IMG/VR virus record: IMGVR_UViG_3300030113_000006
Span: 1 to 64,000 of that record
Direction: 5' to 3' (one strand)
Source: a virus
DNA length: 64,000 nucleotides
The notes beneath the pieces were generated by a model. The model made no database searches and was not told the DNA's origin. It saw only the letters and a program-made list of their open reading frames with translations. Shown here in pieces: positions 1-64,000 of this stretch. Within the stretch, counting starts at the first letter, position 1. Every line of letters begins with the position of its first letter. Both the position numbers and the translations under genes were made by a program.

Positions 1-1
1 T

Positions 2-523
2 GAAAAACATGTTATTAGACCTATAGTACATAATCCTACGGCTGCTCTAATGGGTGGAGTAATTGGTGCTAATGTAGAAGAACACATGCGTAATCAGGGT
101 AAAATAGCGCAAACATCAAATAAAACACAATCTAATAAACAATCTATTCCTCTTGGTTCTGCATCAGCTCCCTATATGCCCTCACAACCATCATCATATA
201 CTCCAGCTCCTATTTCTAGACCATCTAGAAGTGCACAACATAATCAAACATCAAATAGAACTAATAGACCGCATAGAACTAATGCATCTATTGCCACAAG
301 AAATTATCGTGGTGAACGTTCTTTGGGTGGTTTATTTGGATATGATGATGCATCTAGACCAACTTTTAATGGAACAATGGGAAGATATGATAGAACTGCC
401 ACTACTATTAGTAGAGGTAGAACAACGGTGGCACGCATAAGCCCTATGGTTGTACCATCTATATCGCATCCAATAAATCAAGACGAGATGGAGAGAGAGT
501 TACAAGGTAGACTGGGTCGATAA
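2..523 (+). CDS. Partial hypothetical protein (3' end only), Asn/Ser/Arg-rich
   Basis: The frame is open from the first complete codon of the window, so the gene starts upstream. The visible 173 residues are rich in Asn, Ser, Thr, Pro and Arg, with a low-complexity middle part and no recognisable domain. An internal ATG at 50 has no convincing Shine-Dalgarno site, which favours read-through from outside. It lies on the same strand as the virion operon but is separated from the portal gene by 264 bases that contain T-rich DNA and a perfect palindrome. It could be a virion-associated protein or the edge of another module; I do not recognise it. Confidence 0.55.
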   Translation, partial: EKHVIRPIVHNPTAALMGGVIGANVEEHMRNQGKIAQTSNKTQSNKQSIPLGSASAPYMPSQPSSYTPAPISRPSRSAQHNQTSNRTNRPHRTNASIATRNYRGERSLGGLFGYDDASRPTFNGTMGRYDRTATTISRGRTTVARISPMVVPSISHPINQDEMERELQGRLGR

Positions 524-611
524 TTTTTTATTTATTTTTATTTTTTGTTTATTTGGTGCTCTCTATCTATGGTTTTTTGCTTTCTAGTTGCTTTTTTTGA
601 ACTTCCATTTG

Positions 612-636
612 AACTGTCAAGAAATTCTTGACAGTT
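612..636. promoter_or_regulatory. Perfect palindrome upstream of the portal gene (operator-like)
   Basis: Two 12-base arms, AACTGTCAAGAA and TTCTTGACAGTT, are separated by a single A. The right arm contains a TTGACA hexamer. The loop is too short for a good hairpin, so a dimeric repressor site is more likely than a terminator. It is the only strong symmetric element between the partial gene at the left edge and the virion operon. Confidence 0.5.
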
Positions 637-786
637 GCTACATCTAATACCAGGCCAATTATATTAAAGCTATTATAATTAATACAGTTAGAAAACTACA
701 ACTATAATTATTATTGCTACAGTTGCACGCAAATATTTGTAGCTAGCGTTAGCCATTGTCTCATTTTTATTATAAGGATATCCATA

Positions 787-2388
787 ATGCTTAAGGAACT
801 AGAGCAATTAAAACTACGGTATAAGAAAGCGCGAGCCAAGGCCGACATGTGGGCCCCCCTTTTTGAAGCGTGTTACCATTATACCGTACCATCACGAAAC
901 ATGTATTATTGGACAAGTCAATACCAGGGTGCCCAAAAAAACGCAAAGGTATTCGATAGCACAGGTATAGCAGCATTACGTAATTTTGTATCCAAGATGC
1001 AAGCAGGTCTTTGCCCCACACAAACTCGCTGGTTTCTGCATGAAGCTGGAGAGATGGTACCAGAAGAAGCTAGAGAACAATTAAATAAGGATTTACAACG
1101 ATACTCCGAGACTATTTATTATTACTTACGCAAGAGCAACTTTGATGTGGCGGTGGCTGAATCATTTTTTGATCTCGGCATTGGTACTGGATGCCTTATT
1201 TGCAATCCGGGAAACAGTGATGACAACCCCTTAGAATTTTATAGTGTACCGTTAGCTCGTGTAGCACTAGAAGAAACTATCACTAACACCTTAGAGACTA
1301 ACTATAGGTGGTGGGATGAAGTAAGGATAGAAGATGTAATGGAATTATGGCCTAAGGCTCGCCTTACGTCTACTATGATTGCATTATATCAAGAAGACAA
1401 GAGCGCTACTATAAAGACCTTGGTTGAGGGTACTATATACTTTCCAAATAACCCACCAAAAAAGAGATATAGGTATGTAGTATTCTCCGAGAGCGATAGT
1501 TCTGAGTTTATGTTGGACGAATGGCTTGAGTCTAGTCCGTGGATTGTCTTTAGGTGGTCTAAGATAAATAATGAGATCCTTGGCCGTGGCCCTGTTGTAG
1601 ATGCTCTTCCAAGTATCATGACCCTGAATGAATTGATGCGCCTTGAATTTGCTAGTGCTAACTTTAATGTTGCGCGACCTATGATGGCATACAGCGATGG
1701 TGTGTTCAACCCTTGGACAATGCGTTTGGAAGCTAACTCAATTATACCTGTAGCTCCTAATGCTGCCGGACAATGGCCTATTCAACCTTTCCCAGATACT
1801 AGCCCGCCAACCTTTGTGCAAACATTGGCTGTAGACCTGAGGCAACAAATAAATACACTGCTTTTTGCAAATCCAATTGGACAACCACAAGACCAACCAA
1901 CTAGGACTGCTACTGAGATGATGTTGAGACAACGTAATCTTGCAGAGGAGATCGGGGCATCGTTTACTAGATTACAAAATGAATTACTTGCTAAGGTCTT
2001 ACACAGGGTGTCTTATATATTAGAGAAAAGAGGATTAATAGAACAAATCAAGGTAGACAATAGATTAATAAAATTAAGCTATAAGTCTCCATTAGTAATA
2101 GCACAAGGACAACAAGACGTTCAAAATTTTATTAATTGGTTTCAATTGATGCAGGGAGTACAAGGGCCAGAGGCAGCATTAATTAATCTTAAGCCTGAAA
2201 GATTCCCACATTGGAGTGCTAGCAAGATGGGTGTTGATACCGATCCAATAGTAGGGGAACAACAGTTAGCACAATTTTTATCTCAACAATCAGAGAAGAG
2301 CCAAGAGCAAGAAATGATGATGATGGAAGCACAACAATCACAAATCCAGGCACAACAACAAGGCGGTGGTAATAGTGGTGGTGGGTAA
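787..2388 (+). CDS. Portal protein (T7-like head-tail connector)
   Basis: This 533-aa protein is the right size for a podovirus portal, the twelve-subunit ring through which DNA enters and leaves the head and to which the tail attaches. The N-terminal half has the aromatic and charged pattern of T7-type connectors, with a Tyr/Trp-rich segment near residues 30-45. The C-terminal 60 residues are a Gln/Met-rich tail ending in Gly repeats. An AAGGAT site lies about 6 bases before the ATG. It opens the virion operon, followed by a Bbp19-like gene, scaffold and capsid, the usual order in BPP-1-like phages. Assignment rests on sequence character plus gene order. Confidence 0.88.
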   Translation: MLKELEQLKLRYKKARAKADMWAPLFEACYHYTVPSRNMYYWTSQYQGAQKNAKVFDSTGIAALRNFVSKMQAGLCPTQTRWFLHEAGEMVPEEAREQLNKDLQRYSETIYYYLRKSNFDVAVAESFFDLGIGTGCLICNPGNSDDNPLEFYSVPLARVALEETITNTLETNYRWWDEVRIEDVMELWPKARLTSTMIALYQEDKSATIKTLVEGTIYFPNNPPKKRYRYVVFSESDSSEFMLDEWLESSPWIVFRWSKINNEILGRGPVVDALPSIMTLNELMRLEFASANFNVARPMMAYSDGVFNPWTMRLEANSIIPVAPNAAGQWPIQPFPDTSPPTFVQTLAVDLRQQINTLLFANPIGQPQDQPTRTATEMMLRQRNLAEEIGASFTRLQNELLAKVLHRVSYILEKRGLIEQIKVDNRLIKLSYKSPLVIAQGQQDVQNFINWFQLMQGVQGPEAALINLKPERFPHWSASKMGVDTDPIVGEQQLAQFLSQQSEKSQEQEMMMMEAQQSQIQAQQQGGGNSGGG

Positions 2389-2499
2389 TAACTTCTATAT
2401 GATTTCTTACAACACCTACCACCTAGATATTATATTTGCCAAACAACATGAAATAATGCAATATAACAATAATAATGTTTGTACTAGAAAGGAGGCGTC

Positions 2500-2838
2500 A
2501 TGCACGATACATACGGACATACACCACATCGTAATCCATTAATAACACAAGATGAACCGGAAGTATTAAAGCAATTTAAAAATTGGAATCAAGAAACATC
2601 AAAGGATACTTTTGAAGTACAACGTTTATGTTATGAGGTATTTATTGTATCGGCAAATGGTAAAAAACTATACGAGATGATGCAAGATAAATATTTACTA
2701 CCTGCCAAGTTTTCTCCAAGCGATCCAAACGCTAATCAATTAAGTATGTATTGGGAAGGTTTTAGGGCTGCAATTAGAGGTCTTAAGGATAATGCTTTAA
2801 TACATATGAAGCGAAGCAGTACTAGTAACGGTTTATAA
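2500..2838 (+). CDS. Bbp19-like phage structural protein
   Basis: 112 aa with a strong AAAGGAGG site 5 bases before the ATG. The central part (about residues 45-100) fits a small family found between portal and scaffold genes in BPP-1-like podoviruses: a loop ending in a conserved Gly-Lys, a Phe-Ser-Pro segment and a C-terminal helix with the pattern EGxRxxxRxL. Its exact role in the virion is not known. No membrane segment or catalytic motif is visible. Position between portal and scaffold supports a head-assembly or virion role. Confidence 0.65.
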   Translation: MHDTYGHTPHRNPLITQDEPEVLKQFKNWNQETSKDTFEVQRLCYEVFIVSANGKKLYEMMQDKYLLPAKFSPSDPNANQLSMYWEGFRAAIRGLKDNALIHMKRSSTSNGL

Positions 2839-3028
2839 TATATATAAACCATACTATTTATAACGCATATAAAACAATTAACATTATAATACTTAAGTTT
2901 ATAATAATTTTAAGAGAGTAAACGTTAGCTAATAATTAAATTTAAACTACAATATAACATATAATATATAATATATTAAACCTCATACTATAAAATAAAC
3001 AACCAATTAATGTTACAAGGATGTAGAC

Positions 3029-3784
3029 ATGGCTGATGATTTAACCGCAAATCTAGCAACTATAGGACAACCAGACAGCACGCAATCAAACGATAACACC
3101 ACAATAAATCCAGCACAGTCGGCGCTCCCAGAACCATCATGGTATTTTGCGGAAGGCATACCAGGAGTTGGGGATAAACCTGATTATCTTGAACCAAAAT
3201 ATAAAACCTTGGCCGATCAAGCGAAAGCATACAAGGAAGCGCAAAAGTTATTAGGCACCCTAAAGGCAGCACCAGAAGAGTATGATTTTGGTGAAGCACA
3301 AGAGTATATCGACAAAGAAAATGATCACATCCAAGACTTCGTTAGGTTTGCTAAAGACAACAAGATACAACAAGATGCTTTCTCTAAGGTATTAAATACA
3401 TATGTTGGGTACGATAAATCAAGACAATCTAAACCAGAAGAAGAAATAGCCAAACTTGGTAATGATGGTATGCAAAAAATTACCACCTTACAAAATTGGG
3501 TAAGAAATAACTTGAGCGAAGGCTCAATGAAGGCATTAGAAAAATTACCAGTCAAGGCAGAAGTAGTGCAAATGCTGGATGAAGTAAGACAGTTGCACAT
3601 GAATACCTTATCTAAGATACCAACGGAAACACAAAAACCAAAGGTTAACTTGGTAACAAGAGATGAGATTGAGGCAGAGATGTTAGCAAATTACGGTCGC
3701 TATCAAACCGACCCACAATATAGAAGTCAAATCACTGCCAAGTTTGCACAAGCAATAGGTACCGGCAAGAATGACTTTGATTAA
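3029..3784 (+). CDS. Capsid assembly scaffold protein
   Basis: 251 aa, acidic and mostly helical, placed directly before the major capsid gene where podoviruses carry the scaffold. The first 35 residues are Asn/Thr/Gln-rich and probably disordered. A motif near residues 38-65 (Trp-Tyr-Phe, Gly-Val-Gly-Asp-Lys-Pro, then Lys-Tyr-Lys) resembles the N-terminal part of phage proteins annotated as capsid assembly proteins. The centre is coiled-coil-like. An AAGGAT site lies 7 bases before the ATG. Such proteins line the inside of the procapsid and leave before DNA packaging. Confidence 0.75.
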   Translation: MADDLTANLATIGQPDSTQSNDNTTINPAQSALPEPSWYFAEGIPGVGDKPDYLEPKYKTLADQAKAYKEAQKLLGTLKAAPEEYDFGEAQEYIDKENDHIQDFVRFAKDNKIQQDAFSKVLNTYVGYDKSRQSKPEEEIAKLGNDGMQKITTLQNWVRNNLSEGSMKALEKLPVKAEVVQMLDEVRQLHMNTLSKIPTETQKPKVNLVTRDEIEAEMLANYGRYQTDPQYRSQITAKFAQAIGTGKNDFD

Positions 3785-4144
3785 AATATTATTGGTAGTA
3801 ATCATGTTAGATGTTTTTTGGTGTCTATGTACTAAAAAATTTTAATTATCTTTATACCTTTTGTTAGTACAAGGTATAAAGATAATTAAAACTGTTTCCA
3901 TATAGAATCACGCGTATGCCAATTTAAATTTATTATCCTTGTTGATGGTGTGATTTTTTAAATTATAATTTGTCTAATCACGCATCTTGTTTAATGATGT
4001 GGATACTCATAAAAGGCTGGCCCATTATGGATACCCAGCAATCTGTGACCCGCAAAAGAAATTAAGATAAGTGAAACATGGAACATTTTGCTAATTGCAA
4101 AATTAATATTGTTTTATTTATTTTTTGTAAAAGGAATTATAGAT
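3785..4144. other. Non-coding gap between scaffold and capsid genes
   Basis: No gene is supported here. The region holds the 20-bp perfect hairpin at 3841-3890 and an otherwise unremarkable AT-rich stretch with a small GC-richer patch around 4014-4050. An upstream in-frame ATG for the capsid gene at 4088 has no ribosome site, so the stretch up to 4144 is treated as untranslated leader. Confidence 0.6.
3841..3890 (+). terminator. 20-bp perfect hairpin before the capsid gene
   Basis: Arms 3841-3860 and 3871-3890 are exact reverse complements with a 10-base loop. There is no U-tract after the stem, and the stem itself is AT-rich. It may be a weak terminator, an RNA-processing site or a 5' stabiliser that sets the high expression of the capsid gene relative to the scaffold. 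Confidence 0.55.
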
Positions 4145-5077
4145 ATGAGTACATCGTTAACGCAGGTCCAACAAACAGAATTTGACGCTCTCGTTAAGAT
4201 AGAATATAGATCCCGCGGATTTCTATTAAGAGACACCGTTCGTCTTAGGACTGACGTCATAGGTAATACTTGCCAATTTAGAAAGGTTGGACAGGTAATT
4301 GCTAACCCTGTAGGATTTCAAAATACTATTGCGATCCAAGACCCACAATTCACTGCATACACCGCTCAACTAACCAAGTTTGCTGCTGGAACGGGTGTGG
4401 ATAGTATACAGGATCTTACTGTAAATTTCGACACCAAAAGAGAACTCGCATTCGTTGTCGCCATGGCGATTGGACGTAGAAGCGATCAGATTATTATTAA
4501 CTCAATGAATAATGCAGTATCATACCAACCAAATGTTGTTGATTTTGTTAATGGTGGAACCAATCCAATTCCAGTAGGTGGAACCGCAGCAATTACTGCT
4601 GAAACCAATATGACTTACTCCAAATTACGCACGGTTGTGTCATACTTCGATCAAGATGCAGTACCAATTGGTGAACGTTATTGCGCAATGACTGGTAGTA
4701 ACTTACGTAATCTTTTACAAGCAGATCAAATTATAAGTCGATTCTATACATCAAACGATGTAGTTGTAGATGGAACATTAAACTATAAAGAATTATTAGG
4801 TATGAATATTCGCGTGATCCCAGATATGTCTGAGGGTGGCCTTCCTACTATTACTGATACCAACGGTACTGCAGTACGCCAATGCTTCGCGTGGCATAAG
4901 ATGGCTATTGGTATGGCAATTGGGCAAGACATGAGAACAGAGGTATCATACCTGCCACGTGAGACCACTTGGTTTGTGAATGGATTATTTTATGCTGGGG
5001 CAATAGTTGTTGATTATAGAGGTTTTTTTGTTATCAATTGTAATGAAGCACAAGCTGGCAATGTTAACATTAGATAA
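4145..5077 (+). CDS. Major capsid protein
   Basis: 310 aa from the ATG at 4145, which has AAAAGGAAT 5 bases upstream; the in-frame ATG at 4088 would add a hydrophobic 19-residue extension without a ribosome site. It follows the scaffold, has the length of BPP-1-type podovirus capsid proteins and the HK97-fold character of alternating strands and a long helix. Recognisable parts are an N-terminal arm rich in Arg, a central segment around Asp-Thr-Lys-Arg-Glu-Leu, and a C-terminal Tyr-Arg-Gly-Phe strand. The product would form the icosahedral shell. Confidence 0.85.
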   Translation: MSTSLTQVQQTEFDALVKIEYRSRGFLLRDTVRLRTDVIGNTCQFRKVGQVIANPVGFQNTIAIQDPQFTAYTAQLTKFAAGTGVDSIQDLTVNFDTKRELAFVVAMAIGRRSDQIIINSMNNAVSYQPNVVDFVNGGTNPIPVGGTAAITAETNMTYSKLRTVVSYFDQDAVPIGERYCAMTGSNLRNLLQADQIISRFYTSNDVVVDGTLNYKELLGMNIRVIPDMSEGGLPTITDTNGTAVRQCFAWHKMAIGMAIGQDMRTEVSYLPRETTWFVNGLFYAGAIVVDYRGFFVINCNEAQAGNVNIR

Positions 5078-5125
5078 TTATACAGGAGCGACAAATATCC
5101 AATATTTAATATAGAGAGAAACTAG

Positions 5126-5851
5126 ATGGCATTCAATATTCAAAATTTAGGGTTATCTACTAGCACTATGAATACAGGTGTTAACCTGTCTATCAATAGC
5201 GGTAACCCTTCATCTAGTACAGACGGTTATATTAAATATGGAGCTCCTGCTATAAGAACATATTATTCTCCTTTTGATTCTCTTGTTGATATTGTAAACA
5301 ATAACAACTATTTTGGAAGTGTTGCTTCTGAATGGAATATTGGTGACATGATATATATATCGGATGCAACGGGATTTCAAACTGGTAAAAATTTTTTTTA
5401 TGTAGATAGCATTGATGTTAAAAAACAACAAGTAATAATAAAGCAACTTGTTAGTACTGGTGGTACTGTATTTGATTGGATTATTCTTGATAATACCATA
5501 GTAGAAGAAAACGTAGGCGGTGTTTATCAACTACAATCAAACATGGGGTATCTAATTACTGCAACCCCACAATCTCCAGTCCCAGATCCAGAAGTACCTA
5601 TTTTAACCTGTCTCTTGCCAACATCTATTAATGCCGGAGAACAAATAAGTTTTTCTAACCAAAGCGGTGCAATCGTGCGTATAAGTCAAAACGCAGGCCA
5701 ACAAATAAGTATAGGCACAGATGCCACAGGGTTAGGGGTGTACGGTTATGTAATGACTGATATTACCAATCAATCATTTGATTTAATTTGTATTGGAAAT
5801 AATTGGCTTTTCTCGATGTCTAACATTGTAGGATCACCACAATATTTTTAA
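5126..5851 (+). CDS. Head decoration or fibre-like protein, paralogue 1
   Basis: 241 aa. It starts MAFNIQNLG, and the proteins at 12250 and 13174 start MAFQPQNLA and MPFQIQNFS. All three share a later region with the pattern Val/Ile-Gly-Asp-hydrophobic-Ile followed by Tyr-rich strands, so they look like members of one family. The predicted structure is all beta with no transmembrane segment. It directly follows the capsid gene, so a capsid-surface or head-tail role is an inference from position. The C-terminal third (about residues 155-240) has a beta-strand stretch of the kind seen in fibre caps. Confidence 0.55.
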   Translation: MAFNIQNLGLSTSTMNTGVNLSINSGNPSSSTDGYIKYGAPAIRTYYSPFDSLVDIVNNNNYFGSVASEWNIGDMIYISDATGFQTGKNFFYVDSIDVKKQQVIIKQLVSTGGTVFDWIILDNTIVEENVGGVYQLQSNMGYLITATPQSPVPDPEVPILTCLLPTSINAGEQISFSNQSGAIVRISQNAGQQISIGTDATGLGVYGYVMTDITNQSFDLICIGNNWLFSMSNIVGSPQYF

Positions 5852-5879
5852 TGTTTAACAGTTAGCACAAGGATGCGCC

Positions 5880-8800
5880 ATGGCAAGATATAATCCAGTT
5901 AACGATCAGATAGCAGCTGGCGCAGGAATATCTATAATCAACAATAGTGTTGGTATTGCGATTATATCTGCTACAAATAATGCCCCGTCTACAACCGTAG
6001 CTAACAGTATAGCAATATATATTGATACGCAAGGAACATTTGGTAGCAGCGGTATAACCATTGATAGTTCTAATAATATTGCCGGCATTTCTTCTGTTGG
6101 GTGTGCAGCTGTAGAACTTAATAGCAATAATACTTATTACACCTCTATTGCTTCCCCTAATGGTTTAACAGAAACAATAAATTATATAATGCCGGCTACA
6201 ATAGGTAATGCTGGCAACCTGCTTGTATTAAATTCCGTATTAGGAAACACTGCAACCCTTACGTGGGCAACGGCTGGTGGTGAAGGTATCATAACTAGTG
6301 TTACCGGCACTACTCACCAAATTAGCGTGACATCCGGTACAGCGCCACAAATATCTATAGCTAGTGATTATGCTGGTCAATCAAGTATCACAACCATTGG
6401 AACAATCACTACTGGAACATGGAATGCCAGCAATCTTACAGAATCTCAAATTACTAACCTTACTACCGATTTGGAGGCATGTGAAAAGATAGCTAACAAA
6501 GGGGTGGCAAGCGGCTATTGCCCATTAAACAGTAGCACTTTAGTTCCTCTTTCAAATATACAACAAGACATGTCTATTGATTTGTTGTCAAATTCGTTGG
6601 CTGCTTTTGTTGATAAAAATAGTATAAATAACATTGGTGACAACTTATTAAATTTTTATAATTACAATCAAAATTACCCTTTGGCTTCACTTTATGCAAA
6701 TTGGATAACAATAAGTGTTGCTAATAATTCATATAGAACAAATATTGACGCTTGTTATCCTGTCACATTTACAAAAATCAACTATACTGTAAATTCTGTA
6801 ACTAATGGCGGATATACATTAAATATATACGGAAGTAATAACACAACTAATTTTTATGACACAAGCACATCAGATTTATCATCGTTAACATTAGTAAATT
6901 CGTCACCAATCACAATTACAGCAACAGGAAATACAACTGTAACACCTTCAGGATTTAGATATTACCATTTGTTATTTACACCTGTAAATAGCGGTACATC
7001 AACACTAACAGTTGTGTTATCTTTTAATTATAAAAATTATTCTCCTGTTTGTGGTTTAGATTTAACAACTGGATATATTGCAACATCTACCGTTCCAAAC
7101 TACTTAGTGAAGTCTATTAATGGTATTACCACAACAAACAATGCTATTACATTAGATTTATCCAACCTAAATGATTGCGCGATAACAACATCAACACTAG
7201 CAAATAACCAAGGATTAATTTACAACTCATCAACCTCAACATGGGTAAATCAACAAATAGATCATACAACTTTAGCAAACATTGGCACCAATACTCATGC
7301 ACAAATAGATAGTTTTATAGCATCTAAAAGCAATGCGAATGGATTGGCCGCTCTGGATTCCAACGGTCAATTAGTTTTGTCTCAAATCCCTAGTATTGCT
7401 CTTACAACTGTTAATGTTGTAGCAACTATTGCTGAACGTAACGCACTAACAGGTATCCTTACTGGAGATGTTGTTATAGTTACAGGCGATCCGATAAGCA
7501 GCAACGATGGATCTTATATATATAATGGAACTGGATGGAGCACCCTATCAGTATATATTCAACCTACCAATCTATCGTCATTAACCGATGTAAGCGAAGG
7601 TACATTAGCAGATGGTAATCTACTTGAGTATTCAGCCTCGCTTGGCAAATGGACTAATTATATTTTTACTGGTAATACATCAATAACCACTCTTGGTGCC
7701 GTTACTACTGGAACTTGGAACGCTGGAGTTATAGGTTCTAGTTATGGCGGAACTGGTGTTAATAATAGTGGCAACACAATTACTATTGGTGGTAGCGTTA
7801 CCGTATCTGGTGCGTATACAACGACCCTAAATGTAACTGGCAACACTAATATTACATTACCTACTAGCGGCACCTTAGCTACAACATCATCTATACCTAG
7901 TTTACCATTGTCGGTTGCTAATGGTGGTACAGGACAATCTTATTTTGCTCCTTATTGTTTGCTTTTAGGTAACCAATCTGACGGTATAAATACGACTTCA
8001 ATATATGTGCATAATGGTTATAACATGTATGGCGTTGGGATTTTAAGTTTTACCAATTACCTAAATACTGGAACCGCTAATTTTTTCCTTGGCGCAACCA
8101 TGACGGAAAATGATACATATATTTTACCAACATCAATGGGGGCGGTTGGCAACGTATTAACAATAGGCAATCTTAATAATACAACTAATGCTATATTATC
8201 ATGGACCGCCCCATCTGTTGGAACTACTGCCCTAGCAGGGCTAACTACAGACACACAGATTACTGGTACACCAGTAAGCGGAAGTTTGCTTATGTACCAA
8301 GATAGTGCTACCAACAAATGGATTAACACGACTATTGCTCCAACTAATGATCAACTATTAGTATACACAACGTATGGATCTGCAAATAGTTGGACTCCAT
8401 ATACCCTTAGTGGCGCGACATTTAGCGATAGCACTAAGACTATTACGATTGCTAGTGGAACGGCTACAGCGCTACAATCAGCCACTACTGTAGTTTCTGT
8501 TAGTGCTGCTACTGCTCCAACAGTTAATCAAGCACTTGTAGCAACAAGTGGTACTTCAGCTACTTGGCAAATTCCAACAGTATTAGGTACTGTGACAACT
8601 GGTGTGTGGGCTGCCACACCAGTTACAGTTGCATATGGTGGTACCGGGGCTGCTTCCTGTACGGCGTATGCTCTTATTGCCGGAGGAACTACTACAACTG
8701 GCGCACATCAAAGTTTAACTACTGGAGTCTCAAATCAAATACTACTTTCTGGTGGTGCTGCTGCATTACCAACTTGGACAACAAACCTAACTGTTTCTCA

Positions 8801-11800
8801 AGGTGGTACTGGAATTACCTCGACAACAGCATGCGGAGTGTTGTGCGGAGGAACTACTACAACTGGCGTACTGCAGAACGCTGGAGCAGGCACACTTAAT
8901 CAAGCATTAATATCCAATGGGACGGCTGCACTTCCAACGTGGGAAACAATAAGTACTTCTAGCGGATTAATTTCGGATATATCAGTGTCAAGTCTTGCTA
9001 CGGGCGATGTTCTCAGGTGGAATGGAACAAAGTTTGCAAACAGTACAAGTTTAACTGGTGATGAAGCGACCATTAGCAATTTACAGTTATCAACAGGGGT
9101 AGTAAAAACTCAAGCGAGCGTGACCCAAAATACAACCATAACAACAACATACGTAGATGGAACTGACGGATATACGATGTATATCAACAACAGTAGTAGT
9201 GTACCATTTGCAATCACAGCTATTACTTCTTCTGGTGGCTTTAGTATATCAGGTGGTAACAGTGTATCAGGAAGCGGAGGTGGCGATCCTACTTTTAATA
9301 GGATTAATCTCAATTTTGGAGTTGTTACTGGTTATGCTGTTAGTGTATATTTTACTACAGGTGGAGACAATGGTAATACACAAACATTTTATATATATGG
9401 TTCAAATAATGCCACATGTTATGCAAACACCTCTAATACGGTAACAGGAGCAACATTACTATATACATCTCCTACCGTAAACCCTCAAGGATATACTGGA
9501 TCATATTCATTAACAAATACTACGGTTTACCAATACTTTCATATTTTGAGAAGTGGAGGCGCCACAAACGTATCCTTTACAGGGCTGCAAGTATTCAAGA
9601 ATGCAGGTTCAACATCAGGATTAGTTAATGGAACTGATTTTACAGTTTCAACCGATGCCGCAACAGGAAAACCTGCAATAAAATATACTGATGCCGCAAC
9701 AAACACTTTAACATATAATGAAACGACATTATCAATATCTGAATTATACAGAAGAATATATCCAGTTATCTATAATTCATCTGACATTGTATTATCTACC
9801 ACTGCTACCAAATTAACTGGATATGCAGCTACTAGTTGGAACATTGAGAATTATAGTGGCACGCTAAACTATAACTACAATGGTACTACTGAAATGGCAG
9901 TATCTTCTGCTGGCACATTATCTCTAACTGGCAACCTACAACTTAATAATGGCTCTTATTCAATTACACTTGCAAGCCCAACGCTAGCTGCATCATCAAC
10001 TTATACATTACCTTCTGCTGTTGCTACATCTACTAATCAATTCTTATACACATCAGCGGCTGGTACCGGAACAAATACCTTAGCGTGGTCGACCTTGGCC
10101 CTAGGCAACACCAAATGGACTGATGTGTCTATTGCTTCACCTGCCAGTGGAAATATATTAAAGTTTAACGGAACAAATTGGACAAATACTACAGATTTAA
10201 CAACTGTACAAAGTCAAATAACCACACTGCTTGTTTCAACTGGTATACTAGTAAATCAAAGTTCTGTAGCTCAAGGAACGTCTATAACTACCGGCTATAC
10301 TGATGGCACTAATGGTAATATAGTTTTTGGAAATAATACCACAGCAAGTAATATGACTCCAACCGCTTTTACTGGCTATCCTGCTGATAATTGGAGTATT
10401 AATGGTTATAAGGTTTGGGATGGCGGTCATACTGACTGGAACGTTAGCAATACTACTTCATATTTAAGGCTTGCGATTAACTATGGTACACTTTTTCAAG
10501 TATCATCATTTTATTGGAGTTTAAATGCTATACCTACTAATGGAAGCAATATAAACTTCAATGTCTATGGTGGTACTCTTGCTTCTGTTTATACTGACAC
10601 TGCTTACGACACTACTAACTTAACGTTACTATGCAATGTAGCATTAACTACTCAAACTGGTTCTGTAGCTATTACTAATACTTCGCAATTTCAATATATT
10701 GTTATATTAGTTCAAGATGCAACAACTACTAATAGTTCTTATAGTACTAATAACGGTGGCTTCTGGGTGCAAAAAGCTGCTGGAGGTTACAATGGATTAA
10801 TCCTTGCTACCGATTGGAATATAAGTTCCAGCACAACAACTGGTGCACCAATAATCACTTATGCTGATAGCACTACGCAAAATTTAACTTATAATGTTGA
10901 CACCTTGTTGGTTGAAGAAGCCTATAGAAGATTATATCCTGTTGTTAGAAGTACCAGCGATATAGTATTAACATCAACTAGCAATACTTTAAGTGGATAC
11001 GCAAGCACCAGCTGGAATATTGAAAACAACTCTAGCATTTTAAACTTTAACTATAACGGAGCAACAAATTTAGCTATCAATTCTAGTGGGGCAATCACTA
11101 CTGGAGCATGGTACGCCACAGCGATTGCAACTCAATATGGTGGTAGCGGTCTTACTGCTACAACTCCATACGCAATAATGACAGGCGGAACAACTAGTAC
11201 TGGTGCATTGCAACAGTTAGCTACTGGTGCAAGCGGACAATTGTTAGTTTCTGGCGGCAGTGGGGCATTAGCTGGTTGGAGTTCTAATATTAGCGTTGAT
11301 TCCTCTGGTGATATTGGTACTACTGGTAATCTATATGCTAATAATGTAATCGCCACTGGTAATCTTGCTGTGTCCGGAACAATAACCTCTGGCACCATAA
11401 CTGCCAGTGTTGCAAGCAGCACTCATGTATTGAAGTTTATATGTCCAGTTTCATATACACTGTATACGTTTGATTACATATGTTTTTGTCCTCAAGCAAT
11501 TAACTCGTTTATTATAGACCTAAGTATGGCTAAGAGTAACATTGCCTCAGTAGGGGCGCGTATAGTGCTGCCATCTATAGGGGTCAACCAATCAATTTAT
11601 TTACAATTTATAGGGGCCAATCCAAACCCACTTGTTAATCAAGTGACTATAGGGGATAACAGCTCAACAACAATGCCCTACTTTGATAACGCCTTTTATT
11701 TCTCGCCGACCAATTGGTCATTAGGGTACGTGTATAATGGTACTGGCGCAACTTTCAAATTTACTTTCTATTCACCAGCAAGCGCCAACCCTTGGTACTC

Positions 11801-12161
11801 CGGTAACCCTTGTACTACACCAAACTCATGGCAGATACAACAAATTTCTAGCAACCAAATACCATTGCCAAACAGTATCAATCTGATATATATCTATTCA
11901 TGTTCCAACACATCACTATCTGGATATTACGCATCACTAATATTGCCAACACTAGTTTCTGGTCAACAAATATGCATAAAAGACGCAACAGGATATCTAA
12001 ATTATTCTAATGTGCAAGTAATTGCTGCAAATAATGATTTGATCGATGGTATGGCAAACAGGGTATATAACACCGCCAATTTGGCGTTTATGTATACGTA
12101 TGTTGGTAACGGTTCGTATGGTAATTTATTTTCATTGTTTTACAGCACAACGCCTAGTTAA
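5880..12161 (+). CDS. Giant repetitive fibre or adhesin-like structural protein (2,093 aa)
   Basis: One uninterrupted frame of 2,093 codons, rich in Thr, Ser, Asn and Gly, with an AAGGATG site before the ATG. Repeated modules contain the pattern Thr-Thr-Gly-x-Trp-Asn/Ala followed by Tyr-Gly-Gly-Thr-Gly (near residues 180, 610-625, 905-925 and 1740-1755), typical of long phage fibres. A roughly 280-aa module occurs twice (about residues 1067-1345 and 1451-1740), each copy ending in a Gly-Tyr-Ala-x-Thr-Ser-Trp-Asn-Ile-Glu motif. The last 250 residues are a different beta-rich domain, probably the tip. It sits between capsid and tail genes, not with the tail fibres at 25-28.5 kb, so it may be a head fibre. 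No signal peptide or membrane anchor is seen. Confidence 0.7.
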   Translation: MARYNPVNDQIAAGAGISIINNSVGIAIISATNNAPSTTVANSIAIYIDTQGTFGSSGITIDSSNNIAGISSVGCAAVELNSNNTYYTSIASPNGLTETINYIMPATIGNAGNLLVLNSVLGNTATLTWATAGGEGIITSVTGTTHQISVTSGTAPQISIASDYAGQSSITTIGTITTGTWNASNLTESQITNLTTDLEACEKIANKGVASGYCPLNSSTLVPLSNIQQDMSIDLLSNSLAAFVDKNSINNIGDNLLNFYNYNQNYPLASLYANWITISVANNSYRTNIDACYPVTFTKINYTVNSVTNGGYTLNIYGSNNTTNFYDTSTSDLSSLTLVNSSPITITATGNTTVTPSGFRYYHLLFTPVNSGTSTLTVVLSFNYKNYSPVCGLDLTTGYIATSTVPNYLVKSINGITTTNNAITLDLSNLNDCAITTSTLANNQGLIYNSSTSTWVNQQIDHTTLANIGTNTHAQIDSFIASKSNANGLAALDSNGQLVLSQIPSIALTTVNVVATIAERNALTGILTGDVVIVTGDPISSNDGSYIYNGTGWSTLSVYIQPTNLSSLTDVSEGTLADGNLLEYSASLGKWTNYIFTGNTSITTLGAVTTGTWNAGVIGSSYGGTGVNNSGNTITIGGSVTVSGAYTTTLNVTGNTNITLPTSGTLATTSSIPSLPLSVANGGTGQSYFAPYCLLLGNQSDGINTTSIYVHNGYNMYGVGILSFTNYLNTGTANFFLGATMTENDTYILPTSMGAVGNVLTIGNLNNTTNAILSWTAPSVGTTALAGLTTDTQITGTPVSGSLLMYQDSATNKWINTTIAPTNDQLLVYTTYGSANSWTPYTLSGATFSDSTKTITIASGTATALQSATTVVSVSAATAPTVNQALVATSGTSATWQIPTVLGTVTTGVWAATPVTVAYGGTGAASCTAYALIAGGTTTTGAHQSLTTGVSNQILLSGGAAALPTWTTNLTVSQGGTGITSTTACGVLCGGTTTTGVLQNAGAGTLNQALISNGTAALPTWETISTSSGLISDISVSSLATGDVLRWNGTKFANSTSLTGDEATISNLQLSTGVVKTQASVTQNTTITTTYVDGTDGYTMYINNSSSVPFAITAITSSGGFSISGGNSVSGSGGGDPTFNRINLNFGVVTGYAVSVYFTTGGDNGNTQTFYIYGSNNATCYANTSNTVTGATLLYTSPTVNPQGYTGSYSLTNTTVYQYFHILRSGGATNVSFTGLQVFKNAGSTSGLVNGTDFTVSTDAATGKPAIKYTDAATNTLTYNETTLSISELYRRIYPVIYNSSDIVLSTTATKLTGYAATSWNIENYSGTLNYNYNGTTEMAVSSAGTLSLTGNLQLNNGSYSITLASPTLAASSTYTLPSAVATSTNQFLYTSAAGTGTNTLAWSTLALGNTKWTDVSIASPASGNILKFNGTNWTNTTDLTTVQSQITTLLVSTGILVNQSSVAQGTSITTGYTDGTNGNIVFGNNTTASNMTPTAFTGYPADNWSINGYKVWDGGHTDWNVSNTTSYLRLAINYGTLFQVSSFYWSLNAIPTNGSNINFNVYGGTLASVYTDTAYDTTNLTLLCNVALTTQTGSVAITNTSQFQYIVILVQDATTTNSSYSTNNGGFWVQKAAGGYNGLILATDWNISSSTTTGAPIITYADSTTQNLTYNVDTLLVEEAYRRLYPVVRSTSDIVLTSTSNTLSGYASTSWNIENNSSILNFNYNGATNLAINSSGAITTGAWYATAIATQYGGSGLTATTPYAIMTGGTTSTGALQQLATGASGQLLVSGGSGALAGWSSNISVDSSGDIGTTGNLYANNVIATGNLAVSGTITSGTITASVASSTHVLKFICPVSYTLYTFDYICFCPQAINSFIIDLSMAKSNIASVGARIVLPSIGVNQSIYLQFIGANPNPLVNQVTIGDNSSTTMPYFDNAFYFSPTNWSLGYVYNGTGATFKFTFYSPASANPWYSGNPCTTPNSWQIQQISSNQIPLPNSINLIYIYSCSNTSLSGYYASLILPTLVSGQQICIKDATGYLNYSNVQVIAANNDLIDGMANRVYNTANLAFMYTYVGNGSYGNLFSLFYSTTPS

Positions 12162-12249
12162 GATGATGTTGTGAATAATATTGCAACCAATGTTATTGTA
12201 GTAAATGTACTATAATTAATAAAAACATGTTTCACGGAAGAAAATTAAA

Positions 12250-13146
12250 ATGGCATTTCAACCACAAAATCTAGCAAGGGTATCAGTCTCGACTAACGAG
12301 GAAATCACCGATATAATAAATAATCAGGTGATAGATACTGCTTCTCCTGCTCCTGGTAACCCCGGGTATCCATTATATCTTAAGACTGATTGCAAAGGAT
12401 GCTTTAGAACATATAATTATTTCTCTAAATGGTATACAGGAACTACCACTTCTACTGTTGATGGTGATACCCAGGATACAATAGCTAGCCCCGAGTACTT
12501 TGATTTGGCGGCAGGAATGTTGCAGGTTGGCGATATTATTCATGCTTATAGTGCCGCGGATAACACATATATAACTTATAATGTTACCGCAACTCCTACT
12601 GTTGCCAACCCTAACGCATCAGTAACCGTTGCTCCTGCTGTTACAGGAGCAGTGGAAGATAGTGTTGTAACAAATAGCACCGTAACAAACACAAAAATTA
12701 TTTTCTCTACTATTGCTAATTGTAACTATCAGATTGAAACCCATGGACCATTTAGTGGTAATGATTTGTTAAATTTATCTACAACTCCAATACAAATAAT
12801 TGCAGGCGTACCTAATACAATCATAATAATCAATAGCGTTGTTTTTTGTTCTTCTGATGGTGCTGGGTTTACTGGCGGTTCAAACATATGGCTTGGTTAT
12901 TATTATGTTGATAGCGGTACGCCCACAACTGTTCCAGCATCTACCTATGTGAATCCAACCATATTAACAGGAACTAATAGCCGTATATCTATAGAAGGTT
13001 TTGCCCCTTTCGTAACCACTTATGCTACATCTAGCATTGTTGGGGTTGGAATATATTTAATGACGGGTTCACCATTTATTTCCGCCGGCACGAAAGAATT
13101 AGAACTAATTGTAAACTATAGTTTATATCCAGCATTAAAATTTTAA
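12250..13146 (+). CDS. Head decoration or fibre-like protein, paralogue 2
   Basis: 298 aa. The N-terminal 130 residues are clearly related to the next protein: both have an N-terminal (A/P)F-x-x-QN motif, a Cys-Phe-Arg-x-Tyr-Asn-Tyr-Phe-Ser-Lys segment, then Leu-Gln-Val-Gly-Asp-hydrophobic-Ile and Tyr-Ser-x-Ala-Asp-Asn. The C-terminal half is a beta-rich domain with Gly, Thr and Val. No catalytic motif is seen. Tandem duplication gave this gene and its neighbour; both lie between the giant fibre and the tail tube genes, which suggests virion surface proteins. Confidence 0.6.
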   Translation: MAFQPQNLARVSVSTNEEITDIINNQVIDTASPAPGNPGYPLYLKTDCKGCFRTYNYFSKWYTGTTTSTVDGDTQDTIASPEYFDLAAGMLQVGDIIHAYSAADNTYITYNVTATPTVANPNASVTVAPAVTGAVEDSVVTNSTVTNTKIIFSTIANCNYQIETHGPFSGNDLLNLSTTPIQIIAGVPNTIIIINSVVFCSSDGAGFTGGSNIWLGYYYVDSGTPTTVPASTYVNPTILTGTNSRISIEGFAPFVTTYATSSIVGVGIYLMTGSPFISAGTKELELIVNYSLYPALKF

Positions 13147-13173
13147 CAATTTAAATTATCAAGGAGCGATAAA

Positions 13174-13941
13174 ATGCCTTTTCAAATACAAAATTTTTCA
13201 AGAGTATCCAAGTCTGCTAATGAAGAAATTAATAACATACAAGATGTTGTTAATGTAGATTCAAATGGTAATAGACTACTTATTGGTGTTGGCGGATGCT
13301 TCCGTGAATATAACTATTTTTCTAAAACCTACTCTGGCGGAATTCCAGGTGGCGCAGCAGCAACCGCGTCCGGCGATAGCCAAGGAGCAATTTATCAGGT
13401 TAGCTATTTTAATGCGGTAGCTAGCGATCTTCAAGTTGGAGATTTAATAAACGTATATAGCTATGCAGACAATTCTTATGCGGTATATGCGGTACTTACT
13501 ACTATTACACAAGCAAATCCTAATGGTAATGTTACCCTTGGAATGGTTAAGAACGCCAAGAGTGTCATATATATTTCACCAGCACAAATTTTAGCTCTTA
13601 ATGCAACTCCAGTCGTTATGGTTAACGGTGGAAATAATTATCTTGTTAGCGTTAATAATGTTTGCTTTACTATAGCCTCTAGTAGTGTTGCATATGCTGG
13701 TGGAGCACCAGTATTTTTAAACTATAACGGTGGCGGTAATGCTTTAACTGGCACTACAAGTGTACCAGCAGCATTCTTTACTGGTGGTGTTAACGGATTG
13801 GTAACCGCTAACGGTGTAGCTCCGGCTGCCGCTAATGCAAACCAAAATATAGTATTAACAACTGCCACAGCATTTACTGGCGCAGCAGGTGTTAAACCAA
13901 TGTTTGTAAGTATAGATTACACTGTATATCCATTCTTTTGA
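13174..13941 (+). CDS. Head decoration or fibre-like protein, paralogue 3
   Basis: 255 aa, preceded by AAGGAGCG 6 bases before the ATG. The N-terminal half matches the upstream paralogue, including the Cys-Phe-Arg-Glu-Tyr-Asn-Tyr-Phe-Ser-Lys segment near residue 45 and the Leu-Gln-Val-Gly-Asp-Leu-Ile strand near residue 88. The C-terminal half is Ala/Val/Gly-rich and beta-like. Spacing of 27 bases to the upstream gene implies co-translation. Function is inferred only from the virion context. Confidence 0.6.
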   Translation: MPFQIQNFSRVSKSANEEINNIQDVVNVDSNGNRLLIGVGGCFREYNYFSKTYSGGIPGGAAATASGDSQGAIYQVSYFNAVASDLQVGDLINVYSYADNSYAVYAVLTTITQANPNGNVTLGMVKNAKSVIYISPAQILALNATPVVMVNGGNNYLVSVNNVCFTIASSSVAYAGGAPVFLNYNGGGNALTGTTSVPAAFFTGGVNGLVTANGVAPAAANANQNIVLTTATAFTGAAGVKPMFVSIDYTVYPFF

Positions 13942-14040
13942 TCGTACATTTAGCGCAAATACGATTGCAGAGTGATGTGGTTTGTAATTTATAGATTGCA
14001 GCATGTGATTGATAGAATAATATAATTTACAGGATGTAAT

Positions 14041-14637
14041 ATGGCTTTCACTAGGGTACAGATTATCTCGCACGCTCTTACCCTGATGGGTAGAAAGCCT
14101 ATTACATCTTTATCACAACAATCTGACATAGTAAATAGTGCCGACCAAGCGTTTGATTTACTATTAACCTCGGCAATATCAATTGGATTTTGGCGGTTTG
14201 CTACTACTATTGCCGTCTTGCAAAAATTAAATATAACTCCAGTGGGTGGTTATTGGGCGTACGCTTACAGCCTGCCAGCTGATTATCTTAAGATGGTCCA
14301 CTTATGGCCGCAATTATATGACTTTGAGATATATCAAGATGCACAATTATACACCAGTTTCAACAACAGCAATCAACCTTTATATATAGAGTATAATTTC
14401 TTGCCTCCTGAGACTATGTTGCCAGCTTACTTTATCAAATACTTTTGTTACGAACTAGCATGTCACCTAGCACTTAGTAATGCTCAATTGCCAGATTATA
14501 CTCAAGAATTAGAACGCAAAAGGGTAATTGAATTATCCATAGCACAAGCAGCTGATACTCAAAATAGACCACAAAGCCCATTGAGATCACAACCAATGGT
14601 AGCTTTAAGGTTTGTATCTTCTTTTGCATCTGGGTAA
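14041..14637 (+). CDS. Tail tubular protein A-like (T7 gp11 family)
   Basis: 198 aa, the usual size of T7 gp11-like adaptors that sit under the portal and carry the tail nozzle. The N-terminus (Ile-x-x-His-Ala-Leu-x-x-Met-Gly-x-Lys-Pro-Ile, residues 9-20) has the helix-and-turn pattern of this family, followed by an aromatic segment with Ala-Tyr-Ser-Leu-Pro-Ala-Asp-Tyr-Leu-Lys near residue 78 and a Pro-x-x-Met-Leu-Pro motif near residue 124. A gp12-like protein follows, as in T7-like phages. Confidence 0.82.
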   Translation: MAFTRVQIISHALTLMGRKPITSLSQQSDIVNSADQAFDLLLTSAISIGFWRFATTIAVLQKLNITPVGGYWAYAYSLPADYLKMVHLWPQLYDFEIYQDAQLYTSFNNSNQPLYIEYNFLPPETMLPAYFIKYFCYELACHLALSNAQLPDYTQELERKRVIELSIAQAADTQNRPQSPLRSQPMVALRFVSSFASG

Positions 14638-14674
14638 TATTAGGATGCATACACAATGGTAACAACATGCACCA

Positions 14675-14826
14675 TCATAGAAAGCAGCAACTATAAATTC
14701 CCTATAGAAAGCAGTAACAATAAAAATGTAAATAACTCTATAGAAATTAGTAACAATAACAATACAAACAGCTTTATAGAAGAAATAACAATGAAAACGC
14801 ATATAACTTAATAGAAAGCTATAAAT
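14675..14826 (+). repeat. Degenerate tandem repeat before tail tube B gene
   Basis: About five imperfect units of 32-37 bases, each beginning with TATAGAAAGCAGTAAC or a decayed version of it. The last unit lies just before the ribosome site of the gene at 14840. No open reading frame uses this DNA. The same architecture is seen before the gene at 20826. Confidence 0.6.
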
Positions 14827-14839
14827 ATGGAAATGCATA

Positions 14840-17512
14840 ATGCCACAAGTAAAATGGGATCAAGTAAACTTTAGTAGAGGACAGCTAGACCCGCGAGTTC
14901 AGGTGCGCACCGATTGGCCTAATTATTATAAAGCCGCCAAAGAAATAACTAATTGTATTTGTATTCCTCAAGGTGGCGTAACCCGCAGGTGGGGTACAGA
15001 AGGAGTTACAATACTCGCTACTCCAGCTGACAATTATATGAACGTAGAAATCTACGCGATGTCTTATTATGAGATAGTGTATCTGTTAGTGTGGGAGGCA
15101 CAAACACTATCTATATATCTAGAGGGATATGTTGTATCAGGTATCGCTACAATATATCAACAAGCAGACATACCTAACCTGAGGTTTAGTCAAGTAGAAG
15201 ATAGAGTAGTTATAACGGATGGATATCATCAACCACAAATATTAAAAAGAGTTGATACAGCTCCAATAAGTGTTACCTATACTATTAATAGTACCATCTT
15301 TACTGCTAACGTACCAACTGGTTACGTGATTGGCACAATACTGCCAGTTCAACTTGGTGCCTCCTATACTGATATACTCCCAACAACCTCCCCGATGATT
15401 TATAAGGGCAGGTATTACTTTATGCGTGTAATTAGCAGTAGTGGTTTGCCAAACGTACCATCTTCAATTACCTTCCAAGTATTTGGGGTAATTGAAGATG
15501 CGGTGACAGTAATGAACCCATACACAGTTGTTGCGGTACCAGGAGCAGGAGCCACCCTTAGTATAGCAATAGCCAATGTTTGGTCTATACAGGCAATTAA
15601 TTTTGTAACACTACCTGCTTATGACTTTAGAGCTGATTATTTTTCTAATAATATTGTGTTTACCCCAAGTGCTACCGATGCTAACGTAACACCAGATAAC
15701 CTTGCTCCAGTAACTATAACCTTAAGTAATCCTGGCAATACTAATTACCCAGGATTTTATAGTGCACTTGTAGGTGGTGTATTTGCCGGAAACGGTGGTA
15801 TCCTTAGAATTAAAACAGTAACACCACCAAACTTAATTAGTGGTGCGGTTATTAAAGCATTTGCTGATACTGGTGGTATTACTGGAGATACAGCATTTAT
15901 AGGAGAGCCAGCGTGGTCTAACGCGCGTGGATGGCCAAAAGTTTCCTCTTATTATCAAAATAGGATGATATATGGTAATAGCGTATCAATATCTAACGGG
16001 CAATGGTTATCGGTAATAAATAACACTTATGATTTTAATGACGCAGAAATAGAACAAGCTGATGACGCTATTAGTTCGTATCCAGCTGGTGGTTCTGGCG
16101 GCTACATTCAATCTATAACGTCAGCGCGCTCTCTATTGGTGCATACTAATAAGGCAAACTATTCAACATCAATTCAAAATGAATCAATCCTTGCGCCTGC
16201 AACTTATATGCTTATAGAACACAACAAGTTTGGTGTTGGGCCATTAGCTCCGGTATATATTGATAATCAATTATTTTTTGTAGATAATAGTGGTAACAAC
16301 ATAATAACCATGACGTGGGATTTTATCCAAGGCAATTACGTTACCAATAGCGTAAGTATTGCTGCAAGTGGGTTAATTAAGAATCCAGTTGATATGACGG
16401 CATTCTCCGAACCAAAGTACCTAGATGGGTTTTATGTGCTGTTTGTTAATAATGACGGCACTATGTGTATACTGCAAACCCTCAAGGAGGAAGATATACT
16501 TGCTTTCTCTTCTATTAATACTACCACCTCACTAGTTGCTGGACAAAACAATGAATCAACCCAAGTACCTTCACTATATAGAAAGGTTACTGCCGCACAA
16601 AATAGATGTTGGTTTTTGGTGGAAAGAACGGTATTACAGGCAAGCAATGTTATCATGAGAATAACAGGTATAAGTTTGCCAGATTCATCTTTTGTTGTTG
16701 CCAGCATTATCGGTTTCCTACAATTAAATAATATCTATAGATGCACCTTTGTACCAACTGGTAATAACTATGTATTACCAGTTACTAGCCCTACGGTTAC
16801 GACAAGCAGCTTCTATTTTATAGTACCAATTACTGCAACGAAAATATGTATTTATGGCTCACTTAGTGATGCCGCAAATAATACAAACAAGTATGTGCCG
16901 TCCTCTGACGCAATAGCCATAGGCAGCAACATTAATGTCCAAGTATATCTCGAGAAGCAACAATTATTTGTAGAAGAGGTAAGTTTTGACGTTAATACCG
17001 ACATGACATATCAATTACTTGGCACAGCAGGTACAACTACTTCTACCGTCAATTTATCATCTTATATGGGTGGCTATATGAATGGGCAAGTGGTACAAAT
17101 TGTCGGGGATGGTAATGTGTTAAAATCACAAACAGTCTTCAACAATAGTATTACTATAGAAAAACCATCAATTATAATAAATATTGGACTACAATATACA
17201 TCAACATTAATACCATTACCACCAGTTGTACCAGAAAATCCTGGGATGTTGTTTAATCCAAAACATATAAGGACTGTATATATTAGCTACTATAATACAG
17301 CCGGGGCCACCGTACAAGGTTATGGGATCCCAACGCAAACCCTGGGTGAAGTAGTAGTAGGTGGAGCACCAGATATAGCTAATGGATTACAAGTATTTAC
17401 TTATGCACCTATGGAAGGATGGTCAGGCATAAATGTGTCAGATCTAGTTATTAGCCAATCGCAACCATTACCAATGACCATTGTGGGGTTAAGTTACATA
17501 ATTGATTTATAA
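14840..17512 (+). CDS. Tail tubular protein B-like (T7 gp12 family)
   Basis: 890 aa, close to T7 gp12-like nozzle proteins in size and position. The N-terminus (Asn-Phe-Ser-Arg-Gly-Gln-Leu-Asp-Pro-Arg, residues 9-18, then a Cys-Ile-x-x-Gln-Gly-Gly-Val-x-Arg-Arg stretch near 40-51) is the hallmark of this family. Later blocks include an Asn-Arg-Met-hydrophobic-Tyr-Gly segment near residue 375, where gp12-like proteins have a conserved strand. The product forms the tail tip that interacts with the cell envelope. ATG at 14840 is preceded by a weak GGAAAT site. Confidence 0.85.
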   Translation: MPQVKWDQVNFSRGQLDPRVQVRTDWPNYYKAAKEITNCICIPQGGVTRRWGTEGVTILATPADNYMNVEIYAMSYYEIVYLLVWEAQTLSIYLEGYVVSGIATIYQQADIPNLRFSQVEDRVVITDGYHQPQILKRVDTAPISVTYTINSTIFTANVPTGYVIGTILPVQLGASYTDILPTTSPMIYKGRYYFMRVISSSGLPNVPSSITFQVFGVIEDAVTVMNPYTVVAVPGAGATLSIAIANVWSIQAINFVTLPAYDFRADYFSNNIVFTPSATDANVTPDNLAPVTITLSNPGNTNYPGFYSALVGGVFAGNGGILRIKTVTPPNLISGAVIKAFADTGGITGDTAFIGEPAWSNARGWPKVSSYYQNRMIYGNSVSISNGQWLSVINNTYDFNDAEIEQADDAISSYPAGGSGGYIQSITSARSLLVHTNKANYSTSIQNESILAPATYMLIEHNKFGVGPLAPVYIDNQLFFVDNSGNNIITMTWDFIQGNYVTNSVSIAASGLIKNPVDMTAFSEPKYLDGFYVLFVNNDGTMCILQTLKEEDILAFSSINTTTSLVAGQNNESTQVPSLYRKVTAAQNRCWFLVERTVLQASNVIMRITGISLPDSSFVVASIIGFLQLNNIYRCTFVPTGNNYVLPVTSPTVTTSSFYFIVPITATKICIYGSLSDAANNTNKYVPSSDAIAIGSNINVQVYLEKQQLFVEEVSFDVNTDMTYQLLGTAGTTTSTVNLSSYMGGYMNGQVVQIVGDGNVLKSQTVFNNSITIEKPSIIINIGLQYTSTLIPLPPVVPENPGMLFNPKHIRTVYISYYNTAGATVQGYGIPTQTLGEVVVGGAPDIANGLQVFTYAPMEGWSGINVSDLVISQSQPLPMTIVGLSYIIDL

Positions 17513-17578
17513 TTATTGTATGAGGTTTATAAGGATATTACTAGCATCGACAATACACGCAATAAAAGGATTTAAACT

Positions 17579-18211
17579 ATGTTTCAGTATATATTGTTAG
17601 CTGCACAAGCAGCTGGATTAGTTGCTAACATACTGCAAACCAAGAGAGAAAATAAGATTGACAGACAGGGTTTACAAATACAACAAAGAGACCTTGATCT
17701 AAGAATGCAGCAAGAACAATTGGCTAGTAGTCAAGAAAGTTTATACAACATGGCAAGACTACGAGATACGATGGCAAGCCAAAGAGCTATATTTGCTGCA
17801 CGAGGACAATCATCTGCCCAAGGATCTAATTTTTTTATAGGTCAAAATTCAATCTCTAGTTTTAATGAAGATGAGCAGGCACGCAAGTTATCATTAAACT
17901 TTAGACAGCACTATATCAATGTTAATAAAACCTTAGCATCCATGGAGACCACGGGAAGAATACATGCAAGAAAAGGTAGATTATTGAGCGAGGTATTAAA
18001 TACTATTTCATTTAATTCGTTAGGATCGTTTGGTAGTGATGGTGGTGGTGTTAATAATACATTACAAGTCATTAGCAAAGGTGGTTGGGATACTGGTCTT
18101 AACACCAGGAGTACTCCAGGACCCAAGGGTGGTTGGATAACAGGAAGCAACATTAGCAACTCTTGGCGCGATCTTGGTGGTAAGAAAAGTTTTAGCGGGT
18201 TAAATGGGTAA
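17579..18211 (+). CDS. Internal virion protein (gp14-like, putative)
   Basis: 210 aa. The N-terminus is hydrophobic (residues 1-20) and is followed by a long Gln-rich coiled coil (about 25-75), then a Gly/Ser-rich C-terminus. T7 gp14 has a similar size, sits just upstream of the gp15- and gp16-like genes, and forms the outer-membrane pore during ejection. Sequence similarity is not strong enough to prove it; gene order is the main argument. An AAGGAT site lies about 6 bases upstream of the ATG. Confidence 0.6.
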   Translation: MFQYILLAAQAAGLVANILQTKRENKIDRQGLQIQQRDLDLRMQQEQLASSQESLYNMARLRDTMASQRAIFAARGQSSAQGSNFFIGQNSISSFNEDEQARKLSLNFRQHYINVNKTLASMETTGRIHARKGRLLSEVLNTISFNSLGSFGSDGGGVNNTLQVISKGGWDTGLNTRSTPGPKGGWITGSNISNSWRDLGGKKSFSGLNG

Positions 18212-18240
18212 TCACAAATATAACAATATAGGGATATATA

Positions 18241-20676
18241 ATGCCAGAATTACCAGAATATAAAAAACAAAGGCATACAGTAGAGCCAGCACCTATCGTT
18301 AGTGGTATCCAAAGTACCTATAATAATATGGCTAAAGGTACTGAGTGGATTGGTAGGATGGGGGCATCAATAGCACAAAATGCTGCCAATCAACTAGCTA
18401 CTCTTAAGGGAGAAGAGGAAGCAATTAATAATCCTAATAGACAACTGTTTCCAGCATTTACTGAGGCCGATAGTCATTTTGTAAAGGCATTTGAAAATGA
18501 GGCATACAATGGGGCGGTACAATCTGCTAACCAATTATTACAAAAGCAATATGAAACCGTTCTTAGTCAACCACTAAGTAGTGAATCACTAGCATTGTTT
18601 GAAAAAAACAGCGTGGTCGGGTTAGACAACATAATGCAATCAGCACCACAAGGAGTGCGTTCTAAACTAAGGCATGATTTAATGGACGCATATAATAGCA
18701 ATTACTTTCAACTTAGTAAACAGCTAGCACATAAGAATCAGCAAGAATTAATTGGTAACTTCCACGGACAAATTAATAGAGATTTGCGTTCAATATCTGA
18801 GAAAATAAATTTGGGTTTTCCGGACGATGCTAAAAAGATTAAAGAACGCATGGTAGACAATATTGATGCAGCTGAATCTAATAGACTAATTAGCAAAGAA
18901 GACGCAACCAGTTATCGCGAGATGACAGATTTAACATTTAAAAGCACTCCTTATATAAAAAAAATACGTGACCTTCTTAGTGATAGAGCCGTTGGAGAAA
19001 GCAAAGCACTAGAATTTTTAGAAAACTTTGAACGTAATCCACCCAAAGGGCTTACGCCAACACAACATAATACCATCGGCAAGATGATGACAGATGAATA
19101 TCGCCGTGTGGACATGATGATCAAGGGTAACCAACATCTCAATACCATCCGCATGGATAACGCAAGAAAGGCTGGTACATTAGATGAGGCATCATTACCT
19201 GAATGGCACGCCAAGGTGGGGGAAACGAACTTCTTGCATCAAATAGGATTAGACTTGGTAGAACAACGCAAGAGACAAGTAACCTTGGAAAATGCATTAG
19301 ATACCGCATTTATAATAGCTAGTGGTGGTTCATCTGCCAATATAACTAACGACCAGGCTAAAGATTATTACAATGTATTAGTTGATGAAGCACAACGAAC
19401 TGGTTCAGCTGTAGATGCTGGCATGGCATATGATATTGCTAGAAGTATTAATCATGACGGTATACCACTTAAGGATACAATTGAACGAATGGTAACTAGT
19501 GGCTCACCAGAAGAAATACAACAAGCATCTGCATTAATAGCTAGAGATTCAGCAGACAAAAAATCAAAAGTCCTTGTAGGACTAGACAAAGATGCCAAGT
19601 TAGTCGCAAGATTATTTACAAACTATTCCTATAATCAAGAATTAACACCACAACAAGTGGCCGATAAAGCGCGTTCTGAGGTGTTTGATATTAGTGATAA
19701 GACTGCCGAGGAAAGGGAAAAACAATTTGCAAACATAATACAAAAAAGGGGCTATAGTGATTCCTTTAGAGTACAAAAAAAAGTATCTAACTTGCTTGAC
19801 TCAAGCACAAAAGCAATACCATTAGATATGGTTTCAGACTTTAGGGTGCACCTTAAACAAAATTATAAGAATTGTGGTAATGAGTTGATTGCGGAAGCGC
19901 AAACCAAAGAAGATTTATTAAGGATGTATAGTTTAACTAGAACTAATGGGCCGGCAGAATGGACTAAGGGAGCACCAGAAGATGTTATACCAAAACCATT
20001 TGTAGAGGTGCAAAATGAGAAAGCATTAGACCTAATGTCATTAATACCAAAAACAAAGAAAGCATATGATGATAAAAATGGTTTTGATTATTATCTGGAG
20101 TTACCAGAAGGCGAAATAATTACCCCGGAAGAATGGAGCAAGCAACTACACCCATCCTTTAGCACCATGGGCGAAATAGAACTTCTTGGACAACCAGTAA
20201 AACGTAAGTTTAATATTAAGGAAGATTTATTACAAAAATTTGATGATATTACTATATACAAGGTAACCAAAGATGGTTTTGGTTACCTTCATAAGGAAAA
20301 ATGTTGGTTCAAGATTATAGCGGATAATCTTACTGAGTTTCCAGCACAAGGACAACAACCATCATATCTAGCGGTTATTGTACCTGAGAGTACGGGTAGA
20401 CCAGAGTTAATAATAAATCCTGACGATACGGCTGATGTAATAAGATTTACACCAACTGTCGACCCAGGGCAAGATTTACAATCAAAATTAAATAAGTTTA
20501 AAAGCAAATATAGAAGAGGGATGAGAGATTATTACATTAATCAATTTGTGGAGTATCAAAGACTTCTTACTGGTATGCGAGAAGGGTTTGAAACACAAGG
20601 CGCTGACATTGCTAGATTGTTGTGGGGAGATGAAAATCCATTTCACCCTAGAACTACAGATGTAAAAGACGATTAA
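18241..20676 (+). CDS. Internal virion protein (gp15-like, putative)
   Basis: 811 aa, predicted almost entirely helical, with no transmembrane segment and no recognised enzymatic motif. It lies between the 210-aa and 1,406-aa proteins, as gp15 lies between gp14 and gp16 in T7. The N-terminal 300 residues resemble helical-bundle ejection proteins; charged helices dominate up to residue 620, followed by a more beta-rich C-terminus. These proteins leave the head with the DNA and build a channel through the periplasm. The function is inferred from order, size and fold character. Confidence 0.62.
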   Translation: MPELPEYKKQRHTVEPAPIVSGIQSTYNNMAKGTEWIGRMGASIAQNAANQLATLKGEEEAINNPNRQLFPAFTEADSHFVKAFENEAYNGAVQSANQLLQKQYETVLSQPLSSESLALFEKNSVVGLDNIMQSAPQGVRSKLRHDLMDAYNSNYFQLSKQLAHKNQQELIGNFHGQINRDLRSISEKINLGFPDDAKKIKERMVDNIDAAESNRLISKEDATSYREMTDLTFKSTPYIKKIRDLLSDRAVGESKALEFLENFERNPPKGLTPTQHNTIGKMMTDEYRRVDMMIKGNQHLNTIRMDNARKAGTLDEASLPEWHAKVGETNFLHQIGLDLVEQRKRQVTLENALDTAFIIASGGSSANITNDQAKDYYNVLVDEAQRTGSAVDAGMAYDIARSINHDGIPLKDTIERMVTSGSPEEIQQASALIARDSADKKSKVLVGLDKDAKLVARLFTNYSYNQELTPQQVADKARSEVFDISDKTAEEREKQFANIIQKRGYSDSFRVQKKVSNLLDSSTKAIPLDMVSDFRVHLKQNYKNCGNELIAEAQTKEDLLRMYSLTRTNGPAEWTKGAPEDVIPKPFVEVQNEKALDLMSLIPKTKKAYDDKNGFDYYLELPEGEIITPEEWSKQLHPSFSTMGEIELLGQPVKRKFNIKEDLLQKFDDITIYKVTKDGFGYLHKEKCWFKIIADNLTEFPAQGQQPSYLAVIVPESTGRPELIINPDDTADVIRFTPTVDPGQDLQSKLNKFKSKYRRGMRDYYINQFVEYQRLLTGMREGFETQGADIARLLWGDENPFHPRTTDVKDD

Positions 20677-20677
20677 C

Positions 20678-20821
20678 AATAATTATAGTGAGGATAATAA
20701 ACAAAAAGATTAATAATAACGCTAGCGAACACAATAGATAAAAATATTAATAATAATTATAGTGAACGTAAATAGATAAGAAGATTAATAATTATAATGG
20801 ATACAAGTAAACAAAAGGATT
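20678..20821 (+). repeat. Four-unit degenerate tandem repeat before the 1,406-aa gene
   Basis: Four imperfect units of about 34-38 bases. Each starts AATAAT and ends with an A-rich ribosome-site-like stretch plus GATT or TATT. The last unit carries the AAAAGGATT site used by the ATG at 20826. This suggests successive duplication of a translation-initiation region. Confidence 0.65.
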
Positions 20822-20825
20822 AACA

Positions 20826-23800
20826 ATGTTTGTTGGAAGCAAGGATGCAGAGTTTGGGTTTACTACCGCTAAACATTTGGTAGAGCACGCACAACCTCGC
20901 CCATCATTTTGGAGCGAAACACTACCAGCCTACTTTAGTGAAAACAATATACTAGTAAACAGTTATAGATTTTATAGGGATACTAGTATAGTAGGCAGGT
21001 CACCATTACCAGCAAAAGATTTTGAACCATTAACCAAAGAGACTGTACAAGGTATACCAGAGAACTTTTGGGGATATCTTGCACAATCCGTAAACGAAAA
21101 AGATTTAGAGGTAAGAAGAAATAAGATTATACGAGAAATAAAAGATTTAGATATACGTAAGAGAAGTAGTGGATGGGCGTCATTTGGTGCAGGACTTCTA
21201 GAGATGTGGTTCGACCCAACCACATATATACCGTTTGGTAAGACCGTAAGATATCCTGGCCTATTAGAAGGGGTTGCTAAGAATGCCATTCATGCAGCAC
21301 CAGTAGCCTTTGGTGGTGCTGCCCTATCTAATGCAGTAACTATGGCTACCAAGGAATCCAAAGGGTTAGAGGACTGGATGGTGGAAACCTTTACGCAAGG
21401 TGTGCTTGGTTCTTCGGTTGCTGGATTAGCTGGAGGCACAAAAGCAGGACAATATTTATTAGCTAGAATTGGTATAAAGGCTAGACATGCCGACTTGGAA
21501 TTAAAGGCAATAATAGCCCCCGAAACAACCAAAAAGTATAAGAAGGGTGAAATAATAGATATAGTGGCAGCGCCCTCAAAAGATTTATCAACAATAATCA
21601 AGAACAAGACTACATCCCAGGGTAATACTACAATAAAAGATAATAATATAACTAATAAGACTACCCATGAAATATCAGCTTCTAACGAAACCGCTGGTAC
21701 TGCTACACCATCACAACAAAGAAGATTAAAGGAATCTATTGATGAACAAATCAAGAAAGGTACTTTATCTACAGAAGAATTAGTAACCACAAAGGCAGCT
21801 GAAATAAATAAATTAATTAAAGATGGTATAGCTACCGTTGGTGAGAATGCAGTCTTTAGATTCTTGTACAAACCAGCACCAATTGTTAAAGGATTAACTA
21901 GCCCGTTTGCAATCTTTCGTAAATTTACTAATGGTATATTTGATCATAATCTACTACTTGGTAAGATGGAGCATCTAAAACTCAATGAAATAAACACTAA
22001 GATACAGGCTGCTAAAAAACTAATTAAAGAATCAACGACACCAGAAGAAAAACTAAAGATAGAAGAAGAATTAATTAGATTAAAAGAAGAAAAAAAGGCT
22101 ATAAAGACAGAAAAGTATGATGCTACCTATGCAGGTACACCAGAACAAGAGTTTTCGGCACAAACCATAGCAGCCAAATATATGACTGCTAATTACTTTT
22201 GCGAAGTACAAGCAATGGAAATTTGGAAAGAATCTGTGGGTCTTGGTGGCCCAATATCATCTAAAGTACCATTTGCCCAGACTGCCATTGATGTGCTAAA
22301 GAAAATAAGTAAAGAACACGAGAATCAAATATCATTTAAGACTTGTCTTGAGGATGCTACCTATTCCTTAAGGCGCGGAGAAGAATCTACTAATCCAGTT
22401 GCACAAAAGATAGCACAACTATATAGAAAACATTTATACGATCCAATTATGAAAGACTTACAAGAGTTGGGATCCCTGCCTGAGAATCTTACTATAGATA
22501 CGGCAATAAGTTACGTAAACAGGTTGTATGATAAAGAAAAAATTAGGGCTAAAGAGAATGACTTTATAGCATTATTAGAAACATTTTATATTGCTCGCGA
22601 CAATAAGGTTAAAGAATTACTTGCACCAATAGAAATAGCAGAAAGACAAGTAAAAAATCTAGAAGGTTTATTAAAACAACAAACTGTATACGAAAAAAAA
22701 TTAATTAAAACCAAAAAAGATACGGCAGCGATCAAGAAACTAAGACAACAAACAATTGCAGCAATCGAGGCTAAAAATAAGAAGCTACAAGGGCTTAAGG
22801 ATACATTACAACATCAAATAGATACTGGTACTCTGCCATTATCTACTACAGACAGACAATCAGGTATTACCCAATTATCTTTATTAGATGGTAAACCAAC
22901 AATAACTAAGGCGCTCCAAGAAGAACACGCAGCACTATTAAAACCATTAATTGAATCTAAAGATAGATTGGCAAAAATGAGAGAGCAATGGAAACTTGAG
23001 AGAAGCAGAGTACAACCTGGAGAAAAAGTAATTTTAGAAGGAAGCAGGGTACAACCTGAGATTGCTACCAATCAACACCTTAAAGCACGCAAAAAATATC
23101 GCAAAGACATTAAGAAACAAAAGAAATTAATTGCCGAAATACAAGAGGGGATACAACAAAAAATTGAAAAAGGAGAAGTGAGCAAGGAGCTATATTATAA
23201 GGGTAAAAAAACTGGTAAGAAATATTTATATAATCTACAAAAAAGGTCCTTGGCTTCGTTAGCTAAGAAGGTTGCAGACTATGAACACCTAGCAAGATGT
23301 ATAACCGAAACCATTATTGACGAGAATTCCCAACAAATGGCTGCAAGAATATTTAATGGTATTTCCGGCAAAGGTAACAGTAAACCTAGCGCCCTCAAGG
23401 CTAGAACTGTATTGTGTGCTGACCACATACTAGAAAAATACCTTATAAATGATATCACTGAGGTTGCTAGTGCTCACGCTGGCAACCTTTCAAATTATAT
23501 AGCTTTAGAAAATTTTTTTAGACGTAATGGCACTGATGCGTCTGGTGCAAAAAAATATTTTATTAGAGAACTAAAGACCGAGTACAAGAAGGCAAAAGAT
23601 TTGCTATATAGACAACCAGATAGCCCTAATAGAGCAAAGAAGTTACATAATTTACAAAAAGAATTTAATGAAGCAAAAGAGGGAATGGAAGAATTTTTAG
23701 ATGTATTTAGAGGTGATTACGAAAGGCCAAAAACCAAGAATGGCAAGGACATTCAAGGAACAATTAATATTCTTAAACAGTATGCTTATTCAACCATGAT

Positions 23801-25046
23801 GGGTGCAGTAGCATTAATGTTTCAAACTGATATTGTAATGCCAATCTTCAAACATGGCTTCAAACATATAGCAGATGGAGTAATACCTACTATTGGACAA
23901 ATGTTGAGCACAAAAGCACCAAAAAGGGTATGGGCCGATATGGCTGTTGGAATAAACACCACATTAGCAACCTTAAGAAAGTGTATTCGCAACGAAGGGT
24001 CGCAATGGTTTGGGATGCAACCTGCAACCAGACTATTTAATAATATATCTAAAGTTGGTAGTAATCTATTTTTTATTAATCAATTGTATGATGTAGCAGA
24101 AAATATGGCTGCCAGTACTAGCGCATCCGCCCTCTTAAGGGATATACATAATTGGACAAGCAAGGGTCATTTTATAATGAGGGTTGATGCTAATGGTATT
24201 AGAAAGAAACATTGGATATCGGATTATAAATTTAGCAAAAAAGATCTCGAACGATTGCAACTAGGTAGACTTGATTTACAAGAACACGGCCATGCTATAC
24301 AAGAAATGTTTGAAAAATTTGGAGACAAGACCGACTTTATGGGTACAACTGGTTATATACCAAATACTGTTGCGTGGACAAATACAAAGGCTGCCGAACA
24401 CTTTAGGATGTTTATACGTAGAGAAGTTGATCACTTGATTAATAAGCCTAATAAAGCTGATAATCCATTTTGGTTTAAACATCCAGCCTTAAGTCTTACA
24501 ACCCAGTTTTTATCGTGGAGTTTTGGGGTTACAAACAACATTACTATACCAATGATGCAACGCATGGATCAAGAGAAGTTAACGTGGATGGTCCTATCTA
24601 TGAGCCTTGGTTCATTAACAGGACCTATGCGCCAATTAGCAAACGGACAAGAAGTAGATCTTAATCCTATAACCCTGCTTGGTGAAGGTATTACGCAATC
24701 TGGAGTTTTAGGTTGGCAATGGGAACAATTAATTAAATTAAACTCAGTGTTAGATTTAGAACAAATTAGGTTTTTACAAAGTGATAGATTTAGACGTAAA
24801 ACCTTAACTGATTTAGCATTAGGGCCAATAGGTAGTATTTATGATAGCGTAGGTAGAGTAGCTAGTATGTTTTTAAATGGGGAAATTAATAAAGAAGACT
24901 TTAGAAAAGTTATAAGATTAGCTCCATTCACTAATGCTTTTTACTTGAGAAGATTGCTCAATGATTGGGTGGAATCATTGAGTATTCCTAATAAACCGCC
25001 TAAGAAATACTATGGAGAGAATGCAGAGCCAATAGTTAATTGGTAG
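20826..25046 (+). CDS. Large internal virion protein (gp16-like, putative)
   Basis: 1,406 aa, the largest of the three ejection-type proteins. The first 210 residues include a Gly/Ala-rich hydrophobic segment (about 150-215) that could insert in a membrane. Residues 380-440 and 600-830 are Lys/Glu-rich coiled coils. The C-terminal 450 residues are helical with conserved Trp and Gly positions. T7 gp16 has an N-terminal transglycosylase; I see no convincing lysozyme-like motif at this N-terminus, so cell-wall hydrolysis may be done by the separate lysozyme-like protein at 30225. Placement last in the internal-protein set supports the call. Confidence 0.65.
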   Translation: MFVGSKDAEFGFTTAKHLVEHAQPRPSFWSETLPAYFSENNILVNSYRFYRDTSIVGRSPLPAKDFEPLTKETVQGIPENFWGYLAQSVNEKDLEVRRNKIIREIKDLDIRKRSSGWASFGAGLLEMWFDPTTYIPFGKTVRYPGLLEGVAKNAIHAAPVAFGGAALSNAVTMATKESKGLEDWMVETFTQGVLGSSVAGLAGGTKAGQYLLARIGIKARHADLELKAIIAPETTKKYKKGEIIDIVAAPSKDLSTIIKNKTTSQGNTTIKDNNITNKTTHEISASNETAGTATPSQQRRLKESIDEQIKKGTLSTEELVTTKAAEINKLIKDGIATVGENAVFRFLYKPAPIVKGLTSPFAIFRKFTNGIFDHNLLLGKMEHLKLNEINTKIQAAKKLIKESTTPEEKLKIEEELIRLKEEKKAIKTEKYDATYAGTPEQEFSAQTIAAKYMTANYFCEVQAMEIWKESVGLGGPISSKVPFAQTAIDVLKKISKEHENQISFKTCLEDATYSLRRGEESTNPVAQKIAQLYRKHLYDPIMKDLQELGSLPENLTIDTAISYVNRLYDKEKIRAKENDFIALLETFYIARDNKVKELLAPIEIAERQVKNLEGLLKQQTVYEKKLIKTKKDTAAIKKLRQQTIAAIEAKNKKLQGLKDTLQHQIDTGTLPLSTTDRQSGITQLSLLDGKPTITKALQEEHAALLKPLIESKDRLAKMREQWKLERSRVQPGEKVILEGSRVQPEIATNQHLKARKKYRKDIKKQKKLIAEIQEGIQQKIEKGEVSKELYYKGKKTGKKYLYNLQKRSLASLAKKVADYEHLARCITETIIDENSQQMAARIFNGISGKGNSKPSALKARTVLCADHILEKYLINDITEVASAHAGNLSNYIALENFFRRNGTDASGAKKYFIRELKTEYKKAKDLLYRQPDSPNRAKKLHNLQKEFNEAKEGMEEFLDVFRGDYERPKTKNGKDIQGTINILKQYAYSTMMGAVALMFQTDIVMPIFKHGFKHIADGVIPTIGQMLSTKAPKRVWADMAVGINTTLATLRKCIRNEGSQWFGMQPATRLFNNISKVGSNLFFINQLYDVAENMAASTSASALLRDIHNWTSKGHFIMRVDANGIRKKHWISDYKFSKKDLERLQLGRLDLQEHGHAIQEMFEKFGDKTDFMGTTGYIPNTVAWTNTKAAEHFRMFIRREVDHLINKPNKADNPFWFKHPALSLTTQFLSWSFGVTNNITIPMMQRMDQEKLTWMVLSMSLGSLTGPMRQLANGQEVDLNPITLLGEGITQSGVLGWQWEQLIKLNSVLDLEQIRFLQSDRFRRKTLTDLALGPIGSIYDSVGRVASMFLNGEINKEDFRKVIRLAPFTNAFYLRRLLNDWVESLSIPNKPPKKYYGENAEPIVNW

Positions 25047-25105
25047 CACCTTTAACATAAGCCATATAAAGTTAATTGGTAATGCGCTCAATATAAACCA
25101 TATAA
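25034..25105 (+). repeat. Two 36-bp direct repeats across the end of the 1,406-aa gene
   Basis: Units 25034-25069 and 25070-25105 share AGTTAATTGGTA at the start and an ATAA-x-CCATATAA end. The first unit includes the stop codon of the large internal virion gene. It is another example of repeat growth in intergenic DNA of the virion operon. Confidence 0.7.
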
Positions 25106-25146
25106 AGTACTATATACGCTATAATATATAAAAAGGATTTTTAAAT

Positions 25147-26787
25147 ATGGCATCAAGACAAGGAGTCGCACAATATACAGCCAATCAGGGTGATACTATA
25201 TTTAATGCACCGTTTTATGTGTATGATGTAGCTTACCTTAGTGTATATCTTACTCCAGCTGGACATCCAGCAAACGATAGCGCCAACCTATTAATCTATA
25301 ATGTACAATATATCGGCGAATCGCTTCCATTGGGTGGAAATATTATCCTTCTAACCCCAGCAAACCTAGGAGATATAATAACTATATTATATAATGTTGA
25401 TAATGCTATTGTTTTTCCACAATATCCATTGTGCTCGCAAGTTGACCCCGTTGCTGATAGCTCTTTACCTGTATTACCACCAAGTTGTATGTGGGCCAAG
25501 TCATCAGATGGCAGTAAGATAATAGCAACTGCAGTACCAGCAGGAACTAATGTGCCAACTGTACCAGGAACAGCTGCAACCAATAATGTTGTTAAATTTG
25601 GTAATACAACTGGTGCACCTATTACATTACAAAACAGTAATACCACCCTGACTTCTATAACCTTATCTAGCGGTAAATATGACAATGTATCTGGTATTAA
25701 TAATCTAACTATAAAAGGCACCATGGCTATAGGTAATACCGCACCTGTGGCTGGGTATATGTTAGATGTTACTGGTGCGGTACTTGTTACCACAATTGAA
25801 TCACAAGCAGCAATAATATTAGATGATGTTAGCGGTACTTATAAAACTTTTATTACCGCACCGCAAGAATTTAGCAGCAACATTACTTACGTATTACCAC
25901 CCACACTAACTACCAGCCCCGGAGCATTATTAGCTAGCGACTTAAGTGGCAATCTATCTTGGTTGCCACAAAATAGTATTACACAACTAGGAGAAGTTAC
26001 CCAAGGTATTTGGAATGCCGGTTCTATTACATCTAGCGGTGACATCACTAGCACTGGTGTTATATCAGGAACAGGTGCAACCTTCGCTACAAATACAAAT
26101 ACTGGTATTGTAACCACCAACGGTATAACATTTATTGACACCGAAACGCCACCCAACACAGCAACTTTTAAATCTCCACCTACGCTTGGCGTAAGCGCAA
26201 CCTACACCATGCCAGCTAGCATGGGAAGTACTGGTGACGTATTAATGATGTTTAATGAGGGTGCTGATGGTGCATTCTTGAATTGGGTAGCACCTCTCAC
26301 CTATAATGCAGCCAACCGAACACAAGTAACCGCTGAGATACCAGCAGGTCTTTACGTAGATCCAACACAACTAAAGTATCATAACGGAATTGCAAAAGCA
26401 TGGGTACGATTCCATATGAACTCTGGTGTTGTATCAGCAATCATAAGTAGTTCGTATAATCTTACAACAGGCACGCCACCTAGTGGAATTACTTATCCAA
26501 TAAATCGTATAGCAACCGGTATTTACGATATCTACTTTGCAAACAACTTTGCATCTGGAACATCGTATACAATGCATGGTACAGGTTATTTGGCAACCAA
26601 CCCAATTATTTCTGTCGTACAATACCCACGATGTAACGGAACTAATGGACAAGATCCACAACCAGGCTATTGTAGGATTGCATTGTTAGATCAAAGTGGC
26701 AATCTTACTGATGGAATCAACCTTATTACAACCCCACCAATGCTTCCGCCAGACGTGTATGTTGTATTTTTTGGATCATTAGCTTAA
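25147..26787 (+). CDS. Tail fibre protein 1
   Basis: 546 aa with AAAAGGAT upstream. The N-terminal 140 residues resemble the virion-anchoring domain of the following fibre (a strand with Val-Tyr-hydrophobic-Thr, then Asn-Val-Gln/Glu-Tyr and a Gly-Gly-x-Ile strand). The middle has fibre repeats, including Thr-Gln-Gly-Ile-Trp-Asn-Ala (near residue 285) as in the giant protein at 5880. The C-terminal 150 residues form a distinct beta-rich tip likely to bind the host surface. Two fibres in tandem suggest alternative or branched receptor-binding proteins. Confidence 0.75.
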   Translation: MASRQGVAQYTANQGDTIFNAPFYVYDVAYLSVYLTPAGHPANDSANLLIYNVQYIGESLPLGGNIILLTPANLGDIITILYNVDNAIVFPQYPLCSQVDPVADSSLPVLPPSCMWAKSSDGSKIIATAVPAGTNVPTVPGTAATNNVVKFGNTTGAPITLQNSNTTLTSITLSSGKYDNVSGINNLTIKGTMAIGNTAPVAGYMLDVTGAVLVTTIESQAAIILDDVSGTYKTFITAPQEFSSNITYVLPPTLTTSPGALLASDLSGNLSWLPQNSITQLGEVTQGIWNAGSITSSGDITSTGVISGTGATFATNTNTGIVTTNGITFIDTETPPNTATFKSPPTLGVSATYTMPASMGSTGDVLMMFNEGADGAFLNWVAPLTYNAANRTQVTAEIPAGLYVDPTQLKYHNGIAKAWVRFHMNSGVVSAIISSSYNLTTGTPPSGITYPINRIATGIYDIYFANNFASGTSYTMHGTGYLATNPIISVVQYPRCNGTNGQDPQPGYCRIALLDQSGNLTDGINLITTPPMLPPDVYVVFFGSLA

Positions 26788-26884
26788 GGATATATAGATA
26801 GCAACATACAGAAATAGCACTATATGAGCACGCAAACAATAACTACAAGATGTACCACATAAGAATTACACAAGGATAGTACGT

Positions 26885-28576
26885 ATGCCAGCCATAACAA
26901 TTACCGCGATTAATCCACTAATACAATATCCAGCAACATTAGGGCAAACCCTATTTACGTTTGCGTTTGCTGTAATTGATGCTGCTAGCGTGCAAGTATA
27001 TGTTACTCGTATAGGGCAATTAGCAAACGAGGACACACAACAATTACTATATAATATCGAGTATACCGTATTGATAAACCCGCCACCAGCAATTGGTGGT
27101 TCGATAACAATTAATTTAACACCACCCCTACAGGCCGAAGATAGAGTAACCATCCTTAGAAGTTCAATATTACAACGCGTCAGCAACTATACTGATGGCT
27201 CACTAATGAGCGCAGCAAGCCTTAATAATGATTTCAACACTAATGTAATGGTAGAACAAGAACTTGGAGTTGTAAATACCCAACTAGGTCCAAGATATAA
27301 TGTTTGCGACATGTTAGATGGTAGCGATACTTTGCTACCGCGATTACCTAATGGGTGCACCTGGGTTAAAAAGGCAGATGGTACTGGTATTGTTGCGCAA
27401 AACATTTCAAACCTACCAGAAGGAGCTATTGCAGCAGTTAATCCAATGGTAAATGGAATAGCAGTCTTCCAGGATAATCAAGGCACAATCACTAGTACCG
27501 CAATAACTATAGATGCGAACAATAATATTGCTAACGCCAACAATATTACTGGAATTAGTTTAAACGTGGGCTCTGCAAACATACAAACTAACATTGCTAC
27601 CAATAACATGACTAGCACAGGCACCATTAACGCTAACAACATTACTACCACTGGTAATCTAATTGTTGCAAATAACGGTTTTGCTACTGTAGACAACCTA
27701 ACGGTAAATGGTAGCTTTGTGGCGCCAAACTTTACGCAAAACACTATTAATGCTACTAATAGTATATCGGCACCTGTTATAAATGCTACACAACAACTGG
27801 TTACACCAAGAATATTTAGTGGTGCCAGTCTTCCGTTGGGCGGAATAGCACCAATTATCTTCGATTCACCTATAGTAACTCGTAGTATTTCTACAGGTAC
27901 AAACCCAATATCTACTATGACTATACTTTGTGGTGGTATTAACATAGGGGACATACCAAATTACCCAAATTATAGAGGTATATATACCTCAGGTGGTAAT
28001 GCAGCATTAAACATAACGACACCAGGAGTTCCAGTATCCATCTGGAATAGCACAGGCAACACGGCAACTCCATTACGATTATATGACAGTACGCCAAATA
28101 ATTATGTGGACATACAAGCGCCAGCAGCAATTGCTGCCAGCTATAGCATAACACTACCAACAGCAGCAGCACCAACTACGATAGAAACAGTATTAACAAA
28201 CGATGGAACTGGGCAATTGAATTGGGTTGCACCCACAGGAATTGGTGGTGGTATTAAGGCATTTGTTATTTTTAAATTAACTAGCGTTGGGGGAATTCCA
28301 GTTATCGTGAATAGTCTTAATGTCAACTACGTAATAAGAAGAAATCAGGTGGGGCAAGATCAGGGGATTTTTTATATTAATTTACCTGGAATAGTTACTT
28401 TCAATTTTGTTAATGCACAAGCAACCATGGGTAATACGATAATTGGAACAATTATAATTGGGCAACCAACGCTACATAACGTTGTTATAGGTATATATAG
28501 AGTAAATTATATGCAAGATGCAAATGTATGGATAGACCCTTTTGTAGAACAACCAATATATGTAGGAATGTGGTAA
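26885..28576 (+). CDS. Tail fibre protein 2 (T7 gp17-like N-terminus)
   Basis: 563 aa. Residues 1-125 have the pattern of the T7 gp17 N-terminal anchoring domain: beta strands, a segment with Asp-Arg-Val-Thr-Ile-Leu-Arg, a Tyr-x-Asp/Asn stretch and a Ser-Leu-Asn-Asn-Asp-Phe helix. The middle (190-300) is an Asn/Thr-rich repetitive shaft, and the C-terminal 110 residues are a beta-rich tip different from that of fibre 1. An AAGGAT site is 7 bases before the ATG. It ends the large structural block. Confidence 0.8.
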   Translation: MPAITITAINPLIQYPATLGQTLFTFAFAVIDAASVQVYVTRIGQLANEDTQQLLYNIEYTVLINPPPAIGGSITINLTPPLQAEDRVTILRSSILQRVSNYTDGSLMSAASLNNDFNTNVMVEQELGVVNTQLGPRYNVCDMLDGSDTLLPRLPNGCTWVKKADGTGIVAQNISNLPEGAIAAVNPMVNGIAVFQDNQGTITSTAITIDANNNIANANNITGISLNVGSANIQTNIATNNMTSTGTINANNITTTGNLIVANNGFATVDNLTVNGSFVAPNFTQNTINATNSISAPVINATQQLVTPRIFSGASLPLGGIAPIIFDSPIVTRSISTGTNPISTMTILCGGINIGDIPNYPNYRGIYTSGGNAALNITTPGVPVSIWNSTGNTATPLRLYDSTPNNYVDIQAPAAIAASYSITLPTAAAPTTIETVLTNDGTGQLNWVAPTGIGGGIKAFVIFKLTSVGGIPVIVNSLNVNYVIRRNQVGQDQGIFYINLPGIVTFNFVNAQATMGNTIIGTIIIGQPTLHNVVIGIYRVNYMQDANVWIDPFVEQPIYVGMW

Positions 28577-28665
28577 CCATTTATAATTAATAGACCACTA
28601 CACGGTAGTATCATTTTAAAATACCATGTTTTGAATACGCTCTATATTTGCATCCCACATTGAAA

Positions 28666-28715
28666 ATATTATACTTTGAAAATATCTAATTAGTATATTA
28701 TACTTTACAATATCT
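28666..28715 (+). repeat. 29-bp tandem repeat in promoter region
   Basis: ATATTATACTTT is followed by G/A, then AATATCT in both copies (28666-28687 and 28695-28715). The duplication creates two overlapping -10-like hexamers for the promoter at 28676-28704. Confidence 0.55.
28676..28704 (+). promoter_or_regulatory. Putative sigma-70-type promoter for the small-gene cluster
   Basis: TTGAAA at 28676-28681 and TATACT at 28699-28704 are separated by 17 bases. The gene at 28734 starts 29 bases later with a perfect ribosome site. It would give transcription of the small proteins, nuclease, lysis and terminase genes independent of the structural operon. Confidence 0.5.
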
Positions 28716-28733
28716 ATATTCACGGAGGAATAT

Positions 28734-28883
28734 ATGCCACTATTATCAGGCAAGGCTGCCACTATTAAGAAGGGATTCGAAGAAAACATACGAATCGAAA
28801 GACGCGCTGGCAAACCCAATAAACAAGCTATAGCGATCGCATATCAAAAGAAGAGAGAAGGTTCCAGGAAGGGAGGCCAATAA
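28734..28883 (+). CDS. Small basic phage protein (49 aa)
   Basis: 49 aa preceded by GGAGGAA 4 bases before the ATG. It is Lys/Arg-rich, with a central stretch in which Gly-Lys-Pro is followed by Lys-Gln-Ala-hydrophobic-Ala-Ile-Ala, a pattern I know from short phage proteins of unknown function next to tail genes. No domain can be assigned. It is two bases from the next gene, so the two are probably translated together. Confidence 0.7.
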   Translation: MPLLSGKAATIKKGFEENIRIERRAGKPNKQAIAIAYQKKREGSRKGGQ

Positions 28884-28885
28884 TA

Positions 28886-29170
28886 ATGGAAGATAGAGAA
28901 ACACAAGTACAACCAAAACATTTTTTATTAAATGAAACAATTACCCCACCACAAGTTTACGAACACCGGATGCACGACGGGCATCTATATGTAGAAGGAT
29001 TACACAAAAAAGATTTAGGGCCTGCAATCCACATACATACAGCTGGTCAAGATTTTTCCATACCTGATAACGAAAGATACGCCCCGCCAACCGCACCTAA
29101 TCCTTTTATGTATACCGGACTACCAGAGTTGGGCATTGATTACCCTGGCTTGCCAGGAAAGGATGCATAA
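28886..29170 (+). CDS. Hypothetical phage protein (94 aa)
   Basis: 94 aa. His- and Pro-rich, with two His-containing strands in the middle (around residues 30-60) and a Pro/Gly-rich C-terminus. No signal peptide, membrane segment or catalytic pattern is seen. The start has GGGAGG about 12 bases upstream within the previous gene, so coupling is likely. I do not recognise the family. Confidence 0.6.
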   Translation: MEDRETQVQPKHFLLNETITPPQVYEHRMHDGHLYVEGLHKKDLGPAIHIHTAGQDFSIPDNERYAPPTAPNPFMYTGLPELGIDYPGLPGKDA

Positions 29171-29231
29171 GACGGTAACTATAAACAATTATTAATCAAC
29201 AACATCAACCACAATATAAGGAACACTAAAA

Positions 29232-29345
29232 ATGGCTAGAGAAGAAAGAGAAAAAAAGATAGAAAAAAAATTAGAAAAAAGAGTAGAAGGGAAAATGGAA
29301 AAAAAGGGTGAAAAACGTAAAGAACACCACAAAGCTAAAAGATAA
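29232..29345 (+). CDS. Very small Lys/Glu-rich peptide (37 aa)
   Basis: 37 codons made almost only of Lys, Glu, Arg and a few other residues, forming one highly charged helix. The upstream sequence AAGGAACACTAAAA gives a plausible ribosome site. Low complexity means the coding call rests on position in a tight operon and a clean start and stop. Confidence 0.5.
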   Translation: MAREEREKKIEKKLEKRVEGKMEKKGEKRKEHHKAKR

Positions 29346-29417
29346 TACCGCCATTAACACTACTATATAAACAACAATTATAATTAATCTTAAAGAGGCG
29401 GAAAATGGCTTGCAAAA

Positions 29418-30095
29418 ATGGAAAGAAAAAGAAATAATTTACGTTGCATTACCAGTCGCAATAATAACATTAATAATATTATTGATAATCATTCGGTAGC
29501 AAGAGACGTAAACGCAAAACCTAAAATAAAGACTAGTGAGTTTGCCATTCAGAAATCCTTTTTTGAGTGGCTTAAACACTATCCACATATAGACGAAGTA
29601 ACTATATCTATACCTAATGGAGGTATTAGAACTGCCAAAGAAGCAATATTTTTAAAGATGACTGGCCTCAAGGTTGGCGCTCCAGATGTTTTCATTTTTT
29701 ATCCTAGCAATGGTTACCACGGATTAGCCATTGAATTTAAAAGTGAGCATGGCAATATAACTGTGCCGCAAAAGCAATTTTTAAACACCTTGGCAATGAA
29801 AGGATATAATTGTGCAGTTTGCTATTCGTTAGAGGATGCTATAATTAGAGTAGAGGAACATCTTAAGTGCAAGAGAGATGAAAGGGAACTAGAATTAATA
29901 TCCAAGGCTCGTACTCTTGATGTTAAAATCATTATAAAGAACGATCAACTAGAACTGATGTTTACAAATTATTCTAACAATTTGATTGACAGACTATGTG
30001 AGCAAATTAAAAACAGAGAAGTAAACATACGTGCTTTATTAATACAAAGATGGATAGAACAAGGTAAACAAGACACTGTAGTTATAGATGGCTAA
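29418..30095 (+). CDS. VRR-NUC domain nuclease
   Basis: 225 aa. Residues 40-155 carry the VRR-NUC fold of the PD-(D/E)xK nucleases: an N-terminal Glu in a helix, then Gly-Ala-Pro-Asp-Val, a Glu-Phe-Lys strand (catalytic D, E-x-K) and a Gln-x-x-Phe-Leu helix. Stand-alone VRR-NUC proteins are common in phages and act as Holliday-junction or structure-specific nucleases, here possibly clearing branched DNA before packaging. An 11-codon open frame at 29405-29437 has the better ribosome site (GAGGCGG) and overlaps the start, so the initiation point is uncertain; Met 29418 is the first in frame. Confidence 0.82.
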   Translation: MERKRNNLRCITSRNNNINNIIDNHSVARDVNAKPKIKTSEFAIQKSFFEWLKHYPHIDEVTISIPNGGIRTAKEAIFLKMTGLKVGAPDVFIFYPSNGYHGLAIEFKSEHGNITVPQKQFLNTLAMKGYNCAVCYSLEDAIIRVEEHLKCKRDERELELISKARTLDVKIIIKNDQLELMFTNYSNNLIDRLCEQIKNREVNIRALLIQRWIEQGKQDTVVIDG

Positions 30096-30224
30096 CACTT
30101 GGTGTTCTCTGTGTTAGATTAGCTATGGTTGTATCTTGCGCCAGATGAATAATATATACCGTATACGACAGGTATACACACAACACATAAGTAATATAAG
30201 AATACACAAGGAAGTGGTTATACA

Positions 30225-30722
30225 ATGGAATATGAACAACTAAAGGCTTACTTCGTAACTCCAGTCCTTAAAGGACTAGTAGCATGGTCGCAAGAAGCGG
30301 AAGACCTAATGATTGGTACGTTCGCACAAGAAAGTGGTTGTGGTAGATACGTTAAACAATTAACAGGAACCGCTCTGGGGTTTTGGCAGATGGAGCCAGC
30401 AAATCACGATGATATTTGGTGCAACTATCTGCCAAATAACACTCGACTAGCATACGTACTACTTAATGAGGTATGCAAGCTGGCGATTAAACCGACGGCC
30501 GATCTATTGTTAGACAATATTAGATACGCTTGCTCAATGGCTAGAATTCATTATATGCGTGTCAGGGAGCCTATACCAACCACCATTGAAGAACAAGCTA
30601 CATATTGGAAGAGATATTACAACACACAAAAAGGTAAGGGAACTACAGATGACTATATTTCAAATTATGCTAAATACACTAACAAGAAATATATTAAACA
30701 AAATACAAGCAAGGATAAATAA
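30225..30722 (+). CDS. Lysozyme-like endolysin or structural lysin
   Basis: 165 aa. Glu36 lies in a Gln-Glu-Ser-Gly-x-Gly motif at the end of a helix, followed by an Ala-Leu-Gly-Phe-Trp-Gln-Met-Glu strand (about residues 50-57). This is the arrangement of the catalytic Glu and beta region of lysozyme-like folds that cut peptidoglycan. There is no signal peptide. It is followed immediately by a small membrane protein and then the terminase block, a common place for lysis genes in podoviruses. The reaction is inferred. Confidence 0.6.
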   Translation: MEYEQLKAYFVTPVLKGLVAWSQEAEDLMIGTFAQESGCGRYVKQLTGTALGFWQMEPANHDDIWCNYLPNNTRLAYVLLNEVCKLAIKPTADLLLDNIRYACSMARIHYMRVREPIPTTIEEQATYWKRYYNTQKGKGTTDDYISNYAKYTNKKYIKQNTSKDK

Positions 30723-30723
30723 T

Positions 30724-30969
30724 ATGATTGATCCAACCACATTTAAGGTAATAGTAGGAATTATTGGTATAATAGCGTGCATAGCATCATATTGTTATTA
30801 TGGGAAGGTAAAAAATCCTATAGAACAAGAAGTAGAACAAATTGTTAAAGAAGAAACCGGCATTGATATTGATACCTTTATAGGGCAAGAGCAAACCGCT
30901 ACCACCGCCAACAATACTACTAACAACACCATAGGATCTAGCACAAACAACACAACAAATAATAATTAA
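30724..30969 (+). CDS. Small membrane protein, lysis-associated (holin or spanin candidate)
   Basis: 81 aa from ATG 30724, one base after the stop of the lysozyme-like gene. Residues 7-26 form a single hydrophobic segment with a short periplasmic or cytoplasmic N-terminus, followed by an acidic amphipathic part with Asn-Pro-Ile-Glu-x-Glu and a low-complexity Asn/Thr tail. Such small one-helix proteins next to the endolysin are often holins or spanin subunits, but there is no lipobox. A longer in-frame start at 30559 lies inside the upstream gene and is not used here. Confidence 0.55.
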   Translation: MIDPTTFKVIVGIIGIIACIASYCYYGKVKNPIEQEVEQIVKEETGIDIDTFIGQEQTATTANNTTNNTIGSSTNNTTNNN

Positions 30970-30981
30970 AACAAATTACCT

Positions 30982-31479
30982 ATGTACACAAACAGCCCAA
31001 AGAGTGACGTCACCACAGATGATAACGACTTAGATTATAACATGTTGTATCATGTAGAAACCATGCCAGAATATATCGTGTGGCAAGAAATGATCCGCAG
31101 GTGTTACGAACCAAATCACCCAAGCTATAAAGATTTTGGTGGGATGGGTGCTACTGTGTGCCATACATGGCAAATTGGCTTTGGCACTTTTTTAAATGAT
31201 GTAGGCAGGATGCCATTAGATGGCTCTTACATCCTAGAAAGAATTGATAGCACGCAATCATATAATAAAGATAATTGTAGGTGGCGAGTAACCAGAAGAT
31301 ATAACACAGCAAACACATCAAGTCTACCAATAACAAACTACCCACCAGCAACTATAGCCGTACAACCAATGTTATCAACACCACCAATGTTAAATCTATC
31401 TTCACCCACAGCAAAGGACGGTAAGCATATACCATTACCACCTAAACGGCCTCATAAGATTGGGTGCCGTATACTTTAA
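30982..31479 (+). CDS. HNH-type homing-endonuclease-like protein
   Basis: 165 aa. Residues 30-110 match a phage HNH-like family: Trp-x-x-Met-Ile-x-Arg-Cys-Tyr, Tyr-x-Asp-Phe-Gly-Gly, Val-Cys-x-x-Trp, Tyr-Ile-Leu-Glu-Arg-Ile-Asp and Asn-Cys-Arg-Trp. The stop codon TAA overlaps the ATG of the terminase gene (TAATG), so the two are translationally coupled. Position directly before an intein-bearing terminase is notable, as freestanding endonucleases can promote spread of neighbouring introns or inteins. The C-terminal 50 residues are Pro/Thr-rich and probably disordered. Confidence 0.72.
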   Translation: MYTNSPKSDVTTDDNDLDYNMLYHVETMPEYIVWQEMIRRCYEPNHPSYKDFGGMGATVCHTWQIGFGTFLNDVGRMPLDGSYILERIDSTQSYNKDNCRWRVTRRYNTANTSSLPITNYPPATIAVQPMLSTPPMLNLSSPTAKDGKHIPLPPKRPHKIGCRIL

Positions 31480-33260
31480 TGCCAAAAACCAGCAGCAAAA
31501 GTAGCACTATAGTATCATCAGCATTATTATCATCCCTATCACCCACATTACCATTAAGCGCATCTATAATAAACTACCCTACTTTTAAACCGCGACATTA
31601 TCAACGCGAGTTACTGGATGCTTTCTTTATAGGTAAAAGCAAAAGGTTTTTTTACTTGTGTCACCGTCGCGCCGGCAAAGACATGACGTGTTGGAACTTA
31701 ATGTGGGGGGCGGCACTACAACGGGTAGGCACATACCTTTATCTACTTCCACAGCATAATCAATCAAGGAAGGTAATTTGGAAAGGAATTATAGGAGATG
31801 GGCGTACCTTCTTAGGAATGATACCAAAACAATTAATAAGAAAAGTTAACAATACCAACATGTCAATTGAACTAGTTAACGGATCAATTATACAACTAGG
31901 TGGCGGCAAAAACTTTGATGCCCTTATGGGTACTAACCCAGTAGGTATCGTCCTGTCGGAGTTTGCTTTACATTCCCCAATGGTGCTCGCATACCTTAGT
32001 CCAATTCTAGTAGAAAACGGTGGTTTTCTTATATGCCAAACAACCCCCCGCGGTAAGAACCATGCGTACCAAACGTTTCAGGCGGCGTTACAGGAACCAG
32101 ACTGGTTTGTAAGAAGGTGGACCATAGCTGACACTAAGAAGTTTGACGGTACCCCAGTAATTACGGAGGCACAAATTGAGGCCGAAAGAAGGAGTGGGGT
32201 ATCAGAGGAAATGATTAGGCAAGAGTGGTTCCTAGATTGGGCGGTAGGTAATGTGGGCGCCTACTATACTAGCGAGTTAGATGACTGCGAATATAGTGAA
32301 CGTCTATTAGACTGGCAAATAGACCCACGACTTCCAATTTATACCTTTTGGGATTTGGGTATTTCGGATGCGACCGCTATTTGGTTTATGCAGCCAGATG
32401 GGTACGATCTTAAGATGGTCTATTATTATGAGGCTACTGGGCAAGGATTCTATCATTATGCGTGTAAGCTAGATGAGCTCAAAGGGAGATTTGGGTTTAA
32501 GTATAAATACCACTATGCACCTCATGACGTAAAACAAAGGCATTGGGGGCATAACCCAAGATCTACATTACAACTAGCGGCCGAATGTGGGATTAGTTTC
32601 CTAGTAGTACCAAGGGTAAGTGTTGAGGAGGGTATTCAGGCAGCCAAAGCAATATTTCCTAGTGTTTGGTTTCATCAGACTAATTGTGCGCAAGGTATAG
32701 AAGCCTTAAGGGATTACCATAGAGAGTTTGACGAGGAAAATAGATGTTTTAAGGATAAACCAGCTCATACTTGGTCGAGTAATTGTTTTGCCGGAGACAC
32801 CAAAATATTGACGCGTAATGGAATATATCGAATAATGAATTTACCCAAGGAAGGAGAAATTTTAACAAAATATGGCTGGAAGCAATATATAAATCCAAGG
32901 ATAACACAGAAAAATGCTCAACTTATGGAGGTTGTGTTCAAAGACGGAGTTATAGTGAGATGTACGCCGGAACATTTGTTTTTAACAGAAAAAGGATGGA
33001 AATATGCAAAAAACCTAATGCAACATGAAAATATTGTTGCAACAATTGTAAATCGGCTAAGTATAGAAAGCGTACGAGAACTAAATTGTATTGAAGATGT
33101 TTGGTGTATAACGGTTCCAGGGATAGAACATTTTTCATTAGCTAATGGTGCTGTTGTTCATAATTGTGGAGATTCCTTTAGATATTTTGCAGTTACTTGG
33201 AAAGAGGTATACCAACGGCCAGAAATGAGTGAGCAAACAACATATCAAAGTAATTTCTAG
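31479..33260 (+). CDS. Terminase large subunit precursor with intein
   Basis: Start chosen at the ATG overlapping the HNH stop; the alternative GTG at 31464 has no better site. 593 aa including a 127-aa intein. The ATPase has a Walker A-like Arg-Arg-Ala-Gly-Lys-Asp (63-68) and a Walker B-like strand ending Leu-Ser-Glu (about 155-161). The nuclease has Trp-Asp-Leu-Gly (Asp292) and the final conserved block His-Thr-Trp-Ser-Ser-Asn / Cys-Gly-Asp-Ser-Phe-Arg-Tyr, split by the intein between Asn435 and Cys568 (numbering from this start: intein 436-562, next Cys 563). After splicing the enzyme would be 466 aa and package DNA into the procapsid. Confidence 0.9.
   Translation: MPKTSSKSSTIVSSALLSSLSPTLPLSASIINYPTFKPRHYQRELLDAFFIGKSKRFFYLCHRRAGKDMTCWNLMWGAALQRVGTYLYLLPQHNQSRKVIWKGIIGDGRTFLGMIPKQLIRKVNNTNMSIELVNGSIIQLGGGKNFDALMGTNPVGIVLSEFALHSPMVLAYLSPILVENGGFLICQTTPRGKNHAYQTFQAALQEPDWFVRRWTIADTKKFDGTPVITEAQIEAERRSGVSEEMIRQEWFLDWAVGNVGAYYTSELDDCEYSERLLDWQIDPRLPIYTFWDLGISDATAIWFMQPDGYDLKMVYYYEATGQGFYHYACKLDELKGRFGFKYKYHYAPHDVKQRHWGHNPRSTLQLAAECGISFLVVPRVSVEEGIQAAKAIFPSVWFHQTNCAQGIEALRDYHREFDEENRCFKDKPAHTWSSNCFAGDTKILTRNGIYRIMNLPKEGEILTKYGWKQYINPRITQKNAQLMEVVFKDGVIVRCTPEHLFLTEKGWKYAKNLMQHENIVATIVNRLSIESVRELNCIEDVWCITVPGIEHFSLANGAVVHNCGDSFRYFAVTWKEVYQRPEMSEQTTYQSNF
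32784..33164 (+). other. Mini-intein within terminase
   Basis: 127 codons from Cys1 (Cys-Phe-Ala-Gly-Asp-Thr) to a terminal His-Asn, followed by the +1 Cys. Block A is the Cys-Phe-Ala-Gly-Asp-Thr-Lys-Ile stretch; block B is Cys-Thr-Pro-Glu-His (the Thr-x-x-His motif) near intein residue 57; block F is Val-Trp-Cys-Ile-Thr-Val-Pro; block G ends Val-Val-His-Asn-Cys. All residues needed for splicing are present. It has no homing endonuclease domain. The insertion lies one residue before the conserved Gly-Asp-Ser of the nuclease, so an unspliced terminase nuclease would be inactive. Confidence 0.93.
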
Positions 33261-33384
33261 TTTTTATCTATAAACGAAATACCATTTTAACTATCATTAT
33301 TGCGAGGCCAACAATCACGCCATATTGAATAAAAAATGTAGTTATAATCACATCAAACCATAAAAATTACAAGGAATGTAAAAC

Positions 33385-33570
33385 ATGAGACAACACACAA
33401 TTCACACTTGTTACGATTGTGCTCCTATACCCTTAAGACAGTTTGATTGGACAGCAATACTAGATGGGTATGATGGTAGTAAGGATGCGCCCTCTGGTAA
33501 CGTATGTGGTAAAGGCGCTACAGAGTTAGAAGCCATTAAAGATTTGTTAGAACTGTTAGATAATTATTAA
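33385..33570 (+). CDS. Small conserved phage protein (61 aa)
   Basis: 61 aa with AAGGAATG before the ATG. It has the pattern Phe-Asp-Trp-Thr-Ala, Gly-Asn-Val-Cys-Gly-Lys-Gly-Ala-Thr-Glu-x-Glu-Ala, then an amphipathic C-terminal helix. Similar short proteins with Gly-x-Gly-x-T-E-x-E-A-I are frequent in phages and plasmids; their role is unknown. It may be expressed late after the terminase; it lies just before the giant hairpins. Confidence 0.6.
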   Translation: MRQHTIHTCYDCAPIPLRQFDWTAILDGYDGSKDAPSGNVCGKGATELEAIKDLLELLDNY

Positions 33571-33629
33571 ATACTAAAATTTACTCTATTGTGTTTGCTA
33601 ATACGGCCTGGCCCCATTTGCTAATTTAA

Positions 33630-33713
33630 TTTGGCTCCACCCTAGGCGAGTTAAACCATATGCATAAATTTAAAATTATGCATATGGTTTAACTCGCCTA
33701 GGGTGGAGCCAAA
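33630..33713. repeat. Long perfect inverted repeat (38-bp arms)
   Basis: Arms 33630-33667 and 33676-33713 are exact reverse complements with an 8-base centre that is itself nearly symmetric. The stem includes GC-rich parts with CCTAGG. It is far longer than an ordinary terminator, and could be a cruciform, a phage packaging or recombination site, or an ending for RNA from both sides. Confidence 0.85.
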
Positions 33714-33749
33714 ATAAAAAGTTAAAAGGGGCCAAATTACATTAGCAAA

Positions 33750-33818
33750 CAAATTAATTAATATTAAAAGCCAGTTTAAAACCAGCGTTTAAACTGGCTT
33801 TTAATATTAATTAATTTG
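33750..33818. repeat. Second long perfect inverted repeat (31-bp arms)
   Basis: Arms 33750-33780 and 33788-33818 are exact reverse complements with a 7-base loop (ACCAGCG). The stem is AT-rich except AAAGCCAG. It starts 36 bases after the first repeat. It marks the border between the virion module and the RtcB module. Confidence 0.85.
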
Positions 33819-33991
33819 CTATATACGCCAGCCAAGGAAATATAGCTACAGGAAACAACTGCATATGAAGAATTATATACTATCCAACAAAGAAATCAAA
33901 TCTTATCTATCAAAAAAAACCCACCTTTTCAGTTGCAAAACCAACCAAGCAATTTTCATAAATAATAAACATTCAAAAGCAAGGAAGCTTT

Positions 33992-34342
33992 ATGTCATTG
34001 AGTAGCGGCCAATATAAAGAAGTCACATCAAATCAAATAGCATCAGCATTAAACTTTTTAGACTGTAATTGTAACTACTCAGAATGGATCAAGTCTGGAA
34101 TGGCAATACACTCATGGAGCGCTGGAAATGATGGTTTTTGCTTATGGGATACAGCTATTTCCATGTGTATTTTTGCTGGATATGATCCAAAACAAACTTT
34201 AGTAAAAGTTATAGAAAAATTTGGAGGTAGAATGGAGGTTGTAAAAAAACTTACAAAAGAGCATGATCTTTTAAATTTAAAAGATCAACCAATAGAGTTT
34301 TTACTTGAACTATGGCGAGAGGCTAAAAAACAAAAAAATTAG
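33992..34342 (+). CDS. Stand-alone PriCT-2-like domain protein
   Basis: 116 aa. Residues 12-75 follow the PriCT-2 pattern of primase C-terminal domains (Ala-Leu-x-x-Leu, Tyr-x-x-Trp-Ile-x-x-Gly-Met-Ala-Ile, Gly-x-Asp-Gly-Phe-x-Leu-Trp-Asp), but the usual downstream Lys-containing helices differ and no primase or helicase domain is attached. An AAGGAAG site is 5 bases before the ATG. It lies 14 bases before rtcB in one operon. It may bind DNA or RNA ends. Confidence 0.5.
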   Translation: MSLSSGQYKEVTSNQIASALNFLDCNCNYSEWIKSGMAIHSWSAGNDGFCLWDTAISMCIFAGYDPKQTLVKVIEKFGGRMEVVKKLTKEHDLLNLKDQPIEFLLELWREAKKQKN

Positions 34343-34356
34343 AGAAGTTATAAAAA

Positions 34357-35577
34357 ATGAACAATTATATAGAAATAAATGGATCTACTAATAACCCTAT
34401 TAAAGCATGGATTAAAGGTGTTGAACTTGAAGAGCAGGCAAAACAGCAACTACTTAATATTGCATCGCTTCCTTTTATCCATAACCATATAGCCATAATG
34501 CCAGATGTACATTGGGGGATGGGTGCTACAGTCGGTTCTGTTATTCCTACTATAGGGGCAGTAATTCCTGCTGCAGTAGGGGTTGATATTGGTTGTGGGA
34601 TGATGGCGGTTAAGACTAGTCTAGTTGCGTCTGATTTACCAGATAATCTTTTAACTTTAAGAACAGCAATAGAAAAAGCAATTCCACATGGCAGAACTAA
34701 TAATGGTAGAAGCGGCGATAGGGGAGCATGGGCGCGAGTTCCAGATCATTATGTTAAAGAGTTTGATTTTAAAGGGTTAGATTTGATTGTTGAAAAACAC
34801 CCAAAGATTATGGATGCTGCTAAAAGAGCGCCACATCATATGGGTACTTTAGGTACTGGCAATCATTTTATTGAGATTTGTTTAGATGAAAATAATGCAG
34901 TATGGATAATGTTACATTCTGGATCGAGAGGTGTTGGTAATCGTATTGGTACTTATTTTATAGAATTAGCTAAAGAAGATCTAAAAACAGCTGGTATTAA
35001 TTTGGTTGATGTAGATTTGGCTTATTTAAACGAAGGCACAAAATATTTTGATGATTATATTGAGGCTGTTAGCTGGGCGCAACACTTTGCTAGAATTAAT
35101 AGAGAAATAATGATGCAAGCTTGTATTAAATCTATGCGTAATATTATCAATAAACATTTTTTATGCGATCTTATGGTGGTAAATTGTCATCATAATTATG
35201 TACAAAAAGAATATCATTTTGGTAAAGATGTTTGGTTAACAAGAAAAGGTGCTGTGTGTGCTTCTGAAGGAGTGTTGGGTATTATTCCTGGTAGCATGGG
35301 GGCGCGTTCTTTTATTGTAAAAGGCAAAGGTAATAAAGATTCTTTTGACTCTTGTTCTCACGGAGCAGGTAGAAGGATCTCTAGGAACGAGGCTAAAAGA
35401 AGATATACTCTTAAAGATCATATTAAAGCTACCCAAGGGGTAGAATGTCGTAAAGATCAAGATGTTATCGATGAAACACCGATGGCATATAAAGATATCG
35501 ATAAAGTTATACAAGCTCAATCTGATTTAATTGAGGTTGTACATACTTTAAAACAGGTTTTGTGTGTTAAGGGATAA
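34357..35577 (+). CDS. rtcB: RNA-splicing ligase RtcB
   Basis: 406 aa, full length for bacterial RtcB, which joins 2',3'-cyclic-phosphate or 3'-phosphate ends to 5'-OH ends using GTP. Metal-binding Asp77 and Cys80 lie in Val-Asp-Ile-Gly-Cys-Gly; later come Gly-Thr-Gly-Asn-His-Phe-Ile-Glu-Ile, the Leu-His-Ser-Gly-Ser-Arg-Gly-Val-Gly loop, His-His-Asn-Tyr, Pro-Gly-Ser-Met-Gly, and the Ser-His-Gly-Ala-Gly-Arg loop with the guanylated His. No disabling change is visible. Phage RtcB can repair tRNAs cut by host anticodon nucleases; here it is coupled to a PriCT-2-like gene rather than to rtcA or rtcR. Confidence 0.93.
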   Translation: MNNYIEINGSTNNPIKAWIKGVELEEQAKQQLLNIASLPFIHNHIAIMPDVHWGMGATVGSVIPTIGAVIPAAVGVDIGCGMMAVKTSLVASDLPDNLLTLRTAIEKAIPHGRTNNGRSGDRGAWARVPDHYVKEFDFKGLDLIVEKHPKIMDAAKRAPHHMGTLGTGNHFIEICLDENNAVWIMLHSGSRGVGNRIGTYFIELAKEDLKTAGINLVDVDLAYLNEGTKYFDDYIEAVSWAQHFARINREIMMQACIKSMRNIINKHFLCDLMVVNCHHNYVQKEYHFGKDVWLTRKGAVCASEGVLGIIPGSMGARSFIVKGKGNKDSFDSCSHGAGRRISRNEAKRRYTLKDHIKATQGVECRKDQDVIDETPMAYKDIDKVIQAQSDLIEVVHTLKQVLCVKG

Positions 35578-35712
35578 TGGATGGTTTATATGTCGTAACA
35601 ATACAGTTATAATGTCAACTTCCTGATTATTTTTTTGCAAAAACGTACGATATTGAGTACTATTATTTTATATAAGTTTAATTTAAAATTTTAAACTAAA
35701 AGGATATGAAGC

Positions 35713-35850
35713 ATGGCTACTTTACCAGCAAGCAAAGCAAGATCAAATTTATACAATTTAATAGATGAAGTGTCGATATTGTGCATCATAAAAAACAATA
35801 TATATTGTATAACCAAATACTATGATATTATAAAAATGAGGTTAGCTTAA
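35713..35850 (+). pseudogene. Truncated YefM/Phd-type antitoxin
   Basis: 45 codons with AAAGGAT upstream. Residues 1-21 (Thr-Leu-Pro-Ala-Ser-Lys-Ala-Arg-Ser-Asn-Leu-Tyr-Asn-Leu-Ile-Asp-Glu) match the N-terminal DNA-binding half of YefM antitoxins. After residue 21 the sequence diverges to a short unrelated tail and stops; the toxin-binding C-terminus is missing. No YoeB/RelE-type toxin follows. It may be a relic or a surviving repressor domain. Confidence 0.55.
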
Positions 35851-35878
35851 ATATTAAAGCCACTCATTGTAGGGTAAG

Positions 35879-35899
35879 ATGCGAGTGTAAGGCTCGCAC
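35879..35899 (-). terminator. Short hairpin between antitoxin relic and HD gene
   Basis: TGCGAG and CTCGCA arms with a loop of about 8 bases. It lies beyond the 3' end of the minus-strand HD gene and after the + strand relic. The U-tract is poor on both strands, so a terminator role is uncertain. Confidence 0.35.
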
Positions 35900-35929
35900 C
35901 TCGTTAAACTGTTTCTTATGGTTATATAA

Positions 35930-36628
35930 TTATATATGCAACCCAGCTGAGCACTCACCAATAACACCAATAACACCAATAACACCAGGGTAATATAATT
36001 CAAGATAATTGGCTAGAGGAACAAAATATTTCTCGCTCTCGTTAATAATTTTATTGATTTTATCAACACTTTTGATGTTTATAGTTTGTAGATTGTGTAT
36101 TCTATCTATTAATTTTATTAACAATAAATGTCTTTTTAAAGTTACGCCCAATAAAAACATTAATTCTATAGAGCCAATTTTGTTGTTATTATTTCGATGA
36201 CGAGTTAAAGATTGCACCCCCAAAGTAATTTGTTCACCAAATATCTCTGTGATTTCTTCTGGAGTTATAATTGTATCTTCAATAACATCATGCAAAAGAG
36301 CAATTATTATTGTATCTGTATCAGCATAGTAATCTAATACTATACTGGCTACTTCTATTGGGTGGCAACAATAAGGTTCTCCAGTTTGTCTTTTTTGATC
36401 GCCATGCCACTTGATGGTATACTTAATAGCTTTAGTAATTAGGTTTTCATCCACCACCTTAGTTCTTTTGTTTGTACTCTTGATTTTATTTTTTAAATCG
36501 TATATTGCCAATTGTAATTTATTTAACTTGGCAATATTTGTATTGTTTCGTAATTGGGTGCTGGTAGTCTTGGCATTAGAATTACCATATTGACTAGCGA
36601 TCGTTGTCATGTTGTAATATTTGTGCAT
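35930..36628 (-). CDS. RelA/SpoT-type HD-domain (p)ppGpp hydrolase-like protein
   Basis: 232 aa. After a 60-residue N-terminal extension, it has the SpoT hydrolase signatures: His in the Lys-Trp-His-Gly-Asp-Gln-Lys-Arg block, Gly-Glu-Pro-Tyr-x-x-His-Pro, Leu-Leu-His-Asp-Val-Ile-Glu-Asp (the HD pair) and Asp-Arg-Ile-His-Asn-Leu-Gln-Thr. There is no synthetase, TGS or ACT domain, so it resembles small alarmone hydrolases. It could lower host ppGpp during phage growth. The C-terminus has a Gly-Val-Ile repeat from a 9-bp tandem repeat near 35955-35985. It diverges from the + gene at 36855. Confidence 0.8.
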   Translation of the reverse strand: MHKYYNMTTIASQYGNSNAKTTSTQLRNNTNIAKLNKLQLAIYDLKNKIKSTNKRTKVVDENLITKAIKYTIKWHGDQKRQTGEPYCCHPIEVASIVLDYYADTDTIIIALLHDVIEDTIITPEEITEIFGEQITLGVQSLTRHRNNNNKIGSIELMFLLGVTLKRHLLLIKLIDRIHNLQTINIKSVDKINKIINESEKYFVPLANYLELYYPGVIGVIGVIGECSAGLHI

Positions 36629-36653
36629 GTTAGTCTCAACAGTAGATTAATGT

Positions 36654-36705
36654 GCAGCGAAAGGTTTACGTTTTCGCTGCCAGTGATAGTGGTTTCTATC
36701 ACTGG
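36654..36705. promoter_or_regulatory. Two adjacent hairpins in a divergent intergenic region
   Basis: GCAGCGAAA (36654-36662) pairs with TTTCGCTGC (36672-36680). CCAGTGATAG (36680-36689) pairs with CTATCACTGG (36696-36705). As the flanking genes diverge, these are more likely operator-like sites or leader structures than terminators, unless they end an unseen RNA. Confidence 0.5.
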
Positions 36706-36750
36706 CATTTATATTTTTAGGGTCTATTATCTCATTCATTTATTATATTT

Positions 36751-36779
36751 TTGGCGAAACTATTATGCTAAAATATAAT
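36751..36779 (+). promoter_or_regulatory. Sigma-70-type promoter for the coiled-coil gene
   Basis: TTGGCG at 36751-36756 and a perfect TATAAT at 36774-36779 are separated by 17 bases. The predicted transcript would start near 36786, about 70 bases before the ATG at 36855, consistent with that start and not with the longer frame from 36765. Confidence 0.6.
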
Positions 36780-36854
36780 TATATCATTTACAAGTATAAA
36801 ATTAATCTATACCATAAACAAAACAATTACTCAACTTATAAAAGGATTTTTATC

Positions 36855-37511
36855 ATGATGAAGGAAGATTTTGAAATTGTAGACGGCCCTATCGATAACC
36901 CTGTATCTCCAACAGATATGGCTATAACCCCACGACTATATAATACTGAAAGTGAATCTATTAGTAATCCTGATGAAAATATAGATTCTCCAACAGATAG
37001 GGGTATTATTTCAACTATAAAAGATTTTGCTGGTATAGCATCTAAGGTTACAACTTTAGAAAGCTATTGTAGCAATATGTTAAATAAATTACACGTTAGA
37101 TTGTCTGATATTGAAAATACCCTACCACAAAGGGTAACAGTTATAGAAAATACCTTATTGGGGAAGATTGCAGCATTAGAAGCTGGATTACCACAACAAG
37201 TTGCAGCATTAGAGCAACAAGTAGCTACATTAATAGGGTCATTAGGTAGCCTTGGGGTTACACCTGCTGCTTCTACTACATCGGGCGCATCTTCTGCATC
37301 AGCAACACCATCGATATCGATTCCAGTAACCCCAATTACATCTCCCGCAGTAGAACCAATGCCAGCACCAGTTACCTTCCTTGCTCCTATTGCTACATGT
37401 GATAGTTCTAGCACACCCGTAGTGGCTGCACCTGTAGAAGGTGATAGCGCACCAGCCATACAAACTGTTAGCAGATCGCTATATTCAAAGCTTGGCTTGA
37501 AGAGGTTATAA
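36855..37511 (+). CDS. Hypothetical coiled-coil protein with Pro/Ser/Thr-rich tail
   Basis: 218 aa from ATG 36855, which has AAAAGGAT 8 bases upstream. Residues 10-50 are acidic, with a repeated Asp-Asn/Ser-Pro-x-Asp/Thr motif. Residues 60-130 form a leucine-rich coiled coil containing repeats of Ala-Leu-Glu and Leu-Pro-Gln-x-Val. Residues 135-200 are Pro/Thr/Ser/Ala-rich. No known domain. Coiled coil plus disordered tail suggests a scaffolding or secreted protein, but nothing proves export. Confidence 0.6.
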   Translation: MMKEDFEIVDGPIDNPVSPTDMAITPRLYNTESESISNPDENIDSPTDRGIISTIKDFAGIASKVTTLESYCSNMLNKLHVRLSDIENTLPQRVTVIENTLLGKIAALEAGLPQQVAALEQQVATLIGSLGSLGVTPAASTTSGASSASATPSISIPVTPITSPAVEPMPAPVTFLAPIATCDSSSTPVVAAPVEGDSAPAIQTVSRSLYSKLGLKRL

Positions 37512-37533
37512 GATATAATTTGTAATTAACCAT

Positions 37534-37581
37534 GTCACAACAACACAAGTTAGTGTTAATGCTAATTGTGTTGTCGTGATA
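37534..37581. terminator. Bidirectional terminator-like hairpin
   Basis: A stem of about 19 pairs with a few mismatches and an 8-base loop lies between two converging genes (ending at 37511 and 37643). The core arms are ACAACACAAGTTAG and CTAATTGTGTTGT. No strong U-tract is seen. Confidence 0.5.
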
Positions 37582-37642
37582 CCCGTACAGTCAATTGGTT
37601 AACAGCATAAGAATATGATAAGGGGATATCATTAAATACTTA

Positions 37643-37948
37643 TTATGCGTTGTCTTGCGGTTTGTACATGCCGTCGTGATTTGCTAGGTTAGCTTCAACA
37701 GCTTCTCCCATATGCATTATTTGTGCGCACCGACTACATAAAAAGGTACTTCCCGCCCAGTGTGATGACCACGTTTGAGCTCCCGCCAGTATAAATTTAT
37801 GATACCCATTTTTACTTTTGCCACATGTAAGCCTATTATTCCAGTGCGTACCCTTATCGTTTACTGAACTAGGTACTAGGCTTATGACCGTCGTTGGTTT
37901 GACGGCTTCTACTATTGCAGTTGCTGGTACTGGTATTTGATTATCCAT
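37643..37948 (-). CDS. Hypothetical zinc-binding-like protein (101 aa)
   Basis: 101 aa with AAGGATG before the ATG. Cys42 and a later Cys-Ser-Arg-Cys pair (about 71-74) followed by His could bind one metal ion. The middle is aromatic and His-rich. It ends the minus-strand block that includes the ssDNA-binding-like and ERF-like genes, so a role in DNA recombination or its control is possible. Confidence 0.55.
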   Translation of the reverse strand: MDNQIPVPATAIVEAVKPTTVISLVPSSVNDKGTHWNNRLTCGKSKNGYHKFILAGAQTWSSHWAGSTFLCSRCAQIMHMGEAVEANLANHDGMYKPQDNA

Positions 37949-38056
37949 AGAGCATCCTTGCTATTATATTGATTGTATAATTGTATGTTTACAAAGTTAT
38001 ATATATTGCTAGTTACAAGTATGATTATGTAACTATGAGTGGTTGTAATTATGTTG

Positions 38057-38239
38057 TTATACTTGTTCTTCTCCTAACTTAAGGATACTATCTCTTATTT
38101 TATAAATCCTAGTAGCTAGCACAAGATCATACGCTTCAACTTCCCTACAACAATCATCTAGCGCTTCGGCTATTAGATCTAGGGCGTGTCCAGGGTATAT
38201 CTTGTTAGTAATTGCTAGCTCATCCTTTATTATATCCAT
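38057..38239 (-). CDS. Small helical protein (60 aa)
   Basis: 60 aa, preceded by GGAGG 6 bases before the ATG. It is predicted to be two or three acidic helices with Cys-Cys in the middle. No family is recognised. It is 55 bases downstream of the SSB-like gene in the same operon. Confidence 0.6.
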   Translation of the reverse strand: MDIIKDELAITNKIYPGHALDLIAEALDDCCREVEAYDLVLATRIYKIRDSILKLGEEQV

Positions 38240-38294
38240 ATAGCCTCCATTAAGATTAAAATAATAATATAGTATTCTAAAATGGGTGGCGCAA

Positions 38295-38825
38295 TCAAAA
38301 AGGAATATCGCTATCCATCATGGGAGCGGCTGTAATTACACTGGAAGCGCCGGCCCATGGGATCCATTTGACTATATCTAGTTTATCTTTGGAGTTACCA
38401 TTTCTATCTATATAGCTAACTTTCTTTACTTCTACTACCGCTTGCTTGCTTGCTAAAAAATTTATATTTGGCATGTTGCCACTCTTGGCCAACGGCATCC
38501 CAATAGCAGCCCCTATCTCAGCCATCTTAAAGCCAAAGAAGTTGGCATAAAAGCTTTCTTCGTATCCTTCTTTATCTACAGCATATAGTTTGGCATTAAG
38601 ATATGGTTTACCCTTAGAGGTTACAAGTTGTTTACCATCTCGATCATATTTAAATATATTTATAATGGTTACAATTACCTGTTTAATTTCCTCGGGTTGC
38701 AGACGTGCAATCAGAGAACCTACACCTGTTGATTCTACTCCAGGCTGTTCGTTAGAAACCCAACTAAAAGATAAATCATCACCCCTAAATATTGGATCGT
38801 TAAACATGCTATTTTGAAATTCCAT
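38295..38825 (-). CDS. SSB-like single-strand DNA-binding protein (putative)
   Basis: 176 aa. The last residues are Asp-Ser-Asp-Ile-Pro-Phe, the acidic tip typical of single-strand binding proteins that dock partner enzymes. The body (about 45-150) is beta-rich and could be an OB fold. It follows an ERF-type annealing gene in the same operon, a usual pairing in phage recombination modules. An AAGGAA site lies 8 bases before the ATG. The fold is inferred, not matched to a named family. Confidence 0.62.
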   Translation of the reverse strand: MEFQNSMFNDPIFRGDDLSFSWVSNEQPGVESTGVGSLIARLQPEEIKQVIVTIINIFKYDRDGKQLVTSKGKPYLNAKLYAVDKEGYEESFYANFFGFKMAEIGAAIGMPLAKSGNMPNINFLASKQAVVEVKKVSYIDRNGNSKDKLDIVKWIPWAGASSVITAAPMMDSDIPF

Positions 38826-38935
38826 TTTCTTGTTTCCTTATTTGTTGTTTGCTGTATGTTTATTCTTGCTTTATTTTATTTTGTTTTTTCTTGCTTGTTA
38901 TGCTATTTTTATCTATATTATTTACTTATTTATCT

Positions 38936-38967
38936 ATGTAATTACGTACAACTTTACATAATTACAT
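38936..38967. promoter_or_regulatory. Inverted ATGTAATTA / TAATTACAT pair
   Basis: ATGTAATTA (38936-38944) and TAATTACAT (38959-38967) are reverse complements spaced by 14 bases, located between the ERF-like and SSB-like genes. The same 9-mer is found near other promoters in the window, suggesting a shared regulator site. Confidence 0.4.
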
Positions 38968-39001
38968 GGCTGTATATTATACTTTGTTGTTTGTTTTATG
39001 G

Positions 39002-39901
39002 CTAACTATCAGTCGGGGTGTCTATATTGCTAGCTGGTTGGCCACCAATACCATTCACTTCTTCTGTTTCCTGTGTTTCCAATACCTTTTTCACCTGTCC
39101 AACAAATGAAGGCAAGTCATCTATGTCTAATTGTTGTAACTTGTTGCTTCCAAACTTCTTTAGGATTGTCCTCATTACAGTAGTAAGGGTTTCCTTGTTA
39201 CCCAATTTAAGTAGTTCATCTAGTGCAGCCTTGTGTTGTGGTGATTCCTGTGGGAGGGTTAACGGAGGAGGTTGGTGATATAATTGTTGTCTTCCATGTC
39301 CTTGGTATAAGGCAGCGTCATTGTCATCTATTACTTCTATGCCCATAATAATCACGATCGAGTATCGTTTGTTATAGGTACAAGTCTTGCCTGACTTTTG
39401 CTCTAGAGATAGGAGATCATCTTTCTTAGACACCTGCGAGGATGATCCTGGTAATGGGGCATATCCGCTATCGTTCCTGCGATCATCTATAAGCATCCCG
39501 GAGGTTGCCATTACCCATTGTTGCGAGGGTACATGCCTAATCTCGGTTAGAATATAATTATAAGTACCAGATGCCTTTCGTTCGTCATGAAATAATTGGA
39601 AGGGCAGCAGATCGTATTCGTACATTAGAGGATGCAGCACCCTGTAGATAGCGTTTATATCAGCATATTTATTAGTATAGGTACGCCTATTTTTAACTAC
39701 TGGATTTGTAAGTAGCTTCTTACGTACCTCAAGTATTACGGCATCTATAATATCTCTCTTTTCCGACCACTTATAGTTAAAAAGAGATAGGATGTGTTCA
39801 CCTTCCGATATTTGATTAAAGGATGGGTTGACAGTAGGGGTAACAACAACTGGTAATTCTTTAGTAGTGAGATCTTTAGTAACAACAGGGGTAGATACCA
39901 T
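39002..39901 (-). CDS. ERF-family single-strand annealing protein
   Basis: 299 aa. The segment Asn-Arg-Arg-Thr-Tyr-Thr-Asn-Lys-Tyr-Ala-Asp-Ile-Asn-Ala-hydrophobic (about residues 70-85) and the following Leu-x-x-Leu-x-x-x-Tyr-Asp-Leu-Leu-Pro fit the ERF signature, followed by a beta region and a Tyr-Ser-Ile-Val-Ile-Ile-Met-Gly helix as in this family. These proteins anneal complementary single strands during phage recombination. GAGG lies 6 bases before the ATG. The C-terminal 90 residues are Gln/Pro-rich and not conserved. Confidence 0.72.
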   Translation of the reverse strand: MVSTPVVTKDLTTKELPVVVTPTVNPSFNQISEGEHILSLFNYKWSEKRDIIDAVILEVRKKLLTNPVVKNRRTYTNKYADINAIYRVLHPLMYEYDLLPFQLFHDERKASGTYNYILTEIRHVPSQQWVMATSGMLIDDRRNDSGYAPLPGSSSQVSKKDDLLSLEQKSGKTCTYNKRYSIVIIMGIEVIDDNDAALYQGHGRQQLYHQPPPLTLPQESPQHKAALDELLKLGNKETLTTVMRTILKKFGSNKLQQLDIDDLPSFVGQVKKVLETQETEEVNGIGGQPASNIDTPTDS

Positions 39902-40814
39902 CCGTGGCCTCTTATAATTTGTTCAGTGAGTAGATATTGTACAGTTTGTATATTATATAGCAAGTTATAATTTTATATCAATTATAACAGATTACGATTG
40001 TATTGTGGTTTTAAGTGTTATATAAAATTATAAACAATTAATGTGTCAAACGGTTAGCCGTAAGCATGACTAACTTAGGGTGAAACAACAAGATGTAAGA
40101 CGGTAACCAATAAAGTGGTGGTGAGCATAAGAACGACATAATATATGGGCAACAAAACAAAGGAATAGACATCCGTGTCTAAATTATCAAATTATTTATT
40201 ACAAAACACTGTCAAACCTACCAGGGAAAAGACAGAAAGATACACGCACCTAAACCAAGCATGTAGGTGGCATAATGCCAATAAAAACCCCACAAAAAAG
40301 AGGTGCGTATGGTAAAAATTTTACAGGGTGTAACACAGAAAGTCAACAACTATCTAGGTATATTTTTAACTAATAAAACACTAATAAATACATCAACAAA
40401 ACCTTTGCAAATAACGACCCTAAATAGTCGTGTTTTCAAACTATTAACTGCAATAAAACCAATTATTAACCTAAAAACCAGTCAAGTTATAAGATTAAAT
40501 ATAAGTTATACGTCTTACAAAAGCTTATTGTTATACCCAAAACAGGCAAAACAAATACCACAAGACACGGGGGAACCCAAAGGTTTCCCCGTTATTTTAA
40601 ACTTAACTCTATTTTATAGGAATAGTAATTATATGCTTAAAAAGCTCTTTTATCTACTGTTATGCTCGCCATTTTTACGGATAACTAATAGCCGCAAAGT
40701 GACCATTATGACCTTAAGACTAACAAACCCTCGACTCTTTGGTATAAAGAGCACCCCAAAACAACTAACAACTTTCACCCAACAAGACCAAGCAAATTCA
40801 AGGAAGATATCTAT
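39902..40814 (+). ncRNA. Long structured leader of the Rep-like gene
   Basis: No convincing protein gene is seen in 900 bases. 40208-40236 has CTGTC/GACAG arms. 40244-40251 (ACGCACCT) can pair with 40301-40308 (AGGTGCGT), while its overlapping CACCTA can instead pair with TAGGTG at 40264-40269, so two exclusive folds are possible. A rho-independent terminator follows at 40568. This arrangement resembles an attenuated or antisense-controlled replication leader. An open frame from 40309 spans the terminator and probably is not a true long protein, though a short leader peptide is possible. Confidence 0.45.
40568..40597 (+). terminator. Rho-independent terminator in the leader
   Basis: A 10-bp stem (CGGGGGAACC with GGTTTCCCCG, one G-U pair) with loop CAAA is followed by TTATTTT. 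It lies 220 bases before the Rep-like start at 40815, so read-through would be required to express that gene. Confidence 0.75.
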
Positions 40815-41927
40815 ATGAATAAAGAAGATTCTGTCAAAAGCATAGGGCAAATATTACAAAAATCCCTAACTCTTATAAACCCAGGACAAATGGGAGACAA
40901 ACGGGGGACAAATGGGAGACAAACGGGAGACAAACGGGGGACACAACCTAAGACAACTTTTGATAAAGAGGACAAATGGGAGACAAGCCTTTCAGACCTT
41001 GTTGGACTACAACTAAGAATCGCCATGTTTGTTTACAATGAATGTAAGGTAAACAGATCAAAGGTAACGCGACATTTGTCTATTAATTATATGGTTAGTA
41101 ATTTGAAATCTCCTTATTCTAGTGTAAAAAAAACTATAGGTAGATTAATAAAGAAAGGGATTATTATTCGTGAAGAATTAAAGAAAGGCCGGGGCGGGTG
41201 GGTGACCTACGGTATACCAGAACTAGTGTTCAAAGACCTGTTTATGCAAAATGAAATGGGATACAAAGAGAGCACAAACACCCAGGGTTGTTCAAAAGTT
41301 GAACAGAAATGGGAGACACAACCTAAGACAAGCCTCTCTAGTAGTAGTAGTTATTATAATAATACAACTACTACTAGAGAGGCTGTCTCCCATTTTGAAA
41401 TCGATTGTACTCCATTAGCGGATATTGGTTTTAACGAAAGCCATCTAACTCAGGTGGTACGGGTTTATCAGCAAAAATCTTCCATAACTCTTACTGCCGA
41501 TCAAATACAAAACTCTATTTATGCTCTAGCTTTTGACCTTAAGCACAATAATGCGGGTAGAAAACTTAGATCTCCTCTTGGGGTGTTGTTGTCTGGTCTC
41601 AAAAAGGGGATGCCGTATTGTAGTATTACCCCAGATAGTTTTAAAACTCCTAGGGAGGAGGCGTTGCAAAAATTTAATGTCATGATGGAACAACAACAAC
41701 AACGGGAAAGGATTGAAGAACTAAAAGCAATGGATATCGAATTCAAAAAATGGCTATCCTCGTTGGCTGATAGTGAACTTAATGATTTTTGCTCGTTAGA
41801 TTCGATCCAGGGGGCGCTATCTATGAAACATCAAAGGGTGCTACACAAAAAACGGGCAATGGAGATTGCGAAGGAATTTTTTGAACTAGAAGTGTGGCCT
41901 GGGATCTTAAGGGGCATTTGTTGTTAG
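40815..41927 (+). CDS. Plasmid-type winged-helix protein, putative replication initiator or regulator
   Basis: 370 aa. Residues 25-45 contain Gly-Asp-Lys-Arg-Gly-Thr-type repeats encoded by 11-bp DNA repeats. Residues 58-140 look like a winged helix (Leu-Val-Gly-Leu-Gln-Leu-Arg-Ile, then Ser-Ser-Val-Lys-Lys-Thr-Ile-Gly-Arg-Leu-Ile-Lys-Lys-Gly-Ile-Ile, then the Gly-Arg-Gly-Gly-Trp wing). I recall this repeat-plus-wing architecture from Legionella and other plasmids or integrative elements. The region 150-190 is a Ser/Thr linker, and the C-terminal half is helical with a Gln-rich segment. Expression seems controlled by the upstream leader. Confidence 0.55.
   Translation: MNKEDSVKSIGQILQKSLTLINPGQMGDKRGTNGRQTGDKRGTQPKTTFDKEDKWETSLSDLVGLQLRIAMFVYNECKVNRSKVTRHLSINYMVSNLKSPYSSVKKTIGRLIKKGIIIREELKKGRGGWVTYGIPELVFKDLFMQNEMGYKESTNTQGCSKVEQKWETQPKTSLSSSSSYYNNTTTTREAVSHFEIDCTPLADIGFNESHLTQVVRVYQQKSSITLTADQIQNSIYALAFDLKHNNAGRKLRSPLGVLLSGLKKGMPYCSITPDSFKTPREEALQKFNVMMEQQQQRERIEELKAMDIEFKKWLSSLADSELNDFCSLDSIQGALSMKHQRVLHKKRAMEIAKEFFELEVWPGILRGICC
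40884..40947 (+). repeat. Iteron-like 11-bp tandem repeats inside the Rep-like gene
   Basis: Five successive units of the form GACAAAYGGGR plus a partial sixth, each 11 bases, about one helical turn. Further copies lie at 40971-40986 and about 41312-41335. Because 11 is not a multiple of three, the protein repeat has an 11-residue period. Confidence 0.75.
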
Positions 41928-42055
41928 AAGTATTACTAACGAGTCGTTTGCTTTGTTGTTAGCAGTATAACTGTGCTGGTTTTCAGGGAAAAATGGCTTA
42001 AGGAGCTAAAGGTAGCGCTAGCAACCCTAATTAAAGTGGCCTGTAGTTGTGCTGG

Positions 42056-42077
42056 TGGGGTTTTTGCAAAAACCCCA
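42056..42077. terminator. Perfect-palindrome bidirectional terminator
   Basis: The arms TGGGGTTTTTG and CAAAAACCCCA meet without a spacer; in RNA a 4-base loop leaves about 9 pairs. It lies between converging genes ending at 41927 and 42185. The GC foot and T-run within the stem give terminator character in both directions. Confidence 0.6.
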
Positions 42078-42184
42078 TAGTTGTATAGCCACTATGGCGT
42101 ACAAATGCAACCTACGGCTTCTGATTTATTTTTTGATTTTTTTGGTGCCCGCTTAAGCTTGGCAACCAACTTTGGTTTCGTTCG

Positions 42185-42544
42185 TTATTCATCTTCGTGT
42201 GTTTCATTTGTCCACCCACCTTCTTTGGCGTACTCGATCAAGGTGGCTATAGTGACTGGCCTCTTGGTCGTTGGCGCTGTCCTAATCAAGTAATTCCAGG
42301 AGCTTATGAAATTACCATGGCTATATTCGTTTGCTTGCATACTCCATCTCCTACAAACGTCTTCGGCAGCATCCCCAAAGTGGTTATACATGGAGGCTAA
42401 CACCTTAAACCATTTTAGGCTACCAATTTCAACTGCCATATATGAAAGCATATCTATAGCGACAGCTAGGGTCACTACTATCGGTTTTTTTATATGTTGT
42501 GTTTTTAAAATGGGTGAGTTTATAGTAACTTCAAAATTATACAT
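42185..42544 (-). CDS. PriCT-2-like domain protein
   Basis: 119 aa from ATG at 42544, which has AAGGAAG 5 bases upstream; a longer frame can be read from a TTG at 42658. Residues 60-115 show the PriCT-2 pattern: Phe-Gly-Asp-Ala-Ala-Glu-Asp-Val-x-Arg-Arg-Trp-Ser, Phe-x-x-Ser-Trp, then Val-Thr-Ile-Ala-Thr-Leu-Ile-Glu-Tyr-Ala-Lys-Glu-Gly-Gly-Trp. No primase or helicase part is present. It is the second isolated PriCT-2-like gene in the window (see 33992) and sits beside the Rep-like gene, so it may be a primase accessory. Confidence 0.62.
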   Translation of the reverse strand: MYNFEVTINSPILKTQHIKKPIVVTLAVAIDMLSYMAVEIGSLKWFKVLASMYNHFGDAAEDVCRRWSMQANEYSHGNFISSWNYLIRTAPTTKRPVTIATLIEYAKEGGWTNETHEDE

Positions 42545-42882
42545 AGATTCTTCCTTGAGGTTTGATATAATTTGGATCGCATTATTTTGCACCATTTTTG
42601 TGAGTAATACAACCAAATCTTCAAATGTGATTAGTTCTATAAAATGAGACCAAGACAATAGTTACGACACTATTTGTTCTTCTGGATAAAATCCAGTAAA
42701 TTTAACCATTTAAAAAAGAAAGTGACACTCTAAAAACAAAAGTTGACGTACCATATGGTGATCGGGTAGTTTATACTTACATTTTTGGGGTGGTAGGATA
42801 CGAATTGTAACCGACTATACCAAGATTGGGCGGTGTTGCCTATGGCGTACCGTAATTCTAACTTTGAAAAGGAGTTTCATAA

Positions 42883-43107
42883 ATGCGTTATTTTGCTAAT
42901 CATCATCTTAAGGTTTTGTATCTCCAGAATATACTTGCTATGTATCCTATGGTTAGTCACCCTATGGCCACTTACTCTCGCCACAAAACTCCCAAGACTG
43001 TCAAACGAAAGATTGCCAACAAAATGACGTTATATTTTGCTAATAAACTAATGGTTATATCCGTTATTGGTTATTTTGCTTACTGGTTTTTAATTAACGT
43101 GTTATAA
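42883..43107 (+). CDS. Small basic protein with C-terminal membrane segment
   Basis: 74 aa with AAAAGGAG 8 bases before the ATG. The N-terminal 50 residues are basic and His/Lys-rich; the last 22 form one hydrophobic helix with a short tail, so it may be tail-anchored. An overlapping + frame at 42833 lacks a ribosome site. No family is recognised. Confidence 0.5.
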   Translation: MRYFANHHLKVLYLQNILAMYPMVSHPMATYSRHKTPKTVKRKIANKMTLYFANKLMVISVIGYFAYWFLINVL

Positions 43108-43167
43108 CCTTCCGCAATATAAGCTTTGCTAGCGACGCAAAAAAAACATAAGGTTACATATACCTAT

Positions 43168-43199
43168 AATTACATATATAACTTTTAATATATGTAATT
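43168..43199. promoter_or_regulatory. Inverted repeat with TAATTACAT core
   Basis: AATTACATATA (43168-43178) pairs with TATATGTAATT (43189-43199). The arms contain the 9-mer seen in inverted or tandem form at 38936, 49102 and 56269. It lies 24 bases before the -35 box of the promoter at 43223. Confidence 0.45.
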
Positions 43200-43222
43200 A
43201 TTTACAGAAATAATTACCATGC

Positions 43223-43251
43223 TTGACTAATGGCTGTTTCGCTCATACAAT
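43223..43251 (+). promoter_or_regulatory. Sigma-70-type promoter
   Basis: TTGACT (43223-43228), 17 bases, TACAAT (43246-43251). It would drive the gene at 43356. Confidence 0.6.
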
Positions 43252-43355
43252 ACAGAAAACTAAATAACATGCAAATAAAGTTGATCTCCTAAAAAATAAC
43301 CCAACAGCATGTAAATAAAAGTAAATAACATACGGCTACACAACAAGGATGTTGA

Positions 43356-43808
43356 ATGGAAGTAGATAAAGAACTAAAACCAATTGTTGACGCAATGGTT
43401 AATACGGAGTTAGCCTCGGCTACCAAAAGGTTTTTTGCTTTTTATGTGGCTACCATAATGAGCGATTTATACGATAAAGGTGTTAGCGAGCTTGGTGGAA
43501 TTTTAGAAGTTAGCAGCGAAAAGGTGAGGGCAGCGGAAGAGCGGCGATTATTTGTGTTTGCATCTAAGGTATTGCCTGATGATCGCATTAAGAAAATGTT
43601 TTGTAAGACACTAGATACCCTTACACAAAGACAGGACGACATAGTAGCTGGATTACTAAATAAGTACTCATTGTTGCATAATAACAAGGATGTTAGTTAT
43701 TACCATGATAGCGTTAGTGTGTTTTTTAGAAAAGAGCTTAAGTTGGCTAAAGAACTAATCTCGGGCGGCCGCTATAGGAATTTCTACGATGCTCTCGATC
43801 GGGCTTAG
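43356..43808 (+). CDS. Hypothetical helical protein (150 aa)
   Basis: 150 aa, mostly helical and charged, with AAGGATG 5 bases before the ATG and a good promoter upstream. No membrane segment or metal motif is visible. Its last 62 bases overlap the end of the membrane protein gene on the other strand. The family is not recognised. Confidence 0.6.
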   Translation: MEVDKELKPIVDAMVNTELASATKRFFAFYVATIMSDLYDKGVSELGGILEVSSEKVRAAEERRLFVFASKVLPDDRIKKMFCKTLDTLTQRQDDIVAGLLNKYSLLHNNKDVSYYHDSVSVFFRKELKLAKELISGGRYRNFYDALDRA

Positions 43809-44826
43809 GCTGTAATCCAGAAGGAGAAGACGTAACCCTATAACTAACAATCGTGCCAGCTTCATCTGAATTTGGGGTGGTGGGTGGGGTAGATGAGGGG
43901 CTAATTTGTAATGGGCAAATACTTTCCATTAGTTGTAATTCTTTTCTTTTTAGATCTTTAGAGCAATGATGTAATATGTTTTTTATATCATTTTGTGGAT
44001 GATAGCTTTTAAATTTATGTAGCACTTTTAGCGCCAATGTTTTTTCTTTATTGGGTTCTTGTAAGACAGCAGGGATAGGTGGAGGTATTACGATAGATGG
44101 TGGTGTTGCTAATAGATGGTCGCTTTCAGATATCTCCCTTTCAAATTTGTTTAATATAGACATTTGGTTAAAAGCAGTTTCTAGATCAAAGGTACTACCG
44201 TATTTACTTAAGGCTTTACATTTTTCTGTGGTTTTTTGTAATTTATTTAATAGAAATTCTTGTTGCTCCAGAAATACTTCCAGATCAGCTTCGTACAACA
44301 GTGCATCTAGTACTCTTTTCCAGTCTGATGAACACGATCCAATATCTCTCGATGGTGGTTTTCGTAGGTTATTTATACAAAAATCAATTACTCTTCTAAT
44401 TGTTTGCCTTGTTACAGTATATCCTTGTTCCCTAAAGACCATTTCTAATTCCATCTCACGTTTTTTTGTTAAAAAAAAGTCTGGGTCACCAAAGATACAC
44501 AAACAACAACCTTTAATAAGGGTTTTAGCCAAGAAACTAGTAACACCTCCAGAGGTTAACACAGAAAGATAGAGAGAAACTATAGGTTGAAGTTGTTGTG
44601 GTATTGGCATTGCTAATGCTAAAGATATAAATGATTGTTGCACAAGTATATTATTTAAAAATAAAATTAATCCGCTTGCTACCCCTACGATTATAGCGAC
44701 AATTCTAATTGTGCTTCTTATTACGTGCTTACCGCTTAATAGTGCGTTTAATTGATTTTTAAGATCGATAAACGGACAAAGTAAAAATTGTATTAATTGT
44801 GTGTTAAAAATTAATTCGTGTGTCAT
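43747..44826 (-). CDS. Hypothetical membrane protein (359 aa)
   Basis: Two hydrophobic segments lie at about residues 40-62 and 72-100, followed by a Cys-Cys-x-Cys loop, a charged helical cytoplasmic-like domain (about 120-235) and a Pro-rich region with several Pro-Pro motifs and an Arg-rich C-terminus. This is reminiscent of secreted or envelope proteins of intracellular bacteria, but I recognise no family. A TATAAT lies only 6 bases before the ATG, so the message may be nearly leaderless. It diverges from the histone-like gene. Confidence 0.6.
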   Translation of the reverse strand: MTHELIFNTQLIQFLLCPFIDLKNQLNALLSGKHVIRSTIRIVAIIVGVASGLILFLNNILVQQSFISLALAMPIPQQLQPIVSLYLSVLTSGGVTSFLAKTLIKGCCLCIFGDPDFFLTKKREMELEMVFREQGYTVTRQTIRRVIDFCINNLRKPPSRDIGSCSSDWKRVLDALLYEADLEVFLEQQEFLLNKLQKTTEKCKALSKYGSTFDLETAFNQMSILNKFEREISESDHLLATPPSIVIPPPIPAVLQEPNKEKTLALKVLHKFKSYHPQNDIKNILHHCSKDLKRKELQLMESICPLQISPSSTPPTTPNSDEAGTIVSYRVTSSPSGLQPKPDREHRRNSYSGRPRLVL

Positions 44827-44839
44827 TGCACAATTATAG

Positions 44840-44868
44840 TTGACATTGGAACATATATTATTTGATAA
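44840..44868 (+). promoter_or_regulatory. Possible promoter for the histone-like gene
   Basis: A perfect TTGACA (44840-44845) lies 17 bases before TGATAA (44863-44868), a poor -10 match. It is placed about 60 bases before the chosen ATG. Confidence 0.35.
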
Positions 44869-44926
44869 AATTTTTACTTTGTTGTATTGTTCTTATTTAA
44901 ATAATTTTATGTGTAAGGGAAAAAAC

Positions 44927-45409
44927 ATGATACGTAAATCCTTGGAGCCAAACAAGATGATTGCTAAATATAGAAAAACAGGTAGTAAGAGAGCACCCAA
45001 AGGTAGTGTTTCTGCGGTTTGTTCTTTAAAACCAACAACAAGAAATAAATCAGTAACAAAGAAAACATCTAAAACAACCACAAAGAAAGGCGCTAGTAAA
45101 ATAATTACTAAAGGGTTGGCCATGAAAACAAAACGAATAGTTGCCCAAAGATTAGTTAAAATTTTAAAAGATGGATTTAAAAAAATTAGCAAGAAGAAAG
45201 CAACCAAGAAATCAGCTAGAGCAGCTATCAAAATAAGGCAACCAAGAGGGCAACTAAAAAAGAAACAAAAAAAAACAATTAAGAAGCCAAATAATAAACG
45301 AATTAATAAACTAAACAAAGATTCATTTTATAAAGAACTACAAGCGGTAAGGAATGTTATTCACAAAACGCCACCGCTAGGAAAAACAATAGTAATAGAT
45401 AATACCTAA
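44927..45409 (+). CDS. Histone-H1-like Lys-rich DNA-binding protein
   Basis: 160 aa from the ATG with AAGGGA 6 bases upstream; the longer frame from 44840 has no site and adds hydrophobic residues. Lys, Arg, Thr, Ser and Ala dominate, with Lys-Lys-x-Ser/Thr/Ala repeats like the C-terminal domain of histone H1 and of chlamydial Hc proteins. It has few acidic residues before the last 35. It could condense phage or host DNA. Low complexity prevents naming a family. Confidence 0.65.
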   Translation: MIRKSLEPNKMIAKYRKTGSKRAPKGSVSAVCSLKPTTRNKSVTKKTSKTTTKKGASKIITKGLAMKTKRIVAQRLVKILKDGFKKISKKKATKKSARAAIKIRQPRGQLKKKQKKTIKKPNNKRINKLNKDSFYKELQAVRNVIHKTPPLGKTIVIDNT

Positions 45410-45454
45410 CTCCTAATATCTAATAGTAGCAACAGCGGTATAGAGGAGATGGTC

Positions 45455-46447
45455 TCAAAAAAAGTCATTCATCCCAAGGTTGTTTTTTTTAAGTAATTCT
45501 ATTAATGCCTCAATTGCACTGGTTTGATGTTTGCGTACACACTCATGGCTCATGTGGGCATCCTTACCCATTTTTTGTAAGCTTTGTATTTCCTCTCCAA
45601 ATAGTCCAAACCTTTTAGCTAATAAAGTAAAGTGTTCTTTAGATAATTGCGATAAACACTTATGTAACATTTTTTTTGATTGTGTGTCTTCCGCTTGTTT
45701 TTCTAATGGTTGTATCTTCTCGTCTGGTATACCATCTATTAATGGTTCATCAGACGAAGGTCGTTCGGCATTTAATGAAATTGAATCCCCGCAAATTCCC
45801 GCAAGGCTAAATACTTTCGATATGCTTTTATTTAGTCTTTGGGCAATCTCCCTTATAGTTGGTTCGCGCTGTAGAGTAGTAGTTAATTTTTTTTTCTTAT
45901 GTAAAAATTTATGTATCTCATTTATGATATGTATTGGTAACCTTACTGAACGAGAGGTATTCTTTATTGTTCTCTCTATGTTTTGTCTAATCCACCAGGT
46001 AGCATATGTTGAAAACCTAAAACCTTTTTGGGGGTCAAATTTTTCAATTGCCTTAATTAACCCTAAGTTACCTTCTTGTACTAAATCTAATAATGATATT
46101 CCATAGCCAGTATATTTTTTTGCTATATTGATAACCAATCTAAGGTTGTGTTTAATTATTTGTTGTCTAGCCTCTTTGTTTCCGTTGGCAGCTAGCACGG
46201 TATAATGTATTTCCTCTTGTAGAGTAAAAATTGATAATGATTTTAATTCTTTCACGAACATCCCCAAAAGATCGTATTCTTCTTTTTCTATTTGTTCTTG
46301 TGCTATAATTCGTTTAGATTTTTTTTTAGGTATGTTTATTTGATTTGTAGTATTAAGTTTTGTTGATTCATAGACAATATTACTAGTTTCCTCTGTAATT
46401 AATAATTGGAAAATGTCGTCATGTTCTGGTGTCATCAATAAATCCAT
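45455..46447 (-). CDS. RpoS-like RNA polymerase sigma factor
   Basis: 330 aa. Region 2 has the pattern Asn-Leu-Arg-Leu-Val-Ile-x-Ile-Ala, Leu-Leu-Asp-Leu-Val-Gln-Glu-Gly-Asn-Leu-Gly-Leu-Ile, Phe-Arg-Phe-Ser-Thr-Tyr-Ala-Thr-Trp-Trp-Ile-Arg-Gln-Asn-Ile-Glu-Arg (promoter-melting block); region 3 has Arg-Ser-Val-Arg-Leu-Pro-Ile-His-Ile; region 4 has Arg-Phe-Gly-Leu-x-Gly and a helix-turn-helix with Ser-His-Glu-Cys-Val-Arg. It is closest to RpoS, including the C-terminal Gly-Met-Asn-Asp-Phe-Phe. The 50-residue N-terminus is unusual. It may redirect host polymerase to promoters of this element. Confidence 0.88.
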   Translation of the reverse strand: MDLLMTPEHDDIFQLLITEETSNIVYESTKLNTTNQINIPKKKSKRIIAQEQIEKEEYDLLGMFVKELKSLSIFTLQEEIHYTVLAANGNKEARQQIIKHNLRLVINIAKKYTGYGISLLDLVQEGNLGLIKAIEKFDPQKGFRFSTYATWWIRQNIERTIKNTSRSVRLPIHIINEIHKFLHKKKKLTTTLQREPTIREIAQRLNKSISKVFSLAGICGDSISLNAERPSSDEPLIDGIPDEKIQPLEKQAEDTQSKKMLHKCLSQLSKEHFTLLAKRFGLFGEEIQSLQKMGKDAHMSHECVRKHQTSAIEALIELLKKNNLGMNDFF

Positions 46448-46508
46448 TTATTATTAGGCTGGCATAAGATGTAAGTATAATGAATAGCAGCTAGAGGTCA
46501 AGGGTTTT

Positions 46509-46909
46509 ATGAGTATACTTATTCCAAGACTTATTAGATTGAGGGGTGCGTCTAATTGTCTTGGTATGGATCGTAATCGTTTTAATAAAGAGGTAAGACC
46601 ATTTCTTAGTAGGGATATCTATAGGGGTACAAGGCATAGCATTTGATAGAATTGATCTAGATAAGTTGTTCCGATAACTATAAAGCAGAAAATGGACGCA
46701 ATAGCACTGGCAGCGAGCAAAATAGGATGTATATTGCTAGAACTGAACGAAGATTTAATGATAATGATTTTAACAAGGCATTAGCTATTGTTACCAATTT
46801 TGTTAGTAATCTCAATATAAATGGTTTTATCATTTATATTTTTTTGTTACTATACAATAACTCATATAATTTTTCTATATCACAATATAATGGTGGCCAA
46901 TTAAGGTGA
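46509..46909 (+). pseudogene. Decayed excisionase-like gene with two frameshifts
   Basis: Three successive reading frames each carry part of one known mobile-element protein type: (1) 46509 on, Pro-Arg-Leu-Ile-Arg-Leu-Arg...Met-Asp-Arg-Asn-Arg-Phe-Asn-Lys-Glu-Val-Arg-Pro; (2) from about 46618, Ile-Gly-Val-Gln-Gly-Ile-Ala-Phe-Asp-Arg-Ile-Asp-Leu-Asp; (3) from about 46673, Asn-Tyr-Lys-Ala-Glu-Asn-Gly-Arg, to Asp-Phe-Asn-Lys-Ala-Leu-Ala. Two single-base gains, near 46614-46620 and 46670-46673, explain the breaks. The family often lies beside integrases. The end in the third frame overlaps the gene on the minus strand and may not be original. Confidence 0.6.
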
Positions 46910-47151
46910 ATATGTACTTTATTAATATTATTAAACAATTCAGCAAGCAATATATCTTGTTCGTGTGTTTTTGGTCCGTGCTCATCTTCAAAATAATTGA
47001 AAAACGATATAATTATTTCTTTAAGGCTATTTTCTAGAAAATCTATTAAATTAAAGGATTCAACTATTTTGTTTTTTAAATCTCTCTTTAGTTTGTATGC
47101 TTTTGGTTCATTATTTTGTTCGTTATATGATGGTGCCACTGTTTTTGTCAT
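46834..47151 (-). CDS. Hypothetical acidic protein (105 aa)
   Basis: 105 aa, preceded by a strong AGGAG site 6 bases before the ATG. It is helical with a Phe-rich hydrophobic middle part. No domain is recognised. It shares direction and spacing with the 163-aa gene upstream at 47199-47690, so they form an operon. Confidence 0.62.
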   Translation of the reverse strand: MTKTVAPSYNEQNNEPKAYKLKRDLKNKIVESFNLIDFLENSLKEIIISFFNYFEDEHGPKTHEQDILLAELFNNINKVHIHLNWPPLYCDIEKLYELLYSNKKI

Positions 47152-47198
47152 TTTATCTCCTGTTTTGATTTATATATTATTTATGTTATTTTTTATTC

Positions 47199-47690
47199 TC
47201 AGAACCCCTTAATCAACACCTGCATTAAATAATTATCAGATAGTAAATATTCATTGATATATTGTTCTAAATAATTTATTTGTGCTGGATTATATTTCTG
47301 CCACCCAGATAAGTAACAAAGAAAGTCATATATACTATCACGATCTAGACATTCTATTAGGTTATAGCCATAAGAAATTTGATTAACCATCTCGTGTTGT
47401 AGTGTTGGGTTTGTTTGAAGATTAATGTTTTTTACAACACTTGCTTGATGAGTATTAAGACCTATTATAAATTTTTCTACCATTTGTGTTGGTATTTCAT
47501 TTTTGGTGACGGGGATGTTGTTGGAAGCAAGCATGCCTAAACCAACTAAATATCCTTTGGCCTCGCTGGCTGCTGTTGCGCAATTACCGTAGTGCTGAAT
47601 GGGGTTTGATTTATAATTCTCGCTCCAAAGCTCAACTATTAATTGAGCTTTGATAATGGCTAACCAGTATTCGTGCCTAAAATTATTCAT
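47199..47690 (-). CDS. Hypothetical helical protein (163 aa)
   Basis: 163 aa, with AGGAA before the ATG. Trp- and Tyr-containing helices, one Cys, and no membrane segment. Family not recognised. It is upstream of the 105-aa gene on the same strand. Confidence 0.6.
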   Translation of the reverse strand: MNNFRHEYWLAIIKAQLIVELWSENYKSNPIQHYGNCATAASEAKGYLVGLGMLASNNIPVTKNEIPTQMVEKFIIGLNTHQASVVKNINLQTNPTLQHEMVNQISYGYNLIECLDRDSIYDFLCYLSGWQKYNPAQINYLEQYINEYLLSDNYLMQVLIKGF

Positions 47691-47727
47691 ATTTATTTCC
47701 TGTGTTTGTTTTAAGGTTTCCTATCTC

Positions 47728-47895
47728 TTATTGTTTATTAACATCATTATTTGTTAACCCAAATATTTTTAATAGTATTATCAAGCTATCAATCGTAGTA
47801 GTAAAGTTTTTTTTTGTTTTACGGCGGTTGTGTTTGCCAATCTTACTTGGGCCAGATAAAAAAATTTTTACTGGGTGTGCTCGTGAAGTAAACAT
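47728..47895 (-). CDS. Possible small basic protein (55 aa)
   Basis: A 55-codon frame with a basic N-terminal half (Arg, Lys and His) and a hydrophobic helix at residues 36-46. There is no good ribosome site, and a + strand frame (47702-47908) overlaps it. The basic composition and same direction as the downstream operon make it plausible but not certain. The rest of the stretch 47691-48010 is AT-rich and carries the promoter at 47939. Confidence 0.35.
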   Translation of the reverse strand: MFTSRAHPVKIFLSGPSKIGKHNRRKTKKNFTTTIDSLIILLKIFGLTNNDVNKQ

Positions 47896-47938
47896 ATTTA
47901 TCGGCTAATAATAAATATAAAAGTAAATTTATAAGTTG

Positions 47939-47966
47939 TTGAATTTATTATTTATAATAATATAAT
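47939..47966 (+). promoter_or_regulatory. Promoter for the zinc-ribbon gene
   Basis: TTGAAT (47939-47944), 16 bases, TATAAT (47961-47966). The gene starts 45 bases later. Confidence 0.5.
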
Positions 47967-48010
47967 TTTATACTTTAAACAATACACAAGCGCTTACAAG
48001 GATTTTTAAT

Positions 48011-48499
48011 ATGTTGAAAAGAGACAGGAGCAATGCCCAAGAAAGCTTATTCTACTATTCAAACCATAAAAAAGCAAAGACAAACAGTTTATATGAACAA
48101 GAAATTACACAAGATGGAAGGCCAACAAGTAGTAACCAAAGCAATAATAACGATACAGATAATAAAATTAAAATGATATACAATAGCTATACTAAATGCA
48201 GAGGTACTCCACAACTCTTACAAATATTTTGCAGTAAATGTAATAATTATATTATGACTTATCAAAAAGATGGTCCTGGTGAATTATTACGTTGCTACCT
48301 TGATAGAATCCATTTGCCTAAAGAGCTTAATAAAAGGCAATTTGAACATTTCAAAAAATCTGAAGCACCTAAATTAGAGTGCAGTACATGTGATTCTGTT
48401 ATTGGTGTTCCAATGATCTATGAAAGGGAAAACAGGCCAGCCTATAGAATGAATAAAGGCAAAAGTTTTTTTAAAAAAATCGGTCTCAATTTGCGGTAA
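48011..48499 (+). CDS. Zinc-ribbon-like protein
   Basis: 162 aa with AAGGAT 7 bases before the ATG. Two Cys-x-x-Cys pairs (Cys-Ser-Lys-Cys near residue 75 and Cys-Ser-Thr-Cys near 122), separated by about 45 residues, are likely to hold one zinc ion. The first 55 residues are Ser/Asn-rich and basic. The C-terminus has a Tyr-Arg-x-Asn-Lys-Gly-Lys-Ser-Phe-Phe stretch. The ribbon resembles those of nucleic-acid-binding proteins. Function is not known. Confidence 0.6.
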   Translation: MLKRDRSNAQESLFYYSNHKKAKTNSLYEQEITQDGRPTSSNQSNNNDTDNKIKMIYNSYTKCRGTPQLLQIFCSKCNNYIMTYQKDGPGELLRCYLDRIHLPKELNKRQFEHFKKSEAPKLECSTCDSVIGVPMIYERENRPAYRMNKGKSFFKKIGLNLR

Positions 48500-48518
48500 T
48501 TTGAGCTATATTTCTATA

Positions 48519-48887
48519 TTAGCAAACACAGCGGTTATTGTTAAAGAGTTTATCAGGGAAAGCTAATTGTTTAACTATAATTGTTATTAAGTAAATAATA
48601 GTTGATGAAAAAAATAGTTTATAGTCTGTCTCATCCAAAGATTTATCAATAAAAGAATGTATATCTATATAATTTTGTTCACCAACGATCCCTAGTATTT
48701 GGGTATCTATAGCAGCCGTAATAATGGCCTCCTCGTTTTTATAATTAGCAAGACATTTATTTATTAATTCAAGAAGGTGAGGGTTAACTATTTTGTTTAA
48801 ATGTAATGAAGCTCCTTCCTGGATATTTATTTTACTTTTTTTACTTTGTGTTGTTTTAAATTTTACGTTTATTATTTTGTCGCTCAT
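48519..48887 (-). CDS. Hypothetical protein (122 aa)
   Basis: 122 aa, preceded by AGAGGAT. The first 30 residues are basic, and residues 90-108 are hydrophobic and might be one membrane helix. It lies 19 bases after the small membrane protein at 48907, forming a two-gene operon. No family recognised. Confidence 0.55.
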   Translation of the reverse strand: MSDKIINVKFKTTQSKKSKINIQEGASLHLNKIVNPHLLELINKCLANYKNEEAIITAAIDTQILGIVGEQNYIDIHSFIDKSLDETDYKLFFSSTIIYLITIIVKQLAFPDKLFNNNRCVC

Positions 48888-48906
48888 AGTTTTATCCTCT
48901 TAATTT

Positions 48907-49083
48907 TTACATTTTGTGGATGAATGTTTTTGATCTGTCTACTATTAGTTGGGCTTTGATTTTAGCAATCTCTTTGATGTTTGTTGTTAATTGTTTGCTC
49001 CTAATTATTGCTATTCCTACTAGGAAAGCACAAATCATTAATATTGTTGCGTGCCATAATACTATTGTCTTGATTGTGTTCAT
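48907..49083 (-). CDS. Small one-helix membrane protein (58 aa)
   Basis: 58 aa with an AGGAGG site about 7 bases before the ATG. Residues 5-27 are hydrophobic, followed by a basic amphipathic stretch with Lys, Arg and Ile. The strong ribosome site makes this more likely than the longer frame on the + strand (48914-49120). It leads the two-gene operon with 48519. Function unknown. Confidence 0.6.
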   Translation of the reverse strand: MNTIKTIVLWHATILMICAFLVGIAIIRSKQLTTNIKEIAKIKAQLIVDRSKTFIHKM

Positions 49084-49101
49084 AATTTGGTCCTCCTGTT
49101 A

Positions 49102-49118
49102 TAATTACATAATTACAT
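49102..49118. promoter_or_regulatory. Tandem TAATTACAT sites
   Basis: Two overlapping copies (49102-49110 and 49110-49118) lie 19 bases upstream of the minus-strand gene at 49083. The same 9-mer is found before other genes (38936, 43168, 56269). Confidence 0.45.
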
Positions 49119-49215
49119 AACCGCACCAGCTTGTCAACACCCTTTAAGAAATATTTTCAAGCAATGGTACTTTATTACCGATCGTTGACAAAGTTATACG
49201 ATTGGCTTATTATTT

Positions 49216-49248
49216 TGGTATAATTGTTGACCAACTATTAGTTGGTCA
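49216..49248 (+). promoter_or_regulatory. Extended -10 promoter with operator palindrome
   Basis: TG-G-TATAAT (49216-49224) is an extended -10 motif. The palindrome TGACCAAC-TATTA-GTTGGTCA (49228-49248) covers the expected start of transcription. Repeats TTAGTTAACCA (49255-49265 and 49356-49366) and a related AGTTAAC near 49314 lie downstream, the last just before the ATG at 49370. This looks like a repressed promoter with several operator copies. Confidence 0.55.
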
Positions 49249-49369
49249 GGATGTTTAGTTAACCAGTAAGATATAGGTCGACGGATGATCGAAAAAATTT
49301 TATTGTAATATAGTTAACTGAACGAACATTATCGTCAAACATTCAGCTATCTAAATTAGTTAACCAACT

Positions 49370-49852
49370 ATGTATAAAAAAGGTGAATCAGGAAATCCAG
49401 GGGGAAAACCGCGCGCTTTAGGCGTTCCAAATTATATTCCTTTCTTACAAAAGAAATACGAGCCAATAGCGCTTGAGCTATACTATCGTAAATCTATCGA
49501 GCTGGCACAAAAGGAGGGCGCCTCCATAGCTGACTTGGACGGCATTAGAACCATCTACAATGGCACTAATAGAAAAAGGGCTGCGTGCGTACCCATAAAT
49601 CTCGTAGGCACACTCCAAGAGCAAATAAACAGCATTAAACAGGCAACCACAGAAGGAAGACTCACCCCCCAGGAAGTATTTAGTTTAATGAACGCGGTAG
49701 CACAAGAGGCTAAGGTTATAGAAACTACTGTGCTAATGAAGGAAATAGAAGATATAAAGGAAAAAATGGAGAGTAACACCATTATATCTACCAGCGAACC
49801 TATAATAGATGATGTAGTAAGTGAATCTATTTGCGCTGGTCTTTCTAACTAA
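49370..49852 (+). CDS. DUF5681-like protein (terminase-small-subunit-like N-terminus)
   Basis: 160 aa. Residues 4-14 (Lys-Gly-Glu-Ser-Gly-Asn-Pro-Gly-Gly-Lys-Pro) match the start of DUF5681 proteins, often found with small terminase or DNA-binding phage proteins. The remainder is helical with a Gln-rich region and an acidic tail. No ribosome site is strong; AGTTAACCA lies just before. It is under the promoter and operators at 49216. It could act as a small terminase or a regulator; the large terminase is 16 kb away. Confidence 0.55.
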   Translation: MYKKGESGNPGGKPRALGVPNYIPFLQKKYEPIALELYYRKSIELAQKEGASIADLDGIRTIYNGTNRKRAACVPINLVGTLQEQINSIKQATTEGRLTPQEVFSLMNAVAQEAKVIETTVLMKEIEDIKEKMESNTIISTSEPIIDDVVSESICAGLSN

Positions 49853-50236
49853 CAACGGTATGATTACTATACATGGAATCATACTTGAAGGTTTTTTCTA
49901 TATAGAATATGGAGTTATTGTTTTTCTTATATAATTGTACCCCGACTTGATATCCCCTATAAATAAAACTTTAAACTATTTAAGGCTTACAGTTATACTA
50001 ATAACTAACTATAGAATAAATATAATTTCCAAAATTTTTAAAACTAGCCAGCCAACCAATATTAAGGGGTATACCCCAGATTTGCGCGCCAAGTTTTCTT
50101 CGGATCCCACAATGTAAGTTCGACCCTATTCCATACCCCTTTTCTATTTAGTTATATGACTAACATTATCTTATTGTCTAGTGATTTCAATTATGCTATT
50201 AGTACACTAAGATAACAACCATTAACTGGAGAACTT
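49853..50236 (+). other. Non-coding gap with terminator-like hairpin
   Basis: No gene is supported. At 49858-49884 the arms GTATGATT and AATCATAC have an 11-base loop, and a T6 tract follows at 49892-49897; this may end the transcript of the gene at 49370. The rest is AT-rich without clear promoter consensus, and a 60-codon frame at 49935 is not convincing. Confidence 0.5.
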
Positions 50237-50986
50237 ATGGGTAAAGAAGAAGATTTAATGAAGGCCGCTGAGGTAAATAAAATAATAGATCAAGCCGATA
50301 AGCTTGCGCAGGTAGAAAGATATAAGGATGCTATCTGTTTAATGGAAAAAGCTACCAAAGTTGGGTGCCCAGATTTCCTTATGATTATGTTGATTAAGGG
50401 TACACAGGCGCGATATGAGGCTGCTCTCGAGAAGCAACAAAAGACACAAGAACAACAGGAGCTGCAACAGCAAGAGCACGATCTTGGTGAGCAGGCAGAG
50501 GGGGGTAAGGAAGCAAGCAACGACTTTTTCGCATCCTTAGCACCTGGTATCCATTATGGGTACGACAACGGTACTCCTGCTATTGAAAAACCTGTAAGTC
50601 CTGAAACCAAAAGTTTTTACGATTTATTGACCCCTGGGATTCATCCGAGTGCGCCAGGTTCAATTTTGCATAAATTCAGTTCATCAGAGAGATTTCACCC
50701 TTATAGCTCACAGTCTTCTAGTAGTAGCGGTGATAAAGTAGAATTAAAACCTGCTAAAGATGTTACAGCTGAATCTCATGTGGTATGTGTAAAAGACCAA
50801 CAAATAATTAGAGCTGAACAGCTTAATGGCACGATTAAAGGTGCAGCTGTTAAGGTACCTGAGGCAATTATAACAGAAAATCCTGAATGTATTGTTAAAG
50901 GCGCTGTAAGTGGATTTGTAAAGGGTTCACTAATTGGTAACGCCAAAGCAGGGCAATCTTGTGTGTTGGCATTACCAAGACCATAA
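50237..50986 (+). CDS. Hypothetical Gln-rich coiled-coil protein (249 aa)
   Basis: 249 aa with GGAGAAC before the ATG. The first 80 residues look like a TPR-like helix pair, followed by a Gln/Glu-rich coiled coil (65-95). Residues 95-130 have two Pro-Gly-Ile-His repeats (Ala-Pro-Gly-Ile-His and Thr-Pro-Gly-Ile-His); later there is a Ser-rich stretch and a beta-like C-terminus. No named family. The short repeats suggest a structural or effector-like protein. Confidence 0.55.
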   Translation: MGKEEDLMKAAEVNKIIDQADKLAQVERYKDAICLMEKATKVGCPDFLMIMLIKGTQARYEAALEKQQKTQEQQELQQQEHDLGEQAEGGKEASNDFFASLAPGIHYGYDNGTPAIEKPVSPETKSFYDLLTPGIHPSAPGSILHKFSSSERFHPYSSQSSSSSGDKVELKPAKDVTAESHVVCVKDQQIIRAEQLNGTIKGAAVKVPEAIITENPECIVKGAVSGFVKGSLIGNAKAGQSCVLALPRP

Positions 50987-51317
50987 CATTATTAATATTG
51001 TTAACAAGGATGTTGACATTATTAATAATGACTACGAAGCAGTAGTTTATGATATACCTACGCCAAAACCCGTTGCTAATCCTAATGAACAACAAGTGTA
51101 TTGGTTATTCGGTAGCAAACCTAAGAGAAAGACAAGGCGAACAATAAGAATATGGTTGAATTGTATCATTTCGATTGCATTAATTATTGATTTATATTTC
51201 ATTAGAATAAATCTGAATCACATTTGCATATTTACTGTGCATTGTTTAGTTATAAATATCCCCATAATTAAACCTGGTAAAAACGACTGGTTAACGGGTG
51301 GGTGGGGTTGTATATGA
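50934..51317 (+). CDS. Possible small membrane protein overlapping the previous gene
   Basis: A 127-codon frame overlaps the end of the 249-aa gene by 53 bases. Residues 40-70 are of ordinary composition, with Pro-Thr-Pro-Lys-Pro and basic Lys-Pro-Lys-Arg-Lys-Thr-Arg-Arg, then a hydrophobic segment (about 73-92). The region from 51000 on appears coding in this frame, but I find no proper start beyond the overlapping ATG. It could be a second gene or the product of a frameshift of the 249-aa gene. Confidence 0.35.
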   Translation: MVTPKQGNLVCWHYQDHNIINIVNKDVDIINNDYEAVVYDIPTPKPVANPNEQQVYWLFGSKPKRKTRRTIRIWLNCIISIALIIDLYFIRINLNHICIFTVHCLVINIPIIKPGKNDWLTGGWGCI

Positions 51318-51689
51318 ATCTAGGCATCAACAATTAATTAAACGTGCTTTTTAAAGAATTAAGGTGTTTTGTCATAACCCTTCCTGTTTAGGAGTATAGA
51401 GTGTAGCCAATTCTGTCAAGCTGTCTAAAGTACTAATAAAATCTTCTTAGTGTTAAGCTAATCAAAAACGAATGTTAATTGGGTCTTCCATAGGATAAGC
51501 ACGAACTCTATTAGGCAATCCGTGCCTCTTGTTTGGATAACAGTATATGCTGTTTACTGTTTAACATTATTTTTAACCATATTTTAAATTTACAGGAATG
51601 AATATAAAATATAATATCAGTATACAGGAGGTAATATTAGATTGCAAACAATTATTTATTGTTGCTTATAGGGCTGTATTGGGTGGTCA
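51318..51689. other. Non-coding gap with inverted repeats
   Basis: No gene seen. AACAGTA (51537-51543) and TACTGTT (about 51554-51560) form an inverted pair, and GCACG (51499-51503) pairs with CGTGC (about 51521-51525). An AGGAGG stretch near 51626 is not followed by a usable frame. Confidence 0.4.
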
Positions 51690-52241
51690 TTAGGAATCAG
51701 TTAATAGTTTATCGATGTACCTTCTTTTCTTAATTGTGATAGTAGGTTTTATTGTGTTCCGCCCGTTTATATTATTACTTGTCGTATTATAATTTGTTTT
51801 ACGCTTTAAAGCATTTTCTGGCATAAATCTTTTGTTAATTGGTGGTACGTATTTATTATTGTTATCATCCATTACAAAAGGAGCCTTGTGTTTCGTGTAA
51901 CCTTTGTTTGTATGCCCTTTATCCTTATGACCCCATTTGTTGGTTAGTATGCTTACAAATCTTATGTTTACAGCCTTAAGTCTACCATCCTCTTGTTTTA
52001 TTACATCGTAGGTTACCTTAAGGTGGTTTATATCCTTAAAATCTTTAGATGAAAAGAATACCATTGGTCCTGCCTTCTTGGGTCTGATAAATCCATACTC
52101 ACGTAAGTAGAATGATTTTATTATACCTGTATTACCTGTTGCGGGATACTCTTCTTGTCCTTGCTGTAATGGTGCTTCTTGTTGTGGTTGTACTTGTTCC
52201 TTTATATTTACTGGTGCATCAGGAGTAGTTATATCTTCCAT
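51690..52241 (-). CDS. Cold-shock-domain protein with basic C-terminus
   Basis: 183 aa. Residues 37-95 follow the cold-shock fold: Gly-x-x-Gly-Ile-Ile-Lys-Ser-Phe, Tyr-Gly-Phe-Ile-Arg-Pro (RNP1-like), Val-Phe-Phe-Ser-Ser, then Val-Thr-Tyr-Asp-Val and Lys-Ala-Val-Asn-Ile. The usual Phe-His of RNP2 is Phe-Phe-Ser here. It is preceded by a Gln/Pro-rich arm and followed by 85 Lys/Asn/Arg-rich residues. It probably binds single-stranded RNA or DNA, perhaps as an RNA chaperone for phage messages. Confidence 0.7.
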   Translation of the reverse strand: MEDITTPDAPVNIKEQVQPQQEAPLQQGQEEYPATGNTGIIKSFYLREYGFIRPKKAGPMVFFSSKDFKDINHLKVTYDVIKQEDGRLKAVNIRFVSILTNKWGHKDKGHTNKGYTKHKAPFVMDDNNNKYVPPINKRFMPENALKRKTNYNTTSNNINGRNTIKPTITIKKRRYIDKLLTDS

Positions 52242-52401
52242 TTTTATCCATTCCTATTTTATTTAGGTTGTATCTTGATAATATCAAACATCTTATCTAG
52301 GTTCTATATAGTCAGGTTGAAACATATAAAAAATTTACTATTATTTCTATAATTAGAACATTAAATATTTAGTTCATAATTTTATCTCTGATTAGGTTTT
52401 T

Positions 52402-52440
52402 AATTTAAAACCAAGGTCTCAGGTTACGCCTGCCTTGGTT
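52402..52440 (-). terminator. Rho-independent terminator of the minus-strand operon
   Basis: On the minus strand, AACCAAGG ... CCTTGGTT with inner CAGG/CCTG pairing is followed by a TTTTAAATT run. It lies about 70 bases beyond the end of the 63-aa gene. Confidence 0.6.
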
Positions 52441-52509
52441 GTTCATTACTTAATTTATACTATATTGTATTATCCATAATACAATGATCCAATAATCTCC
52501 ATAGTGGTT

Positions 52510-52701
52510 CTATAAATTTATATGGGGAATTTTAACCTTGAATACTTGATTTACCTTGATTGCCAAAGTATTTAAATTGTATATATAGAAATCCGATAGT
52601 ATGCTTTCATCCGTTAAAATAAATTGCCTAGAACCATTGTCATCAAATCTTTCTTTATCTTTCCCTAGCACCAACTTACAGAGGGCGCGCAATCTATCCA
52701 T
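52510..52701 (-). CDS. Hypothetical small protein (63 aa)
   Basis: 63 aa, downstream of the RhuM-like gene. It is basic at the N-terminus (Arg, Lys), with a middle Asp-Asn-Gly-Ser-Arg-Gln segment and a Val/Ile-rich C-terminus. It is probably not the missing C-terminal half of RhuM, as I see no similarity to that part. The open frame extends 18 codons upstream without another ATG, so its true start is uncertain. Confidence 0.4.
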   Translation of the reverse strand: MDRLRALCKLVLGKDKERFDDNGSRQFILTDESILSDFYIYNLNTLAIKVNQVFKVKIPHINL

Positions 52702-52752
52702 TCTTTTTCCGATCTCTACAGTAGATGCTATCTTGAACTTAAGGCTAGCGTG

Positions 52753-53247
52753 CTAGAATGATTGTGCTAGATAGTTTAACTGGTTAGGTAATTTGTTTTT
52801 ATCATTAGCCATATATATTGAATTATCCTTTATACATTTAATTATAAAGTCTTTAAGAATCTTTGTGGCCCAGACCCTAAATTCAGTAGCTTGTTTAGAG
52901 TTGACCCTATAACCAACAGCAATAATAGCATCTAAGTTATACGCTTGCATTGTATAGTTTTTGCCATCTACAGCAGTACGTCGGAAATTCCGACAAACTG
53001 AATCTTTAGTCAATTCATCACTTTCAAATATATTTTTAAGATGTTCGCTTATAGTTCTAACATTTACTCCAAACAACAAAGCTATTTTCTTTTGTGTAAG
53101 CCAAATATTTTCGCCACTATACAAAACATCTATTTTAACCTCACCATTTTTTGTGGTATATAATATGATTTCATTGATTATATCTTGTTTTATGTCTTGT
53201 TTTATGTCTTGTAAGTTAATACTATAATAATTAATATCGTCAAACAA
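52753..53247 (-). pseudogene. Truncated RhuM-like (KilA-N-type) protein
   Basis: 164 codons from a TTG start. The body (Trp-Leu-Thr-Gln-Lys-Lys-Ile-Ala-Leu-Leu-Phe-Gly, Thr-Ile-Ser-Glu-His-Leu-Lys-Asn-Ile-Phe, Asp-Ser-Val-Cys-Arg-Asn-Phe-Arg, Tyr-Asn-Leu-Asp-Ala-Ile-Ile-Ala-Val-Gly-Tyr-Arg-Val-Asn-Ser) is the RhuM N-terminal domain, but the protein stops where the usual 150-residue C-terminal part should begin. The N-terminus has 12-bp repeats (Lys-Gln-Asp-Ile). It diverges from the metacaspase by 33 bases. It could still act as a DNA-binding regulator. Confidence 0.65.
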
Positions 53248-53280
53248 GAATCATTAGAAAGCACCATACAAGGGGTTATA

Positions 53281-61785: not shown

Positions 61786-62022
61786 TTAGTTGTTTTTACA
61801 ATAATCCTTAACAACTTCCAATAATACATCTCTCATTTCAAGCCCATTTTTTGCACTCTTTGATTTAAATTCGGAGTGTATTTCAGGAGGTACAGTAAAT
61901 GTAATACGCTTTTTTATTGTATTCTCAATATCTTTTTTAAAGTCTTTCTTGTTGCTTTTTTCTATCTTATTATCCTTGTTATCTTTATCTATATTATTGG
62001 CCTGTAATATAATTTTTTTCAT
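61786..62022 (-). CDS. ParB-type ribbon-helix-helix partner of ParA
   Basis: 78 aa from the ATG with GGAGGGA 4 bases upstream. After a Lys/Asp-rich N-terminal tail, residues 38-75 form a ribbon-helix-helix: Lys-Arg-Ile-Thr-Phe-Thr-Val-Pro-Pro-Glu-Ile-His-x-x-Phe-Lys, then Gly-Leu-Glu-Met-Arg-Asp-Val-Leu-Leu-Glu-Val. It overlaps the end of parA by 29 bases. This is the layout of type Ib plasmid segregation pairs, where the small protein binds the centromere-like site and activates ParA. Confidence 0.68.
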   Translation of the reverse strand: MKKIILQANNIDKDNKDNKIEKSNKKDFKKDIENTIKKRITFTVPPEIHSEFKSKSAKNGLEMRDVLLEVVKDYCKNN

Positions 62023-62701
62023 TGTTCCCTCCGTTGTTTGTGTTATGTGTATAATCCCATATTTGGTTATATAATAAAGATATTTCTGCTTGCGCCTTAC
62101 CATGTATATCGTTTTGTTTTTGACATTCTTGTACTGCTAACCCTATAGCTGCCGTTTCCGCAAATACTACCCGTTGTGATACTTCGGATGTCATAATCTT
62201 AAGATCATCACCTAGATTTTGTATAGCTTTTCTAGTGACTCGCCCAATTACTGTACCCACAATCTTGCGATTAATTGCAAATACAAACTTACGATCTTCA
62301 TTATATGCTAAGGAATCTCTTATTAGTACAATGGTTTCCTTAGTTGCCCATACATCATACAATGAAGGAGTGCAAGGAACTACCACAACATCTGATTCCA
62401 ATATGGCGGAAATAGTTAGATCGGAAGTTCGTGGTGGGGTATCAATTATAATTGTATCAAAATCATATTTAATATTTTTTAGCCCTCTCTTTAGGTTTAC
62501 CTTTGGCATGGCTATTACCATTAACTTGTCTGGCAAGTCACACAACCTTTTATCAAGCCAGCTCATGATTGAACCCTGTGGATCTACGTCAACTAATAGT
62601 GTGCGATTACCTGACAGATAACTTTCGTATGCCAAACATACGGATAGAGTAGTCTTACCTACACCACCTTTTTGGTTGACCAGGCTTATAACTTTTGTCA
62701 C
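61994..62701 (-). CDS. parA: ParA-type partition ATPase
   Basis: 235 aa. The deviant Walker A is Gln-Lys-Gly-Gly-Val-Gly-Lys-Thr-Thr (residues 9-17). Asp-Val-Asp-Pro-Gln-Gly (39-44) and Ile-Ile-Ile-Asp-Thr-Pro-Pro (about 84-90) give the other nucleotide-binding loops. Short length and no N-terminal DNA-binding domain place it among type Ib ParA proteins. It moves element copies to daughter cells. A GTTAAC-centred repeat region lies just upstream (62721-62752). Confidence 0.9.
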   Translation of the reverse strand: MTKVISLVNQKGGVGKTTLSVCLAYESYLSGNRTLLVDVDPQGSIMSWLDKRLCDLPDKLMVIAMPKVNLKRGLKNIKYDFDTIIIDTPPRTSDLTISAILESDVVVVPCTPSLYDVWATKETIVLIRDSLAYNEDRKFVFAINRKIVGTVIGRVTRKAIQNLGDDLKIMTSEVSQRVVFAETAAIGLAVQECQKQNDIHGKAQAEISLLYNQIWDYTHNTNNGGNNEKNYITGQ

Positions 62702-62720
62702 TTTATCTCTACCTTCTGCT

Positions 62721-62752
62721 GTTAATATGTAACTATGTTAACAAGTAACTAT
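62721..62752. promoter_or_regulatory. Repeats upstream of parA (operator or parS candidate)
   Basis: TAACTAT occurs at 62730-62736 and 62746-62752, on both sides of the symmetric GTTAAC. The spacing of 16 bases puts the sites on almost the same helical face. It is just 20-50 bases before parA, where type Ib systems have their binding sites. Confidence 0.5.
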
Positions 62753-62913
62753 TGTGTTGTAAAGCTTTAATTTTGTTCATTGGGTTTGCTTGACGTTAGA
62801 TAGGTTGCCACAATTTATAATTCTTGGTTTTAAATGATTATAATTAACTTGTAATTAATATATTAAAAACATATACCACCGACGATTTTTAATGCGTAAA
62901 ATTGGGAAAGCTA

Positions 62914-63171
62914 ATGAATCATAAAATAAATATCTTGAGCTCTGAACAAGTATTAAATAATGACTTAAGAGAACGTCTTAATCATCTTTATAAGCAATTA
63001 CGTCACTTCTTAGTATTTACAGAGGAAGCATCAAATAATATGTTTGAATTACGCTGTTTATATGATAAGCATGGTTTGTCGTGCAAGACAGATGAGCAAG
63101 AGTTATATAGTTTATATGATAAGATAACTTGCTTGTGTGATGAATTGTCTATATTGTTATTTGATAAATAA
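62914..63171 (+). CDS. Hypothetical helical protein (85 aa)
   Basis: 85 aa starting at ATG 62914 with GGGAAAG 3-4 bases upstream. Two or three amphipathic helices and four Cys residues without a clear metal motif. It diverges from parA. A hairpin at about 63201-63222 (ATTTTAC/GTAAAAT) may end it. Family not recognised. Confidence 0.5.
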   Translation: MNHKINILSSEQVLNNDLRERLNHLYKQLRHFLVFTEEASNNMFELRCLYDKHGLSCKTDEQELYSLYDKITCLCDELSILLFDK

Positions 63172-63295
63172 ATATTATTTATGGTGGTTATAATTTTACC
63201 ATTCTAGAGTAAAATTGCATAGCATATGAGTGATATTAATTTGGCTTGTAGGTATTTTCATTGTTGCCATCTTTATTTATTGTATACAAACAAAT

Positions 63296-63703
63296 TTAAG
63301 AAGTGAGCCGTAATCTTGGTCTAGTTCTTGATATTCTTCTTAATTGGTGTCTTTCAGTATAATTATCTAAGATAATACCGTGCGCATTTAGATTGGTTAA
63401 TTCATGTAATAAATTTCTTTCGTGATTATCTAGATTAGAATATCCTTCTTTATATATCTTAGTCTTTAGATAACAATATACTTGAATTGTTGGTATCTTA
63501 AGTGAATCAAAATCATAGATAAGTCGTGTTATGTTAGCCCTTATCATTGGGAATAACCTATTATATTCTGTTTCCGATATTCGATTACACATAGTAGGTG
63601 AATATACTATAGTATGTATACTACTTCTGTAGCTATCACTATTTTCTAGATCTTCAACTATCATATTGTTTATATTACTTGGATCGCATACGTTGTTTGG
63701 CAT
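63296..63703 (-). CDS. Hypothetical protein (135 aa)
   Basis: 135 aa with TAGGAAT upstream of the ATG. The middle has aromatic helices, and the C-terminus is Arg-rich (Arg-x-Ser-Arg-Thr-Arg-x-Arg-x-Arg). No family recognised. It starts just downstream of the terminator at 63719-63746. Confidence 0.5.
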   Translation of the reverse strand: MPNNVCDPSNINNMIVEDLENSDSYRSSIHTIVYSPTMCNRISETEYNRLFPMIRANITRLIYDFDSLKIPTIQVYCYLKTKIYKEGYSNLDNHERNLLHELTNLNAHGIILDNYTERHQLRRISRTRPRLRLTS

Positions 63704-63718
63704 ACAAAATTCCTACAT

Positions 63719-63746
63719 AAAAACCCCTGCAATATTACTAGCAGGG
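63719..63746 (-). terminator. Rho-independent terminator on the minus strand
   Basis: CCCTGC and GCAGGG arms with a 10-base loop are followed on the minus strand by GTTTTTA. It would stop transcription from the partial gene at the right edge. Confidence 0.7.
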
Positions 63747-63794
63747 AATACTATGGAGATAGCTATTAATTAAAGTTAATATTTGTATTAGTTT

Positions 63795-64000
63795 TTATAT
63801 TCTTACAACCACACCAGAAGACATGCCTAAACTATTTCTAAGTTTAATTGCAACATTATTATCAATGGTCTTTAATTTGGAAGTATGCTCGTAACTCAAT
63901 AATGTTCTCATGCCAACATATTCATTAAACATATATTCAATACCAGTTAATGCAGTAATAACCAATTTAGATTTGTTAACACTAATTGCCCCATTGTTTA
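63795..64000 (-). CDS. Partial hypothetical protein (3' end only)
   Basis: 68 codons of an open minus-strand frame that continues beyond the window. It has a Thr/Ile/Val beta-like pattern and a repeated Ser-Lys/Lys-Leu stretch. No motif allows naming. The following terminator supports it as a real gene end. Confidence 0.5.
   Translation of the reverse strand, partial: NNGAISVNKSKLVITALTGIEYMFNEYVGMRTLLSYEHTSKLKTIDNNVAIKLRNSLGMSSGVVVRI

What the first reader, a model, noticed from the sequence alone, without database searches (positions are those of the whole stretch)
32784..33164. 127-aa mini-intein interrupts the terminase nuclease motif
The sequence shows Cys1, the Thr-x-x-His block B, a block F strand and the final His-Asn followed by Cys. 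The insertion falls at the conserved Trp-Ser-Ser / Asp-Ser-Phe-Arg block of the large terminase. Genome packaging therefore depends on protein splicing. Inteins favour such conserved sites (established). Conditional splicing as a packaging switch is inference.
Basis: partly seen in the sequence, partly recalled or inferred. Interest (0 to 1): 0.8.

Follow-up and report, generated by a model that had tools for sequence, protein, structure and literature searches.

The report
Phage terminase mini-intein with nuclease-gene relic
A phage's DNA-packaging enzyme is interrupted by a small self-splicing protein (an intein) that is the stripped remnant of a widespread, apparently undescribed kind of intein whose DNA-cutting mobility gene is hidden in a different reading frame of the same DNA.

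Summary
Window 32784-33164 encodes a complete 127-aa class 1 mini-intein in the large terminase (TerL), at the conserved nuclease motif HTWSSN|CGDSFRY. It passes curated intein cut-offs and its predicted Hint fold matches gp41-1 intein (pLDDT 97, TM 0.85). Nothing supports a conditional packaging switch.

The main result lies in the relatives. The sister locus has the same intein at the same site, 150 residues longer, with an HNH endonuclease gene nested inside it out of frame. Two collection scans plus GenBank phages gave 109 loci with intein halves flanking this HNH: 94 keep an unbroken intein frame through the HNH gene (88 with HNH in the -1 frame, 6 in the other), 15 are split, none is in frame. 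Stops in the intein frame: 0 observed, about 237 expected; the third frame and 19 intein-less controls show no stop avoidance.

The window's mini-intein keeps debris of that gene in the -1 frame: lost ATG, lost cysteine, deleted core, zinc-finger tail (1 of 2000 shuffles as good). It is best read as an endonuclease-deleted descendant. Out-of-frame HNH insertions are published for a non-splicing element (ShiLan, 2025); I found no report inside inteins. Splicing, expression and homing are untested.

The parts
31479..33260 (+). large terminase (TerL) precursor, 593 aa, ATG start overlapping the TAA of the upstream ORF (TAATG)
   Evidence: phrog_2 terminase large subunit E=7.6e-26; single copy in record
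31479..32783 (+). N-extein of TerL (ATPase and most of the nuclease domain), ending ...HTWSSN
32784..33164 (+). mini-intein, 127 aa, class 1 (Cys1, TxxH, His126-Asn127, Cys+1)
   Evidence: AlphaFold2 pLDDT 97.0; Foldseek to gp41-1 intein 6riz E=3.5e-10, TM 0.85
33165..33257 (+). C-extein of TerL, starting CGDSFRY (conserved nuclease motif); stop codon 33258-33260
32870..33028 (+). relic of the N-terminal extension of a nested HNH gene, in the -1 frame of the intein: ATG of relatives is ATA at 32870-32872, CPTCG motif is CSTYG, ends at TGA 33026-33028
33029..33094 (+). relic of the HNH C-terminal zinc finger in the same -1 frame, KYCCNNCKSAKYRKRTRTKLY*; the HNH core (about 450 nt) between this and the previous part is deleted relative to L002
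   Evidence: 11.9 bits to the zinc-finger part (positions 144-161) of an HNH profile built without the sister locus; 1 of 2000 synonymous shuffles as good

Best explanation
The feature is a real class 1 mini-intein in TerL, expected to excise itself and ligate TerL at HTWSSN-CGDSFRY. It descends by internal deletion from a TerL intein that carried an HNH homing-type endonuclease gene nested out of frame. In those relatives one stretch of DNA is read twice: in the terminase frame it gives the two halves of the Hint splicing domain joined by a long, probably unstructured peptide; in another frame, usually from its own start codon, it gives an HNH nuclease with a C-terminal zinc finger. The nuclease presumably cuts intein-free TerL genes at the nuclease motif and repair copies intein plus nested gene (homing). 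Stop codons are kept out of the terminase frame because a stop there would kill an essential packaging enzyme. In the window's phage the nuclease was lost and only the splicing domain, which TerL needs, was kept. Shown by sequence: intein, site, nested gene in relatives, stop avoidance, relic. Inferred: splicing, expression of the nested HNH, cleavage target, homing.
For: Intein: profiles above cut-off, Hint fold. Sister locus L002 (TerL 77% identical in the best segment) has the intein at the same site with HNH_3 (PF13392, 2e-13) encoded at 7317-7994 out of frame. Classification of all loci: 94 nested with contiguous intein frame, 15 split, 0 in frame for this HNH family; the method does see in-frame HNH inteins (L223, L238, L240, in other genes). 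Stops in the intein frame across the HNH: 0 vs 176.5 expected in 88 loci, 0 vs 60.3 in 6; third frame of the 88: 1506 vs 1545; 19 intein-less controls 111 vs 117.7. The distribution is bimodal: no locus has just one stop. HNH-frame identity exceeds intein-frame identity in 244 of 244 close pairs, 0.53 vs 0.30. Own starts: 94 of 95 loci have a start codon; 45 have a Shine-Dalgarno energy of -5 or lower vs 20.1 expected, 0 of 2000 simulations; 78 of 95 have a stop in the HNH frame within 30 codons upstream. N-exteins match terminase large subunit families. L002 intein model: splicing halves confident, insert residues 90-108 and 113-210 below pLDDT 50. Spread: L018-L024 inteins 56-67% identical to L002's, their TerLs only 24-37%. 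Relic in the window.
Against: No splicing, expression or cleavage data. Synonymous shuffles ignore dinucleotide and regional effects. In the window's own clade the HNH frame is open more than 30 codons upstream, so its start is less certain, and extra conservation of that overlap is not specific to the HNH frame. The relic rests on short peptides; the zinc-finger test is 1 in 2000.
Confidence: 0.84

Rival explanations
1. An ordinary TerL mini-intein that never carried an HNH gene; the -1 frame match is chance and L002 gained its HNH later by insertion.
For: Intein blocks alone force some -1-frame residues (IESVR gives YR-R); the relic is short. The Manatee Spring phage mini-intein L003 shows no significant trace.
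Against: The match falls at the right profile position and in the frame predicted from the sister locus; 1 of 2000 shuffles that keep the intein protein reaches it. The -1 frame is also open over the N-terminal extension, with the start ATG changed to ATA and CPTCG to CSTYG. Eight close relatives all carry the HNH.
Confidence: 0.12
2. The nested HNH frames are assembly or sequencing frameshifts of classical in-frame HNH inteins.
For: Most loci are metagenome contigs.
Against: The pattern recurs in isolate genomes (Tetrasphaera TJE1, Acinetobacter Highwayman, Frankia sp. AgB32, Rhizobium lusitanum P1-7) with the same offset; two compensating errors would be needed each time; intein C-terminal code overlaps the HNH end.
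Confidence: 0.01
3. The HNH is made by programmed -1 frameshifting from the TerL-intein frame, giving an IntN-HNH fusion, not from its own start.
For: 88 of 94 nested loci use the -1 frame; in the window's clade the HNH frame is open far upstream.
Against: 78 of 95 loci have a stop in the HNH frame within 30 codons upstream; Shine-Dalgarno enrichment at HNH starts; 6 loci use the other frame; a -1 slippery heptamer appeared in only 1 of the 8 clade loci.
Confidence: 0.1
4. Splicing of the TerL intein is conditional and times genome packaging.
For: Insertion in the catalytic motif of an essential single-copy enzyme; environmental control is known for some other inteins (general knowledge).
Against: Sporadic distribution: 0 of 80 retrieved TerL relatives have an intein detectable here; nothing in the sequence marks a switch.
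Confidence: 0.04

Closest known systems
gp41-1 and other phage/cyanobacterial mini-inteins (PDB 6qaz, 6riz, 7cfv)
   Same: Hint fold, about 127 aa, class 1 residues, TM 0.85
   Different: gp41-1 is naturally split (general knowledge); this one is contiguous, in TerL, and carries relics of an out-of-frame HNH gene
In-frame HNH inteins (e.g. cyanophage CL131 dCTP deaminase intein, PMC6293099; L223, L238, L240 here)
   Same: Hint domain interrupted by an HNH endonuclease between the splicing halves
   Different: There the endonuclease is a domain of the intein protein; in the relatives of the window it is a separate overlapping gene in another frame
ShiLan domain and Pacc40 insertion (Arsenault, Gosselin, Gogarten 2025, PMC11855218)
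   Same: Out-of-frame HNH gene inside a phage gene that stays open through it
   Different: The authors found no intein or intron in that insertion; here a complete Hint splicing domain surrounds the HNH. No mycobacteriophage is among the organism names shown for the 25 phage hits of this HNH
Fractured genes with split inteins and a free endonuclease gene between the halves (Dassa et al. 2009, from memory; not held in the library)
   Same: Endonuclease as a separate gene between IntN and IntC; 15 loci here (e.g. Lactobacillus CL2) have this form
   Different: In 94 loci both intein halves are still one open frame reading straight through the endonuclease gene
TerL inteins of crAss-like phages (Yutin et al. 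2021, PMC7886860)
   Same: Intein in the large terminase
   Different: That paper reports in-frame inteins found by endonuclease domains; no out-of-frame HNH is mentioned in the passages read

Membership tests
Intein (class 1, Hint) | Curated intein N- and C-terminal profiles above cut-off | tested here: met
   TIGR01445, TIGR01443, PF14890
Intein (class 1, Hint) | Cys/Ser1, block B TxxH, penultimate His, terminal Asn, Cys/Ser/Thr at +1 | tested here: met
   Cys1, T61xxH64, H126, N127, Cys+1
Intein (class 1, Hint) | Hint fold | tested here: met
   pLDDT 97, 6riz TM 0.85
Intein (class 1, Hint) | In-frame insertion at a conserved site, exteins align across the junction to intein-less homologues | tested here: met
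   HTWSSN-CGDSFRY vs HDWASN-GADAFRY
Intein (class 1, Hint) | Excision and ligation of the exteins | not testable with these tools
   needs expression and mass spectrometry
Mini-intein | No endonuclease domain in the intein protein | tested here: met
   127 aa, no HNH or LAGLIDADG match
In-frame HNH intein (relatives) | HNH in the same reading frame as the intein | tested here: not met
   0 of 109 loci of this HNH family have HNH in one contiguous frame with both intein halves
ShiLan-type out-of-frame HNH insertion (relatives) | HNH gene out of frame within an open host frame | tested here: met
   94 loci
ShiLan-type out-of-frame HNH insertion (relatives) | No splicing domain around the HNH | tested here: not met
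   Hint halves on both sides
Split intein / fractured gene (window) | IntN and IntC on separate polypeptides | tested here: not met
   one open frame; true of 15 other loci
Homing endonuclease (nested HNH) | Cuts the intein-free allele and drives copying | not testable with these tools
   only indirect: intein 56-67% vs TerL 24-37% identity across L002, L018-L024

The most novel reading that the evidence does not exclude
A widespread class of phage TerL inteins carries its homing endonuclease as a separately translated gene overlapping the intein in another reading frame, so one DNA stretch encodes both a splicing domain's linker and a nuclease; it may be the evolutionary bridge between freestanding endonuclease genes, inteins and split-intein fractured genes.
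Probability: 0.75. Interest if true: 0.85.

Novelty: new variant of a known kind. Interest (0 to 1): 0.74.

Why it matters
Inteins are usually described as fusions of a splicing domain with an in-frame endonuclease domain, and how endonucleases entered mini-inteins is an open question. A class in which the endonuclease is an independent gene in another frame shows that it can enter without being fused, and gives a natural series (freestanding gene beside TerL, nested gene, split intein, stripped mini-intein) in which each step can be tested. Gene finders hide it: in the three GenBank phage records examined the nested HNH is unannotated and the long TerL is annotated as one gene. It is also a large natural data set of forced gene overlap, and a source of small TerL inteins for protein engineering.

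Tried and rejected
Assembly frameshifts as the source of the out-of-frame HNH: rejected (isolates, same offset, 94 loci). Programmed -1 frameshift: looked for slippery heptamers in the window's clade, found one in 8; not favoured. Conservation of the HNH frame over the intein N half as evidence of dual coding: rejected, because the third frame shows a similar excess; only the absence of stops there (0 vs 6.9) was kept. Relic in the L003 mini-intein: not significant. Direct DNA alignment of window and L002 misplaced the 3' part, so codon-level comparison was used. TerL-based scan of IMG/VR: 80 relatives, no intein. The careful tree did not finish; the quick tree was used only to see that nested, split and free forms are intermixed. 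Gorbalenya 1998 (Non-canonical inteins) was not held, and the article id I tried for Dassa 2009 (from memory) was not held either, so prior mention there is not excluded.

Full report
Observation. Window 32784-33164 is an in-frame 127-codon insertion in a terminase large subunit gene (31479-33260, 593 codons from the ATG that overlaps the upstream stop). It starts with Cys, has Thr-Pro-Glu-His in block B, and ends His-Asn followed by Cys. Three curated intein models match above cut-off. AlphaFold2 gives pLDDT 97 and Foldseek finds gp41-1 intein first (E 3.5e-10, TM 0.85). The record is a 65,340-base virus contig with one TerL. Intein-free relatives read HDWASN-GADAFRY at the site, so ligation of HTWSSN to CGDSFRY restores the motif exactly.

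The sister locus. A patterned scan for the same TerL returned one contig, L002 (77% identity in the best segment), whose match is 450 nt longer. The intein is at the same site, but between its halves the terminase frame runs through 150 extra codons without homology, while another frame holds an HNH endonuclease (HNH_3, 2e-13; phrog_15471, 2e-26) with a C-terminal FCS-type zinc finger (weak match, below cut-off). The third frame is full of stops.

Generality. The HNH protein found 25 phage records, several annotated as terminase. Reading them in all frames showed the same arrangement in Tetrasphaera phage TJE1, a Rhodobacteraceae phage, Acinetobacter phage Highwayman and a faecal phage: HNH one frame back from an unbroken TerL-intein frame. 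With profiles made for IntN, IntC and HNH, 109 distinct loci have both intein halves around the HNH: 88 nested with HNH in the -1 frame, 6 nested in the other frame, and 15 in which the intein frame is broken by several stops, mostly with IntC in another frame than IntN. None of these has HNH in one frame with both halves. Three in-frame HNH inteins (L223, L238, L240) turned up in other, apparently non-terminase genes, which shows the method can see them. Host labels span Bacteroidota, Bacillota, Pseudomonadota, Actinomycetota, Patescibacteria and Thermoplasmatota, judged by record titles of contigs. N-exteins of 90 loci were scanned and the families matched are terminase families, and the junctions lie at or within a few residues of the D-H-x-x-D-A-x-R-Y nuclease motif.

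Is the open frame chance? For each nested locus I shuffled synonymous codons of the HNH and counted stops in the other frames. Intein frame: 0 observed, 176.5 expected (88 loci), and 0 observed, 60.3 expected (6 loci of the other offset). Third frame of the 88: 1506 observed, 1545 expected. Nineteen HNH genes of the family without an intein: 111 observed, 117.7 expected. The nested group was selected as contiguous, but loci are either free of stops or have several; there is no locus with one. So the terminase frame is kept open only where the gene sits in an intein. The -1 offset is easier to keep open, because the shuffles expect far fewer stops there (176 against 1545), which may explain its dominance (inference).

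Is the HNH frame a gene? Among 244 pairs of nested HNHs with more than 45% identity, the HNH frame is always better conserved than the intein frame over the same bases (0.53 against 0.30). A start codon is available in 94 of 95 loci, Shine-Dalgarno pairing of -5 kcal/mol or better in 45 against 20.1 expected from start codons in other frames, and 78 of 95 have a stop in the HNH frame within 30 codons upstream. This favours independent initiation. In the model of the L002 intein the two Hint halves are confident and most of the read-through peptide has pLDDT below 50.

The window again. Its -1 frame reads ...KIWLEAIYKSKDNTEKCSTYGGCVQRRSYSEMYAGTFVFNRKRMEICKKPNAT*KYCCNNCKSAKYRKRTRTKLY*; L002 reads ...DMWMEAIPECENNTEKCPTCGGCVQRRNYGEMYAGAFVHDGERVEIRKTPNEE...QKFCSNECRASAYRERKKAGLQK*. 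The start ATG seen at +86 or +92 in seven of the eight clade loci (GTG in the eighth) is ATA in the window, the CPTCG motif has lost a cysteine, the core of about 450 nt is deleted in a multiple of three, and the zinc-finger tail remains. Against a profile built without L002 the tail scores 11.9 bits at the zinc-finger positions; 1 of 2000 synonymous shuffles of the intein does as well. The mini-intein is thus best read as a nested-HNH intein that lost its nuclease while keeping the splicing domain that TerL needs.

How it probably works. In relatives the nested HNH would cut intein-free TerL at the nuclease motif, where selection keeps the target sequence, and repair would copy intein and nuclease together. 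Inteins of L018-L024 are 56-67% identical to that of L002 although their TerLs are only 24-37% identical, as expected for horizontal spread. Freestanding members of the same HNH family sit directly downstream of intein-less TerL genes (Yuavirus, L012, L065, L180, L208, L220), so the family seems tied to TerL and may have entered a resident mini-intein from next door (inference).

Known and new. Intein in TerL: known (PMC7886860). In-frame HNH in inteins: known (PMC6293099). Out-of-frame HNH inside a phage gene: reported in 2025 for the ShiLan and Pacc40 insertions, which the authors could not identify as intein or intron (PMC11855218). Ten full-text searches found no report of an out-of-frame endonuclease inside a splicing intein. 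Older subscription papers were not available, so priority is not certain.

Limits. All evidence is sequence and prediction. E-values of home-made profiles are relative. Some loci are near copies (L044, L047). No claim is made for regulated splicing.

Noticed in passing
window 30982-31479: A second HNH-type ORF of another family (phrog_3377, 6.8e-24) ends on the TerL start codon (TAATG); L002 has its counterpart at 5332-5925. It could act on the TerL region now that the nested HNH is gone.
   Followed up: partly
L008 1670-2771 (Lactobacillus phage CL2), L014 1936-2604 (Brochothrix phage BL3), L185, L190-L193, L199, L205, L213: TerL broken into IntN, HNH (or its zinc-finger remnant) and IntC reading frames, i.e. 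probable natural split inteins in terminase; in CL2 the IntC/C-extein ORF is not annotated.
   Followed up: partly
L013, L015, L016 (Yuavirus), L012, L065, L180, L208, L212, L220: Freestanding HNH of the same family directly downstream of an intein-less TerL.
   Followed up: partly
L222, L224-L229, L232, L234 (mostly Selenomonadaceae contigs): Many HNH-profile matches in rows a few hundred bases apart, as if HNH genes or their zinc fingers were arrayed.
   Followed up: no
L083 109-942 and 1801-2709: Two intein-like regions on one contig, the first with HNH matched only in two pieces (possibly a decaying copy).
   Followed up: no
window 34357-35577: RtcB RNA ligase gene (PF01139, 427 bits) just downstream of TerL; RtcB itself has no intein here.
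   Followed up: no
window 29418-30095 and 33992-34342: VRR-NUC nuclease and a PriCT-2 primase-type fragment flank the packaging genes.
   Followed up: no
MW202478.1 34520-34918 (L003): A second HNH-free TerL mini-intein (36% identical) in a Manatee Spring podovirus with a different TerL type, same motif.
   Followed up: partly
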